Shown: piece by piece, positions 1 to 64,000 of the stretch
Numbering within the stretch: position 1 is the first letter of the stretch
How the letters are laid out: the number at the start of each line of letters is the position of its first letter
Origin: Pseudomonas deceptionensis
GTDB taxonomy: Bacteria > Pseudomonadota > Gammaproteobacteria > Pseudomonadales > Pseudomonadaceae
NCBI RefSeq assembly: GCF_900106095.1
Contig: NZ_FNUD01000002.1
Span: 2,191,501 to 2,255,500, forward strand
Length of the DNA stretch: 64,000 bases
Direction: 5' to 3'
Position numbers and translations under genes: made by a program
Notes under the pieces: generated by a model
Told to the model about the DNA's origin: nothing
Seen by the model: the letters and a program-made list of their open reading frames with translations, nothing else
The model's database searches: none

Positions 1-79
1 GCAAGTGCCGGTCATCCACGGTGCGCTGTTTGGCTTGGTGGTGGGTGCGGATGGCCAGTTGAACGAGGTCGTTGCGTGA
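1..79 (+). CDS. 3' end of an upstream cobalamin gene, possibly cobC
   Basis: Only the last 25 codons lie in the window, read from base 2 and ending VVGADGQLNEVVA before a TGA at 77-79. The stop overlaps the ATG of cobS by one base, so the two genes are translationally coupled. In Pseudomonas, cobS commonly follows cobC (alpha-ribazole phosphatase) in a cobalamin nucleotide-loop cluster. The cobC identity is inferred from this position; the tail is too short to show a domain. Confidence 0.5.
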   Translation, partial: QVPVIHGALFGLVVGADGQLNEVVA

Positions 80-810
80 TGTTGCCGTTCTGGATCGCCT
101 TGCAGTTTTTAAGCAGCTTGCCGATTCGCTTGCCCGGTATGCCGCAGCCCCGTGAAGTTGGGCGTTCGGTGCTGTTTTACCCGCTGGTGGGGTTGCTGTT
201 CGGTGTGCTGCTGTGGGGGTTTGATGCGCTGCTGGCAGGCGCGCCGTTGATGCTGCATGCCGCTTTGCTGCTGACGGTTTGGGTACTGCTCAGTGGCGGT
301 CTGCATCTGGATGGTCTGGCCGACAGTGCGGATGCCTGGCTGGGCGGTTTTGGTGATCGCGAGCGCACGCTGACCATTATGAAAGATCCGCGCAGCGGGC
401 CGATAGCGGTGGTCACGCTGGTGCTGGTGCTATTACTGAAGTTCTGCGCGCTGCTGGCGCTGATAGAGCAACAGCACGGCGCCGTCTTGCTGATCGTACC
501 GCTGATCGGTCGCGCTGCGTTGCTGGGCGTGTTTCTGACGACGCGCTACGTACGTGCCGGTGGTCTGGGCCAGGCCTTGGCCGACCACTTGCCGCGCACG
601 GCGGGCTGGTGGGTGTTGGGGCTCAGCGCCGTGGCATGCGTGGTGTTGGCCAGGGTCGCCGGTGTGTGGGCCTTGGGCTTGGCAGCGCTTGGGTTTGTTT
701 GGCTGCGCCGGGTGATGGTGCGGCGCCTGGGTGGCACCACGGGGGATACTGCCGGGGCATTGCTGGAGTTGCTCGAAGTGCTGGTCCTGGTGGGATTGGC
801 TTTGGTATAG
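79..810 (+). CDS. cobS: Adenosylcobinamide-GDP ribazoletransferase (cobalamin synthase)
   Basis: CobS joins adenosylcobinamide-GDP to alpha-ribazole in the last steps of cobalamin nucleotide-loop assembly, in the inner membrane. The 243-residue protein is almost entirely hydrophobic, with several predicted membrane segments. It carries the family signature GGLHLDGLADSADAWLGG near residues 74-91, followed by the acidic DRERTLTIMKDPRSGP segment. A GTG at 76 is also in frame; ATG 79 is preferred because it gives the usual length and starts MLPFW. The gene overlaps the end of the upstream cobalamin gene by one base. Confidence 0.95.
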   Translation: MLPFWIALQFLSSLPIRLPGMPQPREVGRSVLFYPLVGLLFGVLLWGFDALLAGAPLMLHAALLLTVWVLLSGGLHLDGLADSADAWLGGFGDRERTLTIMKDPRSGPIAVVTLVLVLLLKFCALLALIEQQHGAVLLIVPLIGRAALLGVFLTTRYVRAGGLGQALADHLPRTAGWWVLGLSAVACVVLARVAGVWALGLAALGFVWLRRVMVRRLGGTTGDTAGALLELLEVLVLVGLALV

Positions 811-854
811 CACCCACACAACCAGTCCCTGCAATGCGGTGCCGCTATTAAATC

Positions 855-889
855 TTGATTCTGTTTTATTGCGGGTATATACATACAAA
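855..889 (+). promoter_or_regulatory. Sigma-70-like promoter with embedded MarR-type operator
   Basis: TTGATT (855-860), a 17-base spacer and TATACA (878-883) form a good sigma-70 promoter. The expected transcription start, about 7 bases after the -10 box, falls on the ATG at 890, and no Shine-Dalgarno sequence is visible. The element GGGTATATACAT (873-884) overlaps the -10 box. It matches 10 of 12 bases of the perfect palindrome at 1327-1338 in front of the downstream transporter gene. Confidence 0.6.
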
Positions 890-1303
890 ATGTTACCAAC
901 TCAGTGTTTATGTACCAATCTGCGACGTGCGGCACGTGGCGTAAGCAGGCATTACGACGGCGCTCTCGATGGCTTCGGGATCAACGTCGCCCAGTATTCT
1001 TTGCTCAGCAACCTCAAGCGTCTTGATCAACCGAGCATTTCCAGCCTGGCAGAAGCCATGGGACTGGATCGCAGTACGTTGGGGCGCAATGTGCGGGTGC
1101 TTGAGGGCGCAGGTCTGTTGAAGATGACGGAAGGGGCAGACCAGCGTAATCGGCTGGTCTGCCTGACGAAGGCCGGTGAGGATTGCCTGGAGGCCGCCTT
1201 GCCTGCCTGGGAGGCCGCACAGCAACGCTTGATGGATCGTTTGGGGGAAACCAAGCGCACACAACTGCTTCAGCTATTGGATGAATTGGCGGGGCCTGAC
1301 TGA
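890..1303 (+). CDS. MarR-family winged-helix transcriptional regulator
   Basis: The 137-residue protein has the MarR fold. A dimerisation helix starts around MLPTQCLCTNLRRAAR, and a winged helix-turn-helix covers roughly residues 45-95 (SISSLAEAMGLDRSTLGRNV, then the wing around TEGADQRNRLVCLT). MarR proteins usually repress a neighbouring exporter and release DNA on binding a small ligand. The MFS gene starts 52 bases downstream on the same strand, and both genes carry a GGGTATATAC element, so autoregulation plus control of the transporter is likely. The start at 890 appears leaderless. An upstream in-frame extension into cobS was rejected because it is not MarR-like. Confidence 0.9.
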   Translation: MLPTQCLCTNLRRAARGVSRHYDGALDGFGINVAQYSLLSNLKRLDQPSISSLAEAMGLDRSTLGRNVRVLEGAGLLKMTEGADQRNRLVCLTKAGEDCLEAALPAWEAAQQRLMDRLGETKRTQLLQLLDELAGPD

Positions 1304-1326
1304 CGGTCAGCTGCCCGGTTATAAAT

Positions 1327-1338
1327 GGGTATATACCC
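1327..1338 (+). promoter_or_regulatory. Perfect palindromic operator GGGTATATACCC
   Basis: A 12-base perfect palindrome lies 17 bases before the MFS start codon and just before its ribosome-binding site (CGGAG). Ten of its 12 bases recur at 873-884 over the -10 box of the MarR gene. Paired sites in front of a MarR regulator and the exporter it probably controls are typical of MarR operators. The assignment is inference. Confidence 0.6.
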
Positions 1339-1355
1339 GCTCCCGGAGAACAACA

Positions 1356-2564
1356 ATGACAACGGTGTGGCGCAACAGCGGTTGGGTGCTTCTTGGCAGC
1401 GCGCTTATTTTGGCCCTGTCTTTAGGTGTGAGGCATGGTTTCGGGCTGTTTCTGCCGCCCATGAGTGCGCAGTTTGGCTGGGGGCGCGAGGTGTTTGCGT
1501 TTGCCATCGCCCTGCAAAACCTGATCTGGGGCCTGGCCCAGCCCTTTACCGGGGCCCTGGCTGACCGCTTCGGCGCGGCCAAGGTGGTGATGGTCGGCGG
1601 CGTGTTGTATGCCGTGGGGCTGCTGCTGATGGGGATGTCGGACTCACCGCTGTCTCTGTCGCTGAGCGCCGGGCTGTTGATCGGTATCGGCCTGTCGGGC
1701 ACATCGTTTTCGGTGATCCTGGGCGTGGTCGGTCGCGCCTTGCCGGCGGAAAAACGCAGCATGGGCATGGGGATCGCCAGCGCTGCAGGTTCTTTCGGCC
1801 AGTTTGCGATGCTGCCTGGTACCTTGGGCCTGATTGGCTGGCTCGGCTGGTCGGCGGCGCTTTTGGTGTTGGGCGTATTGGTGGCGCTGATCGTGCCGCT
1901 GGTGAGCATGCTCAAGGATCGCCCGATGCCAAGTCTTGGCGGCGAGCAAACCCTCAAGGAAGCGCTGCGCGAGGCCTGCTCGCACTCCGGTTTCTGGCTG
2001 CTGGCCTTTGGTTTTTTTGTCTGCGGCTTTCAGGTGGTGTTTATCGGCATTCACCTGCCTGCTTATCTGGTGGATCAGCACTTGCCCGCAACAGTGGGTA
2101 CGACGGTGCTGGCGCTGATCGGCCTGTTCAATATCTTCGGCACCTACACCGCTGGCTGGCTCGGTGGGCGCATGTCCAAGCCGCGCTTGCTGACCGGGTT
2201 GTACCTGGCGCGGGCAGTGGTGATCGTGCTGTTCTTGTGGGCGCCGGTGACTCAGTTCAGCGCGTATGTGTTTGGCATGGCCATGGGCTTTTTGTGGCTG
2301 TCGACGGTGCCGCTGACCAATGGCACGGTGGCGACCATGTTTGGCGTGCGTAACCTGTCGATGCTGGGCGGGATTGTGTTCCTCTTCCATCAGCTGGGAG
2401 CATTCCTGGGCGGCTGGCTGGGCGGCGTAGTCTATGATCAAACCGGCAGTTACGATCTGATCTGGCAGGTTTCGATTTTGTTGAGCCTGTTGGCGGCTGC
2501 CTTGAACTGGCCGGTGCGCGAGCGCCCGGTGGCCCGTTTGCAGGCGCAGGGGAGTATGGGGTGA
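1356..2564 (+). CDS. MFS transporter
   Basis: A 402-residue major facilitator superfamily protein with about 12 hydrophobic segments. The MFS loop motif is visible as GALADRFGAAKVVMVGG near residues 65-81. The general appearance (NLIWGLAQPFTGALADRFG) resembles the oxalate/formate-antiporter-like and YbfB-type MFS proteins; the substrate cannot be read from sequence. ATG 1356 is chosen because CGGAG lies upstream. The in-frame extension back to 1281 would overlap the MarR gene. The stop overlaps the next small gene by four bases (GTGA). Probably controlled by the adjacent MarR protein. Confidence 0.9.
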   Translation: MTTVWRNSGWVLLGSALILALSLGVRHGFGLFLPPMSAQFGWGREVFAFAIALQNLIWGLAQPFTGALADRFGAAKVVMVGGVLYAVGLLLMGMSDSPLSLSLSAGLLIGIGLSGTSFSVILGVVGRALPAEKRSMGMGIASAAGSFGQFAMLPGTLGLIGWLGWSAALLVLGVLVALIVPLVSMLKDRPMPSLGGEQTLKEALREACSHSGFWLLAFGFFVCGFQVVFIGIHLPAYLVDQHLPATVGTTVLALIGLFNIFGTYTAGWLGGRMSKPRLLTGLYLARAVVIVLFLWAPVTQFSAYVFGMAMGFLWLSTVPLTNGTVATMFGVRNLSMLGGIVFLFHQLGAFLGGWLGGVVYDQTGSYDLIWQVSILLSLLAAALNWPVRERPVARLQAQGSMG

Positions 2565-2683
2565 GTTCAACCTGGATATGGCTCGGTGCAGTCAGTGCCG
2601 GTGCTTTGTTGCTGGCCCTGATCTGGTGGGGCTGGCATCAAGGCGGGTTAGCTTTGATGCAGTTGGGTATGGGTGCTTGCTAG
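2561..2683 (+). CDS. Small membrane protein of unknown function (40 aa)
   Basis: A GTG start overlaps the MFS stop by four bases. The 40-codon product (MSSTWIWLGAVSAGALLLAL, then IWWGWHQGG...) has one strongly hydrophobic helix of about 20 residues followed by a short amphipathic tail. The overlap argues for translational coupling with the transporter, so it may be an accessory micro-subunit. That function is speculative. Confidence 0.6.
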   Translation: MSSTWIWLGAVSAGALLLALIWWGWHQGGLALMQLGMGAC

Positions 2684-2734
2684 TGCAGCACCGGGTGAGT
2701 AAGTTCTGTGCCTGCCTACTTTTGAAGGACACTT

Positions 2735-3289
2735 ATGATGCTTAAGCGCTGGATTGCGATGCCTGTACTGCTGTTGGCCTGCGCAGGTTCGGTTTGGGCG
2801 GCGGATTGCCCGCCCTTGCTGGAAGGTACGCTGCCTAAGCTGCGAGCCAAGGAATCGATTGATCTGTGCCAGCGTTTTGCAGGCAAGCCACTGTTGATCG
2901 TCAACACGGCGAGCTTTTGCGGCTTTGCCCCGCAGTTCAAGGGGCTTGAAGCGTTGAACCAGCGCTACAAGGGGCAGGGTCTGGAGCTGATAGGCGTGCC
3001 CTCGGATGACTTCAAGCAAGAAGCCAAGGATGGCGAAGAGACCGCCAAGGTCTGCTACGTCAATTATGGCGTGACCTTCACCATGATCGACCCGCAGCAT
3101 GTGCGCGGCGCTGATGCGACGCACCTGTTCAAGGTGCTGGCCGAACAGAGCAGCGCGCCGAAGTGGAACTTCTATAAATACGTGGTTGATCGCCAGGGCA
3201 ATGTCATCGCCAGCTTCTCCAGCCTGACCAAGCCCGATAGTCCGGAACTGATAGAAGCCATCGATAAAGCCATCGCTTCAAAACCCTGA
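2735..3289 (+). CDS. Exported glutathione peroxidase-family protein
   Basis: A thiol peroxidase of the glutathione peroxidase family, reducing hydrogen or lipid peroxides. Residues 1-23 form a signal peptide ([14 protein letters not shown] before AD); LLAC could alternatively be a lipobox. The catalytic cysteine is C62 in [16 protein letters not shown], and the partner residues W144 and N145 sit in [10 protein letters not shown]. The usual NxFGGQEP loop is altered to [11 protein letters not shown], keeping a glutamine at Q95. GAAGGA at 2724-2729 supports ATG 2735. The gene ends just before a strong terminator. A periplasmic location is unusual for the family. Confidence 0.9.
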
Positions 3290-3302
3290 ATTGCGCCCAT
3301 TA

Positions 3303-3340
3303 AAAATCCCCGCCTCGGTAACGAGAGCGGGGATTTTTTT
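3303..3340 (+). terminator. Bidirectional intrinsic terminator
   Basis: An A-run, a GC-rich stem (ATCCCCGC paired with GCGGGGAT, extended by CTCG/CGAG around a GTAA loop) and a run of seven T lie between convergent genes. It can end both the peroxidase transcript and the fadL-type transcript. Confidence 0.9.
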
Positions 3341-3375
3341 GATTCAACAGGCGAGGGGATTAACCTCGCCGCGAA

Positions 3376-4659
3376 TCAGAACTTGTAGGTTGCACCTACT
3401 GCAAAGCCGTTAGCGCTGTTTTCATACTTGGCGCTGTATTCGTTCAGTGCGTTCAAGTCGTGAACCTTGACCGACTCTTCTTTCAGGTAGGAGTAAGCCG
3501 CATCAATGGTCAGGTTCTCATTGACGGCATAACCGGCACCCAGGCTGAAGATTGTACGGTCGCCGGTAGGGATGCGTGGCGAACGGTTGGTGTTGTTGGT
3601 TGGCGACTGATCCCAAGTCAGACCGGTACGCAGTACCCACTGTTTGTTCAACTGGTAAGAAGTACCAATGGCGTAAGCCCAGGTATCGTGCCAGTTCTGT
3701 TCTTCCTTGATGGTGCCGAACAGTTGCGAGCCGACTGCACCCGAAGCTCCAGGACTCACCCCGTCGTTGTTGATGGTGATGTCTTTCAGGCGGCTCCAGC
3801 GGGTCCATGTAGTACCGGCATAGAGCTTCCAGGCATCAGACAGGTCTTGAGTGACGGACAGGTCCCAAGACTCAGGCGTGTCGATCGACAGCTTGGCGTC
3901 ATAACGATTGCTCTTCATCAAAGACGACGGGGTGTTGGCCCCAGCCGTGACATTGGTGTGGCCTTCAAGCTTGTAGCTCACCTTGGAGTGATAAGTAAGA
4001 CCAAGGCGGGTGGTGTCTGTCGCTTGTACCAGAACGCCGACGTTGAAGCCCAGGGCCGTATCGTTGCCTTTGACTTTAACATTGGTGTCGCCAAACCCAG
4101 GGTTCAGAACGGTCAGATCTGATTCCAGCGTACCGCTAATACGGTTGATGGTTGGACCGAAGCCCACCGAAACCTTGTCGTTGAATGCATAGCTGACAGT
4201 AGGTTGCAGGGTGACAACCTTGACTTCACTCTTCTTGCCGAAGGCACGACCCTGGAAGCCGCCTTCGTAGTCAGTGACCAGGCCGAAAGGTGCGTAAACA
4301 CCGAAGCCTACAGCCCATTGGTCATCCAGCTTGTTGGTGTAGAAACCCATTGGCACGCCGGTGAACGGAACCATGTCACCTTTGTTGGTGCCAGGGTATT
4401 TGCCTTTGGCATCTTTGATATCAGTTGAAGCGTCAATCACGGCGATACCGCCTGTGACTTGCTGGCCGCTCAGGCGTGACATACCGGCAGGGTTGCCAAA
4501 AACGGTGCTTGCATCATCAGCTGAAGATGAACGACCTGCGAAACCGGTCCCCATACCGCTGACGCTTTGTTCGTTAAGTGCGAAGCCGCTAGCGAAAATC
4601 TGGCTGGAAGCCAAAGTTACGGCGAGGCCAAGTGTGGTCTTGAGCATTACTTTTTTCAT
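3376..4659 (-). CDS. FadL/OmpP1/TodX-family outer membrane transporter
   Basis: A 427-residue outer membrane beta-barrel that brings long-chain fatty acids or other hydrophobic compounds across the outer membrane. A signal peptide (MKKVMLKTTLGLAVTLASSQ, cleaved near ASG) is followed by the FadL N-terminal hatch motif FALNEQSVSGMGTGFAGRSS and NPAGMSRL. The C-terminus ends in aromatic YKF, as outer membrane barrels do. AAGGAG lies eight bases before the ATG. It is the only gene on its transcript as far as can be seen. Confidence 0.93.
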   Translation of the reverse strand: MKKVMLKTTLGLAVTLASSQIFASGFALNEQSVSGMGTGFAGRSSSADDASTVFGNPAGMSRLSGQQVTGGIAVIDASTDIKDAKGKYPGTNKGDMVPFTGVPMGFYTNKLDDQWAVGFGVYAPFGLVTDYEGGFQGRAFGKKSEVKVVTLQPTVSYAFNDKVSVGFGPTINRISGTLESDLTVLNPGFGDTNVKVKGNDTALGFNVGVLVQATDTTRLGLTYHSKVSYKLEGHTNVTAGANTPSSLMKSNRYDAKLSIDTPESWDLSVTQDLSDAWKLYAGTTWTRWSRLKDITINNDGVSPGASGAVGSQLFGTIKEEQNWHDTWAYAIGTSYQLNKQWVLRTGLTWDQSPTNNTNRSPRIPTGDRTIFSLGAGYAVNENLTIDAAYSYLKEESVKVHDLNALNEYSAKYENSANGFAVGATYKF

Positions 4660-4805
4660 TATTAGAACTCCTTTTGATCACCGGACGAAAACTACCAACA
4701 TTTTTGTTGAAGCGCTATAGGCTAAATCGCAGAAGATAGCGATGTTTTGTAGGACAATCCGACCGGTTTCAGGCTATTTTTGAATTGTTGCAGTTGGCGA
4801 AAATC

Positions 4806-5285
4806 TCAAGCAACTTGGTTGAGAGGTGAAACACAGGTACGCCAAGCATGGGCGAAATCGCGTAAACGTCCATGTGGTTCAAAGGCTTGGCGCCAAATTC
4901 TTGCCATGCCCAGCAGGTCGTCGGCTGCAGGAATGGCTATTTTCTGCTGCTCGATCAGCAGCCAGGCAATGGCGGTGGCGTAACGTAAATTAACGGTGAG
5001 TTCCAGGTGCGGGCTGCACAGGAACGCATGCTGACTGGCCAGTCCGCGAACCAGGCTCGCCAAATCCGGGTCGTGGACCAGATATTCATCCCACAAGGCG
5101 GCATGGCGTGGTTCGCGTATGCAGTAAAGGCCGTGACCTCGACGGTCATGCAGGGCCGACCCCAAATTTGACTGGCTGGCTGCAATACCTAGCAACAAAG
5201 CTTCTGCATCCGGATTGTCCTGCCCCAGATAAAGAAGCGTTGGCCGAATCACGTAAAGGCTCAACTCCCTGGCTGCGATACCCAT
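4806..5285 (-). CDS. Conserved protein of unknown function (159 aa)
   Basis: Reads MGIAARELSLYVIRPTLLYLGQ..., a soluble alpha-helical protein with no signal peptide or clear motif. The ATG at 5285 is preceded by GAGGA four bases upstream. It lies upstream of, and on the same strand as, the FadL-type gene with a 146-base gap. I recognise it only as a protein often seen in pseudomonads and assign no function. Confidence 0.7.
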   Translation of the reverse strand: MGIAARELSLYVIRPTLLYLGQDNPDAEALLLGIAASQSNLGSALHDRRGHGLYCIREPRHAALWDEYLVHDPDLASLVRGLASQHAFLCSPHLELTVNLRYATAIAWLLIEQQKIAIPAADDLLGMARIWRQAFEPHGRLRDFAHAWRTCVSPLNQVA

Positions 5286-5505
5286 AAAGTCCTCGAGGCC
5301 TGAAAATGACCAGCGATACCCAGAGCTTGGCAGCAGTGAATCGAAAGGGATCGCCGGAAGCGGGTTGTGCCGCTTAAGTTGAAGTGTAGTGTCATATCTT
5401 TGCTGTAACGGTATGTTTTTAAAACATTTAAAGCTTCGACTTGTTACCTATATATCCGCAAGGACTTAAGCAATGCCGAATGTTTCTTAAATAGCAGGCA
5501 ACAAA

Positions 5506-5530
5506 AAGCCCTGCGGATCAGGCAGGGCTT
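5506..5530 (-). terminator. Intrinsic terminator of the 74-aa gene
   Basis: On the minus strand AAGCCCTGC pairs with GCAGGGCTT around a 7-base loop and is followed by a U-run (TTTTTG). It lies 20 bases after the stop of the small gene at 5551-5775. Confidence 0.85.
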
Positions 5531-5550
5531 GTTGTGTAACGCTCAAGCTT

Positions 5551-5775
5551 TCAGGCAACCAGGGCCTGACGAGTACGCTCGATCACAGCTTGCAGCGGTG
5601 CTGCACTGGAGTATTGATCGGGGTACAGGCGTTCGCTATGGCGGGCGATACCGTGTTCGTTGACCAGAGTGAAGCTGAAGCATCCTTTGCGAGCGGCCAT
5701 AATCAGGCAGTTCATTGGAGCAAAGGCGTTGGTTAGGGTGCGAATGGCATCCTGAGTATGGATTTGAGTAGACAT
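5551..5775 (-). CDS. Conserved small protein of unknown function (74 aa)
   Basis: A 74-residue cytoplasmic protein, MSTQIHTQDAIRTLTNAFAP..., containing a CLIMAARKGCFSFTLVNEHG strand-rich segment and a basic C-terminal helix. It has its own terminator (5506-5530). A perfect dyad CACGGAT-AAG-ATCCGTG (5801-5817) lies in its upstream leader. Protein-like composition, an independent terminator and a plausible leader support it as a real gene. Function unknown. Confidence 0.65.
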   Translation of the reverse strand: MSTQIHTQDAIRTLTNAFAPMNCLIMAARKGCFSFTLVNEHGIARHSERLYPDQYSSAAPLQAVIERTRQALVA

Positions 5776-6769
5776 AGTTATTAGGTGTTCCTACAAATGA
5801 CACGGATAAGATCCGTGCTGCGTTAAAACGTTCCAGTGACGTCGAGCCATTCTTTGGCTGGACGAAGAACCTGACTGGAACAAAGCCGCCAGTTGGAGCG
5901 CATTAAGTTATGTGGCGCTTGGGCTGGCAGGTAGGTACTTAGGAGGGCAGGCAGTCACAACAGGAGCTAAGGTTCCGTGCTCCGGGTGAAGATCCTGATC
6001 AATTTGCAGGTTGGTTCGGTCAGAGTAAAAGAACTTCGCGATACCCTGTGCGTTTTTGCAAAGGCCGTATCGTCGCAAGATTTACCTGGAAACCATCGAG
6101 GGGGTCGATCCCGTTTTATCAGCGCTTCTTCGCTTTAGGGAAGGTGGCTGGGGGGATTTGTTCGGCCCGAATTGACTTTCAGCTTGGTACTAACGCTGCG
6201 GATACTAACTGGTTGAATTTTTAAACGCAAGTGTGCTAGCAAAAATACTTTATGTAGTCCCTGCGCAGGCGCTCATGCAGCCGCAGGGTTGTACTGGCCT
6301 GGAAGGAGAAGCGCTAGTCGATATTTGCCAATTTGCCAGCACCCTCCACAAAGCCCATGGCTATCTGGCAGCGCCTTCAACTGCGCGCCGTTGCGGTGCG
6401 TTTACCTGCCTTTTTGGCCCGTTAGCGGTCCGTTTTCTTGCGATGAATGTGAACTTGTGCACATTTGCAGTGCTGCTGACAAAATCAGCGCCAATACCCG
6501 CGTGCCAGTGCTCCTAGCCTGTCCGGTAAATTTAAGTCAATGAAAAACATCGTTTTTTTTAATTGGTGAAAAAATCGTCAGTTTGACCCGAGGCCCCGCT
6601 GGGTGGGCGTTTGCGAGGCTTAAAGTAAGGTTGTCCACTGACTTATCCACAGGATCTGTGGATTGTCCCGTGCGCTTGCTCTAGATCAAGGGTGTAGACT
6701 TTTTTCGGCTTTACCCAAACGAAAAAAGGAGTAGAGTGGCGCGCCTTCTGTTCTGCCCTACAGTGTCGT
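5776..6769. other. Gene-poor kilobase with several inverted repeats
   Basis: No convincing protein gene was found. Visible structure: a dyad CACGGAT/ATCCGTG (5801-5817); an outer repeat GTTCCAGT (5830-5837) pairing with ACTGGAAC (5874-5881) and enclosing an inner AGCCA/TGGCT hairpin; and ATCCACAG-GAT-CTGTGGAT at 6646-6664, which contains a DnaA-box-like TTATCCACA (6643-6651). TTGCTCTAGATCAA at 6676-6689 matches 9 of 10 defined bases of an FNR/ANR box. Short open frames around 6233-6543 have no ribosome-binding site or protein-like composition. The stretch could hold a small RNA, a long leader or remnants of a lost operon. Confidence 0.5.
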
Positions 6770-7093
6770 ATGAAGTTCCGCACAGCTACTTCCTCTGTTA
6801 CTCGCCTCAATACACCCACTGAAGCTCCCAAGCGCTTTTCTTTGCGGGTCGCTATCTGGCTGCTGGATAACCCTCGTCTGGGGGCTAACCCGAGCGTCAA
6901 GCACGTGGCTGGCCATTTGCTGAAACAGCCCGCCCGCCAAGGTGTGGTGGTGGCGCAAAGCCGTTTGGGGCAATTGATGTGCCGCGAATGCGGCAGCGCC
7001 CGTGATCAGCGAATCGGTCATGAATTGTTGCGTCAGGCTGCCCGTGCCGGCGACCTTGTTGCGCAGCAGGAACTGAACAAGAACGCTGACTGA
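6770..7093 (+). CDS. Sel1-repeat-like small protein
   Basis: A 107-residue basic protein. The C-terminal half has Sel1/TPR-like helical repeats: around VAQSRLGQLMCRECGSARDQ and again GHELLRQAARAGDLVAQQEL. Sel1 repeats form protein-protein interaction scaffolds. No signal peptide is visible. The gene stands alone between the gene-poor region and the convergent hybrid kinase; a possible ANR-box-like site lies about 85 bases upstream. Partner unknown. Confidence 0.75.
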   Translation: MKFRTATSSVTRLNTPTEAPKRFSLRVAIWLLDNPRLGANPSVKHVAGHLLKQPARQGVVVAQSRLGQLMCRECGSARDQRIGHELLRQAARAGDLVAQQELNKNAD

Positions 7094-7262
7094 GTTGCGT
7101 TCGGCGCCGTTTCCCGGCTAACCGTGCTCTATTACCCCGGTGGAGAGCTTATGGCCCTCGATCTGAGCAGTCTGTGCTTTGACTGGCAGTAGCGGGCCAT
7201 GACTGGCATCGCTGGCGTGGCTCACCCGGCCGAATAAAGAAGAGTTTATTCGTAGCCGAAAA
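7094..7262. other. Short convergent intergenic region with weak dyads
   Basis: Contains ATGGCCC (7150-7156) facing GGGCCAT (7194-7200) and an AT-rich hairpin CGAATAAA-GAAGAG-TTTATTCG (7231-7252) near the end of the hybrid kinase gene. Neither has the GC stem and T-run of a clear terminator. Confidence 0.35.
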
Positions 7263-10200
7263 TCAAAGCGGCACATGCCGGCTCAGCAGCGCACGCAGTG
7301 CAGCGGGCTTCACCGGCTTGGGCAGGTATTCCAGGCCAGCCGCATGCACTTCGGCGATCATTTCCGGCCGCCCGTCAGCGCTGATTACCACCCCCGGTAC
7401 CGGCTCACCCAGCTGTGCCCGCAGCCAGCCCATCAGTTCGGTGCCGACCTCGCCGTCATCCAGGTGATAGTCAACCAGCACCAGTTGCGGGCGTACGCCT
7501 TCATTGAGCAATGCCGCGCATTCGTCGCGGTTGCGCGCAGTCCATACGCGGCAGCCCCAGCGTGTCAGCAGGCTCTGCATACCTATCAGAATGCTGTCTT
7601 CATTATCGATACACAGCACCTGGGCGCCCGTCACGGGCTGGCCGTTCTGTTCGGCAACCACCGGCTGCGGTGCGGCCTGGCTCTTGGCCATGGGCACGCT
7701 GACGCTGAACACGCTGCCATACCCTTGCCAGGAACGCACTTGCAAGGTGTGCCCGAGTACGTGGCACAGGCCGTCAGCAATCGCCAGGCCCAGGCCCAGG
7801 CCTTTTTCGGCCCGGGTCTGGTGGCTGTCGAGACGTTTGAACTCTTCAAATATGACCTGCAGTTTGTCTTCAGGTATGCCCGGCCCGCGATCCCATACTT
7901 CAAGGCACAACTCGCCGCCGCGTCGACGCACGCCCAGTAATACCGGGCCTTTGGCATAGCGAAAGGCGTTGGTCAGGAAGTTCTGCAAGATGCGGCGCAG
8001 CAGTTTGATATCGCTGTTGACCCGCACACGGCTGCCGCGAACCCGGAAGTTCAGACCCTGTTCCTGCGCCTGGGCGCTGAACTCATTGCCCAGCGTTTCG
8101 AACAGGTCATTAATGGCGAAAGGTTTGATGTCCGGAGTGATTTTGCCGTTTTCCAGGCGTGAAATATCCAGCAAGTCACTGATCAGGTCTTCGGCCGAGC
8201 GCAAGGAGCTGTCCAGATGCTGCACCAGTTTCTGCGCTTCGGCGTTCAGGCCTTCTTCCTGATGGGAGAGGGCGGCCGAGAACAGGCGTGCCGCGTTCAT
8301 GGGCTGCATCAAGTCATGGCTGACGGCGGCCAGGAAGCGGGTTTTTGACTGGCTGGCCGTTTCGGCCACGCCTTTGGCCTCGGTCAGTGCCTGGTTGAGC
8401 TGCGACAGTTCAAATGTACGTTCGGCGACTCTTTGCTCCAGGCCCTCGTTGGCCTCGGTGAGGGCCTGTTCGGCCTCACGGAACGCGGTAATGTCGGTGA
8501 AACTCATCACGAAACCGCCGCCCGGCATGGGGTTGCCGATCAGTTCGATCACCCGGCCATTGGGGAACAAACGCTCGGACGTGTGTGCCCGGCCCTGGCG
8601 CATCCAGTGCAGGCGACGGGCCACATGCACTTCCGCTTCCCCGGGGCCGCACAGGCCGCGCTCTGCATTGTGGCGAATGATGTCTGCAATCGGGCGGCCG
8701 ACACTGATCAGCCCGTCGGGGTAATTGAACAGCTCAAGATAGCGGCGATTCCAGGCCACCAATTTGAGTGATTGATCGACTACGCTGATGCCTTGGGTGA
8801 TGTTCTCGATTGCGCCCTGAAGCAATGCGCGGTTGAACTGCAACACTTCAGACGCTTCGTCGGCAATGCGTACGACGTCTTCGAGTTGCATTTCCCGGCC
8901 TTCAATGGCCGCTTTTACCACTGCTCGTGTAGAAGACGCGCCAAGCACCCCGGCCAGTAGCCGCTCGGTATGGGCGATCCACTCGCCGTTGGCATTCTGG
9001 CTGGGGTTAAAGCCTTTGCCCTGGCGGTAAGCGAAGCGAATAAAGCTCTGGTGGGCGCGCTCTTCACCGACAAAGCGTGCCGCGAGGGCCAGCAGATCGT
9101 TGATCTGTACCGAGAGCATTGAGCGGCCGCTGGGGTGGCTGCTCAGCTCCTGGCCGATAAAACGTCCGGCTTGCCAGTGTTCTGATACGCGGGTGCGCGA
9201 CAGTACCGAGACCCAGGCAAACAGGGTGAAGTTGCCGGCAAGCGACAGCACCACGCCCTGGGTCAGGGGGGTGATCGACAGGCCCAGCGGGTTGCTGTGT
9301 AGCCACGCCAGCCCCGGGAAGTGGCTCAGGTGCCAGCCAAAGCTGTGGGCGATGATCGGCAGTACCAGGGTGTAAAACCAGATAAAGGTACCCGTAGCCA
9401 GCCCGGCGAAAACGCCACGGCGGTTGGCTTGCTTCCAGTACAGGGCACCGAGCATGGCGGGTGCCAGTTGCGTGACGGCCGCGAAGGCAATCTGGCCAAT
9501 GGTGGCAAGGCTGGCGGTGGAGCCCAGCAGGCGGTAACTGACATAGGCCAGCAGCAGGATCACCACAATCGACACGCGCCGCACCGAGAGCATCCAGTGG
9601 CGGAACACTTCGAACGGGCGCTCGGCGTTTTTGTGCCGCAGCAGCCACGGCAACAGCATGTCGTTGGAGACCATGGTCGACAGCGCAACGCTGGCAACGA
9701 TCACCATGCCGGTGGCCGCCGATGCGCCGCCAATGAAGGCCAGCAAGGCCAGCGCCGGGTGGGCTTGCGCCAGGGGCAGGCTGATCACGAACGAGTCGGG
9801 CAATACCGAGCTGGGCAGCAGCATTTGCCCTGCCAGTGCAATCGGCACCACGAACAGCCCCGCCAGAATCAGGTAGGCCGGGAACACCCATTTGGCCAAT
9901 TGCAGGTCCTGGGGGTCGATGTTTTCAACCACGGTGACGTGGAACTGCCGTGGCAGGCAGATGATCGCCATCATCGCCACGCCTGTCTGGACCACCATCG
10001 AAGGCCAGTTGATGGTTTCTTTCCAGTACTCCTCAAGCCGCGGCGCGAGCATGGCCTGATTGAACAGGTCGTCGAAACCGTCATACAGGCCGTAGGTCAC
10101 AAAGGCGCCGACGGCGAGAAAGGCGAACAGCTTGACCAGTGACTCAAAGGCAATCGCCAGCACCATGCCCCGGTGGTGCTCGGTGGCGTCGAGGTTGCGG

Positions 10201-10733
10201 GTACCGAACAAGATGGTGAACAGCGCCAGCACCAGCGTCACAATCAGTGCCGTGTCTTCGACCCGGGTGCCGGTGGCATCGGCCCCGGCCCCGATCAGCA
10301 GGTTGACCCCCAGCACGATGCCTTTGAGCTGCAGGGCGATATAAGGCAGCACGCCCACCAGGCAGATCAGCGCCACCACAATCGCCAGCGACTGGGATTT
10401 GCCGTAGCGGGCGGCGATAAAGTCGGCAATCGAGGTGATGTTCTCCTGCTTGCTGATCATCACCATCTTTTGCAGCACCCAGGGCGCGCACACCAGCAGC
10501 AGCACGGGCCCCAGGTAGATCGGCAAGAATGCCCACAGTTGCTCGGCAGCCTGACCAACGGCGCCGAAGAACGTCCAGCTGGTGCAATACACCGCCAGCG
10601 ACAGGCTGTAGACCCAAGCGCGAACCCGCGGCGGCAGCGGTTTGCTGCGCCGGTCACCATAAAAGGCAATGGCGAACATAATGGCCATATAGGCCAGGGC
10701 GACGGCGGCGATAAGCCCGCTGGACAGCGACAT
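7263..10733 (-). CDS. SLC5-linked hybrid histidine kinase/response regulator, MxtR-like
   Basis: A 1156-residue sensor. Residues about 1-500 form a sodium:solute symporter (SLC5) module with about 13 membrane segments. A linker and a PAS domain (VVDQSLKLVAWNRRYLELF) follow, then a short coiled coil, a HisKA domain with the phospho-accepting H806 in AAVSHDLMQPMN, a HATPase domain (N-box NFLTNAFRYA, G-box GLGLGLAI) and a C-terminal receiver with likely phosphoacceptor D1088 in LVLVDYHLDDG. The layout matches Pseudomonas MxtR/CbrA-type kinases that couple substrate uptake or sensing to carbon metabolism; MxtR is favoured because CbrA lacks the terminal receiver. ATG 10733 has CAGGAG five bases upstream. 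No response-regulator gene is adjacent. Confidence 0.9.
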   Translation of the reverse strand: MSLSSGLIAAVALAYMAIMFAIAFYGDRRSKPLPPRVRAWVYSLSLAVYCTSWTFFGAVGQAAEQLWAFLPIYLGPVLLLVCAPWVLQKMVMISKQENITSIADFIAARYGKSQSLAIVVALICLVGVLPYIALQLKGIVLGVNLLIGAGADATGTRVEDTALIVTLVLALFTILFGTRNLDATEHHRGMVLAIAFESLVKLFAFLAVGAFVTYGLYDGFDDLFNQAMLAPRLEEYWKETINWPSMVVQTGVAMMAIICLPRQFHVTVVENIDPQDLQLAKWVFPAYLILAGLFVVPIALAGQMLLPSSVLPDSFVISLPLAQAHPALALLAFIGGASAATGMVIVASVALSTMVSNDMLLPWLLRHKNAERPFEVFRHWMLSVRRVSIVVILLLAYVSYRLLGSTASLATIGQIAFAAVTQLAPAMLGALYWKQANRRGVFAGLATGTFIWFYTLVLPIIAHSFGWHLSHFPGLAWLHSNPLGLSITPLTQGVVLSLAGNFTLFAWVSVLSRTRVSEHWQAGRFIGQELSSHPSGRSMLSVQINDLLALAARFVGEERAHQSFIRFAYRQGKGFNPSQNANGEWIAHTERLLAGVLGASSTRAVVKAAIEGREMQLEDVVRIADEASEVLQFNRALLQGAIENITQGISVVDQSLKLVAWNRRYLELFNYPDGLISVGRPIADIIRHNAERGLCGPGEAEVHVARRLHWMRQGRAHTSERLFPNGRVIELIGNPMPGGGFVMSFTDITAFREAEQALTEANEGLEQRVAERTFELSQLNQALTEAKGVAETASQSKTRFLAAVSHDLMQPMNAARLFSAALSHQEEGLNAEAQKLVQHLDSSLRSAEDLISDLLDISRLENGKITPDIKPFAINDLFETLGNEFSAQAQEQGLNFRVRGSRVRVNSDIKLLRRILQNFLTNAFRYAKGPVLLGVRRRGGELCLEVWDRGPGIPEDKLQVIFEEFKRLDSHQTRAEKGLGLGLAIADGLCHVLGHTLQVRSWQGYGSVFSVSVPMAKSQAAPQPVVAEQNGQPVTGAQVLCIDNEDSILIGMQSLLTRWGCRVWTARNRDECAALLNEGVRPQLVLVDYHLDDGEVGTELMGWLRAQLGEPVPGVVISADGRPEMIAEVHAAGLEYLPKPVKPAALRALLSRHVPL

Positions 10734-10868
10734 GGACACTCCTGAACGTGTAAGACCCGAGCAATCCGGCTGCGGGAAGCTAGTCTCGCATGATGTTCGG
10801 GGCGCGTCAGTGTCGACCATGGTCTGAGCGTGGTTTGGTGTCGCAGGGGTTGAGTGGGGCCGGAAAAG

Positions 10869-10918
10869 CTATATATCGGTGTAATAGATAACAGTTAGAG
10901 AAATTACCCGTTATATAG
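10869..10918. promoter_or_regulatory. Long dyad in the divergent kinase/TDT intergenic region
   Basis: CTATATATCGG (10869-10879) faces CCGTTATATAG (10908-10918) with one mismatch. The symmetry continues inward through GTAAT/ATTAC, giving about 16-base half-sites. It lies between the divergent hybrid kinase and transporter genes and is a candidate operator. A second, perfect palindrome CCTCATATGAGG (10948-10959) sits close to the transporter ribosome-binding site (AGGAGG). Binding proteins are unknown. Confidence 0.45.
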
Positions 10919-10973
10919 ATATTCGATTTGGTTCTACTCTAACGCCACCTCATATGAGGATCAGGAGGAACCC

Positions 10974-12125
10974 ATGACTTGCCCAAACAAAGCCAAAGCC
11001 GGTTTTCGGCCATTTAGCCACTTGCAGCACCCGCGCGAAGTGATCCGCCAGTTCACGCCGAACTGGTTTGCCGCCACCATGGGCACGGGGGTTTTGGCGT
11101 TGGCGTTGGCTCAGTTGCCGGTGCATATCCCTGGCATACACGCCTTTGCCGAAGGTTTGTGGCTGTTCAATATTGGTTTGTTCATTCTATTCAGCGTGCT
11201 TTATGGCGCGCGCTGGGTGCTGTACTTCGATGAAGCGCGGCGTATTTTCGGGCATTCCACCGTGTCGATGTTTTTCGGCACCATTCCCATGGGGCTGGCG
11301 ACCATCATCAACGGCTTCCTGGTGTTCGGTGTGCCGCGTTGGGGCAACGAAATGGTGCAGGTGGCCGAGGTGCTGTGGTGGATCGATGTGGCCATGGCGC
11401 TGGGCTGCGGCGTGCTGATTCCCTACCTGATGTTTACCCGTCAGGACCACAGCATCGATCAGATGACCGCAGTCTGGCTGTTGCCGGTGGTGGCGGCAGA
11501 AGTTGCGGCGGCCAGTGGCGGGCTGTTGGCGCCCTATCTGAGCGATACGGTCGCGCAGTTCCATGTGTTGATTACCAGCTATGTGCTGTGGGCGTTTTCG
11601 GTGCCGGTGGCGTTCAGCATTTTGACCATTTTGATCCTGCGCATGGCGCTGCATAAATTGCCCCATGAGAGCATGGCTGCCTCTAGCTGGCTGGCTTTGG
11701 GGCCAATCGGTACTGGCGCCCTGGGCTTGCTGTTGCTGGGGGCTGATGCCCCGGCGATTTTTGCTGCCAATGGTCTGGCGCGGATCGGTGAGATTGCCGA
11801 AGGTCTGGGGCTGATCTCCGGGGTTATTTTGTGGGGGGTTGGCTTGTGGTGGATTGTGATGGCGTCGCTGATCACGATTCGCTACTTCCGTGCCGGCATC
11901 CCGTTCAACCTGGGCTGGTGGGGCTTTACCTTCCCGCTGGGCGTGTACTCATTGGCCACCCTGCGCCTGGGCAGCATGTTGCACCTGAGCTTTTTTGATG
12001 TGGCCGGTTGTGTGCTGGTGGTGGCGCTGGCGCTGATGTGGCTGCTGGTTGGCACGCGCACCGTGCAAGGGGCTTATCGCGGCGAGCTGTTCGTGTCGCC
12101 GTGTATCGCGGGCTTGAAGAAGTAA
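10974..12125 (+). CDS. TDT/SLAC1-family transporter
   Basis: A 383-residue inner membrane protein with about ten hydrophobic segments, of the tellurite-resistance/dicarboxylate transporter family (Mae1, TehA, SLAC1). The family-typical start IRQFTPNWFAATMGTGVLAL is followed by repeated helix pairs. Family members carry C4-dicarboxylates, sulfite or other anions; the substrate cannot be decided here. AGGAGG lies just before ATG 10974. It is transcribed divergently from the SLC5-linked kinase and shares a dyad-rich control region with it, so co-regulation is plausible. Confidence 0.88.
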   Translation: MTCPNKAKAGFRPFSHLQHPREVIRQFTPNWFAATMGTGVLALALAQLPVHIPGIHAFAEGLWLFNIGLFILFSVLYGARWVLYFDEARRIFGHSTVSMFFGTIPMGLATIINGFLVFGVPRWGNEMVQVAEVLWWIDVAMALGCGVLIPYLMFTRQDHSIDQMTAVWLLPVVAAEVAAASGGLLAPYLSDTVAQFHVLITSYVLWAFSVPVAFSILTILILRMALHKLPHESMAASSWLALGPIGTGALGLLLLGADAPAIFAANGLARIGEIAEGLGLISGVILWGVGLWWIVMASLITIRYFRAGIPFNLGWWGFTFPLGVYSLATLRLGSMLHLSFFDVAGCVLVVALALMWLLVGTRTVQGAYRGELFVSPCIAGLKK

Positions 12126-12132
12126 GACGTGC

Positions 12133-12188
12133 GCTCGGGTTCTGTACGAAAACGCCTGACAGTGCGTGTTCGCCGACAGAACCCGAGC
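12133..12188. repeat. Long near-perfect hairpin without T-run
   Basis: GCTCGGGTTCTGT (12133-12145) pairs perfectly with ACAGAACCCGAGC (12176-12188). Inside it CGAAAACGC pairs with GCGTGTTCG except for one position, leaving an 8-base loop. It lies seven bases after the TDT transporter stop. No T-run follows, so it may act as a 3' RNA stabiliser, a weak terminator or a protein site. It is unlike the two REP families in this window. Confidence 0.7.
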
Positions 12189-12244
12189 AAGGTTGTGCCC
12201 TGAGTGTTACAACGGCCCTCCAATGAGAAAGCCATCGGCGCAAC

Positions 12245-14134
12245 GTGAGTACATGGATGATGAGTCACTCCTCGCAGTTCAACTTGTTAAGCAAACGTCG
12301 CTTCTTGCCCTTCTTCGTGACCCAGTCCCTGGGTGCGCTCAATGACAACCTGTTCAAGCAGTCGCTGATCCTGGCCATCCTTTATAAGTTGAACATCGAG
12401 GGTGATCGCGGGATCTGGGTCAATCTGTGTGCGCTGCTCTTTATAGTGCCGTTCTTCTTGTTTTCGGCGCTGGCGGGTCAGTTCGGTGAAAAGTACCCCA
12501 AGGATCGCTTGATTCGCCTGATCAAGCTGGGCGAAATCGCGATCATGATTGTCGCGGCCATAGGTTTTGCCTTTGATCATCTGGCGTTGATGCTGGTCGC
12601 GCTGTTTGCCATGGGCACTCACTCAGCCCTGTTCGGGCCGGTGAAGTATTCGATCCTGCCGCAAACCCTGCATGAGGATGAGCTGGTCGGGGGCAATGGC
12701 CTGGTGGAAATGGGCACTTTTCTGTCGATCCTGGCGGGCACCATTGGTGCGGGGATCATGCTCTCGTCCGGCAATTACACGGTGATCGTCTCGGTGGTGA
12801 TTATCTCGGTGGCGGTGCTGGGGTATCTGGCCAGCCGCGCCATTCCTGCTGCGCCGGCCGACACGCCGGGCCTGCGCCTGAACTGGAATATTTTCAGCGA
12901 GTCTTTGGCCACCCTGCGCATGGGGCTTAATCAGACGCCTGCGGTGTCGCGTTCGGTAGTGGGCAACTCGTGGTTCTGGTTTGTCGGTGCGATTTACCTG
13001 ACGCAGATTCCGGCGTATGCCAAAGAGTGGCTCTATGGCGACGAGACCGTAGTTACGTTGATCCTCACCGTGTTTTCGGTGGGTATCGCGTTGGGGTCGA
13101 TGCTGTGCGAGAAGCTCTCGGGGCGTAAGGTCGAGATTGGCCTGGTGCCCTTTGGCTCATTTGGCCTGACGGTCTTTGGCCTGCTGCTGTGGTGGCATTC
13201 GGGGCATATGCCGCAGAACATCCAGGCTAACGACTGGCTGGGCGTACTGGGGTTCAGTCAGGCATGGTGGGTACTGTTCGATATTCTCGGGTTGGGCGTG
13301 TTTGGCGGCTTCTATATTGTGCCGCTGTACGCATTGATCCAGTCGCGCACTGCGGAGCATGAGCGGTCGCGGGTGATTGCGGCCAACAACATCCTCAATG
13401 CGCTGTTTATGGTGGTCTCTGCGCTGCTCACCATCCTGTTGTTGAGCGTGGCCAAACTGACGATTCCTGAGTTGTTTCTCGTGGTGTCGTTGATGAACAT
13501 CGCGGTGAATACCTACATCTTCAGAATCGTGCCCGAGTTCAGCATGCGCTTCATGATCTGGCTGCTCAGCCACTCCATGTACCGCGTGCAGCATAAAAAC
13601 CTGGAGCTGATCCCGGATGAGGGTGCAGCCTTGCTGGTGTGTAACCACGTGTCGTTTGTGGATGCGCTGCTCATAGGCGGTGCGGTCCGTCGCCCGATTC
13701 GCTTTGTGATGTATTACAAAATCTACAATCTGCCAGTGCTCAACTTTATCTTCCGTACAGCGGGCACCATTCCGATTGCCGGGCGTAGCGAAGATGAGGT
13801 GATTTACGAGAAGGCTTTCAACAAGATTGCCAAGTATCTGAGCGAGGGCGAACTGGTGTGCATCTTCCCGGAAGGCAAGCTGACCACCGATGGCCAGATC
13901 GATGAGTTCAAGGCGGGTGTGACGCGGATTCTGGAGCGTACGCCGGTACCGGTGATTCCGATGGCGTTGCAAGGGTTGTGGGGCAGCTTCTTTAGTCGCG
14001 ATCCGAACAAGGGTTTTTTGCGTCGATTGTGGTCGCGGGTAACCCTGGTTGCAGGCGTGCCGATAGCGGCTGATGAGGCTACGCAGAAGGTGTTGCGTGA
14101 GCGGGTGATGGAGTTGCGCGGGTCCGTGCAGTAA
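12245..14134 (+). CDS. MFS transporter fused to 1-acylglycerol-3-phosphate acyltransferase domain
   Basis: A 629-residue two-domain protein. Residues about 10-410 form an LplT-like MFS unit (QSLGALNDNLFKQSL; GEKYPKDRLIRLIKLGE). Residues about 430-629 form a PlsC acyltransferase with the catalytic HX4D motif H468-D473 in NHVSFVD and a FPEGK substrate motif. It probably flips lysophospholipid inward and re-acylates it, as LplT and Aas do. The acyl-ACP synthetase domain of Aas is absent. The start may be GTG 12245 or ATG 12260 (MSHSSQF), the latter being common in homologues; neither has a strong ribosome-binding site. Confidence 0.9.
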   Translation: MSTWMMSHSSQFNLLSKRRFLPFFVTQSLGALNDNLFKQSLILAILYKLNIEGDRGIWVNLCALLFIVPFFLFSALAGQFGEKYPKDRLIRLIKLGEIAIMIVAAIGFAFDHLALMLVALFAMGTHSALFGPVKYSILPQTLHEDELVGGNGLVEMGTFLSILAGTIGAGIMLSSGNYTVIVSVVIISVAVLGYLASRAIPAAPADTPGLRLNWNIFSESLATLRMGLNQTPAVSRSVVGNSWFWFVGAIYLTQIPAYAKEWLYGDETVVTLILTVFSVGIALGSMLCEKLSGRKVEIGLVPFGSFGLTVFGLLLWWHSGHMPQNIQANDWLGVLGFSQAWWVLFDILGLGVFGGFYIVPLYALIQSRTAEHERSRVIAANNILNALFMVVSALLTILLLSVAKLTIPELFLVVSLMNIAVNTYIFRIVPEFSMRFMIWLLSHSMYRVQHKNLELIPDEGAALLVCNHVSFVDALLIGGAVRRPIRFVMYYKIYNLPVLNFIFRTAGTIPIAGRSEDEVIYEKAFNKIAKYLSEGELVCIFPEGKLTTDGQIDEFKAGVTRILERTPVPVIPMALQGLWGSFFSRDPNKGFLRRLWSRVTLVAGVPIAADEATQKVLRERVMELRGSVQ

Positions 14135-14145
14135 ATCAAAGGCAG

Positions 14146-14173
14146 TGTGGGAGCGAGCCTGCTCGCTCCCACA
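14146..14173. repeat. REP-type palindrome (GTGGGAGCGAGC family), possible terminator
   Basis: TGTGGGAGCGAGC, a CT loop and GCTCGCTCCCACA form a 13-base perfect stem followed by ATTTTAT. It lies between two convergent genes and may end transcription. It belongs to the same sequence family as the elements at 15631, 29042 and 40374. Confidence 0.85.
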
Positions 14174-14183
14174 ATTTTATGCA

Positions 14184-14498
14184 TTACGCGCTGATCTTGA
14201 GGCCAACCAGGCCGGCAATGATCAGTGCAACGCTGGCCAACCGGAACAGTGCCATGGACTCACCAAACAGGATGATCCCGGCGATGACCGTGCCGACCGC
14301 GCCGACGCCTGTCCAGATGGCGTAGGCGGTACCCAGTGGCAGCGACTTCATGGCCAGGCCAAGCAGGCCAAGGCTGATGATCATCGCGCCGACGGTCAGG
14401 ATTGTCGGCATCGGGCGGGTGAAACCGTCGGTGTATTTCAGGCCGACGGCCCAGCCAACTTCAAACAGACCTGCGAAAAACAGAATAATCCAAGGCAT
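14184..14498 (-). CDS. sugE: Guanidinium exporter of the SMR family (SugE/Gdx)
   Basis: A 104-residue small multidrug resistance protein with four membrane helices. It has the conserved N-terminal glutamate in [20 protein letters not shown] that binds the cation, and the SugE-type [14 protein letters not shown] segment. SugE-type SMR proteins (Gdx) export guanidinium in exchange for protons. ATG 14498 is chosen because GGAG lies seven bases upstream; an ATG 15 bases earlier is less likely. The guanidine-II riboswitch just upstream strongly supports guanidinium as the natural substrate. Confidence 0.95.
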
Positions 14499-14518
14499 GG
14501 TTATCTCCATCAATTGAT

Positions 14519-14567
14519 GGGGTCGTCCCCAGAATAATCACTCGATGAGTCGCGAAGTCGTCTTCGC
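14519..14567 (-). promoter_or_regulatory. Guanidine-II (mini-ykkC) riboswitch
   Basis: Read on the minus strand, two hairpins each carry the diagnostic ACGA tetraloop: GCGAAG-ACGA-CTTCGC (14567-14552) and GGGG-ACGA-CCCC (14530-14519), joined by a 21-base linker. The second lies just upstream of the sugE ribosome-binding site (GGAG). Paired stem-loops with ACGR loops define the guanidine-II riboswitch class, in which guanidine promotes loop-loop pairing and frees the ribosome-binding site. The short distance to GGAG fits translational control. Confidence 0.93.
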
Positions 14568-14616
14568 AGTGCGCAGTATATTGCACATGATTTGTCTGAC
14601 AGGCAACCCCGAATTT

Positions 14617-15582
14617 TCACTCAGTCGCAGGTTTAGCTGCTGCCAGGCGGTCTTCCTTCTCGCTCATGCGACGGAAATACGTCGACAGCAGTGCGCCCGA
14701 AATGTTGTGCCAGACGCTAAACAGTGCGCTGGGTACGGCGGCCAGCGGTGAAAAGTGCCCACTGGCCAGAGCGGCGCCCAGCCCGGAGTTCTGCATGCCG
14801 ACTTCCAGTGCCAGAGATTTACGCTGGGCCAGCGGCAGCTTGAACAGGCGGCCGGTAAAGTAGCCGAGCAAGTAACCGAAGCTGTTGTGCAGCATGACGA
14901 CAGCCATGATCAGCAGGCCGGACTTGGCGATCTGCGCCTGGCTGGCGGCCACAACGGCGGCAACGATGATCACGATGCTGACGACCGAGACCAGCGGCAA
15001 CACGTCGACGGCAAAACGCACGCGTGCGCCCAGCAGGCGCTGGGCCAGTACGCCGAGCACAATCGGCAGCAGAACCACCTGCAGGATCGACCAGAACAGT
15101 TCCATGAATGAAACCGGCAGCCAGGCGGACGCCAGCAGCCAGATCAGGGCCGGGGTCAGCAAGGGGGCGAGGAGGGTGGTCACGGCGGCGATTGCAACGG
15201 ACAGCGCCAGATCGCCCCGAGCCAGCCAGGTCATGACATTGGATGAGGTGCCGCTTGGGCAGCAACCCACGAGAATCACGCCGACGGCGATTTCAGGTGG
15301 CAGGTGGAACACCTGGCAGAGCAACCACGCCACGCCGGGCATGATCACGAAATGAGCAACCACGCCCAGTGCCACGCGCCACGGATGGCGGGCAACTTCG
15401 GCGAAGTCATCGAGTTTTAGGGTCAGGCCCATGCCGAACATCACCAGACCCAGCAGCGGCACGATGTAGCCTTTAAGGCCGACAAACCAGCCGGGTTCCA
15501 GAAATGCCAGCACGGCGAAGATCAGTACCCAGTAAGCAAAGGTATTACCGACAAAGCGGCTTAAGGCAGCAAGTGCGCGCAT
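14617..15582 (-). CDS. Bile acid:sodium symporter (BASS) family transporter
   Basis: A 321-residue inner membrane protein with about ten membrane segments. BASS landmarks are visible: GLVMFGMGLTLKLDDF, the crossover segment VGCCPSGTSSNVMTWLARGD, and EVGMQNSGLGAALASGHF with the second crossover helix. Bacterial relatives carry pantoate/ketopantoate (PanS) or other organic anions with sodium; the substrate here is not known. A REPIN (15631-15709) lies between it and rdgC on the same strand. Confidence 0.92.
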   Translation of the reverse strand: MRALAALSRFVGNTFAYWVLIFAVLAFLEPGWFVGLKGYIVPLLGLVMFGMGLTLKLDDFAEVARHPWRVALGVVAHFVIMPGVAWLLCQVFHLPPEIAVGVILVGCCPSGTSSNVMTWLARGDLALSVAIAAVTTLLAPLLTPALIWLLASAWLPVSFMELFWSILQVVLLPIVLGVLAQRLLGARVRFAVDVLPLVSVVSIVIIVAAVVAASQAQIAKSGLLIMAVVMLHNSFGYLLGYFTGRLFKLPLAQRKSLALEVGMQNSGLGAALASGHFSPLAAVPSALFSVWHNISGALLSTYFRRMSEKEDRLAAAKPATE

Positions 15583-15630
15583 GGTGGTCCTTTATTGTGA
15601 TTATGGAGTATTGCCAACCGCCCCCTCCGA

Positions 15631-15709
15631 GGGAGCGAGCCTGCTCGCGAAAGGATCGGCGCGGTGTGTGTATGACCGCAGTGAGACCTTCGCGAGCAGG
15701 CTCGCTCCC
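15631..15709. repeat. REPIN, GTGGGAGCGAGC family
   Basis: Two inverted copies of the GGGAGCGAGCCTGCTCGCG element (15631-15651 and 15689-15709) face each other across a loop of about 37 bases. It sits in the gap between rdgC and the BASS transporter gene. Such elements are mobilised by RAYT transposases in fluorescent pseudomonads; no RAYT gene is in the window. Confidence 0.9.
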
Positions 15710-15733
15710 GCAAGAAGAAGATTGCAGCGGTGT

Positions 15734-16654
15734 TTAGATCCCCTGCGGGATCTCTTCGCCGCCCAGTGCTTCAAACAGCTGCGGCAAGAACTCGCCGAAG
15801 GTCAGCATCATCAGAGTGAAGCTGGCGTCCTGCTGGCCCAGATCGTCGTCACCGCCGTTCTGTTCTGCTTCGTCTTGCAGCAAGTCTTCAAATTTCAGGC
15901 GTTTGACCACCAGTTTGTCGTCCAGCACGAACGACAGTTTGTCCTGCCAGGCCAGTGACAGTTGAGTAACCACTTTGCCGGTGCTCAAGTGCAGCTGGAT
16001 TTCGTCGCTGGTCAGGTCCTGGCGTTTGCAGCGGATAATCCCGCCGTCTTCGTGGGTGTCGCGCAGCTCGCATTCGTCGAGGACGAAGAAGTTGTCGGCG
16101 GCTTTCTGGGTTTTGACCCACTCGGTCATGACCGCGCTTGGTGCAACTTTGACCGCCAGCGGGCGAACCGGCAGCGAGCCGATGACTTCGCGCAGGGTGG
16201 ACAGCAGGTCTTCGGCGCGTTTCGGGCTGGAAGCGTTGACCAGGATCAGGCCCTGTTTAGGCGCGATGGCGGCAAAGGTCGCCGAGCGGCGAATAAAGGC
16301 GCGTGGCAGGAAGGCCTGGATGATTTCATCCTTGAGCTGGTCGCGCTCCTTCTTATAGACCTTGCGCATCTGTTCGGCTTCGATCTCTTCGACCTTGTCC
16401 TTTAATGCATCGCGCACAACGCTGCCTGGCAGGATGCGTTCTTCTTTACGGGCGGCGATCAGCAGGAAGTCCTGGCTGACGTGAACCAGCGGCGCGTCTT
16501 CGCCTTTGCCGAACGGGGCAACGAAACCGTAGGTGGCTAATTCCTGGCTTGAACATGAGCGGGCCGGTTTGGTGGCCAGTGCAGTTTCCAGCACCTGCGC
16601 ATCAAAAGGCAGATCTTGGGTCAGGCGATAGATAAGCAGGTTTTTGAACCACAT
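15734..16654 (-). CDS. rdgC: Recombination-associated protein RdgC
   Basis: RdgC is a ring-shaped, non-specific DNA-binding protein that limits RecA activity and is associated with the nucleoid. The 306-residue product has the typical start [18 protein letters not shown] and the central [20 protein letters not shown] region, with normal length. ATG 16654 is chosen because it gives the family N-terminus; an extension to 16699 adds 15 unsupported residues. A GGAG lies upstream at some distance. Confidence 0.96.
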
Positions 16655-16763
16655 GGGGTGAATCACTCCTATATACAAAGAAGGCATTATTCGCTTCATG
16701 GCGGCTTAGGCCAACCCTGAGCTAAGCCTTTGTCATGCCTAGGAAAATTATTTTAAAAAGTGC

Positions 16764-16800
16764 TTGCCAGACTATAGGTCGCTACGTAGAATGCGCGCCA
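16764..16800 (+). promoter_or_regulatory. tRNA promoter for the Val/Asp pair
   Basis: TTGCCA (16764-16769), a 17-base spacer and TAGAAT (16787-16792) are followed by the GC-rich discriminator GCGCGCCA, as in stringently controlled stable-RNA promoters. The 14-base block TAGAATGCGCGCCA is repeated exactly at the Glu/Gly tRNA promoter (52637-52650). Confidence 0.8.
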
Positions 16801-16814
16801 CACCGAGAGTGAAA

Positions 16815-16890
16815 GGGTGATTAGCTCAGCTGGGAGAGCATCTGCCTTACAAGCAGAGGGTCGGCGGTTCGATCCCGTCATCACCCACCA
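16815..16890 (+). tRNA. tRNA-Val (anticodon TAC)
   Basis: A 76-base cloverleaf starting GGGTGATTAGCTCAGC, with anticodon TAC at 16848-16850 in loop CTTACAA, a GGTTCGATCC T-arm and encoded CCA. Identical in sequence to the copy at 17205. Confidence 0.98.
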
Positions 16891-16909
16891 TTCGCTCACA
16901 GTGTTACGC

Positions 16910-16986
16910 GCAGCGGTAGTTCAGTCGGTTAGAATACCGGCCTGTCACGCCGGGGGTCGCGGGTTCGAGTCCCGTCCGCTGCGCCA
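16910..16986 (+). tRNA. tRNA-Asp (anticodon GTC)
   Basis: A 77-base cloverleaf starting GCAGCGGTAGTTCAGTCGG, with anticodon GTC in the loop CTGTCAC, a GGTTCGAGTCC T-arm and encoded CCA. It lies 19 bases after tRNA-Val and is probably co-transcribed. Confidence 0.98.
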
Positions 16987-17204
16987 TTTTTTGTACCACA
17001 AGCCCATTGAACGCTTGTGGTTGGGGTAAAACAGCGTAGTGCTGGTTTTTCCCGAAAGGCTTCGGTTTGGCAGTTCGCTGCGAAATCAAAGAAGCAGGGC
17101 GTTGGAAACGGTTGTTTTTACGGGTTTTGAAAAAAACTTAAATAAAAACAACCACTTACACGAAAAGTGTGAGAGAATGCGCCCCGCAACGAGAGTGAAG
17201 TAAA

Positions 17205-17280
17205 GGGTGATTAGCTCAGCTGGGAGAGCATCTGCCTTACAAGCAGAGGGTCGGCGGTTCGATCCCGTCATCACCCACCA
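17205..17280 (+). tRNA. tRNA-Val (anticodon TAC), second copy
   Basis: Identical to the copy at 16815. It lies about 220 bases after the first tRNA-Asp. A GAGAATGCGCC block upstream (17173-17183) resembles the -10/discriminator of the first promoter but lacks a clear -35 box. Confidence 0.98.
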
Positions 17281-17299
17281 CTTACTTTCAATGTTACGC

Positions 17300-17376
17300 G
17301 CAGCGGTAGTTCAGTCGGTTAGAATACCGGCCTGTCACGCCGGGGGTCGCGGGTTCGAGTCCCGTCCGCTGCGCCA
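17300..17376 (+). tRNA. tRNA-Asp (anticodon GTC), second copy
   Basis: Identical to the copy at 16910, with encoded CCA, 19 bases after the second tRNA-Val. It is followed by a terminator at 17418. Confidence 0.98.
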
Positions 17377-17417
17377 TATTTTGAACACAAGCCCCTTGAA
17401 CGCTTGTGATCAGCAAG

Positions 17418-17442
17418 AAGCCTGCCTAGTGCAGGCTTTTTT
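17418..17442 (+). terminator. Terminator of the tRNA Val/Asp cluster
   Basis: AAGCCTGC, loop CTAGT, GCAGGCTT and a T-run (TTTTTT) 42 bases after the last tRNA-Asp. Confidence 0.9.
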
Positions 17443-17473
17443 GTGCGCGTGTGTTTTGTGGTTTATCAAAACT

Positions 17474-17581
17474 TGTAGCCGCTGCGGCAGGCTGCGATGG
17501 GTTACGTAGCGACCCGCTTCTGTTATTCAACAAAAAGCGAAGGTCCTGCGGCCCTTATCGCAGCCTGCGGCAGCGGCTACA
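17474..17581. repeat. REPIN-like pair, TGTAGCCGCTGC family
   Basis: A left arm TGTAGCCGCTGCGGCAGGCT (17474 onward) and its inverted copy (17557-17581) enclose about 58 bases. The same family recurs at 21708, 23979 and 35853, with a diverged copy at 34241. It lies between the tRNA terminator and the end of the TonB receptor gene. Confidence 0.85.
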
Positions 17582-17590
17582 GAGGTTCTC

Positions 17591-20029
17591 TTAGAAATCC
17601 CAGCGCGTTGTCACCATTACGTTGCGCGGATCACCGTAGTACGACGAGTTGTAGAAACCGATGTTGGTGTAATACGACTTGTCGAACGCGTTGTTGAGGT
17701 TGACGGTGGTCGAGAGGTTTTTCGAAATCTGGTACCGCGCCATCAGATCAACCAGCCAGTACGGGTCTTGTGAGAACTTTTCTTCGACGCCGCCTTTATT
17801 CCAGTTGGTCAGCATCTGCCAGCCGGTACCCTGCCATCGAACGCCGCCGCCCAAGGTCAGTTTGTCGAGTTCGCCAGTCAACTTGTAGCTGGTGTACAGA
17901 TTGATCTGGTCTTCAGGTTCCCAGGTCGAGACCTTTTTACCGGTCTGGTCGCGGATTACCTTGTGCGTATAGCCCGCTTGCAGCTGCCAGCCAGGCAGCA
18001 ATTCGCCCGAAATCTCTGCTTCGTAACCCTTGGTCTTGGCCTTGATGCCTTTGTAGGCATAGTCAATGTCCGGGTTGGTCGGGTTGCCGTTGTAGGCAGT
18101 ATCCGCTTCAGGGCGGTTGTCCTGATGCACTTCGAAGTACGCCAGGCTTGAATTCAGGCGCCCGTCAAAGAATTCGCCTTTGAGGCCCACCTCATAGTTG
18201 GTGCCTTCATCGGGTTCAAGCATCTTGTTGTCGCGATCGCGGTAGTACGACTGCGGCAGGAAAATCTCCGTATAGCTGGTGTAGGCAGAAATATTGTCGT
18301 TGAGGTCATAGATCACGGCGGCGTAAGGCAAGACCTTGCCCGTGTCTTTGGCGTGGCTGGTGCCGGTGAGGGTGTAATCGGCCACCCGGGTGCCCAGCAT
18401 TAGTGTCAGATCATCGGTCAGGCTGAAGCGCCCTGTCATGTAAGCACCGGTCTGGCGCGTGGTTTCATCGTTGTATGACGTGACGTTGCCCCAGTCCGGT
18501 TCAAGGCTGTCGCCGTCCCAGTTGTAGTAGTCGTAGGCGTTATTGACCATTTTGGCATTGGTGTAGTCCTTGCCGGTCCAGTGTGACTTGGACACAGAGC
18601 CGCCGATGACCAGTTCATGTTCGCGCCCCAGCAGGCTGAACGGGCCGGTGGCAAACAGGTCGCCGCTGTCGCTGACGTATTCGCCGGTGTACTTGCGTGC
18701 GAGCATTTTCGCCAGACCGGTGGTGGCGTTCGGGTCGAGCAGGGCGCCCAGCGGTGCGTTGTAGCCGTTGATCTGGTGGTTGTACTGGCCTTTAACGACC
18801 CAGCCATTGTCAAAGTTGTGTTCCAGGGTCGAGAACAGTGTTCGGGTGTATTGCTCCCAGCTGCTCCACTTGGCGCCATTGTTGAATGAGCGCGGGGTGC
18901 TGATCCGGTCGCCTGCGGAGTTGAACAGCGAGGCGCTGCCCGACCAGCTGGAACCTTTGGGGTTGTTGTCCTGATAGTCGGCACCGAGGGTCAGCAGGGT
19001 GTCGGGGCTCAGGTCCACCTCAAGAATGCCGTAGTAGACCTCACTGTCACGCTTGTAGTGGTCCATGAACGAGTGCTTGTCCTGATAGGCCGCCACGGCC
19101 CGGCCACGCACATTGCCGCTCTCGGTTAATGGTCCGCTGACATCAATCTCGGAGCGGTAGTTGTCCCATGAACCTGCGCCCACATCGATATGGGCCTTGA
19201 ATTCGTGAGTGGGTTTTTTGCGCACCATATTGATGGTGCCGCCCGGGCCGCCTGCGCCTGTGAGCAACCCTGTTGCGCCCTTGAGGATCTCGACCCGGTC
19301 GTAAATGGCCGTGTCGGTGAGGGTATGCCCGGCTGAGTATTGCGGGTCCTGCAGGATCGGGATGCCATCGTACTGAAAGTTCTTGATCGCAAACCCACGG
19401 GAGTAGTAGCTGGTGCGATCGCTGTCATAAGTGGCTACGGTGATGCCGGGGGTGTGGCGCATCACGTCATCGATCGAGTTGAGGCCAAAGTCGTCCATGG
19501 CCTGGCGTGTCACCACGGAAATGGACTGCGGTGTTTCGCGCGGTGTCAGCACCATGCGGGTAGCGGTTGCGATGGAGCCAGGGGTGTATGAGCCCGTGCC
19601 TTCGGTGATGGTTCCCAACTGGTTGGCGCTGACCTGTGTGGCCCCCAGTTCCATGGCGCCGCCTGCGGCAGGCAGTACATCGAGCATGTAGCCGTTGGCG
19701 CTTTTGACCGCGGTAAAACCGCTGCCGCGCAAGAGCATCTCGAAGCCCTCATGTTCACTGTAGGCGCCGTGCAGCCCGGGGGTGGTCAGCCCGTCAAGAT
19801 TGTTTGACTGGAACATGATCGCCACGCCGGCTTGTTGCGCAAAGCGATTCAATGCGCTGCTCAATGGGCCTGGGGGAATGTCATAGGATTGCACGGCTGC
19901 CGATTGCGCATGAGCGATCGAGGTGCAGAGCACGCCGGTCGCCGAGGCCGCAATCAGGTGAATCGCCAGGGCCAGAGGCGTGCAAGTGCGCGGGCCAAAG
20001 CGCCGGCGCAGGTTGGAGGAGGTCGACAT
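17591..20029 (-). CDS. TonB-dependent siderophore receptor with signalling domain
   Basis: An 812-residue FpvA/FecA-type outer membrane receptor. A signal peptide (to about residue 41, SIAHA) is followed by a secretin/TonB N-terminal (STN) signalling domain at about 48-115 (YDIPPGPLSSALNRFAQQAG), a plug domain (ETPQSISVVTRQAMDDF; YYSRGFAIKNFQYDGIP) and a 22-strand barrel ending in WDF. The STN domain lets a ligand-loaded receptor signal to FecR. It lies downstream of fecR and fecI on the same strand. The siderophore, perhaps a pyoverdine or xenosiderophore, cannot be told from sequence. An AAGGA lies ten bases before the ATG. Confidence 0.95.
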   Translation of the reverse strand: MSTSSNLRRRFGPRTCTPLALAIHLIAASATGVLCTSIAHAQSAAVQSYDIPPGPLSSALNRFAQQAGVAIMFQSNNLDGLTTPGLHGAYSEHEGFEMLLRGSGFTAVKSANGYMLDVLPAAGGAMELGATQVSANQLGTITEGTGSYTPGSIATATRMVLTPRETPQSISVVTRQAMDDFGLNSIDDVMRHTPGITVATYDSDRTSYYSRGFAIKNFQYDGIPILQDPQYSAGHTLTDTAIYDRVEILKGATGLLTGAGGPGGTINMVRKKPTHEFKAHIDVGAGSWDNYRSEIDVSGPLTESGNVRGRAVAAYQDKHSFMDHYKRDSEVYYGILEVDLSPDTLLTLGADYQDNNPKGSSWSGSASLFNSAGDRISTPRSFNNGAKWSSWEQYTRTLFSTLEHNFDNGWVVKGQYNHQINGYNAPLGALLDPNATTGLAKMLARKYTGEYVSDSGDLFATGPFSLLGREHELVIGGSVSKSHWTGKDYTNAKMVNNAYDYYNWDGDSLEPDWGNVTSYNDETTRQTGAYMTGRFSLTDDLTLMLGTRVADYTLTGTSHAKDTGKVLPYAAVIYDLNDNISAYTSYTEIFLPQSYYRDRDNKMLEPDEGTNYEVGLKGEFFDGRLNSSLAYFEVHQDNRPEADTAYNGNPTNPDIDYAYKGIKAKTKGYEAEISGELLPGWQLQAGYTHKVIRDQTGKKVSTWEPEDQINLYTSYKLTGELDKLTLGGGVRWQGTGWQMLTNWNKGGVEEKFSQDPYWLVDLMARYQISKNLSTTVNLNNAFDKSYYTNIGFYNSSYYGDPRNVMVTTRWDF

Positions 20030-20088
20030 GAAGAGCGCAGTCCTTTATGAGTCGTTGTATCTACCTTGACGGCTGGCTCGAATAAAGT

Positions 20089-20114
20089 GGAACTAATGCG
20101 AATAATTATTTTTT
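20089..20114. promoter_or_regulatory. AT-rich Fur-box-like site before the receptor gene
   Basis: The gap between fecR and the receptor contains AATGCGAATAATTATTTTTT, which resembles a Fur box and partly overlaps the fecR stop. It could allow iron-dependent receptor transcription separate from the fecIR transcript. The match is imperfect. Confidence 0.35.
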
Positions 20115-21092
20115 AGATTGTTGCAGCGGGCTGATCACAATCAGCCACGGGGTATAGGTTTTGATCTGCAGGGTCAGGGTTTCGGCGATCAGTTGCAGTG
20201 CCCTGTCGGTATCGTCCAGGGGCAACACGGCCGAGACCCGCAGGCTGGCCAGGGCGGTGCGATCAAACTGCAAATGGCCGCGTCGATGGCGGGAAATCTC
20301 ATCGAGTACCTGGGGCAGGGGCTGGTTTTCAACTACCAGTTGATGACGGCGCCAGGCCTCATCAATGCTGGCCGGGGAGACGGTGCCGCTGAGTTCGACC
20401 GCGTCACGGCGGATCAGTGCCTGGGAGCCGGCGCCCACTTCCACGGTCTGCTGTTCGTTCATGCTTTGCGCGGCAACCCGCGACTGCAACATGCTCAACA
20501 CCGTGGTGTCGCCCTGGCGTTTGACCACGAAGCGTGTACCCAGTGCGCGCATGCTGCCTTGAGCCGTCTGTACGAAAAACGGGCGAGTGCTGTCGTGGGC
20601 GACGTCGACCAGCACTTCACCCTGGAGCAATTCGATACGGCGCTCCTTGCTGTCGAAATGCACATTGACTGCGCTGGTGCCGCTGAGGGTAATGCTTGAG
20701 TTGTCGGCAAGGCGCCGGGTTTTCCAGTCAGTGGGGCCGGTGCTGATATCGGCCAGCCAGAGCTCGGGGTAATGGCTTTGCAGGAGCAGTGTGAGCGGCA
20801 AGGTCAGGCAGCCGACAATCAGCAGGGCGCGCACGTGGTGTTTGCGCGGGGGTGCAGCCTTGCGCCCGCGGAATGCGGCGTTGAGCGCTGCTTTTGCCGG
20901 GGCAGAGTGTTCGCGCAGGGACTGCAGGCGGCTGATGACATCTTGCATGCGCAGGGCTGAAGCGGCGTGCTGCGGGCTTTGTCGTTTCCAGCACTCGAAT
21001 TCCAGGCGCAGCCCTTCAGTGAAGCCTTCCTCATGCAGGCGAAGAATCCATTCGGCGGCTTGTTCATCTATTGTCTGGGGCTGCTCGGACAT
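20106..21092 (-). CDS. FecR-type anti-sigma/signal-transducing protein
   Basis: A 328-residue inner membrane protein. The cytoplasmic N-terminus (EQAAEWILRLHEEGFTEG, DUF4880-type) binds the sigma factor, and one membrane helix lies near residues 87-103 (LLIVGCLTLPLTLLL). The periplasmic FecR domain follows (TRRLADNSSITLSGTSAVNV; LQGEVLVDV), ending in an STN-like contact region for the receptor. It starts seven bases after the sigma factor stop, so the two are co-transcribed. FecR proteins may be inhibitory or needed for sigma activity; which applies here is not visible. Confidence 0.93.
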   Translation of the reverse strand: MSEQPQTIDEQAAEWILRLHEEGFTEGLRLEFECWKRQSPQHAASALRMQDVISRLQSLREHSAPAKAALNAAFRGRKAAPPRKHHVRALLIVGCLTLPLTLLLQSHYPELWLADISTGPTDWKTRRLADNSSITLSGTSAVNVHFDSKERRIELLQGEVLVDVAHDSTRPFFVQTAQGSMRALGTRFVVKRQGDTTVLSMLQSRVAAQSMNEQQTVEVGAGSQALIRRDAVELSGTVSPASIDEAWRRHQLVVENQPLPQVLDEISRHRRGHLQFDRTALASLRVSAVLPLDDTDRALQLIAETLTLQIKTYTPWLIVISPLQQSKK

Positions 21093-21099
21093 GGTTCTG

Positions 21100-21618
21100 T
21101 CAGGTGTCCAGGCTGTGGCTGCAATGCAGCAGTGCCTGAATCAGGTACTTGCGCACCGTGCGGTCAGACAGCTCCAGTTGCCTGGCGATTTCGCTCTGGG
21201 TCAGGCCGTCCAGGTAATACAACACAAAAGCCTGGCGCTGCTTGTCCCGCATGCCTTCAAGAATAAAGGCGATCTGTTCCAGGGCTTCCAGGGTGGTGAG
21301 GATTTGCTCGGGCGATTGAAAGCCTTCGAGTGCTTGCGCGGTGAGGGCAAGCTCTTGCAGGTAGGCGGTTTCAATCTTTTTGCGGCGTACCTGATCAATG
21401 ATCAGTCGGCGTGCAGTCGTGCTCAAAAAGGCCCGGGGTTCACGCAGAGTGGCCACGGATTCGCGGGCATTGAGGATTCGGGTGAAGGTGTCCTGTGCCA
21501 GATCGGCGGCATTCTGGGCGCATCCGAGCTTTCTGCGTAACCACCCGAACAGCCAGCCGTGATGCTCGCAGTACAGCTCGGTGATAGCTGTCTGATAGGA
21601 AGGTTCACCCGAAGACAT
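21100..21618 (-). CDS. FecI-type ECF sigma factor (iron starvation)
   Basis: A 172-residue ECF sigma factor. Region 2 spans about residues 12-78 (LYCEHHGWLFGWLRRKLG; AADLAQDTFTRILNAR), and region 4 about 110-165 with the helix-turn-helix LTQSEIARQLELSDRTVRKY. It should direct transcription of the downstream TonB receptor gene when FecR relays the signal. A Fur-box-like dyad lies 21-44 bases upstream of the start. Confidence 0.95.
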   Translation of the reverse strand: MSSGEPSYQTAITELYCEHHGWLFGWLRRKLGCAQNAADLAQDTFTRILNARESVATLREPRAFLSTTARRLIIDQVRRKKIETAYLQELALTAQALEGFQSPEQILTTLEALEQIAFILEGMRDKQRQAFVLYYLDGLTQSEIARQLELSDRTVRKYLIQALLHCSHSLDT

Positions 21619-21638
21619 AGGACTTTGCCTAAATGTTA

Positions 21639-21662
21639 TTGAGAATAATTACCAATTCTCAA
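21639..21662 (-). promoter_or_regulatory. Probable Fur box upstream of the fecI-type gene
   Basis: TTGAGAAT and ATTCTCAA form an 8-base inverted repeat around AATTACCA. This resembles GAGAATnATTATTCTC-type Fur sites and lies 21 bases before the sigma factor start. Fur control of FecI-type genes is standard. The match to the 19-base Fur consensus is only moderate. Confidence 0.65.
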
Positions 21663-21707
21663 CGAAAGTCCGGGGTAAACGCAAGTTGGACGATGGTTGC
21701 TGACATC

Positions 21708-21742
21708 TGTAGCCGCTGCCGCAGCCTGCGGCAAAGGCTACA
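21708..21742. repeat. Single REP element, TGTAGCCGCTGC family
   Basis: TGTAGCCGCTGCCGCAG and CTGCGGCAAAGGCTACA form a self-contained hairpin with a two-base internal mismatch. It lies between the fecI-type promoter and cysH. Confidence 0.8.
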
Positions 21743-21768
21743 AATCGTGTGCAAGGTTGGTGCGGATA

Positions 21769-22503
21769 TCAGCTCTTGGCAATCAGATTGCCGGCATGCA
21801 GGCCGCATTCTTTCTGAGTAGCTTCTTCCCACCACCAGCGGCCTTCGCGCTCGTGCTGGTTGGGCAGTACCGGGCGGGTGCAGGGCTCGCAGCCGATGCT
21901 GATAAAACCGCGCTCATGCAGGCTGTTGTAAGGCAGCTCCAGCATGCGGATATAGCCCCAGACTTCTTCGCTGGTCATTTGTGCCAGCGGGTTGAATTTG
22001 TACAGTGGGCGCTCGGGCGTCGAGAACGCGCCGTCGATTTCCAGTGCGGCCACCTGGCTGCGGGTGCCGGGGCTCTGGTCGCGGCGCTGGCCGGTGGCCC
22101 AAGCTTTGACGGTCGACAATTTGCGGCGCAGCGGCTCGATCTTGCGCACGCCGCAGCATTCGCCATGGCCGTCTTTGTAGAAACTGAACAGGCCTTTTTC
22201 TTTGACGAACGGTTCCAGCTTGCTTTGGTCCGGGGAGATCAGCTCGATCTGGATCTTGTAGTGCTCGCGCACTTGTTCGATGAACCGATAGGTCTCAGGG
22301 TGCAGGCGGCCGGTGTCGAGGCTGAAAACCTTGACGTTCTTGTTGAGCTTCCAGGCCATGTCTACCAGCACCACGTCTTCGGCGCCGCTGAAAGAGATCC
22401 AGAGTTCGTCGCCAAAGTGTTCAAAGGCGAGTTTGAGAATGTCTTGCGGGGACTTGCTGGCGTATGTCGCGGCGAGTTCAGCGACGTCAAACGGATGGCT
22501 CAT
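21769..22503 (-). CDS. cysH: Adenylylsulfate (APS) reductase
   Basis: CysH reduces activated sulfate to sulfite in assimilatory sulfur metabolism, using thioredoxin. The 244-residue protein has the nucleotide-binding [12 protein letters not shown] segment (about 38-49), the cysteine pairs C116-C117 (ECCGVRK) and C205/C208 (GCEPCTR) that hold a [4Fe-4S] cluster, and the catalytic cysteine C233 in KECGLH. The four cluster cysteines indicate an APS rather than PAPS reductase, as in other pseudomonads. Confidence 0.95.
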
Positions 22504-22571
22504 CAGGCGGCTTCCTACAGTGAATGGCGCTGGGCGCTCTCTAGTAACGCGATCTTAGCAAAAAGCGCGAG

Positions 22572-23915
22572 CTACAGGGTTTGCAGCGTATCGAGCAGCA
22601 CCTTCACTTTGGTGATCGATTCCTGGTATTCGTCCTGCCAGTCAGAGTCGGCCACAATGCCGCCGCCGCCCCAGCAACTGACGCGCCCGTCCTTAATCAG
22701 CAGACTGCGAATCGCAATGGAACTGTCCATTTCGCCGCGTACATCGAGGTACAGCAAGGATCCGCAGTAGATGCTGCGGCGCGTGGGTTCCAGTTCATCG
22801 ATGATCTGCATCGCACGGATTTTCGGGGCCCCGGTAATCGAGCCGCCGGGGAAGCTGTCGCCGATCAGATCCAGTGCATCTTTACCGTCGGCCAGTTCGC
22901 CGATCACGCTGCTCACCAGGTGGTGGACGTTGGGGTAGCTTTCGAGGGTGAACAGCTGCGGCACGCTGACCGATCCGGTACGGCAGGTGCGCCCCAGGTC
23001 GTTACGCAGCAAGTCGACAATCATCAGGTTTTCTGCACGATCCTTGGGGCTGGCCAGCAGTTCGGCGGCGTTCGCTGCATCTTCGGCGCTGTCTCTGCCC
23101 CGAGGGCGGGTGCCTTTGATCGGCCGGGTTTCCACCTGGTTCTGGCTGACCCGCACAAAGCGCTCCGGTGACAGGCTCAAAATCGCGTCGTCATCCGCCA
23201 GGCTCATAAAGCCTGAAAACGGTGTCGGGCAGGCTGCCCGTAACGCGCAATACGCTGTCCACGCATCGCCCTCGCACTGGGCGCTGAAACGCTGGGTGTA
23301 ATTGACCTGGTAGCAGTCGCCCGCCTGGATATAGCGATGGATCTGGGCCAGAGCCTGCTCGTACCGGGCGGCGCTGATGTCCGGCTGCATCGGCTGTTTG
23401 AGCGAAAAAGCTTCGCTGTGCAACAGTGCGGGCTGAGTGAACAACTGGATCAGGTGCTCACGCTCCAGGGGCTCGCAGCGTGGGTGAAACACCAATTGGC
23501 TGGTGGCCGCCTGATGGTCGCTGATCAGGGCCCAGGCATACAGGCCCAGTCGCGCATCTGGCAGGTGCAGGTCATCAAGGGCGTGGGCGGGCAGCTGTTC
23601 GAGCTGTCGGCCAAAGTCATAGCTCAAGTAGCCGATCAACCCGCCGGCAAAGGGCAGGTCGTAACCGTCCGGGAGCGTGGCATTGCCCAGTTGTTTGAGG
23701 TTGTCACGCAGGCGCTGCAAAAAATCGCGGCCCGATTCGCCGGGCTGCAGGGTCAGTTCTGCCAGCGGCCGGGCACTCATCAGGTCATAGCGTCCGCGGT
23801 CTGCGGTGGGGCGGCCACTGTCCAGCAACACGGCGCCGGGCGCATGGCGAATGGCTGCAAAATAGTCGGCAGGGTTGGCGATGTAGGGCAGCGGGTGTAC
23901 AGAACAGGTCAACAT
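22572..23915 (-). CDS. pabB: Aminodeoxychorismate synthase component I
   Basis: PabB aminates chorismate to 4-amino-4-deoxychorismate for folate synthesis, using ammonia from PabA. The 447-residue chorismate-binding protein shows the conserved PIKGTRPRGRD, ENLMIVDLLRNDLGR, FTLESYPNVHHLVSSV and FPGGSITGAPKIRAM motifs. The start MLTCSVHPLPY at 23915 is preferred because it fits homologues; an in-frame ATG six codons upstream at 23933 is also possible. Neither has a clear ribosome-binding site. Confidence 0.93.
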   Translation of the reverse strand: MLTCSVHPLPYIANPADYFAAIRHAPGAVLLDSGRPTADRGRYDLMSARPLAELTLQPGESGRDFLQRLRDNLKQLGNATLPDGYDLPFAGGLIGYLSYDFGRQLEQLPAHALDDLHLPDARLGLYAWALISDHQAATSQLVFHPRCEPLEREHLIQLFTQPALLHSEAFSLKQPMQPDISAARYEQALAQIHRYIQAGDCYQVNYTQRFSAQCEGDAWTAYCALRAACPTPFSGFMSLADDDAILSLSPERFVRVSQNQVETRPIKGTRPRGRDSAEDAANAAELLASPKDRAENLMIVDLLRNDLGRTCRTGSVSVPQLFTLESYPNVHHLVSSVIGELADGKDALDLIGDSFPGGSITGAPKIRAMQIIDELEPTRRSIYCGSLLYLDVRGEMDSSIAIRSLLIKDGRVSCWGGGGIVADSDWQDEYQESITKVKVLLDTLQTL

Positions 23916-23978
23916 GCGAAGCAAATCAGCCATCGGAGCGGGGTGCAGATTGTAGTCCTGTGTAGGACGGTAAATCTA

Positions 23979-24077
23979 TGTAGCCGCTGCCGCAGGCTGC
24001 GATCGAGTCCTAAGGGCTCGCGCTTTTGAAAAGCGAAGCCCCTTAGGGACTTATCGCAGCCTGCGGCAGCGGCTACA
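23979..24077. repeat. REPIN-like pair, TGTAGCCGCTGC family
   Basis: TGTAGCCGCTGCCGCAGGCT and its inverted copy form the ends. An inner inverted repeat (CCTAAGGG/CCCTTAGG and CGCTTTT/AAAAGCG) fills most of the loop, so the whole 99-base unit can fold into one hairpin. It ends two bases before the stop codon of the ATP-grasp gene. Confidence 0.88.
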
Positions 24078-24079
24078 GG

Positions 24080-25069
24080 TCATTCAGCGTCAGGCTGGTG
24101 AATATGCCCAAACAGTTCCTGGGCAAAGCGCACGCGCTCTTCCGGTGTTTCCTTGATGCCTTTGGCCGCCAACTCTTCAAGGTGAGCCTCGACCGCGTGG
24201 GTACGCAGGGTCAGGCCGCAGTCGTTGGCAATCTGGATATTCAGGCCCGGGCGGGCGTTGAGTTCCAGGATCAGCGGGCCTTTATCCTGGTCCAGTACCA
24301 TGTCGACACCGATATAACCCAGGCCACACAACTCATAACAGCCCGCCGCCAGCTTCATGAAGCCGTCCCAGTTGGGCAATTGCACGCCGTCCACTGCGTT
24401 GGTGGTGTCCGGGTGCTTGCTGATGATGTTGTTCAGCCAGGTGCCGCGCAGGGTCAGGCCGGTCGCCAGATCGACACCGACACCGATGGCGCCCTGGTGC
24501 AGGTTGGCCTTGCCGCCCGATTGACGGGTGGGCAGGCGCAACATGGCCATGACCGGGTAGCCCATCAGCACGATGATGCGGATATCCGGCACACCTTCGT
24601 AGCTGATGCTTTTGAAGATCTGATCCGGCGTAACCCGGTACTCGATCAGCGCGCGGTCACGGTGGCCGCCCAGGGAATACAGACCGGTCAGGATGCTGGA
24701 GATCTGATGTTCGATCTCCTCATGGCTGATGATCTTGCCCGAGACAGTGCGGAAACGGTCTTCGAAGCGGTCCGCGATCACCAGGATGCCGTCACCGCCC
24801 GCGCCTTGCGCGGGCTTGATCACGAAGTCGCTGCGGCCACCGATGATTTCATCGAGCTTGTCGATTTCTTTCTCGGTGGAAATCACGCCGTACATTTCCG
24901 GCACGTGAATGCCGGCCTGGATTGCGCGCTCCTTGGTGATGATCTTGTCATCCACAATCGGATACAAACTGCGTTTGTTGTACTTGAGTACGTAGTCCGC
25001 ATTGCGCCGATTGATGCCCATGATGCCTCTGGCTTCCAGGGCCTTCCAGGTCTTCCAGAAGCCAAACAT
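24080..25069 (-). CDS. Alpha-L-glutamate ligase-like (ATP-grasp) protein
   Basis: A 329-residue ATP-grasp enzyme of the RimK/glutamate-ligase-like group. Visible ATP-grasp features: the VIKPAQGAGGDGILVI nucleotide loop (about 83-98), the basic substrate segment around HRDRALIEYRV, and the metal-binding LILELNARPGLNIQIAN near the C-terminus. It probably joins an amino acid to a carboxylate substrate, but the substrate is unknown. Its start overlaps the stop of the UUP1-type membrane gene by one base, and a retropepsin-like protease gene precedes that, forming a three-gene set. Confidence 0.88.
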   Translation of the reverse strand: MFGFWKTWKALEARGIMGINRRNADYVLKYNKRSLYPIVDDKIITKERAIQAGIHVPEMYGVISTEKEIDKLDEIIGGRSDFVIKPAQGAGGDGILVIADRFEDRFRTVSGKIISHEEIEHQISSILTGLYSLGGHRDRALIEYRVTPDQIFKSISYEGVPDIRIIVLMGYPVMAMLRLPTRQSGGKANLHQGAIGVGVDLATGLTLRGTWLNNIISKHPDTTNAVDGVQLPNWDGFMKLAAGCYELCGLGYIGVDMVLDQDKGPLILELNARPGLNIQIANDCGLTLRTHAVEAHLEELAAKGIKETPEERVRFAQELFGHIHQPDAE

Positions 25070-26601
25070 CAGGAGTCAGCCTTCAAGAACGCTTTGAAAC
25101 GCACCAGCTCGGTCAGGCGATAGCCGCGATAGCGACCCATTGCCAGCATAAAGCCGACCATGATCAGCAGGACTGCCGGGAAGGTAAATACGAAGTACAC
25201 CAGCTCCGGGATGCTCATCACCAGGTAGGCCAAAGTGGCTGCGAACAACGTGCCGATCGCGACTTTCATGGCATGCCCGCCACCTCGCTCTTCCCATGTA
25301 ATCGACAGGCGCTCGATGGTCATTGTCAGAATCACCATCGGGAACAAGGCGACCGAGAGCCCGCGTTCCAGGCCCAGCTTGTGGCTGAACAGGCTGATGG
25401 CCGCGATCAGGATGACCACAAAGGTCAGCACCACTGACAGGCGCGGCAGCATTTGCAGTTTCAAGTGCTCAAGGTAGGAGCGCAGCGTCAGCCCGAGTGC
25501 GGTGATGACTGTAAACAGGATTATCCCGAAGCCCAGCTGGGTTTCGCGGAACGCCAGGGCGATCAGTACCGGGGTAAATGTACCCAGGGTTTGCAGGCCG
25601 ATCAGGTTGCGCAGAATCAGGATCACCAGGACGCCAATCGGGATCATCACCATGATCATGAAGGTTTGCTGGGTCTGCAGCGGCAAGCCGTACAGCGAGT
25701 ATTCGAGGAAGTTGGCGTCAGTGTTTTCGTCGGTCAGCTTGGCCAGGCGAATGGCGTTCATTTCGCTGTTGTTCAGGCTGAAGGTAACGTTGGGTTTTTT
25801 ACCGCCGTCGACCGTGACCATTGGCTCGTCACCGATCCACCACAGCAGGCGGTCAGACGGAAGACCCTGTTCACCGGTCTCGGGGTTGAAGTACAGCCAG
25901 TCGTTGCCATTAAAGCTGCGCAGCCACAATTCCGGGGTTTGCGGCTGATCGGCCACGAGACGGATGGTGTGGACCTTTTCCATGGGAACGTGGGCAATCG
26001 ACAGCAGCAATTCGATGACCTGGGCTTTGTGGGCCGTCGACGGATCGCCGGCCAGCAGCAGCTTCACGTTGTCATCGTTGGGGTTGCTGACGCGCTTGAT
26101 GGTCTCGCTGATAAAGGTTTCGACGTCGGCCGAGTGCTGGCGAATCGGCGCGAGCAATGCTTCTGCGGCGATTTTCTCCGGGCCTTCGACGGCGATGCTG
26201 TCGCGGAATACCGGGCCTTTGACCTTGGTCTTGTCGCCCGAGTAGCGCTTGGTCAGCACCAGGCGATAGTAGAGGGTCTGCTTGCCACTGACCCGGCGGG
26301 CGGACCAGGTAACTTTGCGGTTGCCATCAACCCGGTTGACGCTCACCCCGTAGTTATTGGAGATGAAGCTTTCGTTCAGGCTGACGTAGTCGCGGTTCAG
26401 CGGCGGTACGAACATCTGGATCTTGACCGGGTCTTTGGAACTGGCAACAAATTCGACCTTGGCGTCGATGTTCCAGAGGTCGTCAGTGGCGTCCTCTGTG
26501 ACAGGAATGCCGAGGGCAAAAATCTGGTAGGCGGTAATCGAAATGCCCAGCACCACAAGGATGGTGATCAAGATTTTCAGGTGAAGGGTAAGAGCGCGCA
26601 T
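25069..26601 (-). CDS. UUP1/inactive-transglutaminase membrane protein with 7TM domain
   Basis: A 510-residue inner membrane protein. One N-terminal helix (LKILITILVVLGISITAYQI) anchors a large periplasmic region. This resembles a UUP1 domain followed by a transglutaminase-like fold (about 190-290, ending YFNPETGEQGLPSDRLLWWIG) that appears to lack the catalytic triad. The C-terminal part (about 320-500) has seven membrane segments. Its partners, a retropepsin-like protease before and an ATP-grasp ligase after, suggest a membrane complex spanning periplasm and cytoplasm. The process is not established from sequence. Confidence 0.85.
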   Translation of the reverse strand: MRALTLHLKILITILVVLGISITAYQIFALGIPVTEDATDDLWNIDAKVEFVASSKDPVKIQMFVPPLNRDYVSLNESFISNNYGVSVNRVDGNRKVTWSARRVSGKQTLYYRLVLTKRYSGDKTKVKGPVFRDSIAVEGPEKIAAEALLAPIRQHSADVETFISETIKRVSNPNDDNVKLLLAGDPSTAHKAQVIELLLSIAHVPMEKVHTIRLVADQPQTPELWLRSFNGNDWLYFNPETGEQGLPSDRLLWWIGDEPMVTVDGGKKPNVTFSLNNSEMNAIRLAKLTDENTDANFLEYSLYGLPLQTQQTFMIMVMIPIGVLVILILRNLIGLQTLGTFTPVLIALAFRETQLGFGIILFTVITALGLTLRSYLEHLKLQMLPRLSVVLTFVVILIAAISLFSHKLGLERGLSVALFPMVILTMTIERLSITWEERGGGHAMKVAIGTLFAATLAYLVMSIPELVYFVFTFPAVLLIMVGFMLAMGRYRGYRLTELVRFKAFLKADS

Positions 26602-26606
26602 TTCAA

Positions 26607-27143
26607 TTACTCTGCGGTTTGAGCGTTGGCGGCGCAGGCAGGTTTGCCAGCAGCATATTTAAGACTTGGGTCAACCAGCGCATCAAAGCGTTTGAGTGCT
26701 TCGGAGCCGATCAATAACGGGTATTGGAACGCACTTCTATCGGTCAAGTTCACTTCGATAGTGCGTAAAGCCTTGCCCATGCAGATTTCGAGGGAAATTA
26801 CCGGGCGCGACGTGTAGTTCTTGTCTGACTCAGGGTCGTAGTCACCCGAGCGACGTTTGATCTTGCTGACCCGTGCCAGCGGGCGTTCGATGGGGTGCGA
26901 GTGGGCATCATCGATGGCGAGGTAAAAACGTACCCAGCTTTCGCCGTTACGTTTGAAACGTTTGATATCGCGGGCGCTCAGCGAGGCCGTTTTGGCGCCA
27001 GTGTCGAGTTTGGCTGCCACCTGCAAGTCAATGCCTGCCAGTTGGGCGTATTCGTTGAGCCCGTAAACGGTTTTTTCGGCACCAAGGCTCAAGCCCGGTA
27101 CGCACAGCAGGCAAAGAAGGGTGTAGAGGGGGAAAAATTTCAT
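26607..27143 (-). CDS. Exported retropepsin-like (RimB-type) protease
   Basis: A 178-residue protein with a signal peptide (MKFFPLYTLLCLLCVPGLSL) and a retropepsin-like aspartic protease domain. The core motif KLDTGAKTASLSA near residue 45 contains the DTGA catalytic aspartate, and a conserved VNLTDRSAFQYPLLIGSEAL segment follows. Single-domain retropepsins act as dimers. ATG 27143 is chosen because it begins the signal peptide; a TTG at 27167 is in frame. It leads the three-gene set with the UUP1-type membrane protein (5-base gap) and the ATP-grasp ligase. Confidence 0.85.
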   Translation of the reverse strand: MKFFPLYTLLCLLCVPGLSLGAEKTVYGLNEYAQLAGIDLQVAAKLDTGAKTASLSARDIKRFKRNGESWVRFYLAIDDAHSHPIERPLARVSKIKRRSGDYDPESDKNYTSRPVISLEICMGKALRTIEVNLTDRSAFQYPLLIGSEALKRFDALVDPSLKYAAGKPACAANAQTAE

Positions 27144-27339
27144 AAATCGGGGCGTGGTCTCTTGCAAGCTTCAGTTCAAGGCGACTGGCAGGTGCGCAAG
27201 TGTCCTCGTGCGGCTGCCCTTATAGATGAGGCAGGGCGGATGCGGCCGGCATTCTAGCATGAAGGTTTTATGGCGCCAGCGCCGGGGCGGTTCGATCGGG
27301 ATTCAAGCGCTGTCGATTAAACCAAGGTCGAATGAGCGG

Positions 27340-27351
27340 ATTGTCGACAAT
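27340..27351. promoter_or_regulatory. GntR-type operator 1 (ATTGTCGACAAT)
   Basis: A perfect 12-base palindrome upstream of the probable promoter. The core GTCGACAATAT (27343-27353) repeats exactly at 27416-27426, 73 bases away, about seven helical turns. Probably the binding site of the downstream GntR regulator. Confidence 0.65.
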
Positions 27352-27364
27352 ATCAATTTAGTCT

Positions 27365-27393
27365 TTGACTGTTTGTGCATAAATGGCTAGTTT
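27365..27393 (+). promoter_or_regulatory. Candidate promoter of the prp operon
   Basis: TTGACT (27365-27370), a 17-base spacer and TAGTTT (27388-27393) lie between the two operator copies, so a repressor bound at both could trap or exclude polymerase. The -10 hexamer is weak. Confidence 0.5.
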
Positions 27394-27414
27394 TGGCGCT
27401 ATTGATTTGCAAGG

Positions 27415-27426
27415 TGTCGACAATAT
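27415..27426. promoter_or_regulatory. GntR-type operator 2 overlapping the start codon
   Basis: TGTCGACA within GGTGTCGACAATATG overlaps the ATG at 27425 of the regulator gene. It shares 11 bases with operator 1. The position predicts strong autorepression. Confidence 0.6.
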
Positions 27427-28144
27427 GCTGCAAGCGCTAGAGCCGGTCACGATCGCCCAGGACGACTCGGAAACCCTGTCCGAAAACGTCTTTCGGCGTA
27501 TTCAGGCGGCTATTGTCAAAGGCGAGATCGCCCCGGGCAGCAAGATTTCCGAGCCTGAGCTGGCCCGCACCTACGGCATCAGCCGTGGGCCGCTGCGCGA
27601 AGCCATCCATCGCCTCGAAGGCCAGCGCTTGCTGGTGCGTATCCCCCATGTCGGCGCGCGGGTCGTGTCGTTGAGCCACGCGGAGCTGATCGAACTCTAC
27701 GAAATTCGCGAGTCCCTTGAAGGCATGGCCTGCCGCCTGGCCGCAGAGCGCATGAGCGATGAAGACATCGCGGAGTTGCGTCGCGTGCTCGAAACCCATG
27801 AGCGCGATGAGGCCTTCCAGGCCGGTGTCGGCTACTACCAGCAAGAAGGCGACTTCGATTTTCATTACAAGATTATTCAAGGCAGCGGCAATCGCACGTT
27901 GACCCAGATGCTTTGCGGCGAGTTGTATCAATTGGTGCGCATGTATCGCATCCAGTTTTCCACCACGCCCAACCGCCCTCACCAGGCGTTTGCCGAGCAC
28001 CACCGCATTCTCGATGCCATTGCCGATCGCGACGGCGAATTGGCCGAGTTGTTGATGCGCCGACATATCGGCGCTTCGAAACGCAATATCGCGCGTCACT
28101 ACGAAGACGCCCAGCAGACAGCCACTCCACGAGGTGAGTCATGA
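27425..28144 (+). CDS. GntR-family regulator of the methylcitrate operon
   Basis: A 239-residue FadR-subfamily GntR regulator. The N-terminal winged helix-turn-helix spans about residues 15-80 ([40 protein letters not shown]). A C-terminal FCD helical domain binds an effector and metal ([27 protein letters not shown]). In pseudomonads such a gene heads the prp operon and is often called prpR. It overlaps prpB by four bases (ATGA). ATG 27425 has an AAGG upstream and gives the usual family start; an in-frame ATG at 27383 is less likely because it lies in the promoter. Confidence 0.93.
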
Positions 28145-29028
28145 GCAATAAGAACAGTCCAGGCCAGCGTTTCCGTGATGCAGTCGCCAGCGAACATCCT
28201 TTGCAAGTGGTGGGCGCGATCAACGCCAACCACGCGCTGCTGGCCAAACGTGCCGGCTTCAAGGCGATCTATCTGTCGGGTGGCGGCGTCGCTGCGGGCT
28301 CTTTGGGTGTGCCTGACCTGGGCATTACCGGCCTGGATGATGTGCTGACAGACGTGCGCCGCATCACCGACGTGTGCGACCTGCCGCTGCTGGTGGACGT
28401 GGATACCGGCTTCGGCTCCTCGTTCTTCAACGTGTCGCGCACCGTAAAGTCGATGATCAAGTTTGGCGCTGCAGCGATCCACATTGAAGACCAGGTTGGC
28501 GCCAAGCGCTGCGGCCATCGCCCGAACAAGGAAATCGTCTCGCTGCAAGAGATGGTCGACCGCATTAAAGCGGCCGTCGATGCCCGCACCGATGACAGCT
28601 TTGTGATCATGGCGCGCACTGATGCGCTGGCTGTCGAAGGTCTGGAGTCTGCCCTGGAGCGTGCGGCGGCTTGTGTTGAGGCGGGCGCCGACATGGTGTT
28701 CCCTGAAGCGATCACCGAACTGGAAATGTACAAACTGTTCGCCAATCGGGTGAAAGCGCCGATTCTGGCCAACATCACCGAGTTCGGCGCGACCCCTCTG
28801 TACACCACAGAGCAACTGGCTGGCGCTGATGTTTCGCTGGTGCTTTACCCGCTGTCGGCATTCCGTGCGATGAACAAGGCGGCCGAAAACGTCTACATCG
28901 CCATCCGCCGCGACGGCACCCAGCAAAACGTGATCGACACCATGCAAACCCGCATGGAGCTGTACGACGCAATCAACTATCACGAGTTCGAACAGAAGCT
29001 CGATGCCCTGTTTGCCTCAAAGAAATAA
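28141..29028 (+). CDS. prpB: Methylisocitrate lyase
   Basis: PrpB cleaves 2-methylisocitrate to pyruvate and succinate, the last step of the methylcitrate cycle. The 295-residue product has the isocitrate lyase-family active-site loop [10 protein letters not shown] with catalytic C124, the metal-binding [10 protein letters not shown] segment and [11 protein letters not shown]. Its ATG overlaps the GntR stop by four bases. A REPIN follows before prpC. Confidence 0.97.
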
Positions 29029-29041
29029 CCGGACACTGATC

Positions 29042-29130
29042 CTGTGGGAGCGAGCCTGCTCGCGATGGGATCAGTGCCGTGCTTCAGGCAAACCGTGTTG
29101 CCTGAGCCGCGAGCAGGCTCGCTCCCACAG
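29042..29130. repeat. REPIN inside the prp operon, GTGGGAGCGAGC family
   Basis: CTGTGGGAGCGAGCCTGCTC (29042 onward) and its inverted copy (to 29130) enclose 43 bases, in the 162-base prpB-prpC gap. In the transcript it can form a strong hairpin that may protect the upstream prpB message or reduce downstream expression. Confidence 0.9.
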
Positions 29131-29190
29131 ATGAATGTATTGAACCCAGTAGTTGCCGAATCCCTAACAAATTCAAGATTGGAGAGCGCA

Positions 29191-30318
29191 ATGGCCGAAG
29201 CAAAAGTATTGAGTGGTGCCGGATTACGCGGCCAGGTAGCCGGGCAGACAGCTCTGTCCACCGTAGGTCAGGAAGGCGCTGGCCTCACTTATCGTGGTTA
29301 TGACGTACGTGAACTGGCAGCCGAAGCCCGCTTCGAAGAAGTGGCTTACCTACTGCTGTACGGCGAACTGCCAACCACAACCGAGCTGGCGGCCTATACG
29401 GCCAAGCTGCAAAAGCTGCGTGACTTGCCCCAGGCGCTGAAAGAAGTGCTGGAACGCATCCCTGCCGACGCCCACCCGATGGACGTGATGCGCACCGGTT
29501 GTTCGTTCCTGGGCAATATCGAACCGGAGAAAGACTTTTCCGAGCAGCACGACAAAACCGACCGTCTGCTGGCGGCCTTCCCGGCGATCATGTGCTACTG
29601 GTATCGCTTCAGCCACGACGGCAAGCGCATCAACTGCGTGACCGACGAAGAGTCCATCGGTGGCCACTTCCTGCACTTGCTGCATGACAAGAAACCGAGC
29701 GAGTTGCACGTCAAAGTCATGAACGTGTCGCTGATCCTCTACGCCGAGCACGAATTCAACGCTTCGACTTTTACCGCACGGGTGTGCGCATCGACCCTGT
29801 CCGATCTGTATTCCTGCATCACCGCCGCCATCGGTTCCCTGCGTGGCCCGCTGCACGGTGGCGCCAACGAAGCAGCGATGGAAATGATCGAGCGTTTCGG
29901 TTCGGCAGAAGAGGCGGTGCAGGGCACCCTCGGCATGCTGGCGCGCAAAGACAAGATCATGGGCTTTGGCCACGCGATCTATAAAGACAGCGACCCGCGT
30001 AACGAGGTGATCAAGGGCTGGTCCAGGAAGCTGGCAGACGAAGTGGGCGACACCGTGTTGTTCCCGGTATCCGAAGCGATCGACAAAACCATGTGGGAGG
30101 AAAAGAAGCTGTTCCCCAACGCCGATTTCTACCATGCCTCGGCGTACCACTTCATGGGCATTCCGACCAAGCTGTTCACCCCGATCTTTGTGTGTTCACG
30201 CCTGACCGGCTGGGCGGCGCACGTGTTCGAACAGCGCGCCAATAACCGCATCATCCGCCCGAGCGCCGAGTACATCGGCGTAGAACAGCGCAAGTTCGTG
30301 CCAATCGAGCGTCGCTGA
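29191..30318 (+). CDS. prpC: 2-Methylcitrate synthase
   Basis: PrpC condenses propionyl-CoA with oxaloacetate to 2-methylcitrate. The 375-residue citrate synthase-family protein shows GLTYRGYDVRELA, the active-site LHGGANEAAME segment and GFGHAIYKDSDPRN. GGAGA seven bases upstream fixes ATG 29191. An open frame extending back through the REPIN to 29044 is not supported. Confidence 0.96.
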   Translation: MAEAKVLSGAGLRGQVAGQTALSTVGQEGAGLTYRGYDVRELAAEARFEEVAYLLLYGELPTTTELAAYTAKLQKLRDLPQALKEVLERIPADAHPMDVMRTGCSFLGNIEPEKDFSEQHDKTDRLLAAFPAIMCYWYRFSHDGKRINCVTDEESIGGHFLHLLHDKKPSELHVKVMNVSLILYAEHEFNASTFTARVCASTLSDLYSCITAAIGSLRGPLHGGANEAAMEMIERFGSAEEAVQGTLGMLARKDKIMGFGHAIYKDSDPRNEVIKGWSRKLADEVGDTVLFPVSEAIDKTMWEEKKLFPNADFYHASAYHFMGIPTKLFTPIFVCSRLTGWAAHVFEQRANNRIIRPSAEYIGVEQRKFVPIERR

Positions 30319-30322
30319 GTGA

Positions 30323-30368
30323 GGAAGCTGGTACTGCGCTAAATGTGGGTGCCAGCTTCCCCTTTTGT
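30323..30368 (+). other. Stem-loop between prpC and acnD
   Basis: GGAAGCTGG (30323-30331) pairs with CCAGCTTCC (30352-30360) across a 20-base loop, followed by CCTTTTGT. It could be a partial terminator or an RNA-processing/stability element within the operon. Confidence 0.6.
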
Positions 30369-30394
30369 AACTACCGTGATCGAGTCCTGCGCCA

Positions 30395-32986
30395 ATGAAT
30401 ACTGAATTTCGCAAAACACTACCGGGCACCCGGCTGGATTACTTCGACACCCGTGCGGCAGTCGATGCGATCAAGCCCGGCGCTTACGACACCCTGCCAT
30501 ATACCTCCCGCGTACTGGCCGAAAACCTGGTGCGCCGCTGCGATCCGCAAACCCTGAATGCTTCGCTGAGCCAGTTGATTGATCGTAAGCGCGATCTCGA
30601 CTTCCCATGGTTCCCGGCACGTGTGGTGTGCCACGACATTCTGGGCCAGACCGCACTGGTCGACCTCGCCGGTCTGCGTGACGCCATCGCCCTGCAAGGC
30701 GGCGACCCGGCACAAGTGAACCCGGTGGTGCCGACCCAACTGATCGTTGACCACTCGTTGGCCGTGGAGCGTGACGGTACCGATCCCGAGGCGTTCGAGA
30801 AGAACCGAGCCATCGAGGACCGTCGCAACGAAGACCGTTTCCACTTTATCGAGTGGACCAAAAAAGCCTTTAAAAACGTCGACGTGATCCCTCCGGGCAA
30901 CGGCATCATGCACCAGATCAACCTGGAGAAAATGTCTCCGGTGATCCAGGTCCGTGATGGCGTGGCCTTCCCGGATACCTGCGTTGGTACTGACAGCCAC
31001 ACCCCGCACGTCGACTCCCTGGGCGTAATTGCCATCGGTGTCGGCGGCCTTGAAGCCGAAAGCGTGATGCTTGGCCGTGCGTCGTGGATGCGTCTGCCGG
31101 AAATCGTCGGCGTTGAGCTGACCGGCAAGCTGCAACCGGGCATTACTGCCACCGACATGGTGCTGGCGCTGACCGAATACCTGCGCAAGCAAAAAGTAGT
31201 TGGCGCATGGCTGGAGTTCTTCGGCGAAGGCGCATCCGCGCTGACGTTGGGCGACCGTGCGACCATCTCCAACATGGCCCCGGAATACGGTGCCACGGCT
31301 GCGATGTTCTACATTGACCAGCAAACCATCGACTACCTCAAGCTGACCGGTCGCGAAGACCAGCAAGTGCAGCTGGTCGAGAACTACGCCCGGCTCACCG
31401 GCCTGTGGGGCGACAGCCTCAAAGGCGCGCAATACGAGCGCGGGCTGAGCTTCGACCTGTCCAGTGTTGTGCGCAACATGGCAGGCCCGAGCAACCCGCA
31501 TGCCCGCGTGGCCACCAGCGATCTGTCATCCAGGGGCATCGCCGGCCAGTGGGATGACGTGCCAGGGCAAATGCCTGACGGCGCGGTGATCATTGCCGCC
31601 ATCACCAGTTGCACCAACACCAGCAACCCGCGCAACGTGATCGCTGCCGGCCTTATCGCCCGCAACGCCAACAAGCTGGGGCTGACCCGCAAACCGTGGG
31701 TCAAGTCGTCGCTGGCGCCAGGCTCCAAAACCGTGGCCCTGTACCTGGATGAAGCCGGTCTGACCGATGAGTTGGAGCAACTGGGCTTCGGCATCGTCGC
31801 GTTTGCCTGCACCACCTGCAACGGTATGTCCGGCGCACTGGACCCTGAAATCCAGCAGGAAATCATCGACCGCGACCTGTACGCCACTGCCGTGCTGTCG
31901 GGTAACCGCAACTTTGACGGGCGTATTCACCCGTACGCCAAGCAGGCGTTCCTGGCGTCGCCGCCATTGGTCGTGGCCTATGCCATTGCTGGCACCATCC
32001 GTTTCGATATCGAAAAAGACGTGCTGGGCCTGGATGCCGACGGCAAGGAAATCCGCCTGAAAGACATCTGGCCGAGCGACGAAGAAATCGACGCAGTGGT
32101 CAAGGCATCGGTGAAACCTGAGCAGTTCCGTCAGGTTTATATTCCGATGTTCGCGATCCATGAAGACACCGGCCCGAAAGTCGAGCCGCTGTACGACTGG
32201 CGCCCGCAGAGCACTTACATCCGTCGTCCACCGTATTGGGAAGGTGCGTTGGCCGGTGCGCGTCCACTTAAAGGCATGCGCCCGCTGGCTGTGCTGCCGG
32301 ACAACATCACCACCGATCACCTGTCGCCATCCAACGCGATCATGCTCGACAGCGCCGCGGGTGAGTACCTGGCGAAAATGGGCTTGCCGGAAGTCGACTT
32401 CAACTCCTACGCGACTCACCGTGGCGACCACCTGACGGCACAGCGGGCAACCTTCGCCAACCCGAAATTGTTCAACGAAATGGTGATCGAGGACGGCAAG
32501 GTCAAGCAGGGGTCGCTGACCCGTCTTGAGCCGGAAGGCCAAGTGATGCGCATGTGGGAAGCCATTGAAACCTACATGGACCGCAAGCAGCCGCTGATCA
32601 TCATCGCAGGCGCCGACTACGGTCAGGGCTCGTCCCGCGACTGGGCGGCCAAGGGCGTGCGTCTGGCCGGTGTAGAGGCCATTGCGGCAGAAGGTTTTGA
32701 GCGTATTCACCGCACCAACCTGGTGGGCATGGGCGTATTGCCGCTGGAATTCATGCCGGGCACCAACCGTAAAACCCTGCAGATCGACGGCAGTGAAACC
32801 TATGACGTGATCGGTGAGCGCACCCCGCGTGCCACGCTGACACTGGTGATCACCCGTAAAAATGGCGAGCGCGTCGAGGTGCCGGTGACCTGCCGCCTGG
32901 ACACCGCTGAAGAAGTTTCGATTTACGAAGCGGGCGGCGTGTTGCAGCGCTTTGCCCAGGACTTCCTGGAATCGGCAACCGCGTGA
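30395..32986 (+). CDS. acnD: Fe/S-dependent 2-methylisocitrate dehydratase AcnD
   Basis: AcnD, an aconitase-family enzyme, dehydrates 2-methylcitrate to an aconitate isomer that PrpF then converts. The 863-residue protein carries the three cluster cysteines C406 (TSCTNTSNP), C472 and C475 (ACTTCNGMSG). The swivel-domain motif AGADYGQGSSRDWAAKG is near residue 731. Pairing with prpF marks it as AcnD rather than a housekeeping aconitase. It coexists with prpD in the same operon, as in other pseudomonads. Confidence 0.96.
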   Translation: MNTEFRKTLPGTRLDYFDTRAAVDAIKPGAYDTLPYTSRVLAENLVRRCDPQTLNASLSQLIDRKRDLDFPWFPARVVCHDILGQTALVDLAGLRDAIALQGGDPAQVNPVVPTQLIVDHSLAVERDGTDPEAFEKNRAIEDRRNEDRFHFIEWTKKAFKNVDVIPPGNGIMHQINLEKMSPVIQVRDGVAFPDTCVGTDSHTPHVDSLGVIAIGVGGLEAESVMLGRASWMRLPEIVGVELTGKLQPGITATDMVLALTEYLRKQKVVGAWLEFFGEGASALTLGDRATISNMAPEYGATAAMFYIDQQTIDYLKLTGREDQQVQLVENYARLTGLWGDSLKGAQYERGLSFDLSSVVRNMAGPSNPHARVATSDLSSRGIAGQWDDVPGQMPDGAVIIAAITSCTNTSNPRNVIAAGLIARNANKLGLTRKPWVKSSLAPGSKTVALYLDEAGLTDELEQLGFGIVAFACTTCNGMSGALDPEIQQEIIDRDLYATAVLSGNRNFDGRIHPYAKQAFLASPPLVVAYAIAGTIRFDIEKDVLGLDADGKEIRLKDIWPSDEEIDAVVKASVKPEQFRQVYIPMFAIHEDTGPKVEPLYDWRPQSTYIRRPPYWEGALAGARPLKGMRPLAVLPDNITTDHLSPSNAIMLDSAAGEYLAKMGLPEVDFNSYATHRGDHLTAQRATFANPKLFNEMVIEDGKVKQGSLTRLEPEGQVMRMWEAIETYMDRKQPLIIIAGADYGQGSSRDWAAKGVRLAGVEAIAAEGFERIHRTNLVGMGVLPLEFMPGTNRKTLQIDGSETYDVIGERTPRATLTLVITRKNGERVEVPVTCRLDTAEEVSIYEAGGVLQRFAQDFLESATA

Positions 32987-32993
32987 TTACAGC

Positions 32994-33014
32994 GCCGGGG
33001 CCAAGTGCCCCGGC
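32994..33014 (+). other. GC-rich stem-loop between acnD and prpF
   Basis: GCCGGGGC, loop CAAGT and GCCCCGGC, followed by CTTTAAAGG, which holds the prpF ribosome-binding site. There is no T-run, so an RNA-stability or translation-tuning role is more likely than termination. Confidence 0.6.
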
Positions 33015-33033
33015 CTTTAAAGGACTGTGTTTT

Positions 33034-34224
33034 ATGGCCTATGCAGCGCAAATCAAAATCCCCGCGACTTACATGCGTGGCGGCACCAGCAAGGGTGTGT
33101 TTTTCAGCCTGCTCGACTTGCCGGCTGTGGCCCGGGTGCCGGGGGCTGCCCGTGATGCCTTGTTGTTGCGGGTGATCGGCAGCCCCGACCCGTATGAAAA
33201 ACAAATCGACGGCATGGGGGCTGCGACCTCCAGCACCAGCAAAACCGTAATCGTGAGCAAGAGCCAGCAGGCGGATCACGATGTCGACTATCTGTTCGGT
33301 CAGGTATCGATCGACAAGCCGTTTGTGGACTGGAGCGGCAACTGCGGCAACCTGTCGGCGGCCGTGGGTTCGTTCGCCATTAGCAGCGGTCTGGTCGATG
33401 CCGCTCGCATCCCCCGTAACGGCACGGCTGTGGTGCGTATCTGGCAGGCCAATATCAGCAAAACCATCATTGCCCATGTGCCGATTACCGACGGTGCGGT
33501 GCAGGAAACTGGTGATTTTGAACTCGATGGCGTGACCTTTCCGGCGGCTGAAGTGCAGCTTGAATTCCTCAACCCGGCAGCGGATGAAGAGGGCGCAGGC
33601 GGCTCGATGTTCCCTACTGGCAACCTGGTGGACGACCTCGACGTGCCGGGTGTGGGCACCTTGAACGTAACGATGATCAACGCGGGCATTCCGACGATTT
33701 TCGTCAACGCTCGGGACATCGGCTACACCGGTGCCGAACTGCAAAACGACATCAATGGCGACCCGAAAGCCCTGGCCATGTTCGAAACCATCCGCGCCTA
33801 CGGTGCGCTGCGCATGGGTTTGATCGACAAGCTTGAAGATGCGGCCAAGCGTCAGCACACGCCGAAGGTGGCATTTGTTGCACCGTCGGTGGCCTATGTA
33901 TCGTCCAGCGGCAAGCCGGTGGCAGCGCAGGATGTGGACTTGCTGGTGCGGGCCTTGTCGATGGGCAAGTTGCACCACGCGATGATGGGTACCGCAGCTG
34001 TGGCAATTGGCACGGCCGCGGCGATTCCGGGCACGCTGGTCAACCTTGCTGCTGGCGGTGAATTGCGCAGTGCCGTGCGTTTCGGGCATCCGTCGGGCAC
34101 CTTGCGCGTCGGCGCAGAGGCTCGGCAGGTCAACGGCGAATGGACCGTGACCAAAGCCATCATGAGCCGCAGTGCGCGGGTATTGATGGAAGGCTGGGTG
34201 CGAGTGCCGGGCGACTCTTTCTAG
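33034..34224 (+). CDS. prpF: 2-Methylaconitate isomerase PrpF
   Basis: PrpF isomerises the 2-methylaconitate made by AcnD so that it can be rehydrated to 2-methylisocitrate. The 396-residue protein has the DUF453-type start IPATYMRGGTSKGVFF, GNCGNLSAAVGSFA and the C-terminal GHPSGTLRVGAE motif. AAAGGA lies before ATG 33034; a GTG at 32983 overlapping the acnD stop is possible but has no support. Confidence 0.96.
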   Translation: MAYAAQIKIPATYMRGGTSKGVFFSLLDLPAVARVPGAARDALLLRVIGSPDPYEKQIDGMGAATSSTSKTVIVSKSQQADHDVDYLFGQVSIDKPFVDWSGNCGNLSAAVGSFAISSGLVDAARIPRNGTAVVRIWQANISKTIIAHVPITDGAVQETGDFELDGVTFPAAEVQLEFLNPAADEEGAGGSMFPTGNLVDDLDVPGVGTLNVTMINAGIPTIFVNARDIGYTGAELQNDINGDPKALAMFETIRAYGALRMGLIDKLEDAAKRQHTPKVAFVAPSVAYVSSSGKPVAAQDVDLLVRALSMGKLHHAMMGTAAVAIGTAAAIPGTLVNLAAGGELRSAVRFGHPSGTLRVGAEARQVNGEWTVTKAIMSRSARVLMEGWVRVPGDSF

Positions 34225-34240
34225 CCTTGAACACACTTTG

Positions 34241-34268
34241 TGTAGTCGCACGCTGCGGCAGCGACTAC
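34241..34268. repeat. Diverged REP-like hairpin between prpF and prpD
   Basis: GTAGTCGC (34242-34249) pairs with GCGACTAC (34261-34268) around ACGCTGCGGCA. It resembles the TGTAGCCGCTGC family in reduced form. Confidence 0.6.
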
Positions 34269-34362
34269 CGCTTTACTGCTAAGCAGGCATTCAGACCTGT
34301 CATGCAACTACCCTGATCCTGAGGACGGAACACGACACTTACCCACTCTCTGGAGACACCCC

Positions 34363-35847
34363 ATGAGCGCCAACGTCGACCTCAACAACCGCCCCGACTA
34401 TGACCAGGTCTTGCAGGACATCGCCGATTACGTCCTGACGTACACCATCACCTCGCCCGAGGCCCTGAATACCGCGCGCAACTGTCTGATGGACACGTTG
34501 GGCTGCGGCTTGCTGGCGCTGCGCTTTCCTGAGTGCACCAAGCATCTGGGGCCGATTGTCGAGGGCACGCGGGTGCCGTTTGGCGCTCGTGTACCAGGGA
34601 CCTCGTTTCGTCTGGACCCTGTGAAAGCGGCTTGGGACATAGGTTGTATCGTGCGCTGGCTGGATTACAACGACACCTGGCTGGCGGCGGAGTGGGGCCA
34701 TCCCTCGGACAATCTGGGCGGCATTCTGGCGGTAGCCGATCACCTGTCGCAAAAGCGTGTGGCCAATGGCGAAGCGCCGCTGACGGTGCGGGCTGTGCTT
34801 GAAGCCATGATCATGGCCCATGAGATTCAGGGGGTTATTGCGCTGGAAAACTCCTTCAATCGCGTCGGCCTGGATCATGTGTTGCTGGTCAAAGTCGCCT
34901 CGACAGCGGTCTGCGCCAAGCTGATGGGCGCCAATCGTGAGCAGTTGCTGTCGGCGTTGTCCCATGCATTTGTGGATGGGCAGGCGCTGCGTACCTATCG
35001 CCATGCGCCGAACGCGGGGTCGCGCAAGTCCTGGGCGGCCGGGGATGCGTCGAGCCGGGGTGTTCGGCTGGCGGATATTGCGCTGCGTGGCGAGATGGGG
35101 ATCCCGGGTGTGCTTACGGCGCCGCAGTGGGGCTTTTACGATGTGCTGTTCAGCCATACCAACAAGGATCTGGCGCTCAAGCCTGAAGGCCAGCGCCAGT
35201 TCAGCCTGAGCCAGCCCTACGGCACATATGTCATGGAAAACGTGCTGTTCAAGATCAGTTTTCCGGCCGAGTTCCATGCGCAAACAGCCTGCGAGGCCGC
35301 AGTCACCTTGCACCCGCAGGTCAGGGACCGCTTGCACGAGATCGACAAAATCGTGATTACAACCCACGAATCAGCGATTCGGATCATTTCCAAGCAGGGC
35401 AAATTGGCCAACGCGGCGGATCGTGATCACTGCATTCAATACATGACCGCTGTGCCGCTGATCTTTGGCAACCTGGTGGCCGAGCAATACGAAGATGACT
35501 TTCACGCGGCGCATCCAGTCATTGATGAGCTGCGCGAGAAGATGGTGATTGTCGAGGAGCCGCGTTACACCCGCGAATATCTGGAGGCCGACAAACGCTC
35601 GATTGCCAATGCAATCCAGGTGTTTTTCAGTGATGGCAGCAGCACGGAGCAAGTGGTGGTGGAGTACCCGATCGGCCATCGCCGGCGCAGGGCTGAAGGG
35701 ATTCCATTGCTCGAAGACAAGTTCAAGGCCAATTTGGCGACGCGTTTTGTGGGTCAGCGTTGTGCCGAGATTTTCGCACTGTGCAAGGACCAGGCACGGC
35801 TTGAGGCGATGCCGGTTAACCGGTTTGTGGACCTTCTGGTGATTTAG
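34363..35847 (+). CDS. prpD: 2-Methylcitrate dehydratase PrpD
   Basis: PrpD is the iron-sulfur-independent 2-methylcitrate dehydratase of the MmgE/PrpD family. The 494-residue protein shows [34 protein letters not shown] and [13 protein letters not shown], all typical. CTGGAG lies upstream of the ATG. The operon therefore encodes both the AcnD/PrpF and the PrpD route; PrpD may handle a different stereoisomer. Confidence 0.96.
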
Positions 35848-35852
35848 ATTGT

Positions 35853-35899
35853 TGTAGCCGCTGCCGAAGGCTGCGATCGAGCGCGAAGCGGTCGCGCTC
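35853..35899. repeat. Truncated REP element plus hairpin
   Basis: A single left arm TGTAGCCGCTGCCGAAGGCT (35853 onward) runs directly into a hairpin GAGCGCGA-AGCGG-TCGCGCTC (35879-35899). No inverted partner arm is present. Located between convergent prpD and ppsR, it may serve as a weak terminator. Confidence 0.7.
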
Positions 35900-35915
35900 T
35901 TAAAGAGTGCAGTGA

Positions 35916-36734
35916 TTACTTGAACCGTCGCTCCACGCCTTTTTCCACCAGGATCTTGGCCGAGATTTCCTCTACCGAGAAATGCGTGGAGTTGATGTGC
36001 GGGATGTTTTCGCGCTGGAACAGGCGTTCGACTTCACGTACTTCAAATTCGCACTGTGCAAAACTGGAATAGCGGCTGTTGGGCTTACGCTCGTTGCGAA
36101 TGGCGGTCAGGCGGTCGGGGTCGATGGTCAGGCCGAACAGCTTGTGTTTGTGCTCGCGCAACGCCGCAGGCAACTTGAGGCTTTCCATGTCGTCATCTGT
36201 CAGCGGGTAGTTGGCTGCGCGAATGCCGAATTGCATGGCCATATACAGGCAGGTCGGGGTTTTGCCGCAGCGCGATACGCCCACCAGGATCAGGTCGGCC
36301 TTGTCGTATTTATGGGTGCGGGCGCCGTCGTCGTTGTCGAGGGCAAAGTTCACCGCCTCGATACGCTCCATGTAGTTGGAGTTATGGCCAATAGAGTGGG
36401 ATTTGCCGACGGTATAAGAAGAATGCTCGCCCAGCGCCTGTTCCAGCGGGGCCAGGAAGCTGGAGAAGATGTCGATCATGAAGCCATTGGACGTGGCGAG
36501 GATTTCGCGAATGTCCTGATTGACGATGGTGTCGAAGATTATCGGGCTAAATCCGTCTTTTTCGGCGGCGTTATCGATTTGTTGTACCATTGCCCGCGCT
36601 TTTTCCACGCTGTCTATATAGGGGCGTGTGAACTTGCTAAAGGTCACATTTTCGAATTGTGCCAACAAACTTTGACCGAGGGTTTCGGCAGTAATGCCGG
36701 TGCCATCGGAGATAAAGAAAGCAGATCGTTTCAT
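35916..36734 (-). CDS. ppsR: PEP synthase regulatory protein (kinase/pyrophosphorylase)
   Basis: PpsR is a bifunctional ADP-dependent kinase/phosphorylase that switches PpsA off and on by threonine phosphorylation. The 272-residue DUF299 protein starts [19 protein letters not shown] and has the P-loop-like [15 protein letters not shown] near residue 152. It is divergent from ppsA with 176 bases between the starts. Confidence 0.96.
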
Positions 36735-36910
36735 TTGCGCCTTGGGCCTTAAGCTGGTGACGATTCTTGGATATGATAGGCGCGATTTTGTCGCCCGATA
36801 TGGCAGGCAGTGTCACTTATTTTCCAGGTCCAGGCCACAATCGCTGCGATGCCTCATGATGAGTGTCCAGCACCCTGAGCTTTTCCAACACAGTTAGTGG
36901 AGAGATCACC

Positions 36911-39286
36911 TTGGTAGAGTACGTAGTTTCCCTCGATAAGCTCGGCGTCCATGATGTAGAGCATGTGGGGGGCAAGAACGCATCCCTCGGCGAGATGATC
37001 AGTAATCTTGCAGGCGCTGGTGTTTCAGTCCCCGGTGGCTTCGCCACTACTTCCCAGGCTTATCGTGATTTTCTTGAGCTCAGCGGCTTGAATGATCAGA
37101 TCCATGCGGCGCTGGATGCGCTGGATGTCGATGACGTCAACGCGCTGGTCAAGACCGGTGCCCAGATCCGTAAATGGATCATGGAAGCCGAGTTCCCGGA
37201 AACGCTCAACGCCCAAATTCGTACTGCGTTCGCTACCTTGTCCCAGGGCAACCCGGACATGGCCGTTGCCGTACGTTCCTCGGCCACCGCCGAAGACCTG
37301 CCGGACGCTTCTTTTGCCGGTCAGCAAGAAACCTTCCTGAACATCCGTGGCGTTGAAAACGTGATTCGTGCGGCCAAAGAGGTATTTGCCTCCTTGTTCA
37401 ACGATCGTGCGATTTCTTACCGCGTGCACCAGGGCTTCGACCACAAACTGGTCGCCCTGTCGGCAGGCGTGCAGCGCATGGTGCGCTCTGAAACCGGCAC
37501 CGCTGGCGTGATGTTCACCCTGGACACAGAATCGGGCTTCCGTGACGTGGTGTTTATCACCGGCGCCTACGGCCTGGGCGAAACCGTCGTACAAGGCGCG
37601 GTAAACCCGGACGAGTTCTACGTTCACAAGCAAACCCTGGAAGCCGGTCGCCCTGCAATTTTGCGCCGCAATCTGGGCAGCAAAGCCATCAAGATGATCT
37701 ACGGCGAAGAAGCCTCTGCCGGCAAGTCGGTGAAGGTTATCGACGTTGACAAAGCTGATCGCGCACGCTTCTGCCTGACCGACGCTGAAGTCAGCGAACT
37801 GGCCAAGCAAGCGATGATCATCGAAAAGCACTACAAGTGCCCGATGGACATCGAGTGGGCCAAAGACGGTGATGACGGCAAGCTGTACATCGTTCAGGCC
37901 CGCCCTGAAACCGTGAAAAGCCGCAGTGCGGGCAACGTCATGGAGCGCTACCTGCTCAAGGAAACCGGCACTGTGCTGGTGGAAGGGCGTGCCATCGGCC
38001 AGCGCATCGGCGCGGGCAAGGTTCGCATCATTAAAGACGTGTCCGAAATGGACAAGGTTCAGCCGGGCGATGTGTTGGTGTCCGACATGACCGACCCGGA
38101 CTGGGAACCGGTAATGAAGCGCGCCAGCGCCATCGTCACCAACCGTGGCGGGCGTACCTGCCACGCGGCGATCATCGCTCGCGAGCTGGGCATCCCGGCT
38201 GTGGTCGGTTGCGGCAACGCCACTCAACTGTTGAAAGACGGTCAGGGTGTGACGGTTTCCTGCGCTGAAGGCGACACCGGTTTCATCTTCGAAGGCGAAC
38301 TGGGCTTCGATATCAAGAAAAATTCCGTAGATGCCATGCCGGAGCTGCCGTTCAAGATCATGATGAACGTCGGCAACCCGGACCGCGCCTTTGACTTCGC
38401 GCAGCTGCCGAACGCCGGTGTGGGCCTGGCCCGTCTGGAGTTCATCATCAACCGCATGATCGGCGTGCACCCTAAAGCACTGCTGAACTACGACGGTTTG
38501 CCACAAGAAATCAAAGACAGCGTCGACAAGCGCATTGCCGGTTACAGCGATCCGGTTGGCTTCTACGTCGAGAAACTGGTTGAAGGCATCAGCACCTTGG
38601 CTGGCGCGTTTACACCGAAGAAAGTGATCGTGCGTCTGTCGGACTTCAAGTCCAACGAATACGCGAACCTGATCGGCGGCAAGCTGTACGAGCCGGAAGA
38701 AGAGAACCCGATGCTGGGCTTCCGCGGTGCTTCGCGTTACATCAGCGAAAACTTCCGCGATTGCTTCGAGCTCGAATGCCGCGCGCTCAAGCGTGTGCGC
38801 AATGAGATGGGCTTCACCAACGTCGAAATCATGGTGCCGTTCGTACGTACCTTGGGTGAAGCGAGCCAGGTCATCGATCTGCTGGCTGAAAACGGCCTCA
38901 AGCGTGGCGAGAACGGCCTGCGCATCATCATGATGTGCGAGCTGCCGTCCAACGCGATTCTGGCTGAAGAGTTCCTTGAGTTCTTCGACGGCTTCTCCAT
39001 CGGTTCCAACGACCTGACTCAGCTGACCCTGGGCCTGGACCGTGACTCCGGTGTGATCGCGCACCTGTTTGACGAGCGCAACCCAGCCGTCAAAAAGCTG
39101 CTGTCCAACGCCATTCAGGCGTGCAACAAGGCTGGCAAATACATCGGTATTTGCGGCCAGGGCCCGTCCGATCACCCGGACCTGGCGCTGTGGCTGATGG
39201 AGCAGGGCATCGAAAGCGTGTCGCTGAACCCGGACACCGTTCTGGAAACCTGGTTCTTCCTGGCAGAAGGTCAGGCTCAGGCTTGA
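36911..39286 (+). CDS. ppsA: Phosphoenolpyruvate synthase
   Basis: PpsA converts pyruvate and ATP to PEP, AMP and phosphate, the entry to gluconeogenesis. The 791-residue protein has an N-terminal ATP-grasp domain ([13 protein letters not shown]), the central phosphohistidine motif [15 protein letters not shown] near residue 420 and a C-terminal PEP-binding barrel ([17 protein letters not shown]). A TTG start at 36911 is chosen because GGAGA lies seven bases upstream and the product length matches the family; an ATG at 36863 adds an unrelated leader. The target of adjacent PpsR. Confidence 0.96.
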
Positions 39287-39303
39287 GTCGTTGAGAGAAG
39301 GGC

Positions 39304-39376
39304 GGGGCAGCACTAGCTGCCCCTGCTCTTTATATGCAGTGGTAGGGCGAGTTCCAGTGTGGAGTCGCCCTTTTTT
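39304..39376 (+). terminator. Tandem terminator hairpins after ppsA
   Basis: First hairpin GGGGCAG-CACTAG-CTGCCCC (39304-39323). The second, AGGGCGA paired with TCGCCCT (39344-39371), is followed by a T-run to 39376. The second has the form of a standard intrinsic terminator and ends 13 bases before the hydrolase start, so the hydrolase promoter must lie inside or before it, or the gene depends on read-through. Confidence 0.8.
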
Positions 39377-39389
39377 GTGCAAGAGCATT

Positions 39390-40334
39390 ATGCAAAGCAG
39401 CAGTCTCCTTTTTCCCGTTGCCCTGATCAGCGCTGAGCGTCGGGGCGATCTGAGCGAAGACGTCTATCGCTTGAAACCCGCCAACAGCCCGGATATTTCC
39501 GTTGAGCTGGTGGTGACCCGGCTGGGTATGGCCGACGCCAGTGAAGTGCGTGGCGTTCCGGTCATCCTGTTGCATGGCAGTTTTTCCAACCGGCGCTTCT
39601 GGTACTCGCCCAAAGGGGTGGGGTTGGGGGCTTATCTGGCCCGAGCCGGTTTTGATGTGTGGCTGCCCGAAATGCGTGGCCATGGTCTTTCTTCGCGCAA
39701 TGTTGACTGGGCCAGGAACCGCGTGGCCGATTACGCCCATTACGATTTGCCGGCTATTGGGGCCTTTGTACGTGAACTGAGTGGGCAAGCCCCGCACTGG
39801 ATCGGCCACTCTCAGGGCGCCATTAGTTTGGCCGCAGCCTTGGGGGGGCAGTATCTGAGCGCTCAGGACGTGGCTTCGGCGGCGTTCTTTGGCTGCCAGA
39901 TCAACCGTCGGTTCTGGTCGCTGAAAATTCCGCCCGTGCAGTGGGGCGCCTATCTATTGTTGAAACGCTTCAAACAGCTGTCGGGTATCCGGCTCAAGCG
40001 CGGGCCGGAAGACGAACCGGTCAGCATCGCCCTGGAAACTTTGCGCTGGAATGGCTTTATGGGGCGTTTCAAGGACGCCGAGCGGGACTGGTGGGCAGGG
40101 CTGGCTGAGGTTCAGGTACCGGCCCTGGTGGTGGCGGCTGCGGGCGACCGGCAAACGCCGGAGTGGGCGTGCCGCAAATTGTTCGATCAGCTGGGTTCCG
40201 AACAGCGCCAGTTCCTGTCTCTGGGGCGCGAGCACGGCTTCAGTTCTGATTTCAGTCACGTTGAAATGCTGGTCAGCCAGCCTGCACAGCAAGAGGTATG
40301 GCCGCTGGTGCGCAATTGGTTGAGTGAGCGGTAG
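39390..40334 (+). CDS. Alpha/beta hydrolase
   Basis: A 314-residue alpha/beta hydrolase-fold protein. It has the oxyanion-region motif VILLHGSFSNRRFWYSP, the nucleophile elbow GHSQG with S141, an acidic residue in AAGDRQTP and a histidine in the C-terminal FSHVEML. No signal peptide is evident. The substrate is unknown; the sequence resembles esterase/lipase-like proteins seen in pseudomonads. ATG 39390 is preferred over an upstream frame that would run through the ppsA terminator. Confidence 0.85.
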   Translation: MQSSSLLFPVALISAERRGDLSEDVYRLKPANSPDISVELVVTRLGMADASEVRGVPVILLHGSFSNRRFWYSPKGVGLGAYLARAGFDVWLPEMRGHGLSSRNVDWARNRVADYAHYDLPAIGAFVRELSGQAPHWIGHSQGAISLAAALGGQYLSAQDVASAAFFGCQINRRFWSLKIPPVQWGAYLLLKRFKQLSGIRLKRGPEDEPVSIALETLRWNGFMGRFKDAERDWWAGLAEVQVPALVVAAAGDRQTPEWACRKLFDQLGSEQRQFLSLGREHGFSSDFSHVEMLVSQPAQQEVWPLVRNWLSER

Positions 40335-40373
40335 CTGCTGCCTCGCAGGCAGAGGTAACAGAAAACTTCAACC

Positions 40374-40424
40374 GTGGGAGCGAGCCTGCTCGCGAACGAC
40401 TTTCGCGAGCAGGCTCGCTCCCAC
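40374..40424. repeat. Compact REPIN, GTGGGAGCGAGC family
   Basis: Two 23-base perfectly inverted arms, GTGGGAGCGAGCCTGCTCGC plus GAA and its complement, are separated by only CGACT. The short loop makes it a near-perfect hairpin. It lies between the hydrolase and the RraA-like gene. Confidence 0.93.
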
Positions 40425-40602
40425 AGGAGTGGTTGATTTGTGACGCGATTGGCGGGCTTGGTCATATTTTGTTGCTTTAATCCAGGCTGGATCTCATGGT
40501 GGGGCGTTGGCAATCTATAAAGCCAGCCTTCATCAAAGCGTCTATAACCATAGTGCTAACGTTGTTTTCACTGTTGTGCCCACCCTGAACAGGAGCTTTC
40601 CC

Positions 40603-41094
40603 GTGAACCACTACATCACTCCCGATCTGTGCGATGCCTACCCTGAGTCAGTGCAAGTGCTTGAGCCCATGTTCAGCAACTTCGGCGGGCGCGACTCTTT
40701 TGGTGGCGAGATCGTGACCATCAAGTGTTTCGAGGACAACTCCCGGGTCAAGGAGCAGGCTGAGCTCAACGGTCAGGGCAAAGTGATGGTCGTTGATGGC
40801 GGTGGTTCCCTGCGCCATGCCTTGCTGGGTGACATGATTGCCGAGAAGGCCGCGAAAAACGGCTGGGAAGGCATAGTGATTTACGGCTGTATCCGTGACG
40901 TAGATGTGCTCGCGCAAACTGATCTCGGGGTGCAGGCCTTGGCCAGTCATCCGCTCAAGAGCGTCAGGCGCGGTGTGGGTGATGTGAATGTGCCGGTGAC
41001 ATTTGCCGGTGTCACGTTCCGCCCCGGAGAATTCATTTACGCCGACAATAATGGCGTTATCATTTCGCCAACAGCTCTGAAAATGCCGGGCTGA
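40603..41094 (+). CDS. RraA-family protein (RNase E inhibitor or aldolase-like)
   Basis: A 163-residue RraA-family protein. It has the [19 protein letters not shown] region, [16 protein letters not shown] and the GCIRDVDVL motif carrying the conserved Arg-Asp pair. Family members either inhibit RNase E or act as 4-hydroxy-4-methyl-2-oxoglutarate aldolase/oxaloacetate decarboxylase; sequence alone does not decide. GTG 40603 with AGGAG seven bases upstream fixes the start. Confidence 0.92.
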
Positions 41095-41118
41095 ACGCAT
41101 CATCACTAAGGATCACGG

Positions 41119-42114
41119 ATGTTCGAGGACGAAAACGCTCAATGGGGGCTGGTGCATGCACTGGTACTGGATGGGGAAGGCGGTGCGCGTGCGATTGCAC
41201 GTACCGAGCTGAACGACCTGCAGTTGCAGGCCCATGAAAGCATCTGGTTGCACTGGGATCGCAGCCACCCGCAAACCCAGAGCTGGCTACGAGACTCGAG
41301 CGGTTTAAGTGATTTCAGCTGTGACTTGCTGCTTGAAGAAAACACCCGGCCGCGCTTGCTGTCTTTGCCCGACAACGAGCTGCTGCTGTTTATGCGCGGG
41401 GTCAACCTGAACCCGGGCGCAGAGCCCGAGGACATGGTTTCACTGCGCATTTTCGGCAGCGCGCAGCGGGTTATCTCGCTGCGCATGCGTCCGCTACGGG
41501 CCACCGATGAGCTGCTCGGTGAATTCTCCCAGGGCGAAGGTCCTAAAAACCCCGCAGAACTGATCCTTTATCTGGCCCAGCACCTGACATTAAAGGTGCA
41601 GGATCTGATCGGTGATCTGTCAGAAATCGTCGATGACGAAGAAGATAAGATAGATGCCGACGAACGGTATACCCCTGATCACAACTCCATTTTGCAAGTT
41701 CGCCGAAGGGCAGCCGCCTTGCGTCGTTTTCTGGCTCCGCAGCGGGATATTTTCGGTCAGCTCACGCGAACCAAATTACCCTGGTTCAGCGCCGATGATG
41801 CCGATTACTGGAACGAACTTAACAACAGTCTGACCCGCTATCTGGAAGAGCTTGAGTTGACCCGCGAGCGCGTGGGGCTGGTGCTTGAGTCTGAAGATCG
41901 GCGTTTGAACGTGCGCATGAGCCGCATCATGTATCGCTTCGGCGTGCTCACGGGGATCTTCCTGCCGATCACCTTCATCACCGGTTTGCTGGGGATCAAT
42001 GTGGGGGGCGTGCCGTTCTCCAATGACCCTTATGGTTTTGCGGTGACTTGCAGCCTGATGCTGATAATCGGGGCGGGGCAATGGTGGTTCTATCGCCGTT
42101 TGCAGTGGCTATGA
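41119..42114 (+). CDS. zntB: CorA-family zinc transporter ZntB
   Basis: A 331-residue CorA-superfamily inner membrane transporter. A large cytoplasmic N-terminal domain is followed by a long helix and two C-terminal membrane segments. The signature loop is GIN (ITGLLGINVGGVP) rather than GMN, as in the ZntB branch, which moves zinc. It starts 24 bases after the RraA-like gene and may be co-transcribed with it. Confidence 0.92.
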   Translation: MFEDENAQWGLVHALVLDGEGGARAIARTELNDLQLQAHESIWLHWDRSHPQTQSWLRDSSGLSDFSCDLLLEENTRPRLLSLPDNELLLFMRGVNLNPGAEPEDMVSLRIFGSAQRVISLRMRPLRATDELLGEFSQGEGPKNPAELILYLAQHLTLKVQDLIGDLSEIVDDEEDKIDADERYTPDHNSILQVRRRAAALRRFLAPQRDIFGQLTRTKLPWFSADDADYWNELNNSLTRYLEELELTRERVGLVLESEDRRLNVRMSRIMYRFGVLTGIFLPITFITGLLGINVGGVPFSNDPYGFAVTCSLMLIIGAGQWWFYRRLQWL

Positions 42115-42177
42115 AGGGGCAGAATGTGACCCCGGTAAAAGTGCCTACGTCTTTTACTGACATACCGAGAGGTGCTT

Positions 42178-42423
42178 ATGCACGATCCGTTTGAACAGTC
42201 CTTACGTGAAATGCTCAAGGCGCCGCCGTCCAACCGTGACGACGACGCTTGCCTGGGCCGGGTACTGAAAACCGCTAACCGCCAGGTCGGTGCGGGAGAT
42301 CTTTTCAGTCTGCTGGGGCGCTGGGTGCAAGCACTGATGATTGCTTTGAATAGCGGTTCGGCTCATATTGCGCCCGTTTCGCGGCGCAAACCTGCTGCTC
42401 GCCCTGTTGATAAGGCTGATTGA
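42178..42423 (+). CDS. crfX: CrfX small protein
   Basis: An 81-residue protein, MHDPFEQSLREMLKAPPSNR..., matching the small first gene of the conserved crfX-cmpX-sigX-oprF block of Pseudomonas. Its role is not well defined. GAGAGG upstream supports ATG 42178. It ends two bases before the cmpX start codon, so the genes are co-transcribed. Confidence 0.9.
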   Translation: MHDPFEQSLREMLKAPPSNRDDDACLGRVLKTANRQVGAGDLFSLLGRWVQALMIALNSGSAHIAPVSRRKPAARPVDKAD

Positions 42424-42425
42424 AC

Positions 42426-43250
42426 ATGGAATTGAATGTCTGGACCCAGAGCCTGGTCGCGGCAATGACTGCCTTGTGGACTAAAATTGCAAACTTTATC
42501 CCCAACCTCTTCGGGGCGTTGGTGGTGGTACTGCTGGGCTTCGTAGTTGCAAAACTGCTCGACGCCCTGCTGTCGAAATTGCTCGCCAAGTTGGGCCTTG
42601 ACCGCCTGATGGGGGGGACGGGCCTGACCAAGATACTGGCTCGAGTCGGCATTCAGGTGCCCATCTCTACGCTGATCGGCAAGATCGTGTACTGGTTTGT
42701 ATTGCTGGTGTTCCTGGTCTCGGCTGCACAGTCGCTGGGCCTCGATCGTGTGTCATCTGCGCTGGATCTGTTGACGGTGTACCTGCCCAAGGTCTTTGGC
42801 GCGCTGCTGGTGTTGCTGGCAGGTGTGCTGCTGGCACAAGTGCTCAACGGCCTGGTGCGTGGCGCTGCCGAGAGCGTGGGTTTTGATTACGCCGGCGGCC
42901 TGGGTCGTGTGACTCAAGGCCTGGTCATTATCATCAGCATCTCGGTGGCCATCAGCCAGCTAGAGGTCAAAACCGACCTGCTGAACCATGTGATTGTGAT
43001 TGTGTTGATTACCGTTGGTCTGGCTATTGCTCTGGCAATGGGGCTGGGCAGCCGGGAAATCGCAGGGCAGATACTTGCCGGGATCTATGTGCGTGAGTTG
43101 TATCAGGTTGGGCAGGAAGTGCGGGTTGGCGGGGTCGAAGGACAGATCGAGGAGATTGGCACGGTTAAAACCACGTTGCTGACCGATGAGGGTGAGCTAG
43201 TCTCCATCTCAAATCGGATCTTGCTGGAGCAGCACGTAACCAGCCGCTGA
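42426..43250 (+). CDS. cmpX: CmpX, mechanosensitive-channel-family membrane protein
   Basis: A 274-residue small MscS-like protein with four to five membrane segments and a short cytoplasmic beta domain (YQVGQEVRVGGVEGQIEEIGT). In Pseudomonas, CmpX affects membrane state and the activity of SigX, encoded just downstream. ATG 42426 is chosen; TTG 42420 is in frame. Confidence 0.94.
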   Translation: MELNVWTQSLVAAMTALWTKIANFIPNLFGALVVVLLGFVVAKLLDALLSKLLAKLGLDRLMGGTGLTKILARVGIQVPISTLIGKIVYWFVLLVFLVSAAQSLGLDRVSSALDLLTVYLPKVFGALLVLLAGVLLAQVLNGLVRGAAESVGFDYAGGLGRVTQGLVIIISISVAISQLEVKTDLLNHVIVIVLITVGLAIALAMGLGSREIAGQILAGIYVRELYQVGQEVRVGGVEGQIEEIGTVKTTLLTDEGELVSISNRILLEQHVTSR

Positions 43251-43341
43251 TGCGGCAAACCCTGCTAATGTACGCCGCCGCAAAAAAGCCATGATTGACA
43301 GGCTGCGGCGGACATTGACCTGACTGTTGGCACAACTCGTT

Positions 43342-43932
43342 TTGAATAAAGCCCAATCGCTATCCATGCGCTATGACCCCCGCGAGCTCTCTGATGAGGA
43401 GCTGGTGGCGCGCTCGCATGATGAGTTGTTTCACGTGACGCGTGCTTATGAAGAGCTGATGCGTCGCTATCAGCGAACTTTGTTCAACGTTTGTTCAAGG
43501 TATTTAGGGAACGATCGTGATGCTGATGATGTCTGTCAGGAAGTCATGCTCAAAGTGTTGTACGGTTTGAAGAATTTCGAAGGTAAGTCGAAATTCAAGA
43601 CATGGCTATATAGCATCACTTACAACGAATGCATTACCCAGTATCGGAAGGAACGGCGAAAGCGTCGCTTGATGGACGCATTAAGTATTGATCCCCTCGA
43701 GGAAGCGTCCGAAGAAAAGGCGCCGAAACCTGAGGAAAAGGGCGGACTTGATCGCTGGCTGGTGCATGTGAATCCGATTGATCGGGAAATTCTCGTACTG
43801 CGTTTTGTCGCAGAACTGGAATTTCAGGAAATCGCAGACATAATGCATATGGGTTTGAGCGCGACAAAGATGCGTTACAAGCGTGCTCTAGATAAATTGC
43901 GTGAGAAATTTGCAGGTATTGCTGAAACTTAG
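43342..43932 (+). CDS. sigX: ECF sigma factor SigX
   Basis: A 196-residue ECF sigma factor controlling envelope, fatty-acid and oprF expression in Pseudomonas. Region 2 reads RYQRTLFNVCSRYLGNDRDA and region 4 ELEFQEIADIMHMGLSATKM. A TTG start at 43342 gives the 196-residue length known for this protein; ATG 43366 is the fallback. No linked FecR-type anti-sigma factor is present, which fits regulation through membrane state. Confidence 0.95.
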   Translation: MNKAQSLSMRYDPRELSDEELVARSHDELFHVTRAYEELMRRYQRTLFNVCSRYLGNDRDADDVCQEVMLKVLYGLKNFEGKSKFKTWLYSITYNECITQYRKERRKRRLMDALSIDPLEEASEEKAPKPEEKGGLDRWLVHVNPIDREILVLRFVAELEFQEIADIMHMGLSATKMRYKRALDKLREKFAGIAET

Positions 43933-44038
43933 TTCAGCGCAAATGGCTCTACGTGTAGGTAAGGTCTGATAGACTTGCCGCCGAGTTGTCCCCCGGTATG
44001 TGGGACTGCTTTACAATCACCAGATGGGGATTTAACGG

Positions 44039-45016
44039 ATGAAACTGAAAAACACCTTGGGCATTGCCATTGGTTCCTTTGTAGCCGCAACTTCGTTCGG
44101 TGCCCTGGCACAAGGCCAAGGCGCGGTCGAGGGTGAACTGTTCTACAAAAAACAGTACAACGACAGCGTCAAGCACGTAGAAGACGGTTACAACCCAGGC
44201 GCATCGATCGGTTACTTCCTGACCGACGACGTTTCGTTGAACCTGACCTACGACAAGACTAACCACACCCGTTCGAACGACGGCACTGGCAACCAGAAAA
44301 TCAAAGGCGACAACTTTGGTCTGAACGCTCAGTACCACTTCGGCACCGTAGGCGACGCTCTGCGTCCATACGTTTCCGGCGGTGTTGCTCACAAGAGCAT
44401 GACCAACGTGATCGCAGACGGCCACAGCGGTCGTGACCAGTCGACTTTCCTGACTGCAGGCGCTGGTGTTAAGTGGTACATCACTGACAACCTGTTCGCC
44501 CGTGCAGGCGTTGAAGCTGACTACAAACTGGACAACGGCAAGTGGGACTACGCTCCTACCGTTGGCCTGGGTGTGAACTTCGGCGGCAACGGCGGTAAAG
44601 TCGCTCCTGCTCCAGTTCCAGCTCCAGCACCAATCGCTGAGCCAGAGCCAGAAGCTCCGATCGCTGAAGTTGTTCGCGTTGAACTTGACGTGAAATTCGA
44701 CTTCGACAAATCCAACGTTAAGCCGCAGTACGCAGCTGATATCAACAACGTTGCTGATTTCATGAAGCAGTACCCTGCGACTACCACCACTGTTGCTGGT
44801 TACACTGACAGCGTTGGTACCGATGCCTACAACCAGAAACTGTCGCAGCGTCGTGCTGACGCTGTTCGTGCAGCCCTGGTTAACCAAGGTGTTGCAGCTA
44901 ACCGTGTAGACGCAGTCGGTCACGGTAAAGCTAACCCAGTTGCAAGCAACGCAACTGCAGAAGGCCGTGAATTGAACCGTCGCGTTGAAGCGACCGTTCA
45001 AGCAGAAGCTAAGTAA
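44039..45016 (+). CDS. oprF: Major outer membrane porin OprF
   Basis: OprF links the outer membrane to peptidoglycan and forms a general pore. The 325-residue protein has a signal peptide ending GALAQG, an N-terminal eight-stranded barrel (to about 165), a proline-rich linker (APAPVPAPAPIAEPEPEAP) and a C-terminal OmpA-like domain (DSVGTDAYNQKLSQRRADAV). The protein contains no cysteine, unlike the P. aeruginosa form with four. Codon use is strongly biased, as in highly expressed genes. A stem GTCCC/GGGAC (43988-44006) lies in the leader. Confidence 0.97.
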   Translation: MKLKNTLGIAIGSFVAATSFGALAQGQGAVEGELFYKKQYNDSVKHVEDGYNPGASIGYFLTDDVSLNLTYDKTNHTRSNDGTGNQKIKGDNFGLNAQYHFGTVGDALRPYVSGGVAHKSMTNVIADGHSGRDQSTFLTAGAGVKWYITDNLFARAGVEADYKLDNGKWDYAPTVGLGVNFGGNGGKVAPAPVPAPAPIAEPEPEAPIAEVVRVELDVKFDFDKSNVKPQYAADINNVADFMKQYPATTTTVAGYTDSVGTDAYNQKLSQRRADAVRAALVNQGVAANRVDAVGHGKANPVASNATAEGRELNRRVEATVQAEAK

Positions 45017-45036
45017 TTTTTAGCTAGGCTGTTCAG

Positions 45037-45063
45037 AAAAACCCGGCTTCGGCCGGGTTTTTC
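45037..45063 (+). terminator. Terminator of oprF
   Basis: ACCCGGC, a UUCG tetraloop and GCCGGGT, flanked by an A-run and followed by TTTTTC. A textbook intrinsic terminator. Confidence 0.95.
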
Positions 45064-45137
45064 TTTGCCTGTGATTTAGCAGGCTGCGCGGCTATAATCG
45101 CGCCTTCTTCAAATCACCCTTCGAGTCCAATCAGCCC

Positions 45138-46163
45138 ATGTATAACCTGGCCCGCCAGTTGCTCTTCAAGCTTTCCCCTGAAACCTCTCACGATCTGTCC
45201 CTGGACTTGATCGGTGCGGGCGGCCGTCTGGGGCTCAACGGTTTGTTGTGCAAGGCGCCGGCAAGGTTGCCAGTGACGGTCATGGGGCTCGACTTTCCGA
45301 ACCCGGTCGGGCTGGCCGCAGGTCTGGACAAAAACGGTGCAGCTATTGATGGCTTTGCACAGCTGGGTTTTGGCTTCGTTGAGATCGGCACCGTGACGCC
45401 GCGCCCTCAGCCTGGCAATCCCAAGCCACGTATTTTTCGCTTGCCTGAAGCTCAGGCAATCATCAACCGCATGGGGTTTAACAACCTTGGGGTTGATCAT
45501 TTGCTGACACGGGTTCAGGCGGCCAGGTACACCGGTATCCTGGGGATCAACATCGGCAAGAATTTCGACACGCCGGTTGAGCGCGCGGTCGACGATTACC
45601 TGATCTGCCTGGACAAGGTGTATGAGCACGCCAGCTACGTGACCGTGAACGTGAGTTCACCGAATACGCCTGGTCTGCGCAGTCTGCAATTTGGGGATTC
45701 ACTCAAGCAGTTGCTTGAAGCCCTACAGCTTCGTCAGAACGAGCTGACGCAGCGTCACGGTAAGCGCGTACCGCTGGCGATCAAGATCGCCCCTGACATG
45801 ACTGACGAAGAAACCGTGCTCGTGGCTCAGGCGCTGCTAGAGACGGGTATGGATGCGGTTATCGCAACCAACACCACGTTAAGCCGTGTCGGGGTTGAAG
45901 GTATGGAGCATGGCGATGAAGCGGGTGGCCTGTCGGGCGCTCCGGTGCGCGACAAGAGCACCCATACGGTCAAGGTGCTGGCAGGTGAGCTTGCAGGACG
46001 CATGCCGATCATCGCTGCAGGCGGGATCACCGAAGGCAAGTACGCGGCTGAGAAAATCGCTGCGGGCGCCAGTCTCGTTCAGATCTACTCGGGCTTTATC
46101 TACAAGGGCCCGGCCTTGATTCGCGAGTCGGTCGATGCCATATCTGCGTTAGCCGGTAAATAG
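45138..46163 (+). CDS. pyrD: Dihydroorotate dehydrogenase (quinone), class 2
   Basis: PyrD oxidises dihydroorotate to orotate in pyrimidine synthesis, passing electrons to quinone at the inner membrane. The 341-residue class 2 enzyme has the N-terminal membrane-associating helix ([20 protein letters not shown]), [21 protein letters not shown], the catalytic serine loop [12 protein letters not shown] and the FMN phosphate-binding [12 protein letters not shown] perfect -10 box TATAAT lies at 45093-45098 with a poor -35 box. Confidence 0.97.
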
Positions 46164-46175
46164 ACAGGCAATAAA

Positions 46176-46198
46176 AAGGGCTCCCCTAAGGAGCCCTT
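46176..46198 (-). terminator. Terminator of rmf
   Basis: On the minus strand, AAGGGCTCC pairs with GGAGCCCTT around a 5-base loop and is followed by TTTTTAT. It lies 79 bases after the rmf stop. On the plus strand no T-run follows, so it serves rmf mainly, though the hairpin may also protect the pyrD transcript. Confidence 0.85.
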
Positions 46199-46276
46199 GG
46201 GCCGGAGCCCGCCGCCCGGATAGGACGGCATGGTTAAGTCATTGCATATTCGAGGTGATGTCGGTTCTGCCCAGAG

Positions 46277-46492
46277 TTAGCCGACGGCGTGAAGTTCGTT
46301 GAGTCTGTGGATGCCCGCAGTGCCAGTCATACCGTCCCAGTTGTCGCCGCGTCCTTCGCGCCAGCCGTTAATCCAGGCTTGGCGTACCGACGGTAGAGTA
46401 AAAGGGCAAAGCTCGCGGGATTTTCCATGAACACCGTATTGATATCCGCGTAAGAAAGCTTTTTCCAACGGATCACGCTTAAGTCTTCTCAT
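46277..46492 (-). CDS. rmf: Ribosome modulation factor
   Basis: Rmf binds 70S ribosomes in stationary phase and pairs them into inactive 100S dimers. The 71-residue basic protein has the typical start RRLKRDPLEKAFLRGYQYGV and the RQAWINGWREGRGDNW segment. A strong regulatory region is expected upstream (46493-46820). Confidence 0.97.
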   Translation of the reverse strand: MRRLKRDPLEKAFLRGYQYGVHGKSRELCPFTLPSVRQAWINGWREGRGDNWDGMTGTAGIHRLNELHAVG

Positions 46493-47033
46493 AGGGTATT
46501 GCCCTCACTTGTTGACTGTTTTATATAGCGTCGGCCTACCAAAGGCCGGGGCAGAGTGTTCTGCCGTTGGTGTGCTCGCTGCCGGCGTGGCGAGCATTTC
46601 GTTGTTGCCTGTGCGGCGACAACCTGTGTCCAGTTCTAACCAATGCGCCAAGAGGTGTGAATGATCGTTTTGTCATAAGGACGTAACGATAATGGTGTTA
46701 GAGCCATAAGAAAGGTTGTTTCCGGACGCAAGAATACGGCCAAAGCCTGATAGGACGAGTGTTTACAAAGATGATGCGTTTCATTCTCTGCTGCGAATAC
46801 CCGCCCGTTTTGCTGGGGCACTATTCGACGAAGGGTCTGAATATGACCAATTGTTTCTCCATGAATGATCTGCCCCTGCGTCTAAACTCTTCATGCCTCA
46901 GGGCATGACTGATCGCGGGGGTGGAACGGCACAGTTTCGTGCCACACGAGCGCTCTTCAAGAAAAGCGCTTGATTGAAAACGGAGCAGGCAATGCGTTGC
47001 CTGTTCACTGATAGCTAAAAGCTCAGGAATCCC
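46493..47033. other. Divergent rmf/rlmKL intergenic region
   Basis: No gene is seen. Hairpins are CGGCCT/AGGCCG (about 46532-46550), GCTCGC/GCGAGC near 46575-46596, and CAGGCAA-TGCG-TTGCCTG (46986-47003), the last in the rlmKL leader 30 bases before its start. The stretch must hold the growth-phase promoter of rmf. Confidence 0.5.
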
Positions 47034-49304
47034 ATGTCGGATCGTTACGAACTCTTCCTTACCTGCCCTAAAGGCCTTGAAGGCCTGCTCCTCGAAGAGG
47101 CCACCGGCCTTGGCCTTGAGGAAGCTCGCGAGCATACCTCGGCCATTCGTGGCATGGCGGATATGGAAACTGCCTACCGCTTGTGTCTGTGGTCGCGCCT
47201 TGCCAACCGTGTGTTGCTGGTGCTCAAGCGCTTCCCGATGAAAGATGCGGAAGACCTGTACCACGGCGTTCTGGATATTGACTGGCATGACCATATGGTG
47301 CCGGATGGCACGCTGGCTGTTGAGTTCAGCGGCCACGGCTCGGGCATCGACAACACTCACTTTGGCGCCCTGAAAGTAAAAGACGCCATCGTCGACAAGC
47401 TGCGCACGCCGTCTGGCGAGCGTCCGTCCATCGACAAGATCAGCCCTGACATGCGCATCCACCTGCGTCTGGATCGCGGCGAAGCGATTTTGTCCCTGGA
47501 TCTGTCGGGCCACAGCTTGCACCAGCGTGGGTATCGTCTGCAGCAAGGTGCGGCACCGCTGAAGGAAAACCTCGCGGCCGCCATCCTGATTCGTGCGGGC
47601 TGGCCACGTCTGGCTGCCGAAGGCGCAGCCCTCGCTGACCCAATGTGCGGTGTCGGTACGTTCCTGGTCGAAGGTGCGATGATCGCCGCCGACATGGCGC
47701 CGAACCTCAATCGTATTCACTGGGGTTTCGATGCCTGGCTCGGTCACGTACCAGCCATCTGGAAGAAACTTCACGAAGAAGCCACCGAGCGCGCTGAAGC
47801 CGGTATGGCCAAGACGCCGTTGTGGATTCGTGGTTATGAAGCCGACCCGCGTCTGATTCAGCCCGCGCGTAACAACATCGAGCGTGCAGGCCTGAGCCAC
47901 TGGATCAAGATTTATCAGGGCGAAGTCGCGACCTTCGAGCCGCGCCCTGACCAGAACCAGAAAGGCCTGGTGATCTGCAACCCTCCGTACGGCGAGCGTC
48001 TGGGTGATGAGGCGAGCTTGCTCTACCTCTACCAGAACCTTGGCGAGCGACTGCGTCAGGCGTGCTTGAACTGGGAGGCCGCGGTGTTTACCGGTGCCCC
48101 GGATCTGGGCAAGCGCATGGGTATCCGCAGCCACAAGCAGTATTCGTTCTGGAACGGCGCGTTGCCTTGCAAGCTGTTGCTGATCAAGGTTGTGCCGGAT
48201 CAGTTCGTAACAGGCGAGCGTCGTACCCCGGAGCAGCGTCAGATCGATCGTGAGCAGGCCGAGTCGGATCTGCCATCCAACATTGAAGCGCCGGGCAAGT
48301 ACGAGAAGTTCAACAAGAACGGCAACCCGATCAAGCCGGTGCCGGTGGTGATTGAGCAGCCGCGCTTGAGCGAAGGCGGGCAGATGTTTGCCAACCGTCT
48401 GCAAAAGAACGTCAAGGCGCTGGGCAAGTGGGTCAAGCGCGAAGGCATCGATTGCTACCGTGTTTACGATGCCGATATGCCTGAGTACTCGATGGCGATC
48501 GACCTGTACCACGACTGGGTTCACGTCCAGGAATACGTGGCACCGAAGTCCATCGATCCGGAAAAAGCCTCGGCGCGCATGTTCGATGCTCTGGCGGCCA
48601 TTCCGCAGGCGCTGAACATCGACAAGAGCCGCGTGATCGTCAAACGTCGCGAGCGTCAGAGCGGCACCAAGCAGTACGAGCGTCAGAGTGCTCAGGGCAA
48701 GTTCACCGAGGTCAATGAAGGCGGCGTGAAGCTGCTGGTGAACCTCACGGACTACCTGGATACCGGTCTGTTCCTGGACCACCGCCCAATGCGCATGCGC
48801 ATTCAGAAAGAGGCCGCCGGCAAGCGCTTCCTCAACCTGTACTGCTACACCGCCACCGCGAGCGTACATGCGGCCAAGGGCGGCGCGCGCAGCACCACCA
48901 GCGTCGACTTGTCCAAGACCTACCTGGACTGGGCGCGTCGCAACCTGTCCCTCAACGGCTTCTCGGACAAGAACCGTCTGGAGCAGGGCGATGTGATGGT
49001 GTGGCTGGATGCCTGCCGTGAAGAGTACGACCTGATCTTTATCGATCCGCCGACCTTCTCCAACTCCAAGCGCATGGAAGGTATCTTCGATGTGCAGCGC
49101 GATCACGTGCAGTTGCTGGACCTGGCCATGGCGCGTCTGGCGCCGGGTGGGGTTCTGTACTTCTCGAACAACTTCCGTAAATTCATCCTCGATGAAAATC
49201 TGGAAGCGCGTTATGCCGTTGAAGAAATCACCGCCAGCACCATTGATCCGGACTTTGCCCGCAACAGCAAAATCCACCGTGCCTGGAAAATCATGGCCCG
49301 ATAA
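47034..49304 (+). CDS. rlmL: Bifunctional 23S rRNA methyltransferase RlmKL
   Basis: RlmL (N-terminal half) makes m2G2445 and RlmK (C-terminal half) m7G2069 in 23S rRNA. The 756-residue fusion has an N-terminal THUMP domain, a first methyltransferase with MCGVGTFLVEG and the catalytic CNPPYGERL near residue 307, and a second with LNLYCYTATASVHAAKGGA and FIDPPTFSNSKRM near residue 665. AGGA lies before the ATG. A strong terminator follows. Confidence 0.97.
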   Translation: MSDRYELFLTCPKGLEGLLLEEATGLGLEEAREHTSAIRGMADMETAYRLCLWSRLANRVLLVLKRFPMKDAEDLYHGVLDIDWHDHMVPDGTLAVEFSGHGSGIDNTHFGALKVKDAIVDKLRTPSGERPSIDKISPDMRIHLRLDRGEAILSLDLSGHSLHQRGYRLQQGAAPLKENLAAAILIRAGWPRLAAEGAALADPMCGVGTFLVEGAMIAADMAPNLNRIHWGFDAWLGHVPAIWKKLHEEATERAEAGMAKTPLWIRGYEADPRLIQPARNNIERAGLSHWIKIYQGEVATFEPRPDQNQKGLVICNPPYGERLGDEASLLYLYQNLGERLRQACLNWEAAVFTGAPDLGKRMGIRSHKQYSFWNGALPCKLLLIKVVPDQFVTGERRTPEQRQIDREQAESDLPSNIEAPGKYEKFNKNGNPIKPVPVVIEQPRLSEGGQMFANRLQKNVKALGKWVKREGIDCYRVYDADMPEYSMAIDLYHDWVHVQEYVAPKSIDPEKASARMFDALAAIPQALNIDKSRVIVKRRERQSGTKQYERQSAQGKFTEVNEGGVKLLVNLTDYLDTGLFLDHRPMRMRIQKEAAGKRFLNLYCYTATASVHAAKGGARSTTSVDLSKTYLDWARRNLSLNGFSDKNRLEQGDVMVWLDACREEYDLIFIDPPTFSNSKRMEGIFDVQRDHVQLLDLAMARLAPGGVLYFSNNFRKFILDENLEARYAVEEITASTIDPDFARNSKIHRAWKIMAR

Positions 49305-49330
49305 GGTCGTGTAATAAAAGCATGAACCAA

Positions 49331-49366
49331 AAAGCCCCCGATTTTGCGATCGGGGGCTTTTTTTTT
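49331..49366 (+). terminator. Terminator between rlmKL and dacB
   Basis: AAAGCCCCCGAT and ATCGGGGGCTTT form a 12-base stem with a TTTGCG loop followed by a long T-run. An A-run on the other side makes it usable for dacB on the minus strand too. Confidence 0.95.
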
Positions 49367-49386
49367 GCGCGTTTGCGCGAGCCGGA

Positions 49387-50853
49387 TTACTGGGCGATGG
49401 AGACTGAGCTGTTGGCCAGTGGTGGCTGGCGATACAGGTCCAGCAGCACCTGGTCGAGAATCGCGGAAGCGCCCCACGGACGTGAGTCGTTGAGGATGGC
49501 GACCACGGCCCAGGTGTTGCCATTGATATCGCGGCTAAAGCCGGAAATGGCGCGCACGGTGTTCAGGGTGCCGGTCTTGATATGGGCCTGGCCGTTCATG
49601 GCCGTGGTTTTCAGGCGCTTGCGCATGGTGCCGTCTTTACCGGCAATCGGCATGGAGCTGATGAACTCGGCAGCGTAAGGGCTTTTCCAGGCGGCCTGGA
49701 GCATTTGTGCCATTTCACGTGCGCTGACGCGTTCGGCGCGAGACAGGCCGGAACCGTTCTCCATGACCAGGTGCGGCGCGGTGATGCCTTTTTTGGCCAG
49801 CCATTGGCGCACGACACGCTGTGCAGCTTTGGCGTCATCGCCGTCGGCGTCATTGCGGAACTGCGCGCCCAGGCTCAGGAACAGCTGCTGGGCCATGGTG
49901 TTGTTGCTGTACTTGTTAATGTCGCGAATGATTTCTGCCAGGTCCGGCGAGAAGGCTCGTGCGAGCAATTTGGCGTTTTTCGGCACGCTGGCCTGGCGGT
50001 CCTGGCCCTGGATGCTGCCGCCCAGTTCTTTCCAGATGGCGCGCACAGCACCGGCGGTGTAGGTGGCGTGGTCAAGCAGCGACAGGTAGGTCTGGGAGTT
50101 GCAGCCATCGGCCAGTTGCCCGCTGACAGTGACCAGTACCGAGCCGTCTGCTTGCGGTACCGGGTTGTAGCGCACGTCACCGGTGCATTGCTTGGTGTTG
50201 ATGGCCTTGACCTGATTGTCGATCTTGATGCTGGCAATCGGCGGCTCGACCGAGATCAGGACCTTGCCCGCATCGTTGCGCGCCACGAAGCGCAGGGCTT
50301 TGAGGTTGACCATCAGCGAGTCGGGTTTGACCAGGAACGGTTTGTTCTTGTCGTTGCCGTCGTCGTTGAAAGCCGGAAGTTGAGGCTGTTCGAAGAAGTT
50401 GCGATCAAGTACCAGGTCGCCGGTGACCTGTTGCACGCCATTGGCGCGCAGATCGCGCATCAACAGCCAGAGCTTTTCCATGTTGAGCTTGGGATCGCCG
50501 CCGCCCTTGAGGTACAGGTTGCCTTGCAGGATGCCGTTGTTCAGGGTGCCGTCAGTGTAGAACTCGGTTTTCCACTGATGGGTCGGGCCGAGCATTTCCA
50601 GGGCGGCGTAGGTGGTTACCAGCTTCATGGTGGAGGCCGGGTTCATGGAAACGTCGGCATTGAATACGGTCGGAATGCCGGGGCCGGTGAGCGGAATCAG
50701 AACAAGCGACAGCGCATCGTTTTGCAGCTTGTTGGTCTTGAGTGCTTGCTGAACTTTAGGCGACAGGGTGGTATTGACGGGGGCGGCGTTGGCGCCGAAG
50801 GCCAGCGGCAAAAACAGGCTGGCAAGAAGCAGTGGTCGCAAAGATTTGATCAT
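49387..50853 (-). CDS. dacB: D-alanyl-D-alanine carboxypeptidase/endopeptidase (PBP4)
   Basis: DacB trims peptidoglycan stem peptides and cleaves cross-links in the periplasm. The 488-residue protein has a signal peptide (to about ANAA, residue 24) and the three penicillin-binding motifs: SxxK at S74-K77 (STMK), SxN in KYSNNTMAQ and KTG in HIKTGTLN. ATG 50853 begins the signal peptide; the frame extends upstream to 51018 without support. Confidence 0.95.
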   Translation of the reverse strand: MIKSLRPLLLASLFLPLAFGANAAPVNTTLSPKVQQALKTNKLQNDALSLVLIPLTGPGIPTVFNADVSMNPASTMKLVTTYAALEMLGPTHQWKTEFYTDGTLNNGILQGNLYLKGGGDPKLNMEKLWLLMRDLRANGVQQVTGDLVLDRNFFEQPQLPAFNDDGNDKNKPFLVKPDSLMVNLKALRFVARNDAGKVLISVEPPIASIKIDNQVKAINTKQCTGDVRYNPVPQADGSVLVTVSGQLADGCNSQTYLSLLDHATYTAGAVRAIWKELGGSIQGQDRQASVPKNAKLLARAFSPDLAEIIRDINKYSNNTMAQQLFLSLGAQFRNDADGDDAKAAQRVVRQWLAKKGITAPHLVMENGSGLSRAERVSAREMAQMLQAAWKSPYAAEFISSMPIAGKDGTMRKRLKTTAMNGQAHIKTGTLNTVRAISGFSRDINGNTWAVVAILNDSRPWGASAILDQVLLDLYRQPPLANSSVSIAQ

Positions 50854-51086
50854 ATGAAGTAAAACCCTGCAGGCGAGGGAAAAAAATAAGAGGGCATGAT
50901 GAAAAGTTCCCTCATTGGTCTGAAAAGATTCGGCATTATGCCCCAAGCTCAGCGGCCTTGTGCATCCGCCTGTTACAGGGTTTGGCTGATTAAGTATAGA
51001 AAACGATGAACCGTTCACACGGAACCGGGCGCCGGGCGGCTGAAGCTGCTAAAGTGCCGCCCGTTATTACTTAAGAGGATTGTTCA

Positions 51087-51431
51087 ATGGCTACTAATCG
51101 TTCCCAGCGTCTGCGCAAAAAACTGTGCGTTGATGAATTTCAGGAGTTGGGTTTTGAGCTGAACCTGGATTTCAAAGAAGACCTGTCGGAAGAGGCTATC
51201 GATGCATTCCTGGCAGACTTCCTGGCGCAAGCCATGGAAGCTAACGGCCTGGGTTATGTTGGCGGCGACGACTACGGTCTGGTTTGCCTGCAGAAGCGCG
51301 GTTCGGTCAGCGAAGAACAGCGTGCCGCTGTTGAAGCCTGGTTGAAAGCTCGTCCAGAGCTGACCAGCGTTGAAGTTAGCCCGCTGTTGGACGTGTGGTA
51401 CCCGGAAAAGCCAATCAATCCGGTAGCCTGA
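51087..51431 (+). CDS. yggL: YggL-family ribosome-binding protein
   Basis: A 114-residue DUF469 (YggL) protein. It shows MATNRSQRLRKKLCVDEFQE and the conserved LGYVGGDDYGLVCLQKRGSV segment. YggL associates with the 50S ribosomal subunit and is thought to help ribosome biogenesis. AAGAGG lies before the ATG, and a perfect hairpin follows the stop. Confidence 0.93.
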   Translation: MATNRSQRLRKKLCVDEFQELGFELNLDFKEDLSEEAIDAFLADFLAQAMEANGLGYVGGDDYGLVCLQKRGSVSEEQRAAVEAWLKARPELTSVEVSPLLDVWYPEKPINPVA

Positions 51432-51437
51432 CGTCAA

Positions 51438-51469
51438 ATATAAAGGCAGCCCAAGGGCTGCCTTTATAT
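51438..51469. terminator. Perfect hairpin after yggL
   Basis: A 15-base perfect stem ATATAAAGGCAGCCC with a two-base AA loop. The 3' arm ends CCTTTATAT, so the T-run is short, but position and stability favour termination. Confidence 0.8.
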
Positions 51470-51614
51470 GTTTACTGCTGTAATTATCTCGCCCGTCCCG
51501 GGCACTGCATCGACTTCCTTATCTGCCATGCCCGCACTGTGTTGCGTGATTTTCCGTGCGCGGTGAAAAAAAACGCCAGTGATGGCATCAGGCAGGCTGA
51601 GCCTTCGGGCCGCC

Positions 51615-52385
51615 TCAGTCGTAGATGGCCTTTTTCTTCCAGTCCCCATCGACTTCGTCTGTTTTCAAGCCTTCGGTCAATTCGTTGACTTCGTCCGTTG
51701 TCGGCTCAAGTGAACTGAGCACCTGTGCGTTGGCGCGGGCCAGTTGAGCTTCAAAATCCTTGATCTGAGCGTTGTACATGGCCGGGACCGGCTGTTTACG
51801 CAAGTACTGTACGGCGCGCTCATAGGCAAGGCGGGCCTGGCCTGGCTGGTTTTTCTGCAGGGCGAGTTTGCCCAGGTTGTTGAAAAACTCGATATGCAGA
51901 ACGACCAGCAAGTGGCGAATTTCTTTGATCCATTGCTTGGCTTCGTTGGGCTGCAGAAAGCCATCCTTGGTCGCACGTGTAATCTGACCATGCAGCGTTT
52001 CAAGCAAAAAGCGCACGTCTTTGGCCTTGGCCTCGGTCAGCACAGGGTTCGGCGGGTTGTTGACCGGGATCGACTCGCCTTTGGCAATCAGGCCATTGAG
52101 TTCGTCAACTTGTGCTTTCAAGGGCTTGCTGGATTTTTCCAGGAGTAACAGGCGCTGGGTCGCGTTGAGCTCAAGGCGTGTGAGCAGCAGCTTGAGGGCA
52201 GGGGACATCAGTTGGCCCGGAAAGGTCTCGTTTACCTGGCTACAGCGGCGTATGCGGTCGTTGAACTCGACCTTGAGCCGGGCCTTTTCCAGTTTGTTGT
52301 TTTCCACTACATGGTTCATGTAGACGATGGCGATCAATAGTGCGATCACGATGACGACAAGCAGGGCGATCATGGTGGGCGTCAA
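51615..52385 (-). CDS. Membrane-anchored coiled-coil/TPR-like protein of unknown function
   Basis: A 256-residue protein with one N-terminal membrane helix (MIALLVVIVIALLIAIVYMN). A long, charged helical domain follows, including a TPR-like stretch (LGKLALQKNQPGQARLAYERA) and an acidic C-terminus. A TTG start at 52385 is chosen because GAGG lies eight bases upstream; ATG 52373 is in frame. No family function is recognised. It may scaffold a membrane complex on the cytoplasmic side. Confidence 0.75.
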   Translation of the reverse strand: MTPTMIALLVVIVIALLIAIVYMNHVVENNKLEKARLKVEFNDRIRRCSQVNETFPGQLMSPALKLLLTRLELNATQRLLLLEKSSKPLKAQVDELNGLIAKGESIPVNNPPNPVLTEAKAKDVRFLLETLHGQITRATKDGFLQPNEAKQWIKEIRHLLVVLHIEFFNNLGKLALQKNQPGQARLAYERAVQYLRKQPVPAMYNAQIKDFEAQLARANAQVLSSLEPTTDEVNELTEGLKTDEVDGDWKKKAIYD

Positions 52386-52613
52386 CGTTAAAACCTCTTC
52401 TGGGTGTGGGTACGCTGTCTCGGTGGGGTCGAGGTGCCTGACTGTATAGAGGCTGAAAATCGACAAAGCAGCAAACTGCCATCACGAGCTGTGGCAATCA
52501 TAGCGTCTTGTAGGGTGGCGGAATATAGGCGTCAGGAGCTTGGCTCAATCCCCTGTACGTAAATGCCTTAATGGTAGGGAAGTCATTGATTTCAATATAT
52601 TTTCATATTGGGG

Positions 52614-52650
52614 TTGACGACCTTCCAATCCATCCCTAGAATGCGCGCCA
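52614..52650 (+). promoter_or_regulatory. tRNA promoter for the Glu/Gly array
   Basis: TTGACG (52614-52619), a 17-base spacer and TAGAAT (52637-52642), followed by the GCGCGCCA discriminator. An AT-rich stretch just upstream (52585-52610), containing CAATAT/ATATTG, may act as an UP element. TAGAATGCGCGCCA is shared exactly with the Val/Asp promoter. Confidence 0.85.
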
Positions 52651-52703
52651 ATTGCAGCGTAAAGCGAACAGCAAAACGCATGTAACCAGTGAAGTTGTAG
52701 CGT

Positions 52704-52779
52704 GTCCCCTTCGTCTAGTGGCCTAGGACACCGCCCTTTCACGGCGGTAACAGGGGTTCGAGTCCCCTAGGGGACGCCA
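52704..52779 (+). tRNA. tRNA-Glu (anticodon TTC), copy 1
   Basis: A 76-base cloverleaf starting GTCCCCTTCGTCTAGTGG, with anticodon TTC in CCTTTCACGG, a GGTTCGAGTCC T-arm and encoded CCA. Confidence 0.98.
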
Positions 52780-52781
52780 TT

Positions 52782-52857
<76 letters not shown>

Positions 52858-52958
52858 TTTTTAAGCAGCTTCGCTTTCGGGCGGTGCTGAGTGAAAGCCA
52901 AGACACTAACTTTTGTTAATGATCTGGCACTGAAATGTACGTGTACATTTCGGGCAAC

Positions 52959-53034
52959 GTCCCCTTCGTCTAGTGGCCTAGGACACCGCCCTTTCACGGC
53001 GGTAACAGGGGTTCGAGTCCCCTAGGGGACGCCA
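52959..53034 (+). tRNA. tRNA-Glu (anticodon TTC), copy 2
   Basis: Identical to copy 1, repeating at 255 bases. The preceding spacer has a 9-base perfect hairpin GAAATGTAC/GTACATTTC (52932-52951). Confidence 0.98.
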
Positions 53035-53039
53035 TTATT

Positions 53040-53115
<76 letters not shown>

Positions 53116-53217
53116 TTTTTAAGCAGCTTCGCTCTCGGGCGGTGCTGAGTGAAAGCCAGGACAACAACTTCGGTTATTGGTCTGGCACTGAAATGTACAG
53201 TGTACGTTTCGGGCAAC

Positions 53218-53293
53218 GTCCCCTTCGTCTAGTGGCCTAGGACACCGCCCTTTCACGGCGGTAACAGGGGTTCGAGTCCCCTAGGGGACGCCA
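53218..53293 (+). tRNA. tRNA-Glu (anticodon TTC), copy 3
   Basis: Identical to copies 1 and 2, repeating at 259 bases. The spacer hairpin before it (53190-53210) differs from that of copy 2 by a substitution and a one-base longer loop. Confidence 0.98.
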
Positions 53294-53298
53294 TTATT

Positions 53299-53374
<76 letters not shown>

Positions 53375-53417
53375 AATTTTGTTTTTTGGAGCTACGCAGT
53401 TTCAAAAAACACACAAG

Positions 53418-53441
53418 AAGCAGCCTTAGGGCTGCTTTTTG
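53418..53441 (+). terminator. Terminator of the Glu/Gly tRNA array
   Basis: AAGCAGCC, loop TTAG and GGCTGCTT, then a T-run. Confidence 0.92.
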
Positions 53442-53556
53442 CGTTTGCGCGTTTTATTTCCCCGGCGCAACGCGCTCTAAGCTAATAACCAAATAATCTG
53501 CAAGAAAAGTGCGACTGGCGCCACACAAGGATTCAAACCTGTTTTGAGTTCTTTAG

Positions 53557-54498
53557 ATGTCGCATTACTTCGATAGCGCCCAGCGGCGTGATATCCGGGC
53601 TTTGTCCCGCACCTTCATCGGCCGCACCCAGTGGCCTACCTGGCTGTTGCTGATAGCGGTTCCCGCTGCCTGGTTTGCCTTGCTGCTGGGTAGTCCGGTG
53701 ATAGGGGCTGGGTGGACCATTATTTTGCTGATTCCCGTCGTGGTGCTGTGGATGTCAGTGCAGCACGAGTTGTTGCACGGGCATCCCACGCGTTCTGTTT
53801 GGTTCAACAAACTGCTGGGTTATGCCCCCTTCGCCGTCTGGTACCCGTACACCCTGTACCGCGACAGCCATTTGCATCACCACCGTGACCATGATCTGAC
53901 CCTGCCTGGCGTTGACCCCGAAAGCCGATACCTGAGCCAGGCTCATTGGCAGGGCAGCTCCAGGCTGCTGTGGGGGTTGCTCTGGCTGAATAAAACGGTG
54001 CTGGGCCGAGTGCTGCTGGGGCCGCCATTGGCATTGTTCGGGCTGGCCACTGAAGAGTGGCAGCGATTGCGCCGGGGTGACCGTCAGGCCTGGCTGATGT
54101 GGCTGACCCACGGCAGTTTGACGCTGTTGATGTTCGGCTTTATTGCCCTCTACAGTGAGATATCGGTCTGGCAATACGTGTTTCTGGTCACCGTGCCGGT
54201 TTTATCGGTGGGAATGGTCCGTTCTTTTTATGAGCATCGCCCCGCCGAGCGTCCCGAGCAGCGCACGGTGCTTAACGAAGCCGGCTGGCCCTGGACCTGG
54301 CTGTTCCTGAACCTGAATTTGCACTTGGTGCACCACGATCTGCCGGGTTTGCCGTGGTTCCATCTGCCCAGGGTGTATCAGGCGCGGCGTGAGCAGTGGC
54401 AACAGCGCAGTGGTGGTTTTCTGGTGCAAGGCTACGGCGAGTTGATGCGCCGTCACGCGGTGCAGGCGATTGATAGCCCGCAGCATCCGTTCAGTTAA
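53557..54498 (+). CDS. Membrane fatty acid desaturase
   Basis: A 313-residue di-iron membrane desaturase/hydroxylase. The three histidine boxes are HELLHGH (H70-H76), HLHHH (H105-H109) and HLVHH near residue 260, set among hydrophobic segments. It introduces a double bond or hydroxyl group into an acyl chain or related lipid; the exact substrate is unknown. It is followed 19 bases later by the PhnD-like gene, so the two may share a transcript. Confidence 0.88.
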   Translation: MSHYFDSAQRRDIRALSRTFIGRTQWPTWLLLIAVPAAWFALLLGSPVIGAGWTIILLIPVVVLWMSVQHELLHGHPTRSVWFNKLLGYAPFAVWYPYTLYRDSHLHHHRDHDLTLPGVDPESRYLSQAHWQGSSRLLWGLLWLNKTVLGRVLLGPPLALFGLATEEWQRLRRGDRQAWLMWLTHGSLTLLMFGFIALYSEISVWQYVFLVTVPVLSVGMVRSFYEHRPAERPEQRTVLNEAGWPWTWLFLNLNLHLVHHDLPGLPWFHLPRVYQARREQWQQRSGGFLVQGYGELMRRHAVQAIDSPQHPFS

Positions 54499-54517
54499 AT
54501 TCTCGAGGAGTTTTTGC

Positions 54518-55309
54518 ATGTCAGGCCGTTATGCCGAACTGACGATGTACGTTGCACCCCGGCAAGTCAGCGTGGCCAGTGAGCAGTGGCTGACGCGAGT
54601 CCTTGAGCTGTTGCAGGTCAACCGCCGCGATGCCCGTGGGCTTGGTTTGCTGGAGTTGTTCCGGGCGCCGGAGCTGTTGTTGGCCCAGACCTGCGGTTAT
54701 CCGCTGTTGACCCAGCTGCGCGGGCAGGTGCAACTGATTGGCCGCCCGCGCTATGAATGGCCTGACAGCAGTGGCGGAACGCATTGCAGCGTGATCGTCA
54801 GCCGCGCTGGCGATTCGCGTCGTGATCTGGCGGACTTCAAAGGCAGTCGCGGGGTGATCAATGATCTGAACTCCAACAGTGGCATGAACCTGTTTCGGCA
54901 TCGGCTGGCGCCCTTGCAGCAGGGAGGGCAGTTTTTTGCATCGGTGGCCATCAGCGGCGCGCATCAACAAAGCCTGCGCCGGGTGCGAGAGGGCTGGGCC
55001 GACCTTGCATCCATCGACAGCGTGACGTTTGCCTATCTGGCGCATTACGCGCCCGCAGAGGTGGCCGGGATACGCATAGTGGCGCGTACTGCCAGCAGTC
55101 CGACCTTGCCTTACATCACAGCGCTCAGTACGGGGCGCGAGGGCGCAGAGCGCATTCGCGAGGCGATGAATACGGCGTTGCAGCAATTGCCACAGGTGGC
55201 TGCAACCCTGGGCGTGCAGGAAGTCTTGCCTGCCAGCGAAGCGGATTATCAGAAGGTGCTCGATTATCGGCAGGAAGCAATTGAATACGGATTTGCGGAG
55301 CTGGCTTAG
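54518..55309 (+). CDS. PhnD-like substrate-binding domain protein lacking a signal peptide
   Basis: A 263-residue protein of the phosphate/phosphite/phosphonate-binding (PhnD-like) periplasmic-protein fold: TCGYPLLTQLRGQVQLIGRP, DLADFKGSRGVINDLNSNSG, and GWADLASIDSVTFAYL. It begins MSGRYAELTMYVAP with no signal sequence, so it should be cytoplasmic unless exported another way. GAGGAG lies before the ATG. No phosphonate transporter genes are nearby; it may be a cytoplasmic ligand sensor. Confidence 0.82.
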   Translation: MSGRYAELTMYVAPRQVSVASEQWLTRVLELLQVNRRDARGLGLLELFRAPELLLAQTCGYPLLTQLRGQVQLIGRPRYEWPDSSGGTHCSVIVSRAGDSRRDLADFKGSRGVINDLNSNSGMNLFRHRLAPLQQGGQFFASVAISGAHQQSLRRVREGWADLASIDSVTFAYLAHYAPAEVAGIRIVARTASSPTLPYITALSTGREGAERIREAMNTALQQLPQVAATLGVQEVLPASEADYQKVLDYRQEAIEYGFAELA

Positions 55310-55440
55310 CGGAGTTGTCTTTAATATCTAAAACGAATAAACAAATGTTTTTTTAGTATTTAAATTGAATATAGGCATTTGATAGGATCGCCGCACCGGA
55401 TCACCGGACATACCGTTTTTATGACTCTATTGGAGCCTTT
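55310..55440. other. AT-rich leader of the sigma factor/ABC operon
   Basis: AT-rich up to about 55380, then CACCGGATCACCGG (a short direct repeat of CACCGG) and TTGGAG as ribosome-binding site. No clear Fur box or terminator is visible. The probable promoter of the operon that starts at 55441 lies here. Confidence 0.4.
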
Positions 55441-55968
55441 ATGTCCGGCACCGACATCGCTCACCGCGACCATGTGAGCTTGCTTTTCCGCACCCACTAT
55501 CTGTGGCTGCATGCGAGCTTATGCCGCTACCCCGATTCCAGCAGCTACGCTGAAGACATCGCGGCCGATACGTTTGCCCAACTGTTAAGTGCTCCACAAG
55601 AGATCGCCATCCGTGAACCGCGTGCGCTGTTGACGACCATCGCCCGTCGTTTGATCTATCAACTGTGGCGTCGCCGGGATGTGGAGCGAGCTTATCTGAT
55701 GACCTTGCAGCAACACGAACCCATGCTCTCGCCATCCCCTGAGGCGCTGGCTCAACATCATCAAGCCTTGCAGATGATTGACGCACAACTCGATGGTTTG
55801 CCCGAAAAGGTCAAGGCGACCTTTGTGCTCTCGCGGGTCCATGGTCTGACCTATCCCGAGATCGCACGGCAATTGGGTATTTCCCGGCGCTCCGTCAGCG
55901 ACTATATGACCCGCGCGCTCAGTCGCTGCCTGACAACCCACACCTCCATAACAAGAGAATCAGTATGA
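55441..55968 (+). CDS. Orphan FecI-like ECF sigma factor
   Basis: A 175-residue ECF sigma factor close in style to FecI proteins. Region 2 reads LLFRTHYLWLHASLCRYPDS and AEDIAADTFAQLLSAPQE; region 4 has LPEKVKATFVLSRVHGLTYP and EIARQLGISRRSVSDYMTRA. There is no FecR or TonB receptor gene beside it. Its stop overlaps the start of a glycine-betaine-type binding protein by four bases (ATGA), so it is translationally coupled to an ABC transporter operon, an unusual setting for this sigma class. Confidence 0.92.
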   Translation: MSGTDIAHRDHVSLLFRTHYLWLHASLCRYPDSSSYAEDIAADTFAQLLSAPQEIAIREPRALLTTIARRLIYQLWRRRDVERAYLMTLQQHEPMLSPSPEALAQHHQALQMIDAQLDGLPEKVKATFVLSRVHGLTYPEIARQLGISRRSVSDYMTRALSRCLTTHTSITRESV

Positions 55969-56987
55969 CTAACCTTAAGAAATGGCTTGGTGGTTCGCTG
56001 TTGGCATGTGCACTTTTCACCCAGCCGGTGCTGGCAGACACTCCGGCCACCCCTGTTCACTTCGGCGATATCACCTGGGAGAGCGGCAGCCTGATCACTG
56101 AAGTGCTGCGCCTGATCACCGAAAAAGGCTACGGTGTTGCGACCGACACTTTGCCCGGCAGCACGGTCAGCCTTGAGACTGCGTTGTCCAAAAATGATAT
56201 CCAAGTAATTGGCGAAGAGTGGGCAGGGCGCAGCCCCGTGTGGATAAAAGCCGAAGCCGAAGGCAAGGTGTTTGGCCTGGGCGATATCGTCAAGAACGCC
56301 AGTGAAGGCTGGTGGGTGCCCGAGTACGTGATCAAGGGCGATGCGGCCAAGGGCATCGAGCCTCTGGCGCCGGACTTGAAAACAGTCGACGACCTCAAGC
56401 GATACAAAGACGTGTTCCGTGACCAGGAAGACCCTACGCGCGGGCGCTTCCTCAATAGCCCGACGGGCTGGACCTCCGAAATCGTCAACAGTCAAAAGCT
56501 CAAGGCCTATGGCCTGGACAAAGACTTCGTGAACTTCCGCACCGGCTCGGGTGCGGCACTGGATGCCGAGGTCAGCTCCTCGATCCGCCGCGCCAAGCCG
56601 GTGTTGTTCTACTACTGGTCTCCGACCCCGCTGATTGGCCGCTACAAGCTGATCAAACTCGAAGAACCGGCCTTTGATGCCGAAGCCTGGAAAACTCTGG
56701 CCGACGTCAATAACCCCAACCCCAAGGGCACGCGTTCGTTGCCGGCCAAACTGGCGATCGGGGTTTCGGCGCCGTTCAAAGCGCAATACCCGCAGTTGGT
56801 CGAGTTCTATGAGAAGGTCGATTTCCCTATCGATCTGCTGAACACGACCCTGGCCCAGATGAGCGAAAAACGCACCGAACCGCGTAAGGCCGCTGAAGCC
56901 TTTTTACGTGATCAGCCGCAAATCTGGCAGGCGTGGGTCACCCATGACGCGGCTCAGAAAGTCGATGCAGCGCTCAAATCCAATTAA
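55965..56987 (+). CDS. Glycine betaine/quaternary-amine ABC transporter binding protein
   Basis: A 340-residue OpuAC/ProX-type periplasmic binding protein with a signal peptide ending VLADT near residue 25. It is rich in the tryptophans and tyrosines that form aromatic cages for quaternary amines (GEEWAGRSPVW, EGWWVPEYV, YYWSPT). The likely ligand is glycine betaine, choline, carnitine or a related compound. First transporter gene of the operon, with the permease 21 bases downstream. Confidence 0.9.
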   Translation: MTNLKKWLGGSLLACALFTQPVLADTPATPVHFGDITWESGSLITEVLRLITEKGYGVATDTLPGSTVSLETALSKNDIQVIGEEWAGRSPVWIKAEAEGKVFGLGDIVKNASEGWWVPEYVIKGDAAKGIEPLAPDLKTVDDLKRYKDVFRDQEDPTRGRFLNSPTGWTSEIVNSQKLKAYGLDKDFVNFRTGSGAALDAEVSSSIRRAKPVLFYYWSPTPLIGRYKLIKLEEPAFDAEAWKTLADVNNPNPKGTRSLPAKLAIGVSAPFKAQYPQLVEFYEKVDFPIDLLNTTLAQMSEKRTEPRKAAEAFLRDQPQIWQAWVTHDAAQKVDAALKSN

Positions 56988-57008
56988 CGCACTGAATCTG
57001 AGTACTTC

Positions 57009-57860
57009 ATGTTTCCTGACAATCTGACGTTTTCCATCGCAGGGTGGGTCAATGACGGGGTTGATGCGCTGGTCAGCAATTACGGCGATGTGTTCCGGCA
57101 CATCTCCGACACCTTGCTCTGGGCCATCATTAACCTCGAAAACCTGCTGCGCATCACCCCGTGGTGGCTGATGCTGGCCATTGTCGGTGCTATCGCCTGG
57201 CACGCTACGCGCAAGGTTTTAAGCACCTTGATGATTGTCAGCCTGCTGTTTTTGGTCGGGGCGGTTGGCCTGTGGGACAAGCTGATGCAAACCCTTGCGC
57301 TGATGATGGTAGCCACGGTGATCTCGGTGTTGCTGGGGATTCCGCTGGGGATTCTTGCCGCCCGCAGTAACCGCCTGCGAGCGGTGCTGATGCCGTTGCT
57401 GGACATCATGCAAACCATGCCCAGCTTCGTTTACCTGATTCCGGTGCTGATGCTGTTCGGGCTGGGCAAGGTCCCGGCGATTTTTGCCACGGTGATTTAT
57501 GCCGTACCGCCGCTGATCCGCCTCACCGATCTTGGGTTGCGCCAGGTTGACCGCGAGGTGATGGAAGCGATCAATGCCTTTGGCGCCAACCCCTGGCAGC
57601 AGCTGTTTGGCGTGCAATTGCCGCTGGCTATGCCCAGCATCATGGCCGGGATCAACCAGACCACGATGATGGCGCTGTCGATGGTGGTGATCGCCTCGAT
57701 GATCGGTGCCCGGGGCCTGGGCGAGGATGTGCTGGTGGGGATTCAGACGCTCAACGTCGGCAAAGGGCTGGAAGCAGGGTTGGCCATCGTCATTCTGGCA
57801 GTGGTGATTGACCGTATCACTCAAGCCTATGGCCGCCCTCGGCATGGAGGCCACGAATGA
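57009..57860 (+). CDS. ABC transporter permease, ProW-type
   Basis: A 283-residue inner membrane permease with six to seven membrane segments. It has the typical transport-domain coupling helix (EVMEAINAFGANPWQQLFGVQLPLAMPSIM). It overlaps the ATPase gene by four bases (ATGA). It forms the channel of the quaternary-amine importer. Confidence 0.94.
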   Translation: MFPDNLTFSIAGWVNDGVDALVSNYGDVFRHISDTLLWAIINLENLLRITPWWLMLAIVGAIAWHATRKVLSTLMIVSLLFLVGAVGLWDKLMQTLALMMVATVISVLLGIPLGILAARSNRLRAVLMPLLDIMQTMPSFVYLIPVLMLFGLGKVPAIFATVIYAVPPLIRLTDLGLRQVDREVMEAINAFGANPWQQLFGVQLPLAMPSIMAGINQTTMMALSMVVIASMIGARGLGEDVLVGIQTLNVGKGLEAGLAIVILAVVIDRITQAYGRPRHGGHE

Positions 57861-58687
57861 GTGAAGTGGTGGTCAACAAGATCGACGTGCGCAACGTCTT
57901 CAAGGTGTTCGGCAACCGGGAAAAGGAGGTGATGGCGCTGATTCGCGATGGCAAGAGCAAGGACGAGGTGCTCGCCAAAACCGGTTGTGTGGTGGGGATC
58001 AACGACCTCTCACTCTCGATTCGGGCGGGGGAGGTGTTCGTCATCATGGGGTTGTCGGGTTCGGGAAAGTCGACGCTGGTGCGCCACCTCAACCGTCTGA
58101 TCGACCCTACCAGCGGCCAGATCCTGGTGGACGGTGAAGACATCCTGGATTACGACATGCCTGCGTTGCGCCAGTTCCGGCGCCACAAAATCAGCATGGT
58201 GTTCCAGAATTTCGGCCTGCTGCCCCATCGCAACGTACTGGAAAACGTCGCTTATGGCCTTAAGGTACGGGGCGAGAGCCAGGCGCAGTGCGATGAGCGC
58301 GCCCGGCACTGGGTCACGGTGGTTGGGCTGCAGGGGTACGAGCAGGCGTTTGTCCATCAGCTGTCAGGCGGTATGCGTCAGCGTGTCGGGCTGGCCCGGG
58401 CGTTGGCGACCGACACCGATATCATCCTGATGGACGAGGCCTTCAGCGCCCTCGACCCGTTGATCCGCGCCGAGATGCAGGACCAACTGCTGGAGCTGCA
58501 ACGCACACTGCAAAAGACCATCGTATTTATCACCCATGACCTGGACGAAGCGCTGCGCATTGGCAATCGCATCGCTGTGCTCAGGGACGGGCAGTTGATT
58601 CAAGTCGGCACGCCGCAGGAAATTCTGCTGACGCCTGCCGATGATTACGTGGATCGTTTTGTGCAGCGTCGGCATGCTCGCACTTGA
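57857..58687 (+). CDS. ABC transporter ATP-binding protein, ProV-type without CBS domains
   Basis: A 276-residue ATPase. Walker A is GLSGSGKST (65-73), the signature LSGGMRQR (169-176), Walker B IILMDE (189-194) and the switch histidine ITHD. The N-terminal linker VMALIRDGKSKDEVLAKTG is typical of ProV. The usual C-terminal CBS domains, which sense osmotic conditions in OpuA, are absent (ProV is about 400 residues), favouring uptake of a nutrient over osmoprotection. Confidence 0.94.
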   Translation: MSEVVVNKIDVRNVFKVFGNREKEVMALIRDGKSKDEVLAKTGCVVGINDLSLSIRAGEVFVIMGLSGSGKSTLVRHLNRLIDPTSGQILVDGEDILDYDMPALRQFRRHKISMVFQNFGLLPHRNVLENVAYGLKVRGESQAQCDERARHWVTVVGLQGYEQAFVHQLSGGMRQRVGLARALATDTDIILMDEAFSALDPLIRAEMQDQLLELQRTLQKTIVFITHDLDEALRIGNRIAVLRDGQLIQVGTPQEILLTPADDYVDRFVQRRHART

Positions 58688-58822
58688 GCGGACTCTTTGG
58701 CGTGGCGCCGCTGAAAACGGTCGAACCGTGTTTGTTGAGTGAGCAGCTCTGCATGCCAAGGCGAACATTCCAATGAACTGATCGAGGTATCTCGCGTCAG
58801 GCTGGGCAGGGTGTTGGCTTAA

Positions 58823-59449
58823 TCAGTTCAGATCATAACGGACGGACAACACGCCTTTCTTGAGGGTAACCGAGAGCACGTTGACCGCCACCAACTCGCT
58901 CAGGGAGCGGACATGGGTACCGCCACACGGGTAACCCGGCAAGTCACCAAAGTGGACTGCGCGTTGCTGGCTGTCGACATGCAGGTGTCGCGGCAAATCG
59001 GCGTTGATCCATTGTTCCAGGCGGTGCTGGATCTCATGGGCTTGCAGCGGTTGCGAGTGATCGCCGGGGATAAAGCTGACCCGGCATTCTCCCGGCCAGT
59101 GGTGAGCTTTGGTCGGCACCCAGCCGGCCTGCTCACCCACGACGCCGATCAAGTGTCCGGCGGAGTGCAGGCGGGCATTCAGTTGGCGGCGCGTGGCGTC
59201 CACCTCGGCAAGGGCGTGGCCCGGTTCGATGGCCCGGGTGACGTAGTGCACGATGGTGTCCTGCTCTTGCTGGACCTTGAGCACCTGACTGTCGCCGATC
59301 CAGCCCAGATCGCTGGGCTGCCCGCCACCCTGGGGGTGAAAGGGCGTGGCGTGCAGGATCACCGCAAACCCGTCTTCGTGGGGCGTACAGCGGATAACCT
59401 CGACGTGGGCGGTCAGTGCATCGTCGGTAAAAAACAGGCGTTGGGTCAT
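58823..59449 (-). CDS. AlaX-type alanyl-tRNA editing protein
   Basis: A 208-residue trans-editing protein that removes mischarged serine or glycine from tRNA-Ala. It has the AlaRS-like FHPQGGGQPSDLG motif and the zinc ligands H95 and H99 (HSAGH) and C175 and H179 (CGGTH). Divergent from the LysR gene with 73 bases between them. Confidence 0.93.
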   Translation of the reverse strand: MTQRLFFTDDALTAHVEVIRCTPHEDGFAVILHATPFHPQGGGQPSDLGWIGDSQVLKVQQEQDTIVHYVTRAIEPGHALAEVDATRRQLNARLHSAGHLIGVVGEQAGWVPTKAHHWPGECRVSFIPGDHSQPLQAHEIQHRLEQWINADLPRHLHVDSQQRAVHFGDLPGYPCGGTHVRSLSELVAVNVLSVTLKKGVLSVRYDLN

Positions 59450-59499
59450 GGTGGTGTCCGGGAACGGGTGTGTTTTTTAGTATAGAGATGGCACTGGAG

Positions 59500-59508
59500 T
59501 GTGATAAT
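59500..59508 (+). promoter_or_regulatory. Extended -10 promoter of the LysR gene (weak)
   Basis: TGTGATAAT forms an extended -10 box without a matching -35. The expected start lies about 8 bases before ATG 59523, leaving almost no leader and no Shine-Dalgarno sequence. CCATT/AATGG (59509-59526) flanks the start codon. Confidence 0.35.
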
Positions 59509-59522
59509 CCATTCAAATTTCA

Positions 59523-60476
59523 ATGGACCTGTGCGCTGTGAGCATAAATCTTCCGCAGTCGTTGTTGGCCGAAATGGTGATGTTCGTGAAGGTGGTCGAG
59601 GCCGGAAGCTTTTCCGAAGTCGCGCGCCAGCTCGGTACATCGCCTTCTGCGGTCAGTCGCAGTATTTCCCGTCTGGAAAAAGCCCTGGCGATTCGCCTGC
59701 TGCAACGCACCACGCGCAAATTGCGCCTGAGTGATGGTGGAGAAGAGGTGTTCAAGCGCTGCCGTGAAGTCGCGGGCGCTGCGCAATCGGTGATGGACCT
59801 CAGTGGCCGTTTTACCCAGGACGCCGAGGGTTTGGTCCGGGTCAGCGTGCCCAAGGCGGTGGGGCGCTATGTGATTCACCCGCACATGCCGGAGTTTCTA
59901 AGGCGCTATCCCAACGTGGATGTGCAATTGATCCTGGAAGACCGCCATGTCGACCTGATCGACGACAACGTTGACCTGAGCATTTGCATCACCGATCAGC
60001 CGCCTCCGGGTCTGGTGGGGCGTCAGTTGTTCCCGATCGAGCATTTGTTGTGCGCCACCCCGGCCTATCTGGCCGAGCATGGGGTGCCGGACCGGCCTGA
60101 AGACTTGCGTGATCACAGCTGCATTTACCTGGGAGAAACCCCCGCGGATGCACGCTGGAAATTCAGGCAAGGGGCCAAGTCGGTCACTGTGGGTGTGACC
60201 GGGCGTTACGCGGCCAACCACACGGGTGTCAGGCTGGATGCGGTGTTGCAGCATATCGGGATTGGCAGCTTGCCTTACTTCACGGCGCGTCAGGCGTTGG
60301 AGCAAGGGTTGATTGTGCAGGTACTGGCGCAGTGGAGTTTTATCGCGTCCTACCATGGCGGCGCGTGGCTGCTGCATACACCTTCGCGCTACTTGCCGCC
60401 AAAATTGCGGGTATTTATCGATTTTCTGGTGGAGCGATTGGCTCGGGAGCCGACACTGGCCAGTGGCAGAAGCTGA
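59523..60476 (+). CDS. LysR-family transcriptional regulator
   Basis: A 317-residue LysR regulator. The N-terminal helix-turn-helix is SFSEVARQLGTSPSAVSRSI, with the linker helix following. The effector domain starts near residue 95 (LVRVSVPKAVGRYVIHPHMP). LysR proteins commonly control the divergent gene, here the AlaX editing gene, but the target is not established. GTG 59538 (MSINLPQ) is an alternative start. Confidence 0.92.
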   Translation: MDLCAVSINLPQSLLAEMVMFVKVVEAGSFSEVARQLGTSPSAVSRSISRLEKALAIRLLQRTTRKLRLSDGGEEVFKRCREVAGAAQSVMDLSGRFTQDAEGLVRVSVPKAVGRYVIHPHMPEFLRRYPNVDVQLILEDRHVDLIDDNVDLSICITDQPPPGLVGRQLFPIEHLLCATPAYLAEHGVPDRPEDLRDHSCIYLGETPADARWKFRQGAKSVTVGVTGRYAANHTGVRLDAVLQHIGIGSLPYFTARQALEQGLIVQVLAQWSFIASYHGGAWLLHTPSRYLPPKLRVFIDFLVERLAREPTLASGRS

Positions 60477-60516
60477 CGCTCCCTGGCGTTAGCCGCAAGC
60501 TCGCTCCCCTGCAACC

Positions 60517-60550
60517 AAAAAGGCCCGCCCGGTAAGCCGGGCGGGCCTTT
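60517..60550. terminator. Bidirectional terminator
   Basis: GGCCCGCCCGG, loop TAAG and CCGGGCGGGCC, flanked by A-run and T-run. It lies between the convergent LysR and PA2817-family genes and is stronger on the minus strand, where TTTTTGG follows. Confidence 0.92.
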
Positions 60551-60573
60551 GGAATTGGCGGTCAGGGCGTCAA

Positions 60574-60990
60574 TCAGTGTTGCGGTGTGTCATCCGAGAC
60601 TGGCATCGACATAAACTGCTTTTCCTGATTCCAGTCAAACGGCTCGTCGTTGGCCTCGGCTTCGTGACGGCGTTCCTCAAGGGCCTGATACATATCAAGC
60701 TCTTCATCCGGCATGAAGTTGAAGCAGGCACCGCCGAAGAACCAAAGCAGGTCGCGGGGCACCAGGTGGGCGATTTGCGGGTAGCGCTCAATCACCTGAC
60801 ACATGATGTCCTGCCCCAGGTACTGGCTTTCAATCGGGTCTACCGGCAGAGCGAGCATCATTTCATCGAAGCGCTCCAGAAACAGCGCGTGGCTGTCGTC
60901 AGGAATCTGCTCGGCTTCACCCACAGCAACCAGAATGCTGCGCAGGTGCGAGAGCAGGACGAGATTGTGGTTGAGATCGTTGGTGGCCAT
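60574..60990 (-). CDS. PA2817-family protein, function unknown
   Basis: A 138-residue soluble acidic protein (MATNDLNHNLVLLSHLRSIL...; DLLWFFGGACFNFMPDEELD), matching the PA2817 family found beside fadE in pseudomonads. The conserved position next to the acyl-CoA dehydrogenase suggests a link to fatty acid metabolism. No catalytic motif is visible. Confidence 0.82.
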   Translation of the reverse strand: MATNDLNHNLVLLSHLRSILVAVGEAEQIPDDSHALFLERFDEMMLALPVDPIESQYLGQDIMCQVIERYPQIAHLVPRDLLWFFGGACFNFMPDEELDMYQALEERRHEAEANDEPFDWNQEKQFMSMPVSDDTPQH

Positions 60991-61052
60991 TAGCGTGTCC
61001 TCTAGAACAAAACGGGCGCGGGAGTATAAAGCCCCCAGCGCCCGCTGTCCTG

Positions 61053-63500
61053 TTAGCGTATTTTTCCTTCGGTGTGGCTCAGTTCGTCTTTGCTGAAATC
61101 ATCCACATCGATGACCTTGCGGCGTGCGGCTTCAGCGGTGCGCAGCATCTGGGCTTCGGCCGGTTGCAGCACGCCGGCTTGCAGCGCAGCATCGATGGCC
61201 GGTTCCCCGGCCGCCGGTTTGACCTGACCGCTTTTAAGCGCTTCATGGAGCTTTTTGTGCACGGGGCGCGCTTCGTTCAGCAGGTCGCTGGCATGTTGCA
61301 GGGCGCCCACGGCGTCGTCCGGCGATTGCGGGCGGTAGCAGCCTGCGAGCACTGCCTCCAATGTCGGGTCACCTTTGGCGCGACCCAATACCGCCGCCAC
61401 TTCTGCGTCCAGCTCATCCGATGGCCCGGTGTGGCGTCGGCCAAACGGGAACACCACCACGCGCAGCAAACAGCCCAGGACGCGGTTCGGGAAGTTTTTC
61501 AGCAGTTCATCCAGTGCACGTTCGGCGTGGCCCAGGCTTTCTTCCATAGCCCATTTGAAGAGCGGATTAAGGTGCTCGGGCGAGTCGAGGTCGTGGTAAC
61601 GCTTGAGCGCGGCCGAGGCCAGGTACATATGGCTCAGCACATCACCCAGGCGCGCAGACAAACGCTCACGCCGTTTAAGTTCGCCACCCAGCAGCATCAT
61701 GCTCAGGTCAGCCAGCAGCGCAAAGGCTGCCGCCTGACGGTTCAGTGCCCTGAAATAACCCTGACTCAAGGCGTTCCCCGGCACGTGTTCAAAACGGCCA
61801 AGACCCAGGTTCAACACAAAGGTGCTGGCCTTGTTGCTGATCGCAAAGCCGATGTGTTTGAGCAGCAGGGCGTCAAACTCCAGTAGCGCCTGATCCTTGT
61901 CTTCACGGGCGGCCAGGGCCATTTCCTTGAGCACAAAGGGATGGCAGCGAATGGCGCCCTGGCCAAAGATCATCAGGTTGCGCGACAGGATGTTGGCGCC
62001 TTCCACGGTGATGAAAATCGGCGCGCCTTGCCAGTTTCGGCCCAAATAGTTGTTGGGCCCCATGATGATGCCTTTGCCGCCATGGACGTCCATCGCGTGG
62101 CTGATGCATTCGCGGCCACGCTCGGTGAGGTGGTATTTGAGAATCGCCGACAGCACGGATGGTTTTTCCCCCAGATCCACCGCATTGGCGGTGAGCATGC
62201 GCGCGCTGTCCATCAGCCAGGCATTGCCGCCAATCCTTGCCAGCGCTTCCTGGATACCTTCAAAGGCGGCCAGCGGTACGTTGAATTGCTCGCGCACCTG
62301 GGCGTACTGCCCGGTCACCAGGCTGGTGAACTTGGCTGCGCCGGTGCCGACCGCCGGCAGGGAAATCGAGCGCCCGACCGACAGGCAGTTCATCAGCATC
62401 ATCCAGCCTTTGCCGAGCATCTCCTGGCCGCCGATCAGGTAGTCCAGGGGGATGAACACATCTTTGCCGGAGTTTGGGCCATTCATGAAGGCTGCGCCCA
62501 GTGGCAAGTGCCGTCGCCCGATCTCGACGCCCGGGGTGTCGGTGGGGATCAGCGCCAGGCTGATGCCCAGGTCTTCGTTGTCGCCCAGCAGGTGTTCCGG
62601 GTCGTGGGCCTTGAAGGCCAGGCCAAGCAGGGTGGCGACGGGGCCGAGGGTGATGTAGCGCTTTTCCCAGTTCAGGCGCAGGCCGAGGACTTCTTCGCCT
62701 TGCCACTGGCCTTTGCAAATGATTCCGGTGTCGGGCATTGCCCCGGCATCGGAGCCTGCCAGCGGGCCGGTCAGGGCAAAACACGGGATGTCATCGCCGC
62801 GGGCCAGGCGTGGCAGGTAGTGGTCGCGCTGCTCGTCAGTGCCGTAATGCAGCAGCAGTTCTGCCGGGCCCAGAGAGTTGGGCACCATCACGGTGGAGGC
62901 GAGGTCTCCGCTGCGGGTGGCCAGTTTCATCGCCACCTGGGAGTGGGCGTAGGCCGAGAAACCTTTGCCGCCGTACGCCTTGGGGATAATCAGGGCAAAG
63001 AAGCCATGCTCCTTGATATGGGCCCAGGCCTTGGGTGGCAGATCCATGGCCTGACCGATTTCCCAGTCGCTGACCATCGCGCACAGTTCTTCGGTGGGGC
63101 CATCTATAAACGCCTGTTCTTCTTCGGTGAGCTGGGCCTTGGGGTAGGCCAGCAACTGGTCCCAGTCAGGGCGGCCGCTGAACAGCTGGCCATCCCACCA
63201 CACCGTGCCGGCGTCGATGGCGTCACGCTCGGTTTGCGACATCGGCGGCAGGGTTTTCTGGAACCAGCTGAACAGTGGGGCGGTAAACAGTTTGCGCCGC
63301 AGCTCCGGCAACAGCAGCAGCGCAGTGGGCGCTGCCAGCAATAGCCAGAGGATGGTCAGCAACCAGCCCGGTACATGGCCGATCACCCCCATGGCCAACA
63401 GATAAACGGCGACCACGGCAATGGTCGTCAGAGGTGCGATCCGGCGGTGGGCCATATAGGCGATGCCAACGATCAAGACCAGTATCCACAACAACAGCAT
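61053..63500 (-). CDS. fadE: Long acyl-CoA dehydrogenase, FadE type
   Basis: The first-step beta-oxidation dehydrogenase, FAD-dependent. The 815-residue protein has two to three N-terminal membrane helices (MLLLWILVLIVGIAYMAHRR), an acyl-CoA dehydrogenase core (CFALTGPLAGSDAGAMPDTG; DVHGGKGIIMGPNNYLGR) and the extra C-terminal domain of FadE. GGAGG seven bases upstream fixes ATG 63500. PA2817-type neighbour downstream. Confidence 0.95.
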   Translation of the reverse strand: MLLLWILVLIVGIAYMAHRRIAPLTTIAVVAVYLLAMGVIGHVPGWLLTILWLLLAAPTALLLLPELRRKLFTAPLFSWFQKTLPPMSQTERDAIDAGTVWWDGQLFSGRPDWDQLLAYPKAQLTEEEQAFIDGPTEELCAMVSDWEIGQAMDLPPKAWAHIKEHGFFALIIPKAYGGKGFSAYAHSQVAMKLATRSGDLASTVMVPNSLGPAELLLHYGTDEQRDHYLPRLARGDDIPCFALTGPLAGSDAGAMPDTGIICKGQWQGEEVLGLRLNWEKRYITLGPVATLLGLAFKAHDPEHLLGDNEDLGISLALIPTDTPGVEIGRRHLPLGAAFMNGPNSGKDVFIPLDYLIGGQEMLGKGWMMLMNCLSVGRSISLPAVGTGAAKFTSLVTGQYAQVREQFNVPLAAFEGIQEALARIGGNAWLMDSARMLTANAVDLGEKPSVLSAILKYHLTERGRECISHAMDVHGGKGIIMGPNNYLGRNWQGAPIFITVEGANILSRNLMIFGQGAIRCHPFVLKEMALAAREDKDQALLEFDALLLKHIGFAISNKASTFVLNLGLGRFEHVPGNALSQGYFRALNRQAAAFALLADLSMMLLGGELKRRERLSARLGDVLSHMYLASAALKRYHDLDSPEHLNPLFKWAMEESLGHAERALDELLKNFPNRVLGCLLRVVVFPFGRRHTGPSDELDAEVAAVLGRAKGDPTLEAVLAGCYRPQSPDDAVGALQHASDLLNEARPVHKKLHEALKSGQVKPAAGEPAIDAALQAGVLQPAEAQMLRTAEAARRKVIDVDDFSKDELSHTEGKIR

Positions 63501-63651
63501 ATTCAATCCTCCATGAAGCCAGGGGCATGCACTCTTGTGAGCTTAGTCGCAACTTTCGATCAGGGTTGTAAGGATAGTGACCTTGGGTTGAAGGCAGAGT
63601 TCTGCTTCCCGGCGTAGACTGCCTCGGCGTCTATCAATCAGGAGCCAGATC

Positions 63652-64000
63652 ATGCTGAAAGTGTGGGGTCGCAAGAATTCGTCAAATGTCAGGAAGGCGT
63701 TGTGGTGTGTCGAAGAATTGGCTTTGCCATATAGCCGAGTAGAGGCGGGTGGTGCATTCGGGGTTGTAGACAGTCCTGAGTACCGGGCGTTGAACCCTAA
63801 TGGCCAGGTGCCGATGATTGAAGAGGACGACGGCTTTGTGCTGTGGGAATCGAACACCATCGTGCGTTATCTTACGGCCCGCTATGGTGCAGATACGTCC
63901 TGGTACCCGACCGATGCCCGTGTCCGGGCGCAGGCCGACAAGTGGATGGACTGGACCAGTACCTCATTTGCCGGTGTTTTTCGCACCGTGTTCTGGGGTG
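63652..64000 (+). CDS. Glutathione S-transferase-family protein, truncated by window end
   Basis: Only the first 116 codons are present. The thioredoxin-like N-terminal domain reads MLKVWGRKNSSNVRKALWCV, with NPNGQVPMIEEDDGFVLWES and NTIVRYLTARYG, the glutathione-binding region. The C-terminal helical domain begins (ADKWMDWTSTSFAGVFRTVF) and runs off the window. GGAG lies seven bases before the ATG. Confidence 0.92.
   Translation, partial: MLKVWGRKNSSNVRKALWCVEELALPYSRVEAGGAFGVVDSPEYRALNPNGQVPMIEEDDGFVLWESNTIVRYLTARYGADTSWYPTDARVRAQADKWMDWTSTSFAGVFRTVFWG

Follow-up and report, generated by a model that had tools for sequence, protein, structure and literature searches.

A FecI-like sigma factor beside an OpuAC-type transporter in Pseudomonas deceptionensis is probably what remains of a cell-surface-signalling locus

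The window analysed here is a stretch of 64,000 nucleotides from Pseudomonas deceptionensis (contig NZ_FNUD01000002.1, positions 2,191,501 to 2,255,500). It carries a FecI-like sigma factor gene whose stop codon overlaps the start codon of a gene for a binding protein of the OpuAC family. The features of this locus, in window coordinates, are as follows.

53497..53525, plus strand: candidate sigma-dependent promoter, TCTGCAAG-N17-CACA, starting 60 nt 5' of the desaturase ATG
53557..54498, plus strand: FA_desaturase-family protein, 313 aa (PF00487, 115 bits), conserved 5' of the sigma gene
54518..55309, plus strand: PhnD-like protein, 263 aa (PF12974, 57.3 bits), conserved 5' of the sigma gene
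55340..55440, plus strand: conserved leader/promoter region of the sigma gene (read by eye)
55441..55968, plus strand: FecI-like sigma factor, 175 aa, intact (PF04542, PF08281), with no FecR or receptor gene adjoining
55965..55968, plus strand: ATGA overlap of sigma stop and binding-protein start (window sequence)
55965..56987, plus strand: OpuAC-family periplasmic binding protein, 340 aa (PF04069, 185 bits)
57009..57860, plus strand: ABC permease, 283 aa (BPD_transp_1)
57857..58687, plus strand: ABC ATPase, 276 aa (TIGR01186, 355.2 bits; cut-off 326.6)

The sequence bears out an earlier note on this DNA, which described an intact FecI-like sigma gene overlapping a betaine-type binding-protein gene, with permease and ATPase genes behind it; a second ATGA overlap joins the last two. 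Pfam matches at the locus were to sigma regions 2 and 4, OpuAC, BPD_transp_1 and ABC_tran, and no CBS domain appeared among those of the ATPase, in agreement with its description as CBS-less. The PhnD-like protein, whose gene is present in 116 of 298 genomes, has no hydrophobic leader as judged by eye and no evident signal peptide. A conventional FecI set, also described before, lies at 17.6-21.6 kb of the window with receptor, FecR and sigma genes all on the minus strand; in contrast, neither FecR nor receptor stands beside the sigma gene studied here, and we recognised no iron or siderophore gene adjoining it. No intrinsic terminator was reported on the plus strand between phnD and the sigma gene.

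Sigma regions 2 and 4 were matched above cut-off (PF04542, 35.1 bits; PF08281, 55.5 bits). Scores with the curated FecI model NF041727 (141.8 bits, cut-off 260) and the subfamily model NF008889 (167.6 bits, cut-off 181) fell short, which indicates a relative of FecI rather than FecI itself. The region 5' of the gene contains an AT-rich box, TTGATAGGATC at 55379-55389, the direct repeat CACCGGATCACCGGACAT at 55394-55411, which is kept in 101 of 108 aligned rows, and GGAGCC at 55432-55437. No Rfam match was found for an RNA element in this leader. The AT-rich block had suggested that sulfur or CysB might control the promoter. This was rejected: in the four or five genomes searched the block occurred only at the locus, and its pattern was not found in the P. 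deceptionensis genome, whose version differs.

When gene order was compared across Pseudomonas, the sigma gene was found in 94 of 298 genomes, preceded by the same two genes, desaturase and PhnD-like, which rules out a strain-specific oddity. The earlier suggestion that the module includes the PhnD-like gene fits this desaturase-PhnD-sigma order, which is kept in relatives. Seventeen of the 94 genomes carry fecR and a TonB receptor gene between the sigma and binding-protein genes. The tree comprised 108 rows, 24 of them complete (with fecR) and 84 fecR-less, after removal of L020 and L128 (no desaturase or phnD in the stretch covered), L132 (no sigma), L027 (Chitinophaga), L129-L131 (duplicating other rows) and ten identical rows; L057 stops soon after the sigma gene and L150 has little upstream sequence. 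Presence and absence of fecR and the receptor changed at least 16 times on the best tree, and at least nine times on supported branches. Approximately unbiased (AU) tests, which used 16 of the 49 rows of the large clade and 17 of the 24 complete rows, rejected a tree in which the three old fecR-less groups form one clade (p 2.5e-5) and did not reject one loss common to the fragi and 49-row clades (p 0.09).

Six recently fecR-less sigma proteins carry residues of a receptor tail. In L012, L057, L061 and L067 the last residues, ...TRLSYDF, are those of the receptor terminus, and the proteins of L065 and L069 bear other receptor-tail residues. Where such scars exist, they rule out that a simpler locus gained a fecR-receptor cassette; the old fecR-less clades have no scar. 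From these comparisons, the fecR-less layout is best read as derived from the complete locus by repeated loss. The four-base (-4) overlap occurs in 58 of 84 fecR-less rows, namely 9/9 of the fragi clade, 47/49 of the large clade, 2/19 of the recent cases and 0/7 of the remaining group. The conserved gene order and clade-wide overlap indicate that the arrangement is more than chance, and the overlap itself seems to be a side effect of deletion.

Orthologues of the receptor, with 77-95% identity and E values up to 1e-200, were present in exactly 18 of the 298 genomes: the 17 with fecR and receptor, and one whose receptor lacks its first 91 residues. Except for that truncated copy, no orthologue was found in fecR-less genomes of the genus sample at E 1e-200, and none in the P. 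deceptionensis genome at E 1e-10, where the best match had 32% identity over a part. A receptor that had moved elsewhere is ruled out at these thresholds.

A motif with the consensus TCTRCAAG-N17-CACA precedes the receptor gene in 24/24 complete loci. Before the desaturase gene it is exact in 100 of 108 rows and has one mismatch in the other eight; the rows are related by descent, so these counts are not independent. In 75 of 83 fecR-less loci the copy 5' of the desaturase is the sole exact one, and in the other eight it has one mismatch; no second copy was found in these loci, and none within 150 bases 5' of the sigma gene in any row (0/108). The shared promoter pattern that the earlier note proposed to look for is present before the desaturase and receptor genes, then, and missing before the sigma gene. 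Single-base shuffles of upstream regions gave matches with at most two mismatches in 16 of 2160 cases. Of six desaturase loci that have no sigma gene, five also lack the motif. It does occur without sigma in L165 (desaturase, no phnD or sigma), in L166 (motif alone) and, with desaturase and phnD, in L141 and L142, in whose genomes no sigma was found anywhere, one of them being only 73% complete. In these two loci and in L164 the contig stops after phnD, and all three were excluded from the sigma-less counts; in G199, the genome behind L164, the sigma gene is on another contig. Exact copies numbered 236 in the 94 sigma-bearing genomes (mean 2.51) versus 223 in the 204 sigma-free ones (mean 1.09). 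As 105 of the 236 lie inside the locus and the mean outside it, 1.39 per genome, is little above 1.09, no wider regulon is apparent. The motif could belong to another regulator. Its placement and conservation suggest that the kept target of the sigma factor is likely desaturase-phnD, with the desaturase as first gene, and not the transporter operon.

We consider it probable that the locus is the remnant of a cell-surface-signalling island, which repeatedly lost its sensor and anti-sigma factor and kept a FecR-free sigma factor. The ancestral order would have been desaturase, phnD-like, sigma, fecR, TonB receptor and OpuAC binding protein, in many cases with genes for an SsuA-type binding protein and two enzymes behind them. 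There the receptor would sense a compound and FecR would relay the signal, and the sigma factor would start transcription at TCTGCAAG-N17-CACA before the receptor gene and before desaturase-phnD. The fragi clade and several other lineages would then have lost fecR and the receptor gene and kept sigma, and in many lineages its 3' end would have run into the binding-protein start. We infer that the sigma factor binds the candidate motif and works without FecR, its amount being set by its own conserved leader/promoter region and in turn deciding the strength of the desaturase-phnD promoter, from which readthrough may increase sigma and transporter expression. That both the sigma gene and its probable DNA site were kept after loss of partner and sensor suggests that it may be an independent regulator. 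A broader proposition, to which we give somewhat less than an even chance, is that FecI-type sigma factors of this group repeatedly evolved FecR independence and became plain regulators set by their expression level. With complete systems, scarred recent deletions and older FecR-less lineages, the genus offers a natural experiment on FecR dependence, in which homologous sigma factors with and without the partner can be compared on the same, testable target promoter.

The activity of FecI is described as FecR-dependent, FecR being a brake or an essential helper. It is conceivable, although unlikely, that the sigma factor is a relic on its way out, inactive since FecR was lost and kept only through translational coupling to the binding-protein gene. 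E. coli FecI is inactive without FecR in the available text of one report (PMC9249621), which counts against FecR-free activity. By a simple counting method applied to pairs with dS 0.1-1.5 only, the dN/dS of the sigma gene exceeds that of the desaturase 1.4-1.7 fold in fecR-less clades, versus a ratio of 0.72 in complete loci, and its substitution rate per unit tree length is about doubled on fecR-less branches, as expected of a decaying relic. By the same method, however, its median dN/dS is far below 1 in three fecR-less clades (0.16-0.20 versus 0.145 in complete loci), and in each of the 84 fecR-less rows the gene is an open frame of 160-219 codons beginning with ATG, a pattern that points to persisting, relaxed purifying selection. 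Retention of the motif in fecR-less loci also speaks against a relic, as do the 26 of 84 rows in which an intact sigma gene lacks the -4 overlap. Eight loci retain phnD and the binding-protein gene with no intact sigma gene, as a relic might be lost, but the desaturase and motif are absent from them too (8/8); one keeps a sigma fragment. Another eight loci have phnD but neither sigma nor the binding-protein gene (L151, L152, L155-L159, L162), and their neighbours are other permeases; in L162 the end of a desaturase gene stands at the edge of the sequence covered.

Region 4 is the part of the sigma factor bound by FecR. Residue 132 in this region, picked after inspecting all positions, is Q in 24/24 complete rows, whereas 73 of 84 fecR-less rows have R (9/9 fragi, 49/49, 6/7 and 9/19 recent). 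On average 3.7 of 9 independent pairs spoke for an association and 0 against (median p 0.125, a weak test), and the direction of change is ambiguous. The difference could be part of an adaptation to FecR loss.

Control of the window sigma factor by a FecR from another locus of the genome, a possibility raised before, appears quite improbable. The P. deceptionensis genome has 15 FecR domains, none near the window sigma gene, and 14 of them have a FecI-like sigma gene of their own no more than about 1 kb away. The 15th (C2:4435963) has no sigma gene within 1 kb and so leaves some room for a distant partner, but it lies ~2.2 Mb from the window sigma gene and near another, the nearest listed being ~10 kb off, beside export genes. 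The surroundings presumably resemble a pyoverdine region, and this FecR would accordingly be FpvR-like. FpvR serves two sigma factors, according to the accessible part of a report (PMC4256889); here, the receptor that would feed such a system is absent.

The transporter is loosely tied to the sigma gene. Its permease and ATPase genes adjoin the binding-protein gene only in the fragi clade (the permease alone in L066 and L025); in the majority of rows they are not linked to sigma. A second copy in the P. deceptionensis genome, beside lyase-family genes, has a permease 88% and an ATPase 81% identical, and a binding protein only 47.5% identical. The binding-protein gene has long lain downstream and came to adjoin sigma upon loss of fecR and the receptor gene. 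Least probable of all is that sigma factor and transporter form one signalling unit, in which the sigma factor drives its own operon or the loaded transporter sets its activity: the one-strand operon with its ATGA overlap and a motif copy in genome G130, in front of a hut-type operon that includes a related transporter, favour it, but the sigma gene lacks the motif that stands before the desaturase, the overlap varies among lineages, and the hut-type region of P. deceptionensis has no copy within one mismatch. Of the earlier proposals, a signal supplied by the transporter found no support, and self-activation survives in a weak form at most, as readthrough from the desaturase promoter. That deletion can make genes overlap cautions against taking operon overlap as a signalling link. 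The G130 copy (L167 6934-6962, minus strand), 5' of a urocanase match that starts at residue 106 of an over-long frame, is a candidate target.

The PF04069 and TIGR01186 scores identify an OpuAC importer with a ProV-type ATPase, and the curated ProX, choline-binding, ProW, ProV and ChoWV equivalogs all scored below cut-off. The best solved relative of the binding protein is 7yle, with pocket residues in common by alignment, and seven of eight DmpX pocket residues were matched in the printed alignment. A HutX-like relative has most of the same residues, as judged by eye, so the pocket match is not specific to a quaternary amine. The transported compound may be a betaine-, DMSP- or histidine-like solute. 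Downstream of complete loci lie genes for OCD-family proteins and for a HAL-like lyase that scores below the curated hutH cut-off, from which an ergothioneine-like substrate might be guessed.

Like Fec, Fox and Fiu signalling, the complete relatives have a FecI-kind sigma factor, FecR and TonB receptor in order with a common promoter motif; unlike them, the window locus has neither FecR nor receptor, and its motif precedes desaturase-phnD. PvdS is not known to have a FecR gene of its own beside it, and the window sigma factor resembles it in this. PvdS is still held by FpvR in the available text (PMC4256889), whereas the window sigma factor has no neighbouring FecR or receptor left. The P. syringae B728a factor ecf6, as far as its report was accessible (PMC3597554), is a FecI-type sigma factor near glycine betaine genes that, unlike the window sigma factor, keeps FecR, and betA is independent of it. 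DmpXWV-type transporters share the binding-protein family and an ATPase without a CBS match (DmpX, accessible part of PMC10030565). No FecR-less FecI factor was found in the available portions of the open-access literature. HutXWV-type OpuAC transporters have the same binding-protein family and an ATPase without a CBS match as well. IutY, a sigma/anti-sigma fusion in the available text (PMC5411451), is likewise an altered FecI-FecR pair, but it retains the FecR part that the window locus lacks. An IutY-like fusion is encoded elsewhere in the P. deceptionensis genome.

The earlier note had drawn attention to a FecI-like sigma factor gene joined to a transporter operon without a fecR or receptor gene. 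This arrangement is present as described, with an ATGA overlap between the sigma and binding-protein genes followed by permease and ATPase genes, and the set at 17.6–21.6 kb with which it had been contrasted is also real. The window carries, in addition, three tandem Glu-Gly tRNA pairs (52704–53374) and two tandem Val-Asp tRNA pairs (16815–17376).

Genes of the sigma locus in the window
53557–54498: desaturase-family gene, upstream of sigma
54518–55309: PhnD-like gene (phnD), upstream of sigma, no evident signal peptide
55441–55968: FecI-like sigma gene, ATGA overlap with the binding-protein gene
55965–56987: OpuAC binding-protein gene, start overlapping the sigma end
57009–57860: permease gene, after the binding-protein gene
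57857–58687: ATPase gene, after the permease gene

The locus is not strain-specific, a possibility that the note had raised: a similarity search (E up to 1e-40) found sigma orthologues in 94 of 298 Pseudomonas genomes, our strain included, and 26 of the 27 named loci with sigma in a separate scan were from Pseudomonas. Desaturase and PhnD-like genes precede sigma in 92 of the 93 neighbourhoods fetched (all sigma-bearing genomes except our own); the exception, L128, begins at a contig end. Locus L104 has approximately 1.4 kb, probably an insertion, between phnD and sigma, with both genes and the leader still kept.

The layout without fecR is derived. Between sigma and the binding-protein gene, 17 of the 94 sigma-bearing genomes carry fecR and a TonB receptor gene (complete loci). 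A genome-wide search (E 1e-200) found receptor orthologues (77–95% identity) in exactly 18 of the 298 genomes, namely these 17 and that of L058, and seven more matches were relatives at 45–47%. In L058, on the same contig as the Pseudomonas agarici locus L021, fecR has been lost and the receptor is missing its 91 N-terminal residues, the expected position of the signalling domain; this N-terminal signalling part was lost in the same locus as fecR. An STN signalling domain in the named complete locus L006 scored 24.3 bits, under the 28.4 cut-off. No receptor orthologue was found in our strain's genome, where the best match reached 32% over part of its length. This genome has 15 FecR domains, 14 of which, by position, have a FecI-like sigma gene no more than about 1 kb away; the fifteenth stands alone, its closest listed sigma being approximately 10 kb distant. 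At C2:4605372-4606196, a FecI-like sigma match and a FecR domain share one 424-residue frame, like the known IutY fusion.

Sigma proteins of complete loci have 168–173 residues in our 108-locus comparison. Among the 19 loci that lost fecR recently, four sigma proteins end with the receptor's last residues (L012, L057, L061 and L067) and two contain other receptor-tail residues (L065 and L069); by eye, sigma in L077 and L090 ends inside a repeat-like stretch of the fecR–receptor interval of complete loci. Receptor remnants were looked for in sigma of the three old fecR-less clades, and none was seen. Sigma runs into the binding-protein ATGA in all nine loci of the fragi clade, to which our strain belongs, and in 47 of 49 in the large clade; a seven-locus clade has an ordinary sigma end and a spacer. 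The overlap is convergent, having arisen in L017 and L024 as well.

On a tree of desaturase and PhnD-like proteins from the 108 loci (24 complete, 83 without both genes and one with the receptor only), fecR and receptor presence changed at least 16 times, nine changes being forced by supported branches; counting losses only gave 19. A careful tree of 49 loci (16 large-clade, 9 fragi, 7 seven-locus and 17 complete) rejected a single clade of all three old groups (p = 2.5e-5), of fragi plus seven-locus (p = 4e-4) and of large plus seven-locus (p = 1e-68), and did not reject fragi plus large (p = 0.09).

Complete loci contain a conserved block between fecR and the receptor gene. Part of this block, searched in five genomes, recurs upstream of the desaturase gene in two complete ones and was not found there in the three lacking fecR. 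A shorter core, TCTRCAAG-N17-CACA, a candidate sigma-dependent promoter, occurs in every class when all desaturase upstream regions are read: it is exact in 100 of 108 loci, with one mismatch in the other 8, and 16 of 2,160 single-base shuffles came within two mismatches. It also lies upstream of the receptor gene in 24/24 complete loci. All 24 have two exact copies; of the 83 loci that lack both fecR and receptor, 75 have a single exact copy and 8 have none. The window copy (53497–53525) is one of three exact matches in its genome. The 150 bases preceding sigma contain no copy in any of the 108 loci. Exact copies number 236 in the 94 sigma-bearing genomes (mean 2.51) versus 223 in the 204 sigma-free genomes (mean 1.09; rank test, p = 1.4e-16), an excess mostly in the locus itself, since 105 of the 236 lie there and the mean outside it is 1.39 per genome.

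On the whole, sigma goes together with the desaturase gene and the motif rather than with the binding protein. Of the 298 genomes, 116 contain PhnD-like genes, and we fetched 24 phnD places (all 22 genomes with phnD and no sigma, plus a second copy and a split contig) and four others. Eight loci (L143–L150) keep phnD and the binding protein, and their fetched stretches contain no intact sigma, desaturase gene or motif. The motif is absent from five desaturase–phnD loci without sigma (L153, L154, L160, L161 and L163). In eight other loci, where phnD adjoins other permeases, there is neither sigma nor binding protein. L165 has the desaturase gene and motif with neither phnD nor sigma, and L166 the motif alone. 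L141 and L142 run through desaturase, phnD and motif to a contig end, and sigma was not found anywhere in their genomes. The desaturase–phnD pair of L163 is a second copy, which lacks the sigma motif and is accompanied by a different OpuAC binding protein.

FecR proteins bind region 4 of sigma through their N-termini. Losing a brake along with the sensor would leave sigma free, in line with the repeated, viable losses and with the retention of the promoter motif. We consider it probable that a cell-surface-signalling system repeatedly lost its sensor and anti-sigma factor and kept a FecR-free, putatively active sigma. The main rival is that sigma is a relic. Constraint on sigma persists yet is relaxed: median dN/dS is 0.145 in complete loci, 0.164 in fragi, 0.203 in the large clade and 0.180 in the seven-locus clade (desaturase: 0.202, 0.104, 0.121 and 0.131), and sigma substitutions per unit tree length are about twice as common on fecR-less branches (131.9 versus 62.5). 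This holds for each of the three regions tested. The sigma frame is intact in 84/84 fecR-less loci, a count that badly broken copies would escape because loci were picked by similarity; one sigma fragment was observed, in L144.

Sigma may have a further target in G130, a genome with both a complete locus and another sigma–fecR–receptor set (L168). There, an exact motif with matching spacer, TCTGCAAGATTTCCTCGCCTTGATCCACA (L167 6934-6962), precedes a urocanate hydratase gene (hutU; TIGR01228, 1026.8 bits, cut-off 375), and OpuAC transporter genes follow on the same strand. This copy, seen in one genome, makes these genes a lead as a possible sigma target. The hut-type region of our strain has no motif closer than two mismatches.

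The genes downstream in complete loci hint at some amino-acid or organosulfur compound. Often an SsuA-type binding protein is encoded next, together with an OCD-family gene and one for a HAL-like lyase (for example, L039 4114-6596). The OCD-family gene is found in 17 of 24 complete loci, in one of them truncated where the locus ends, and the lyase in 16 of 24, some loci stopping before these places; the fecR-less L018 has both. The nearest solved relative of the window binding protein is 7yle, described as the DMSP-binding protein DmpX (PMC10030565), and, by sequence alignment, seven of eight DmpX pocket residues are matched, alanine 153 being replaced by threonine. A second transporter in our strain's genome, adjoining lyase-family genes, is 88% identical in the permease, 81% in the ATPase and 47.5% in the binding protein.

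The leader upstream of sigma is strongly conserved, with an AT-rich stretch, a TAGGAT-like element and a direct repeat; the part with the repeat lies at window 55379–55411. The leader has no Rfam match, and no second occurrence of its AT-rich part turned up in the genomes that were searched. The direct repeat, ACCGGA-N2-ACCGGA, is present in 101 of 108 loci and in one of seven in the seven-locus clade.
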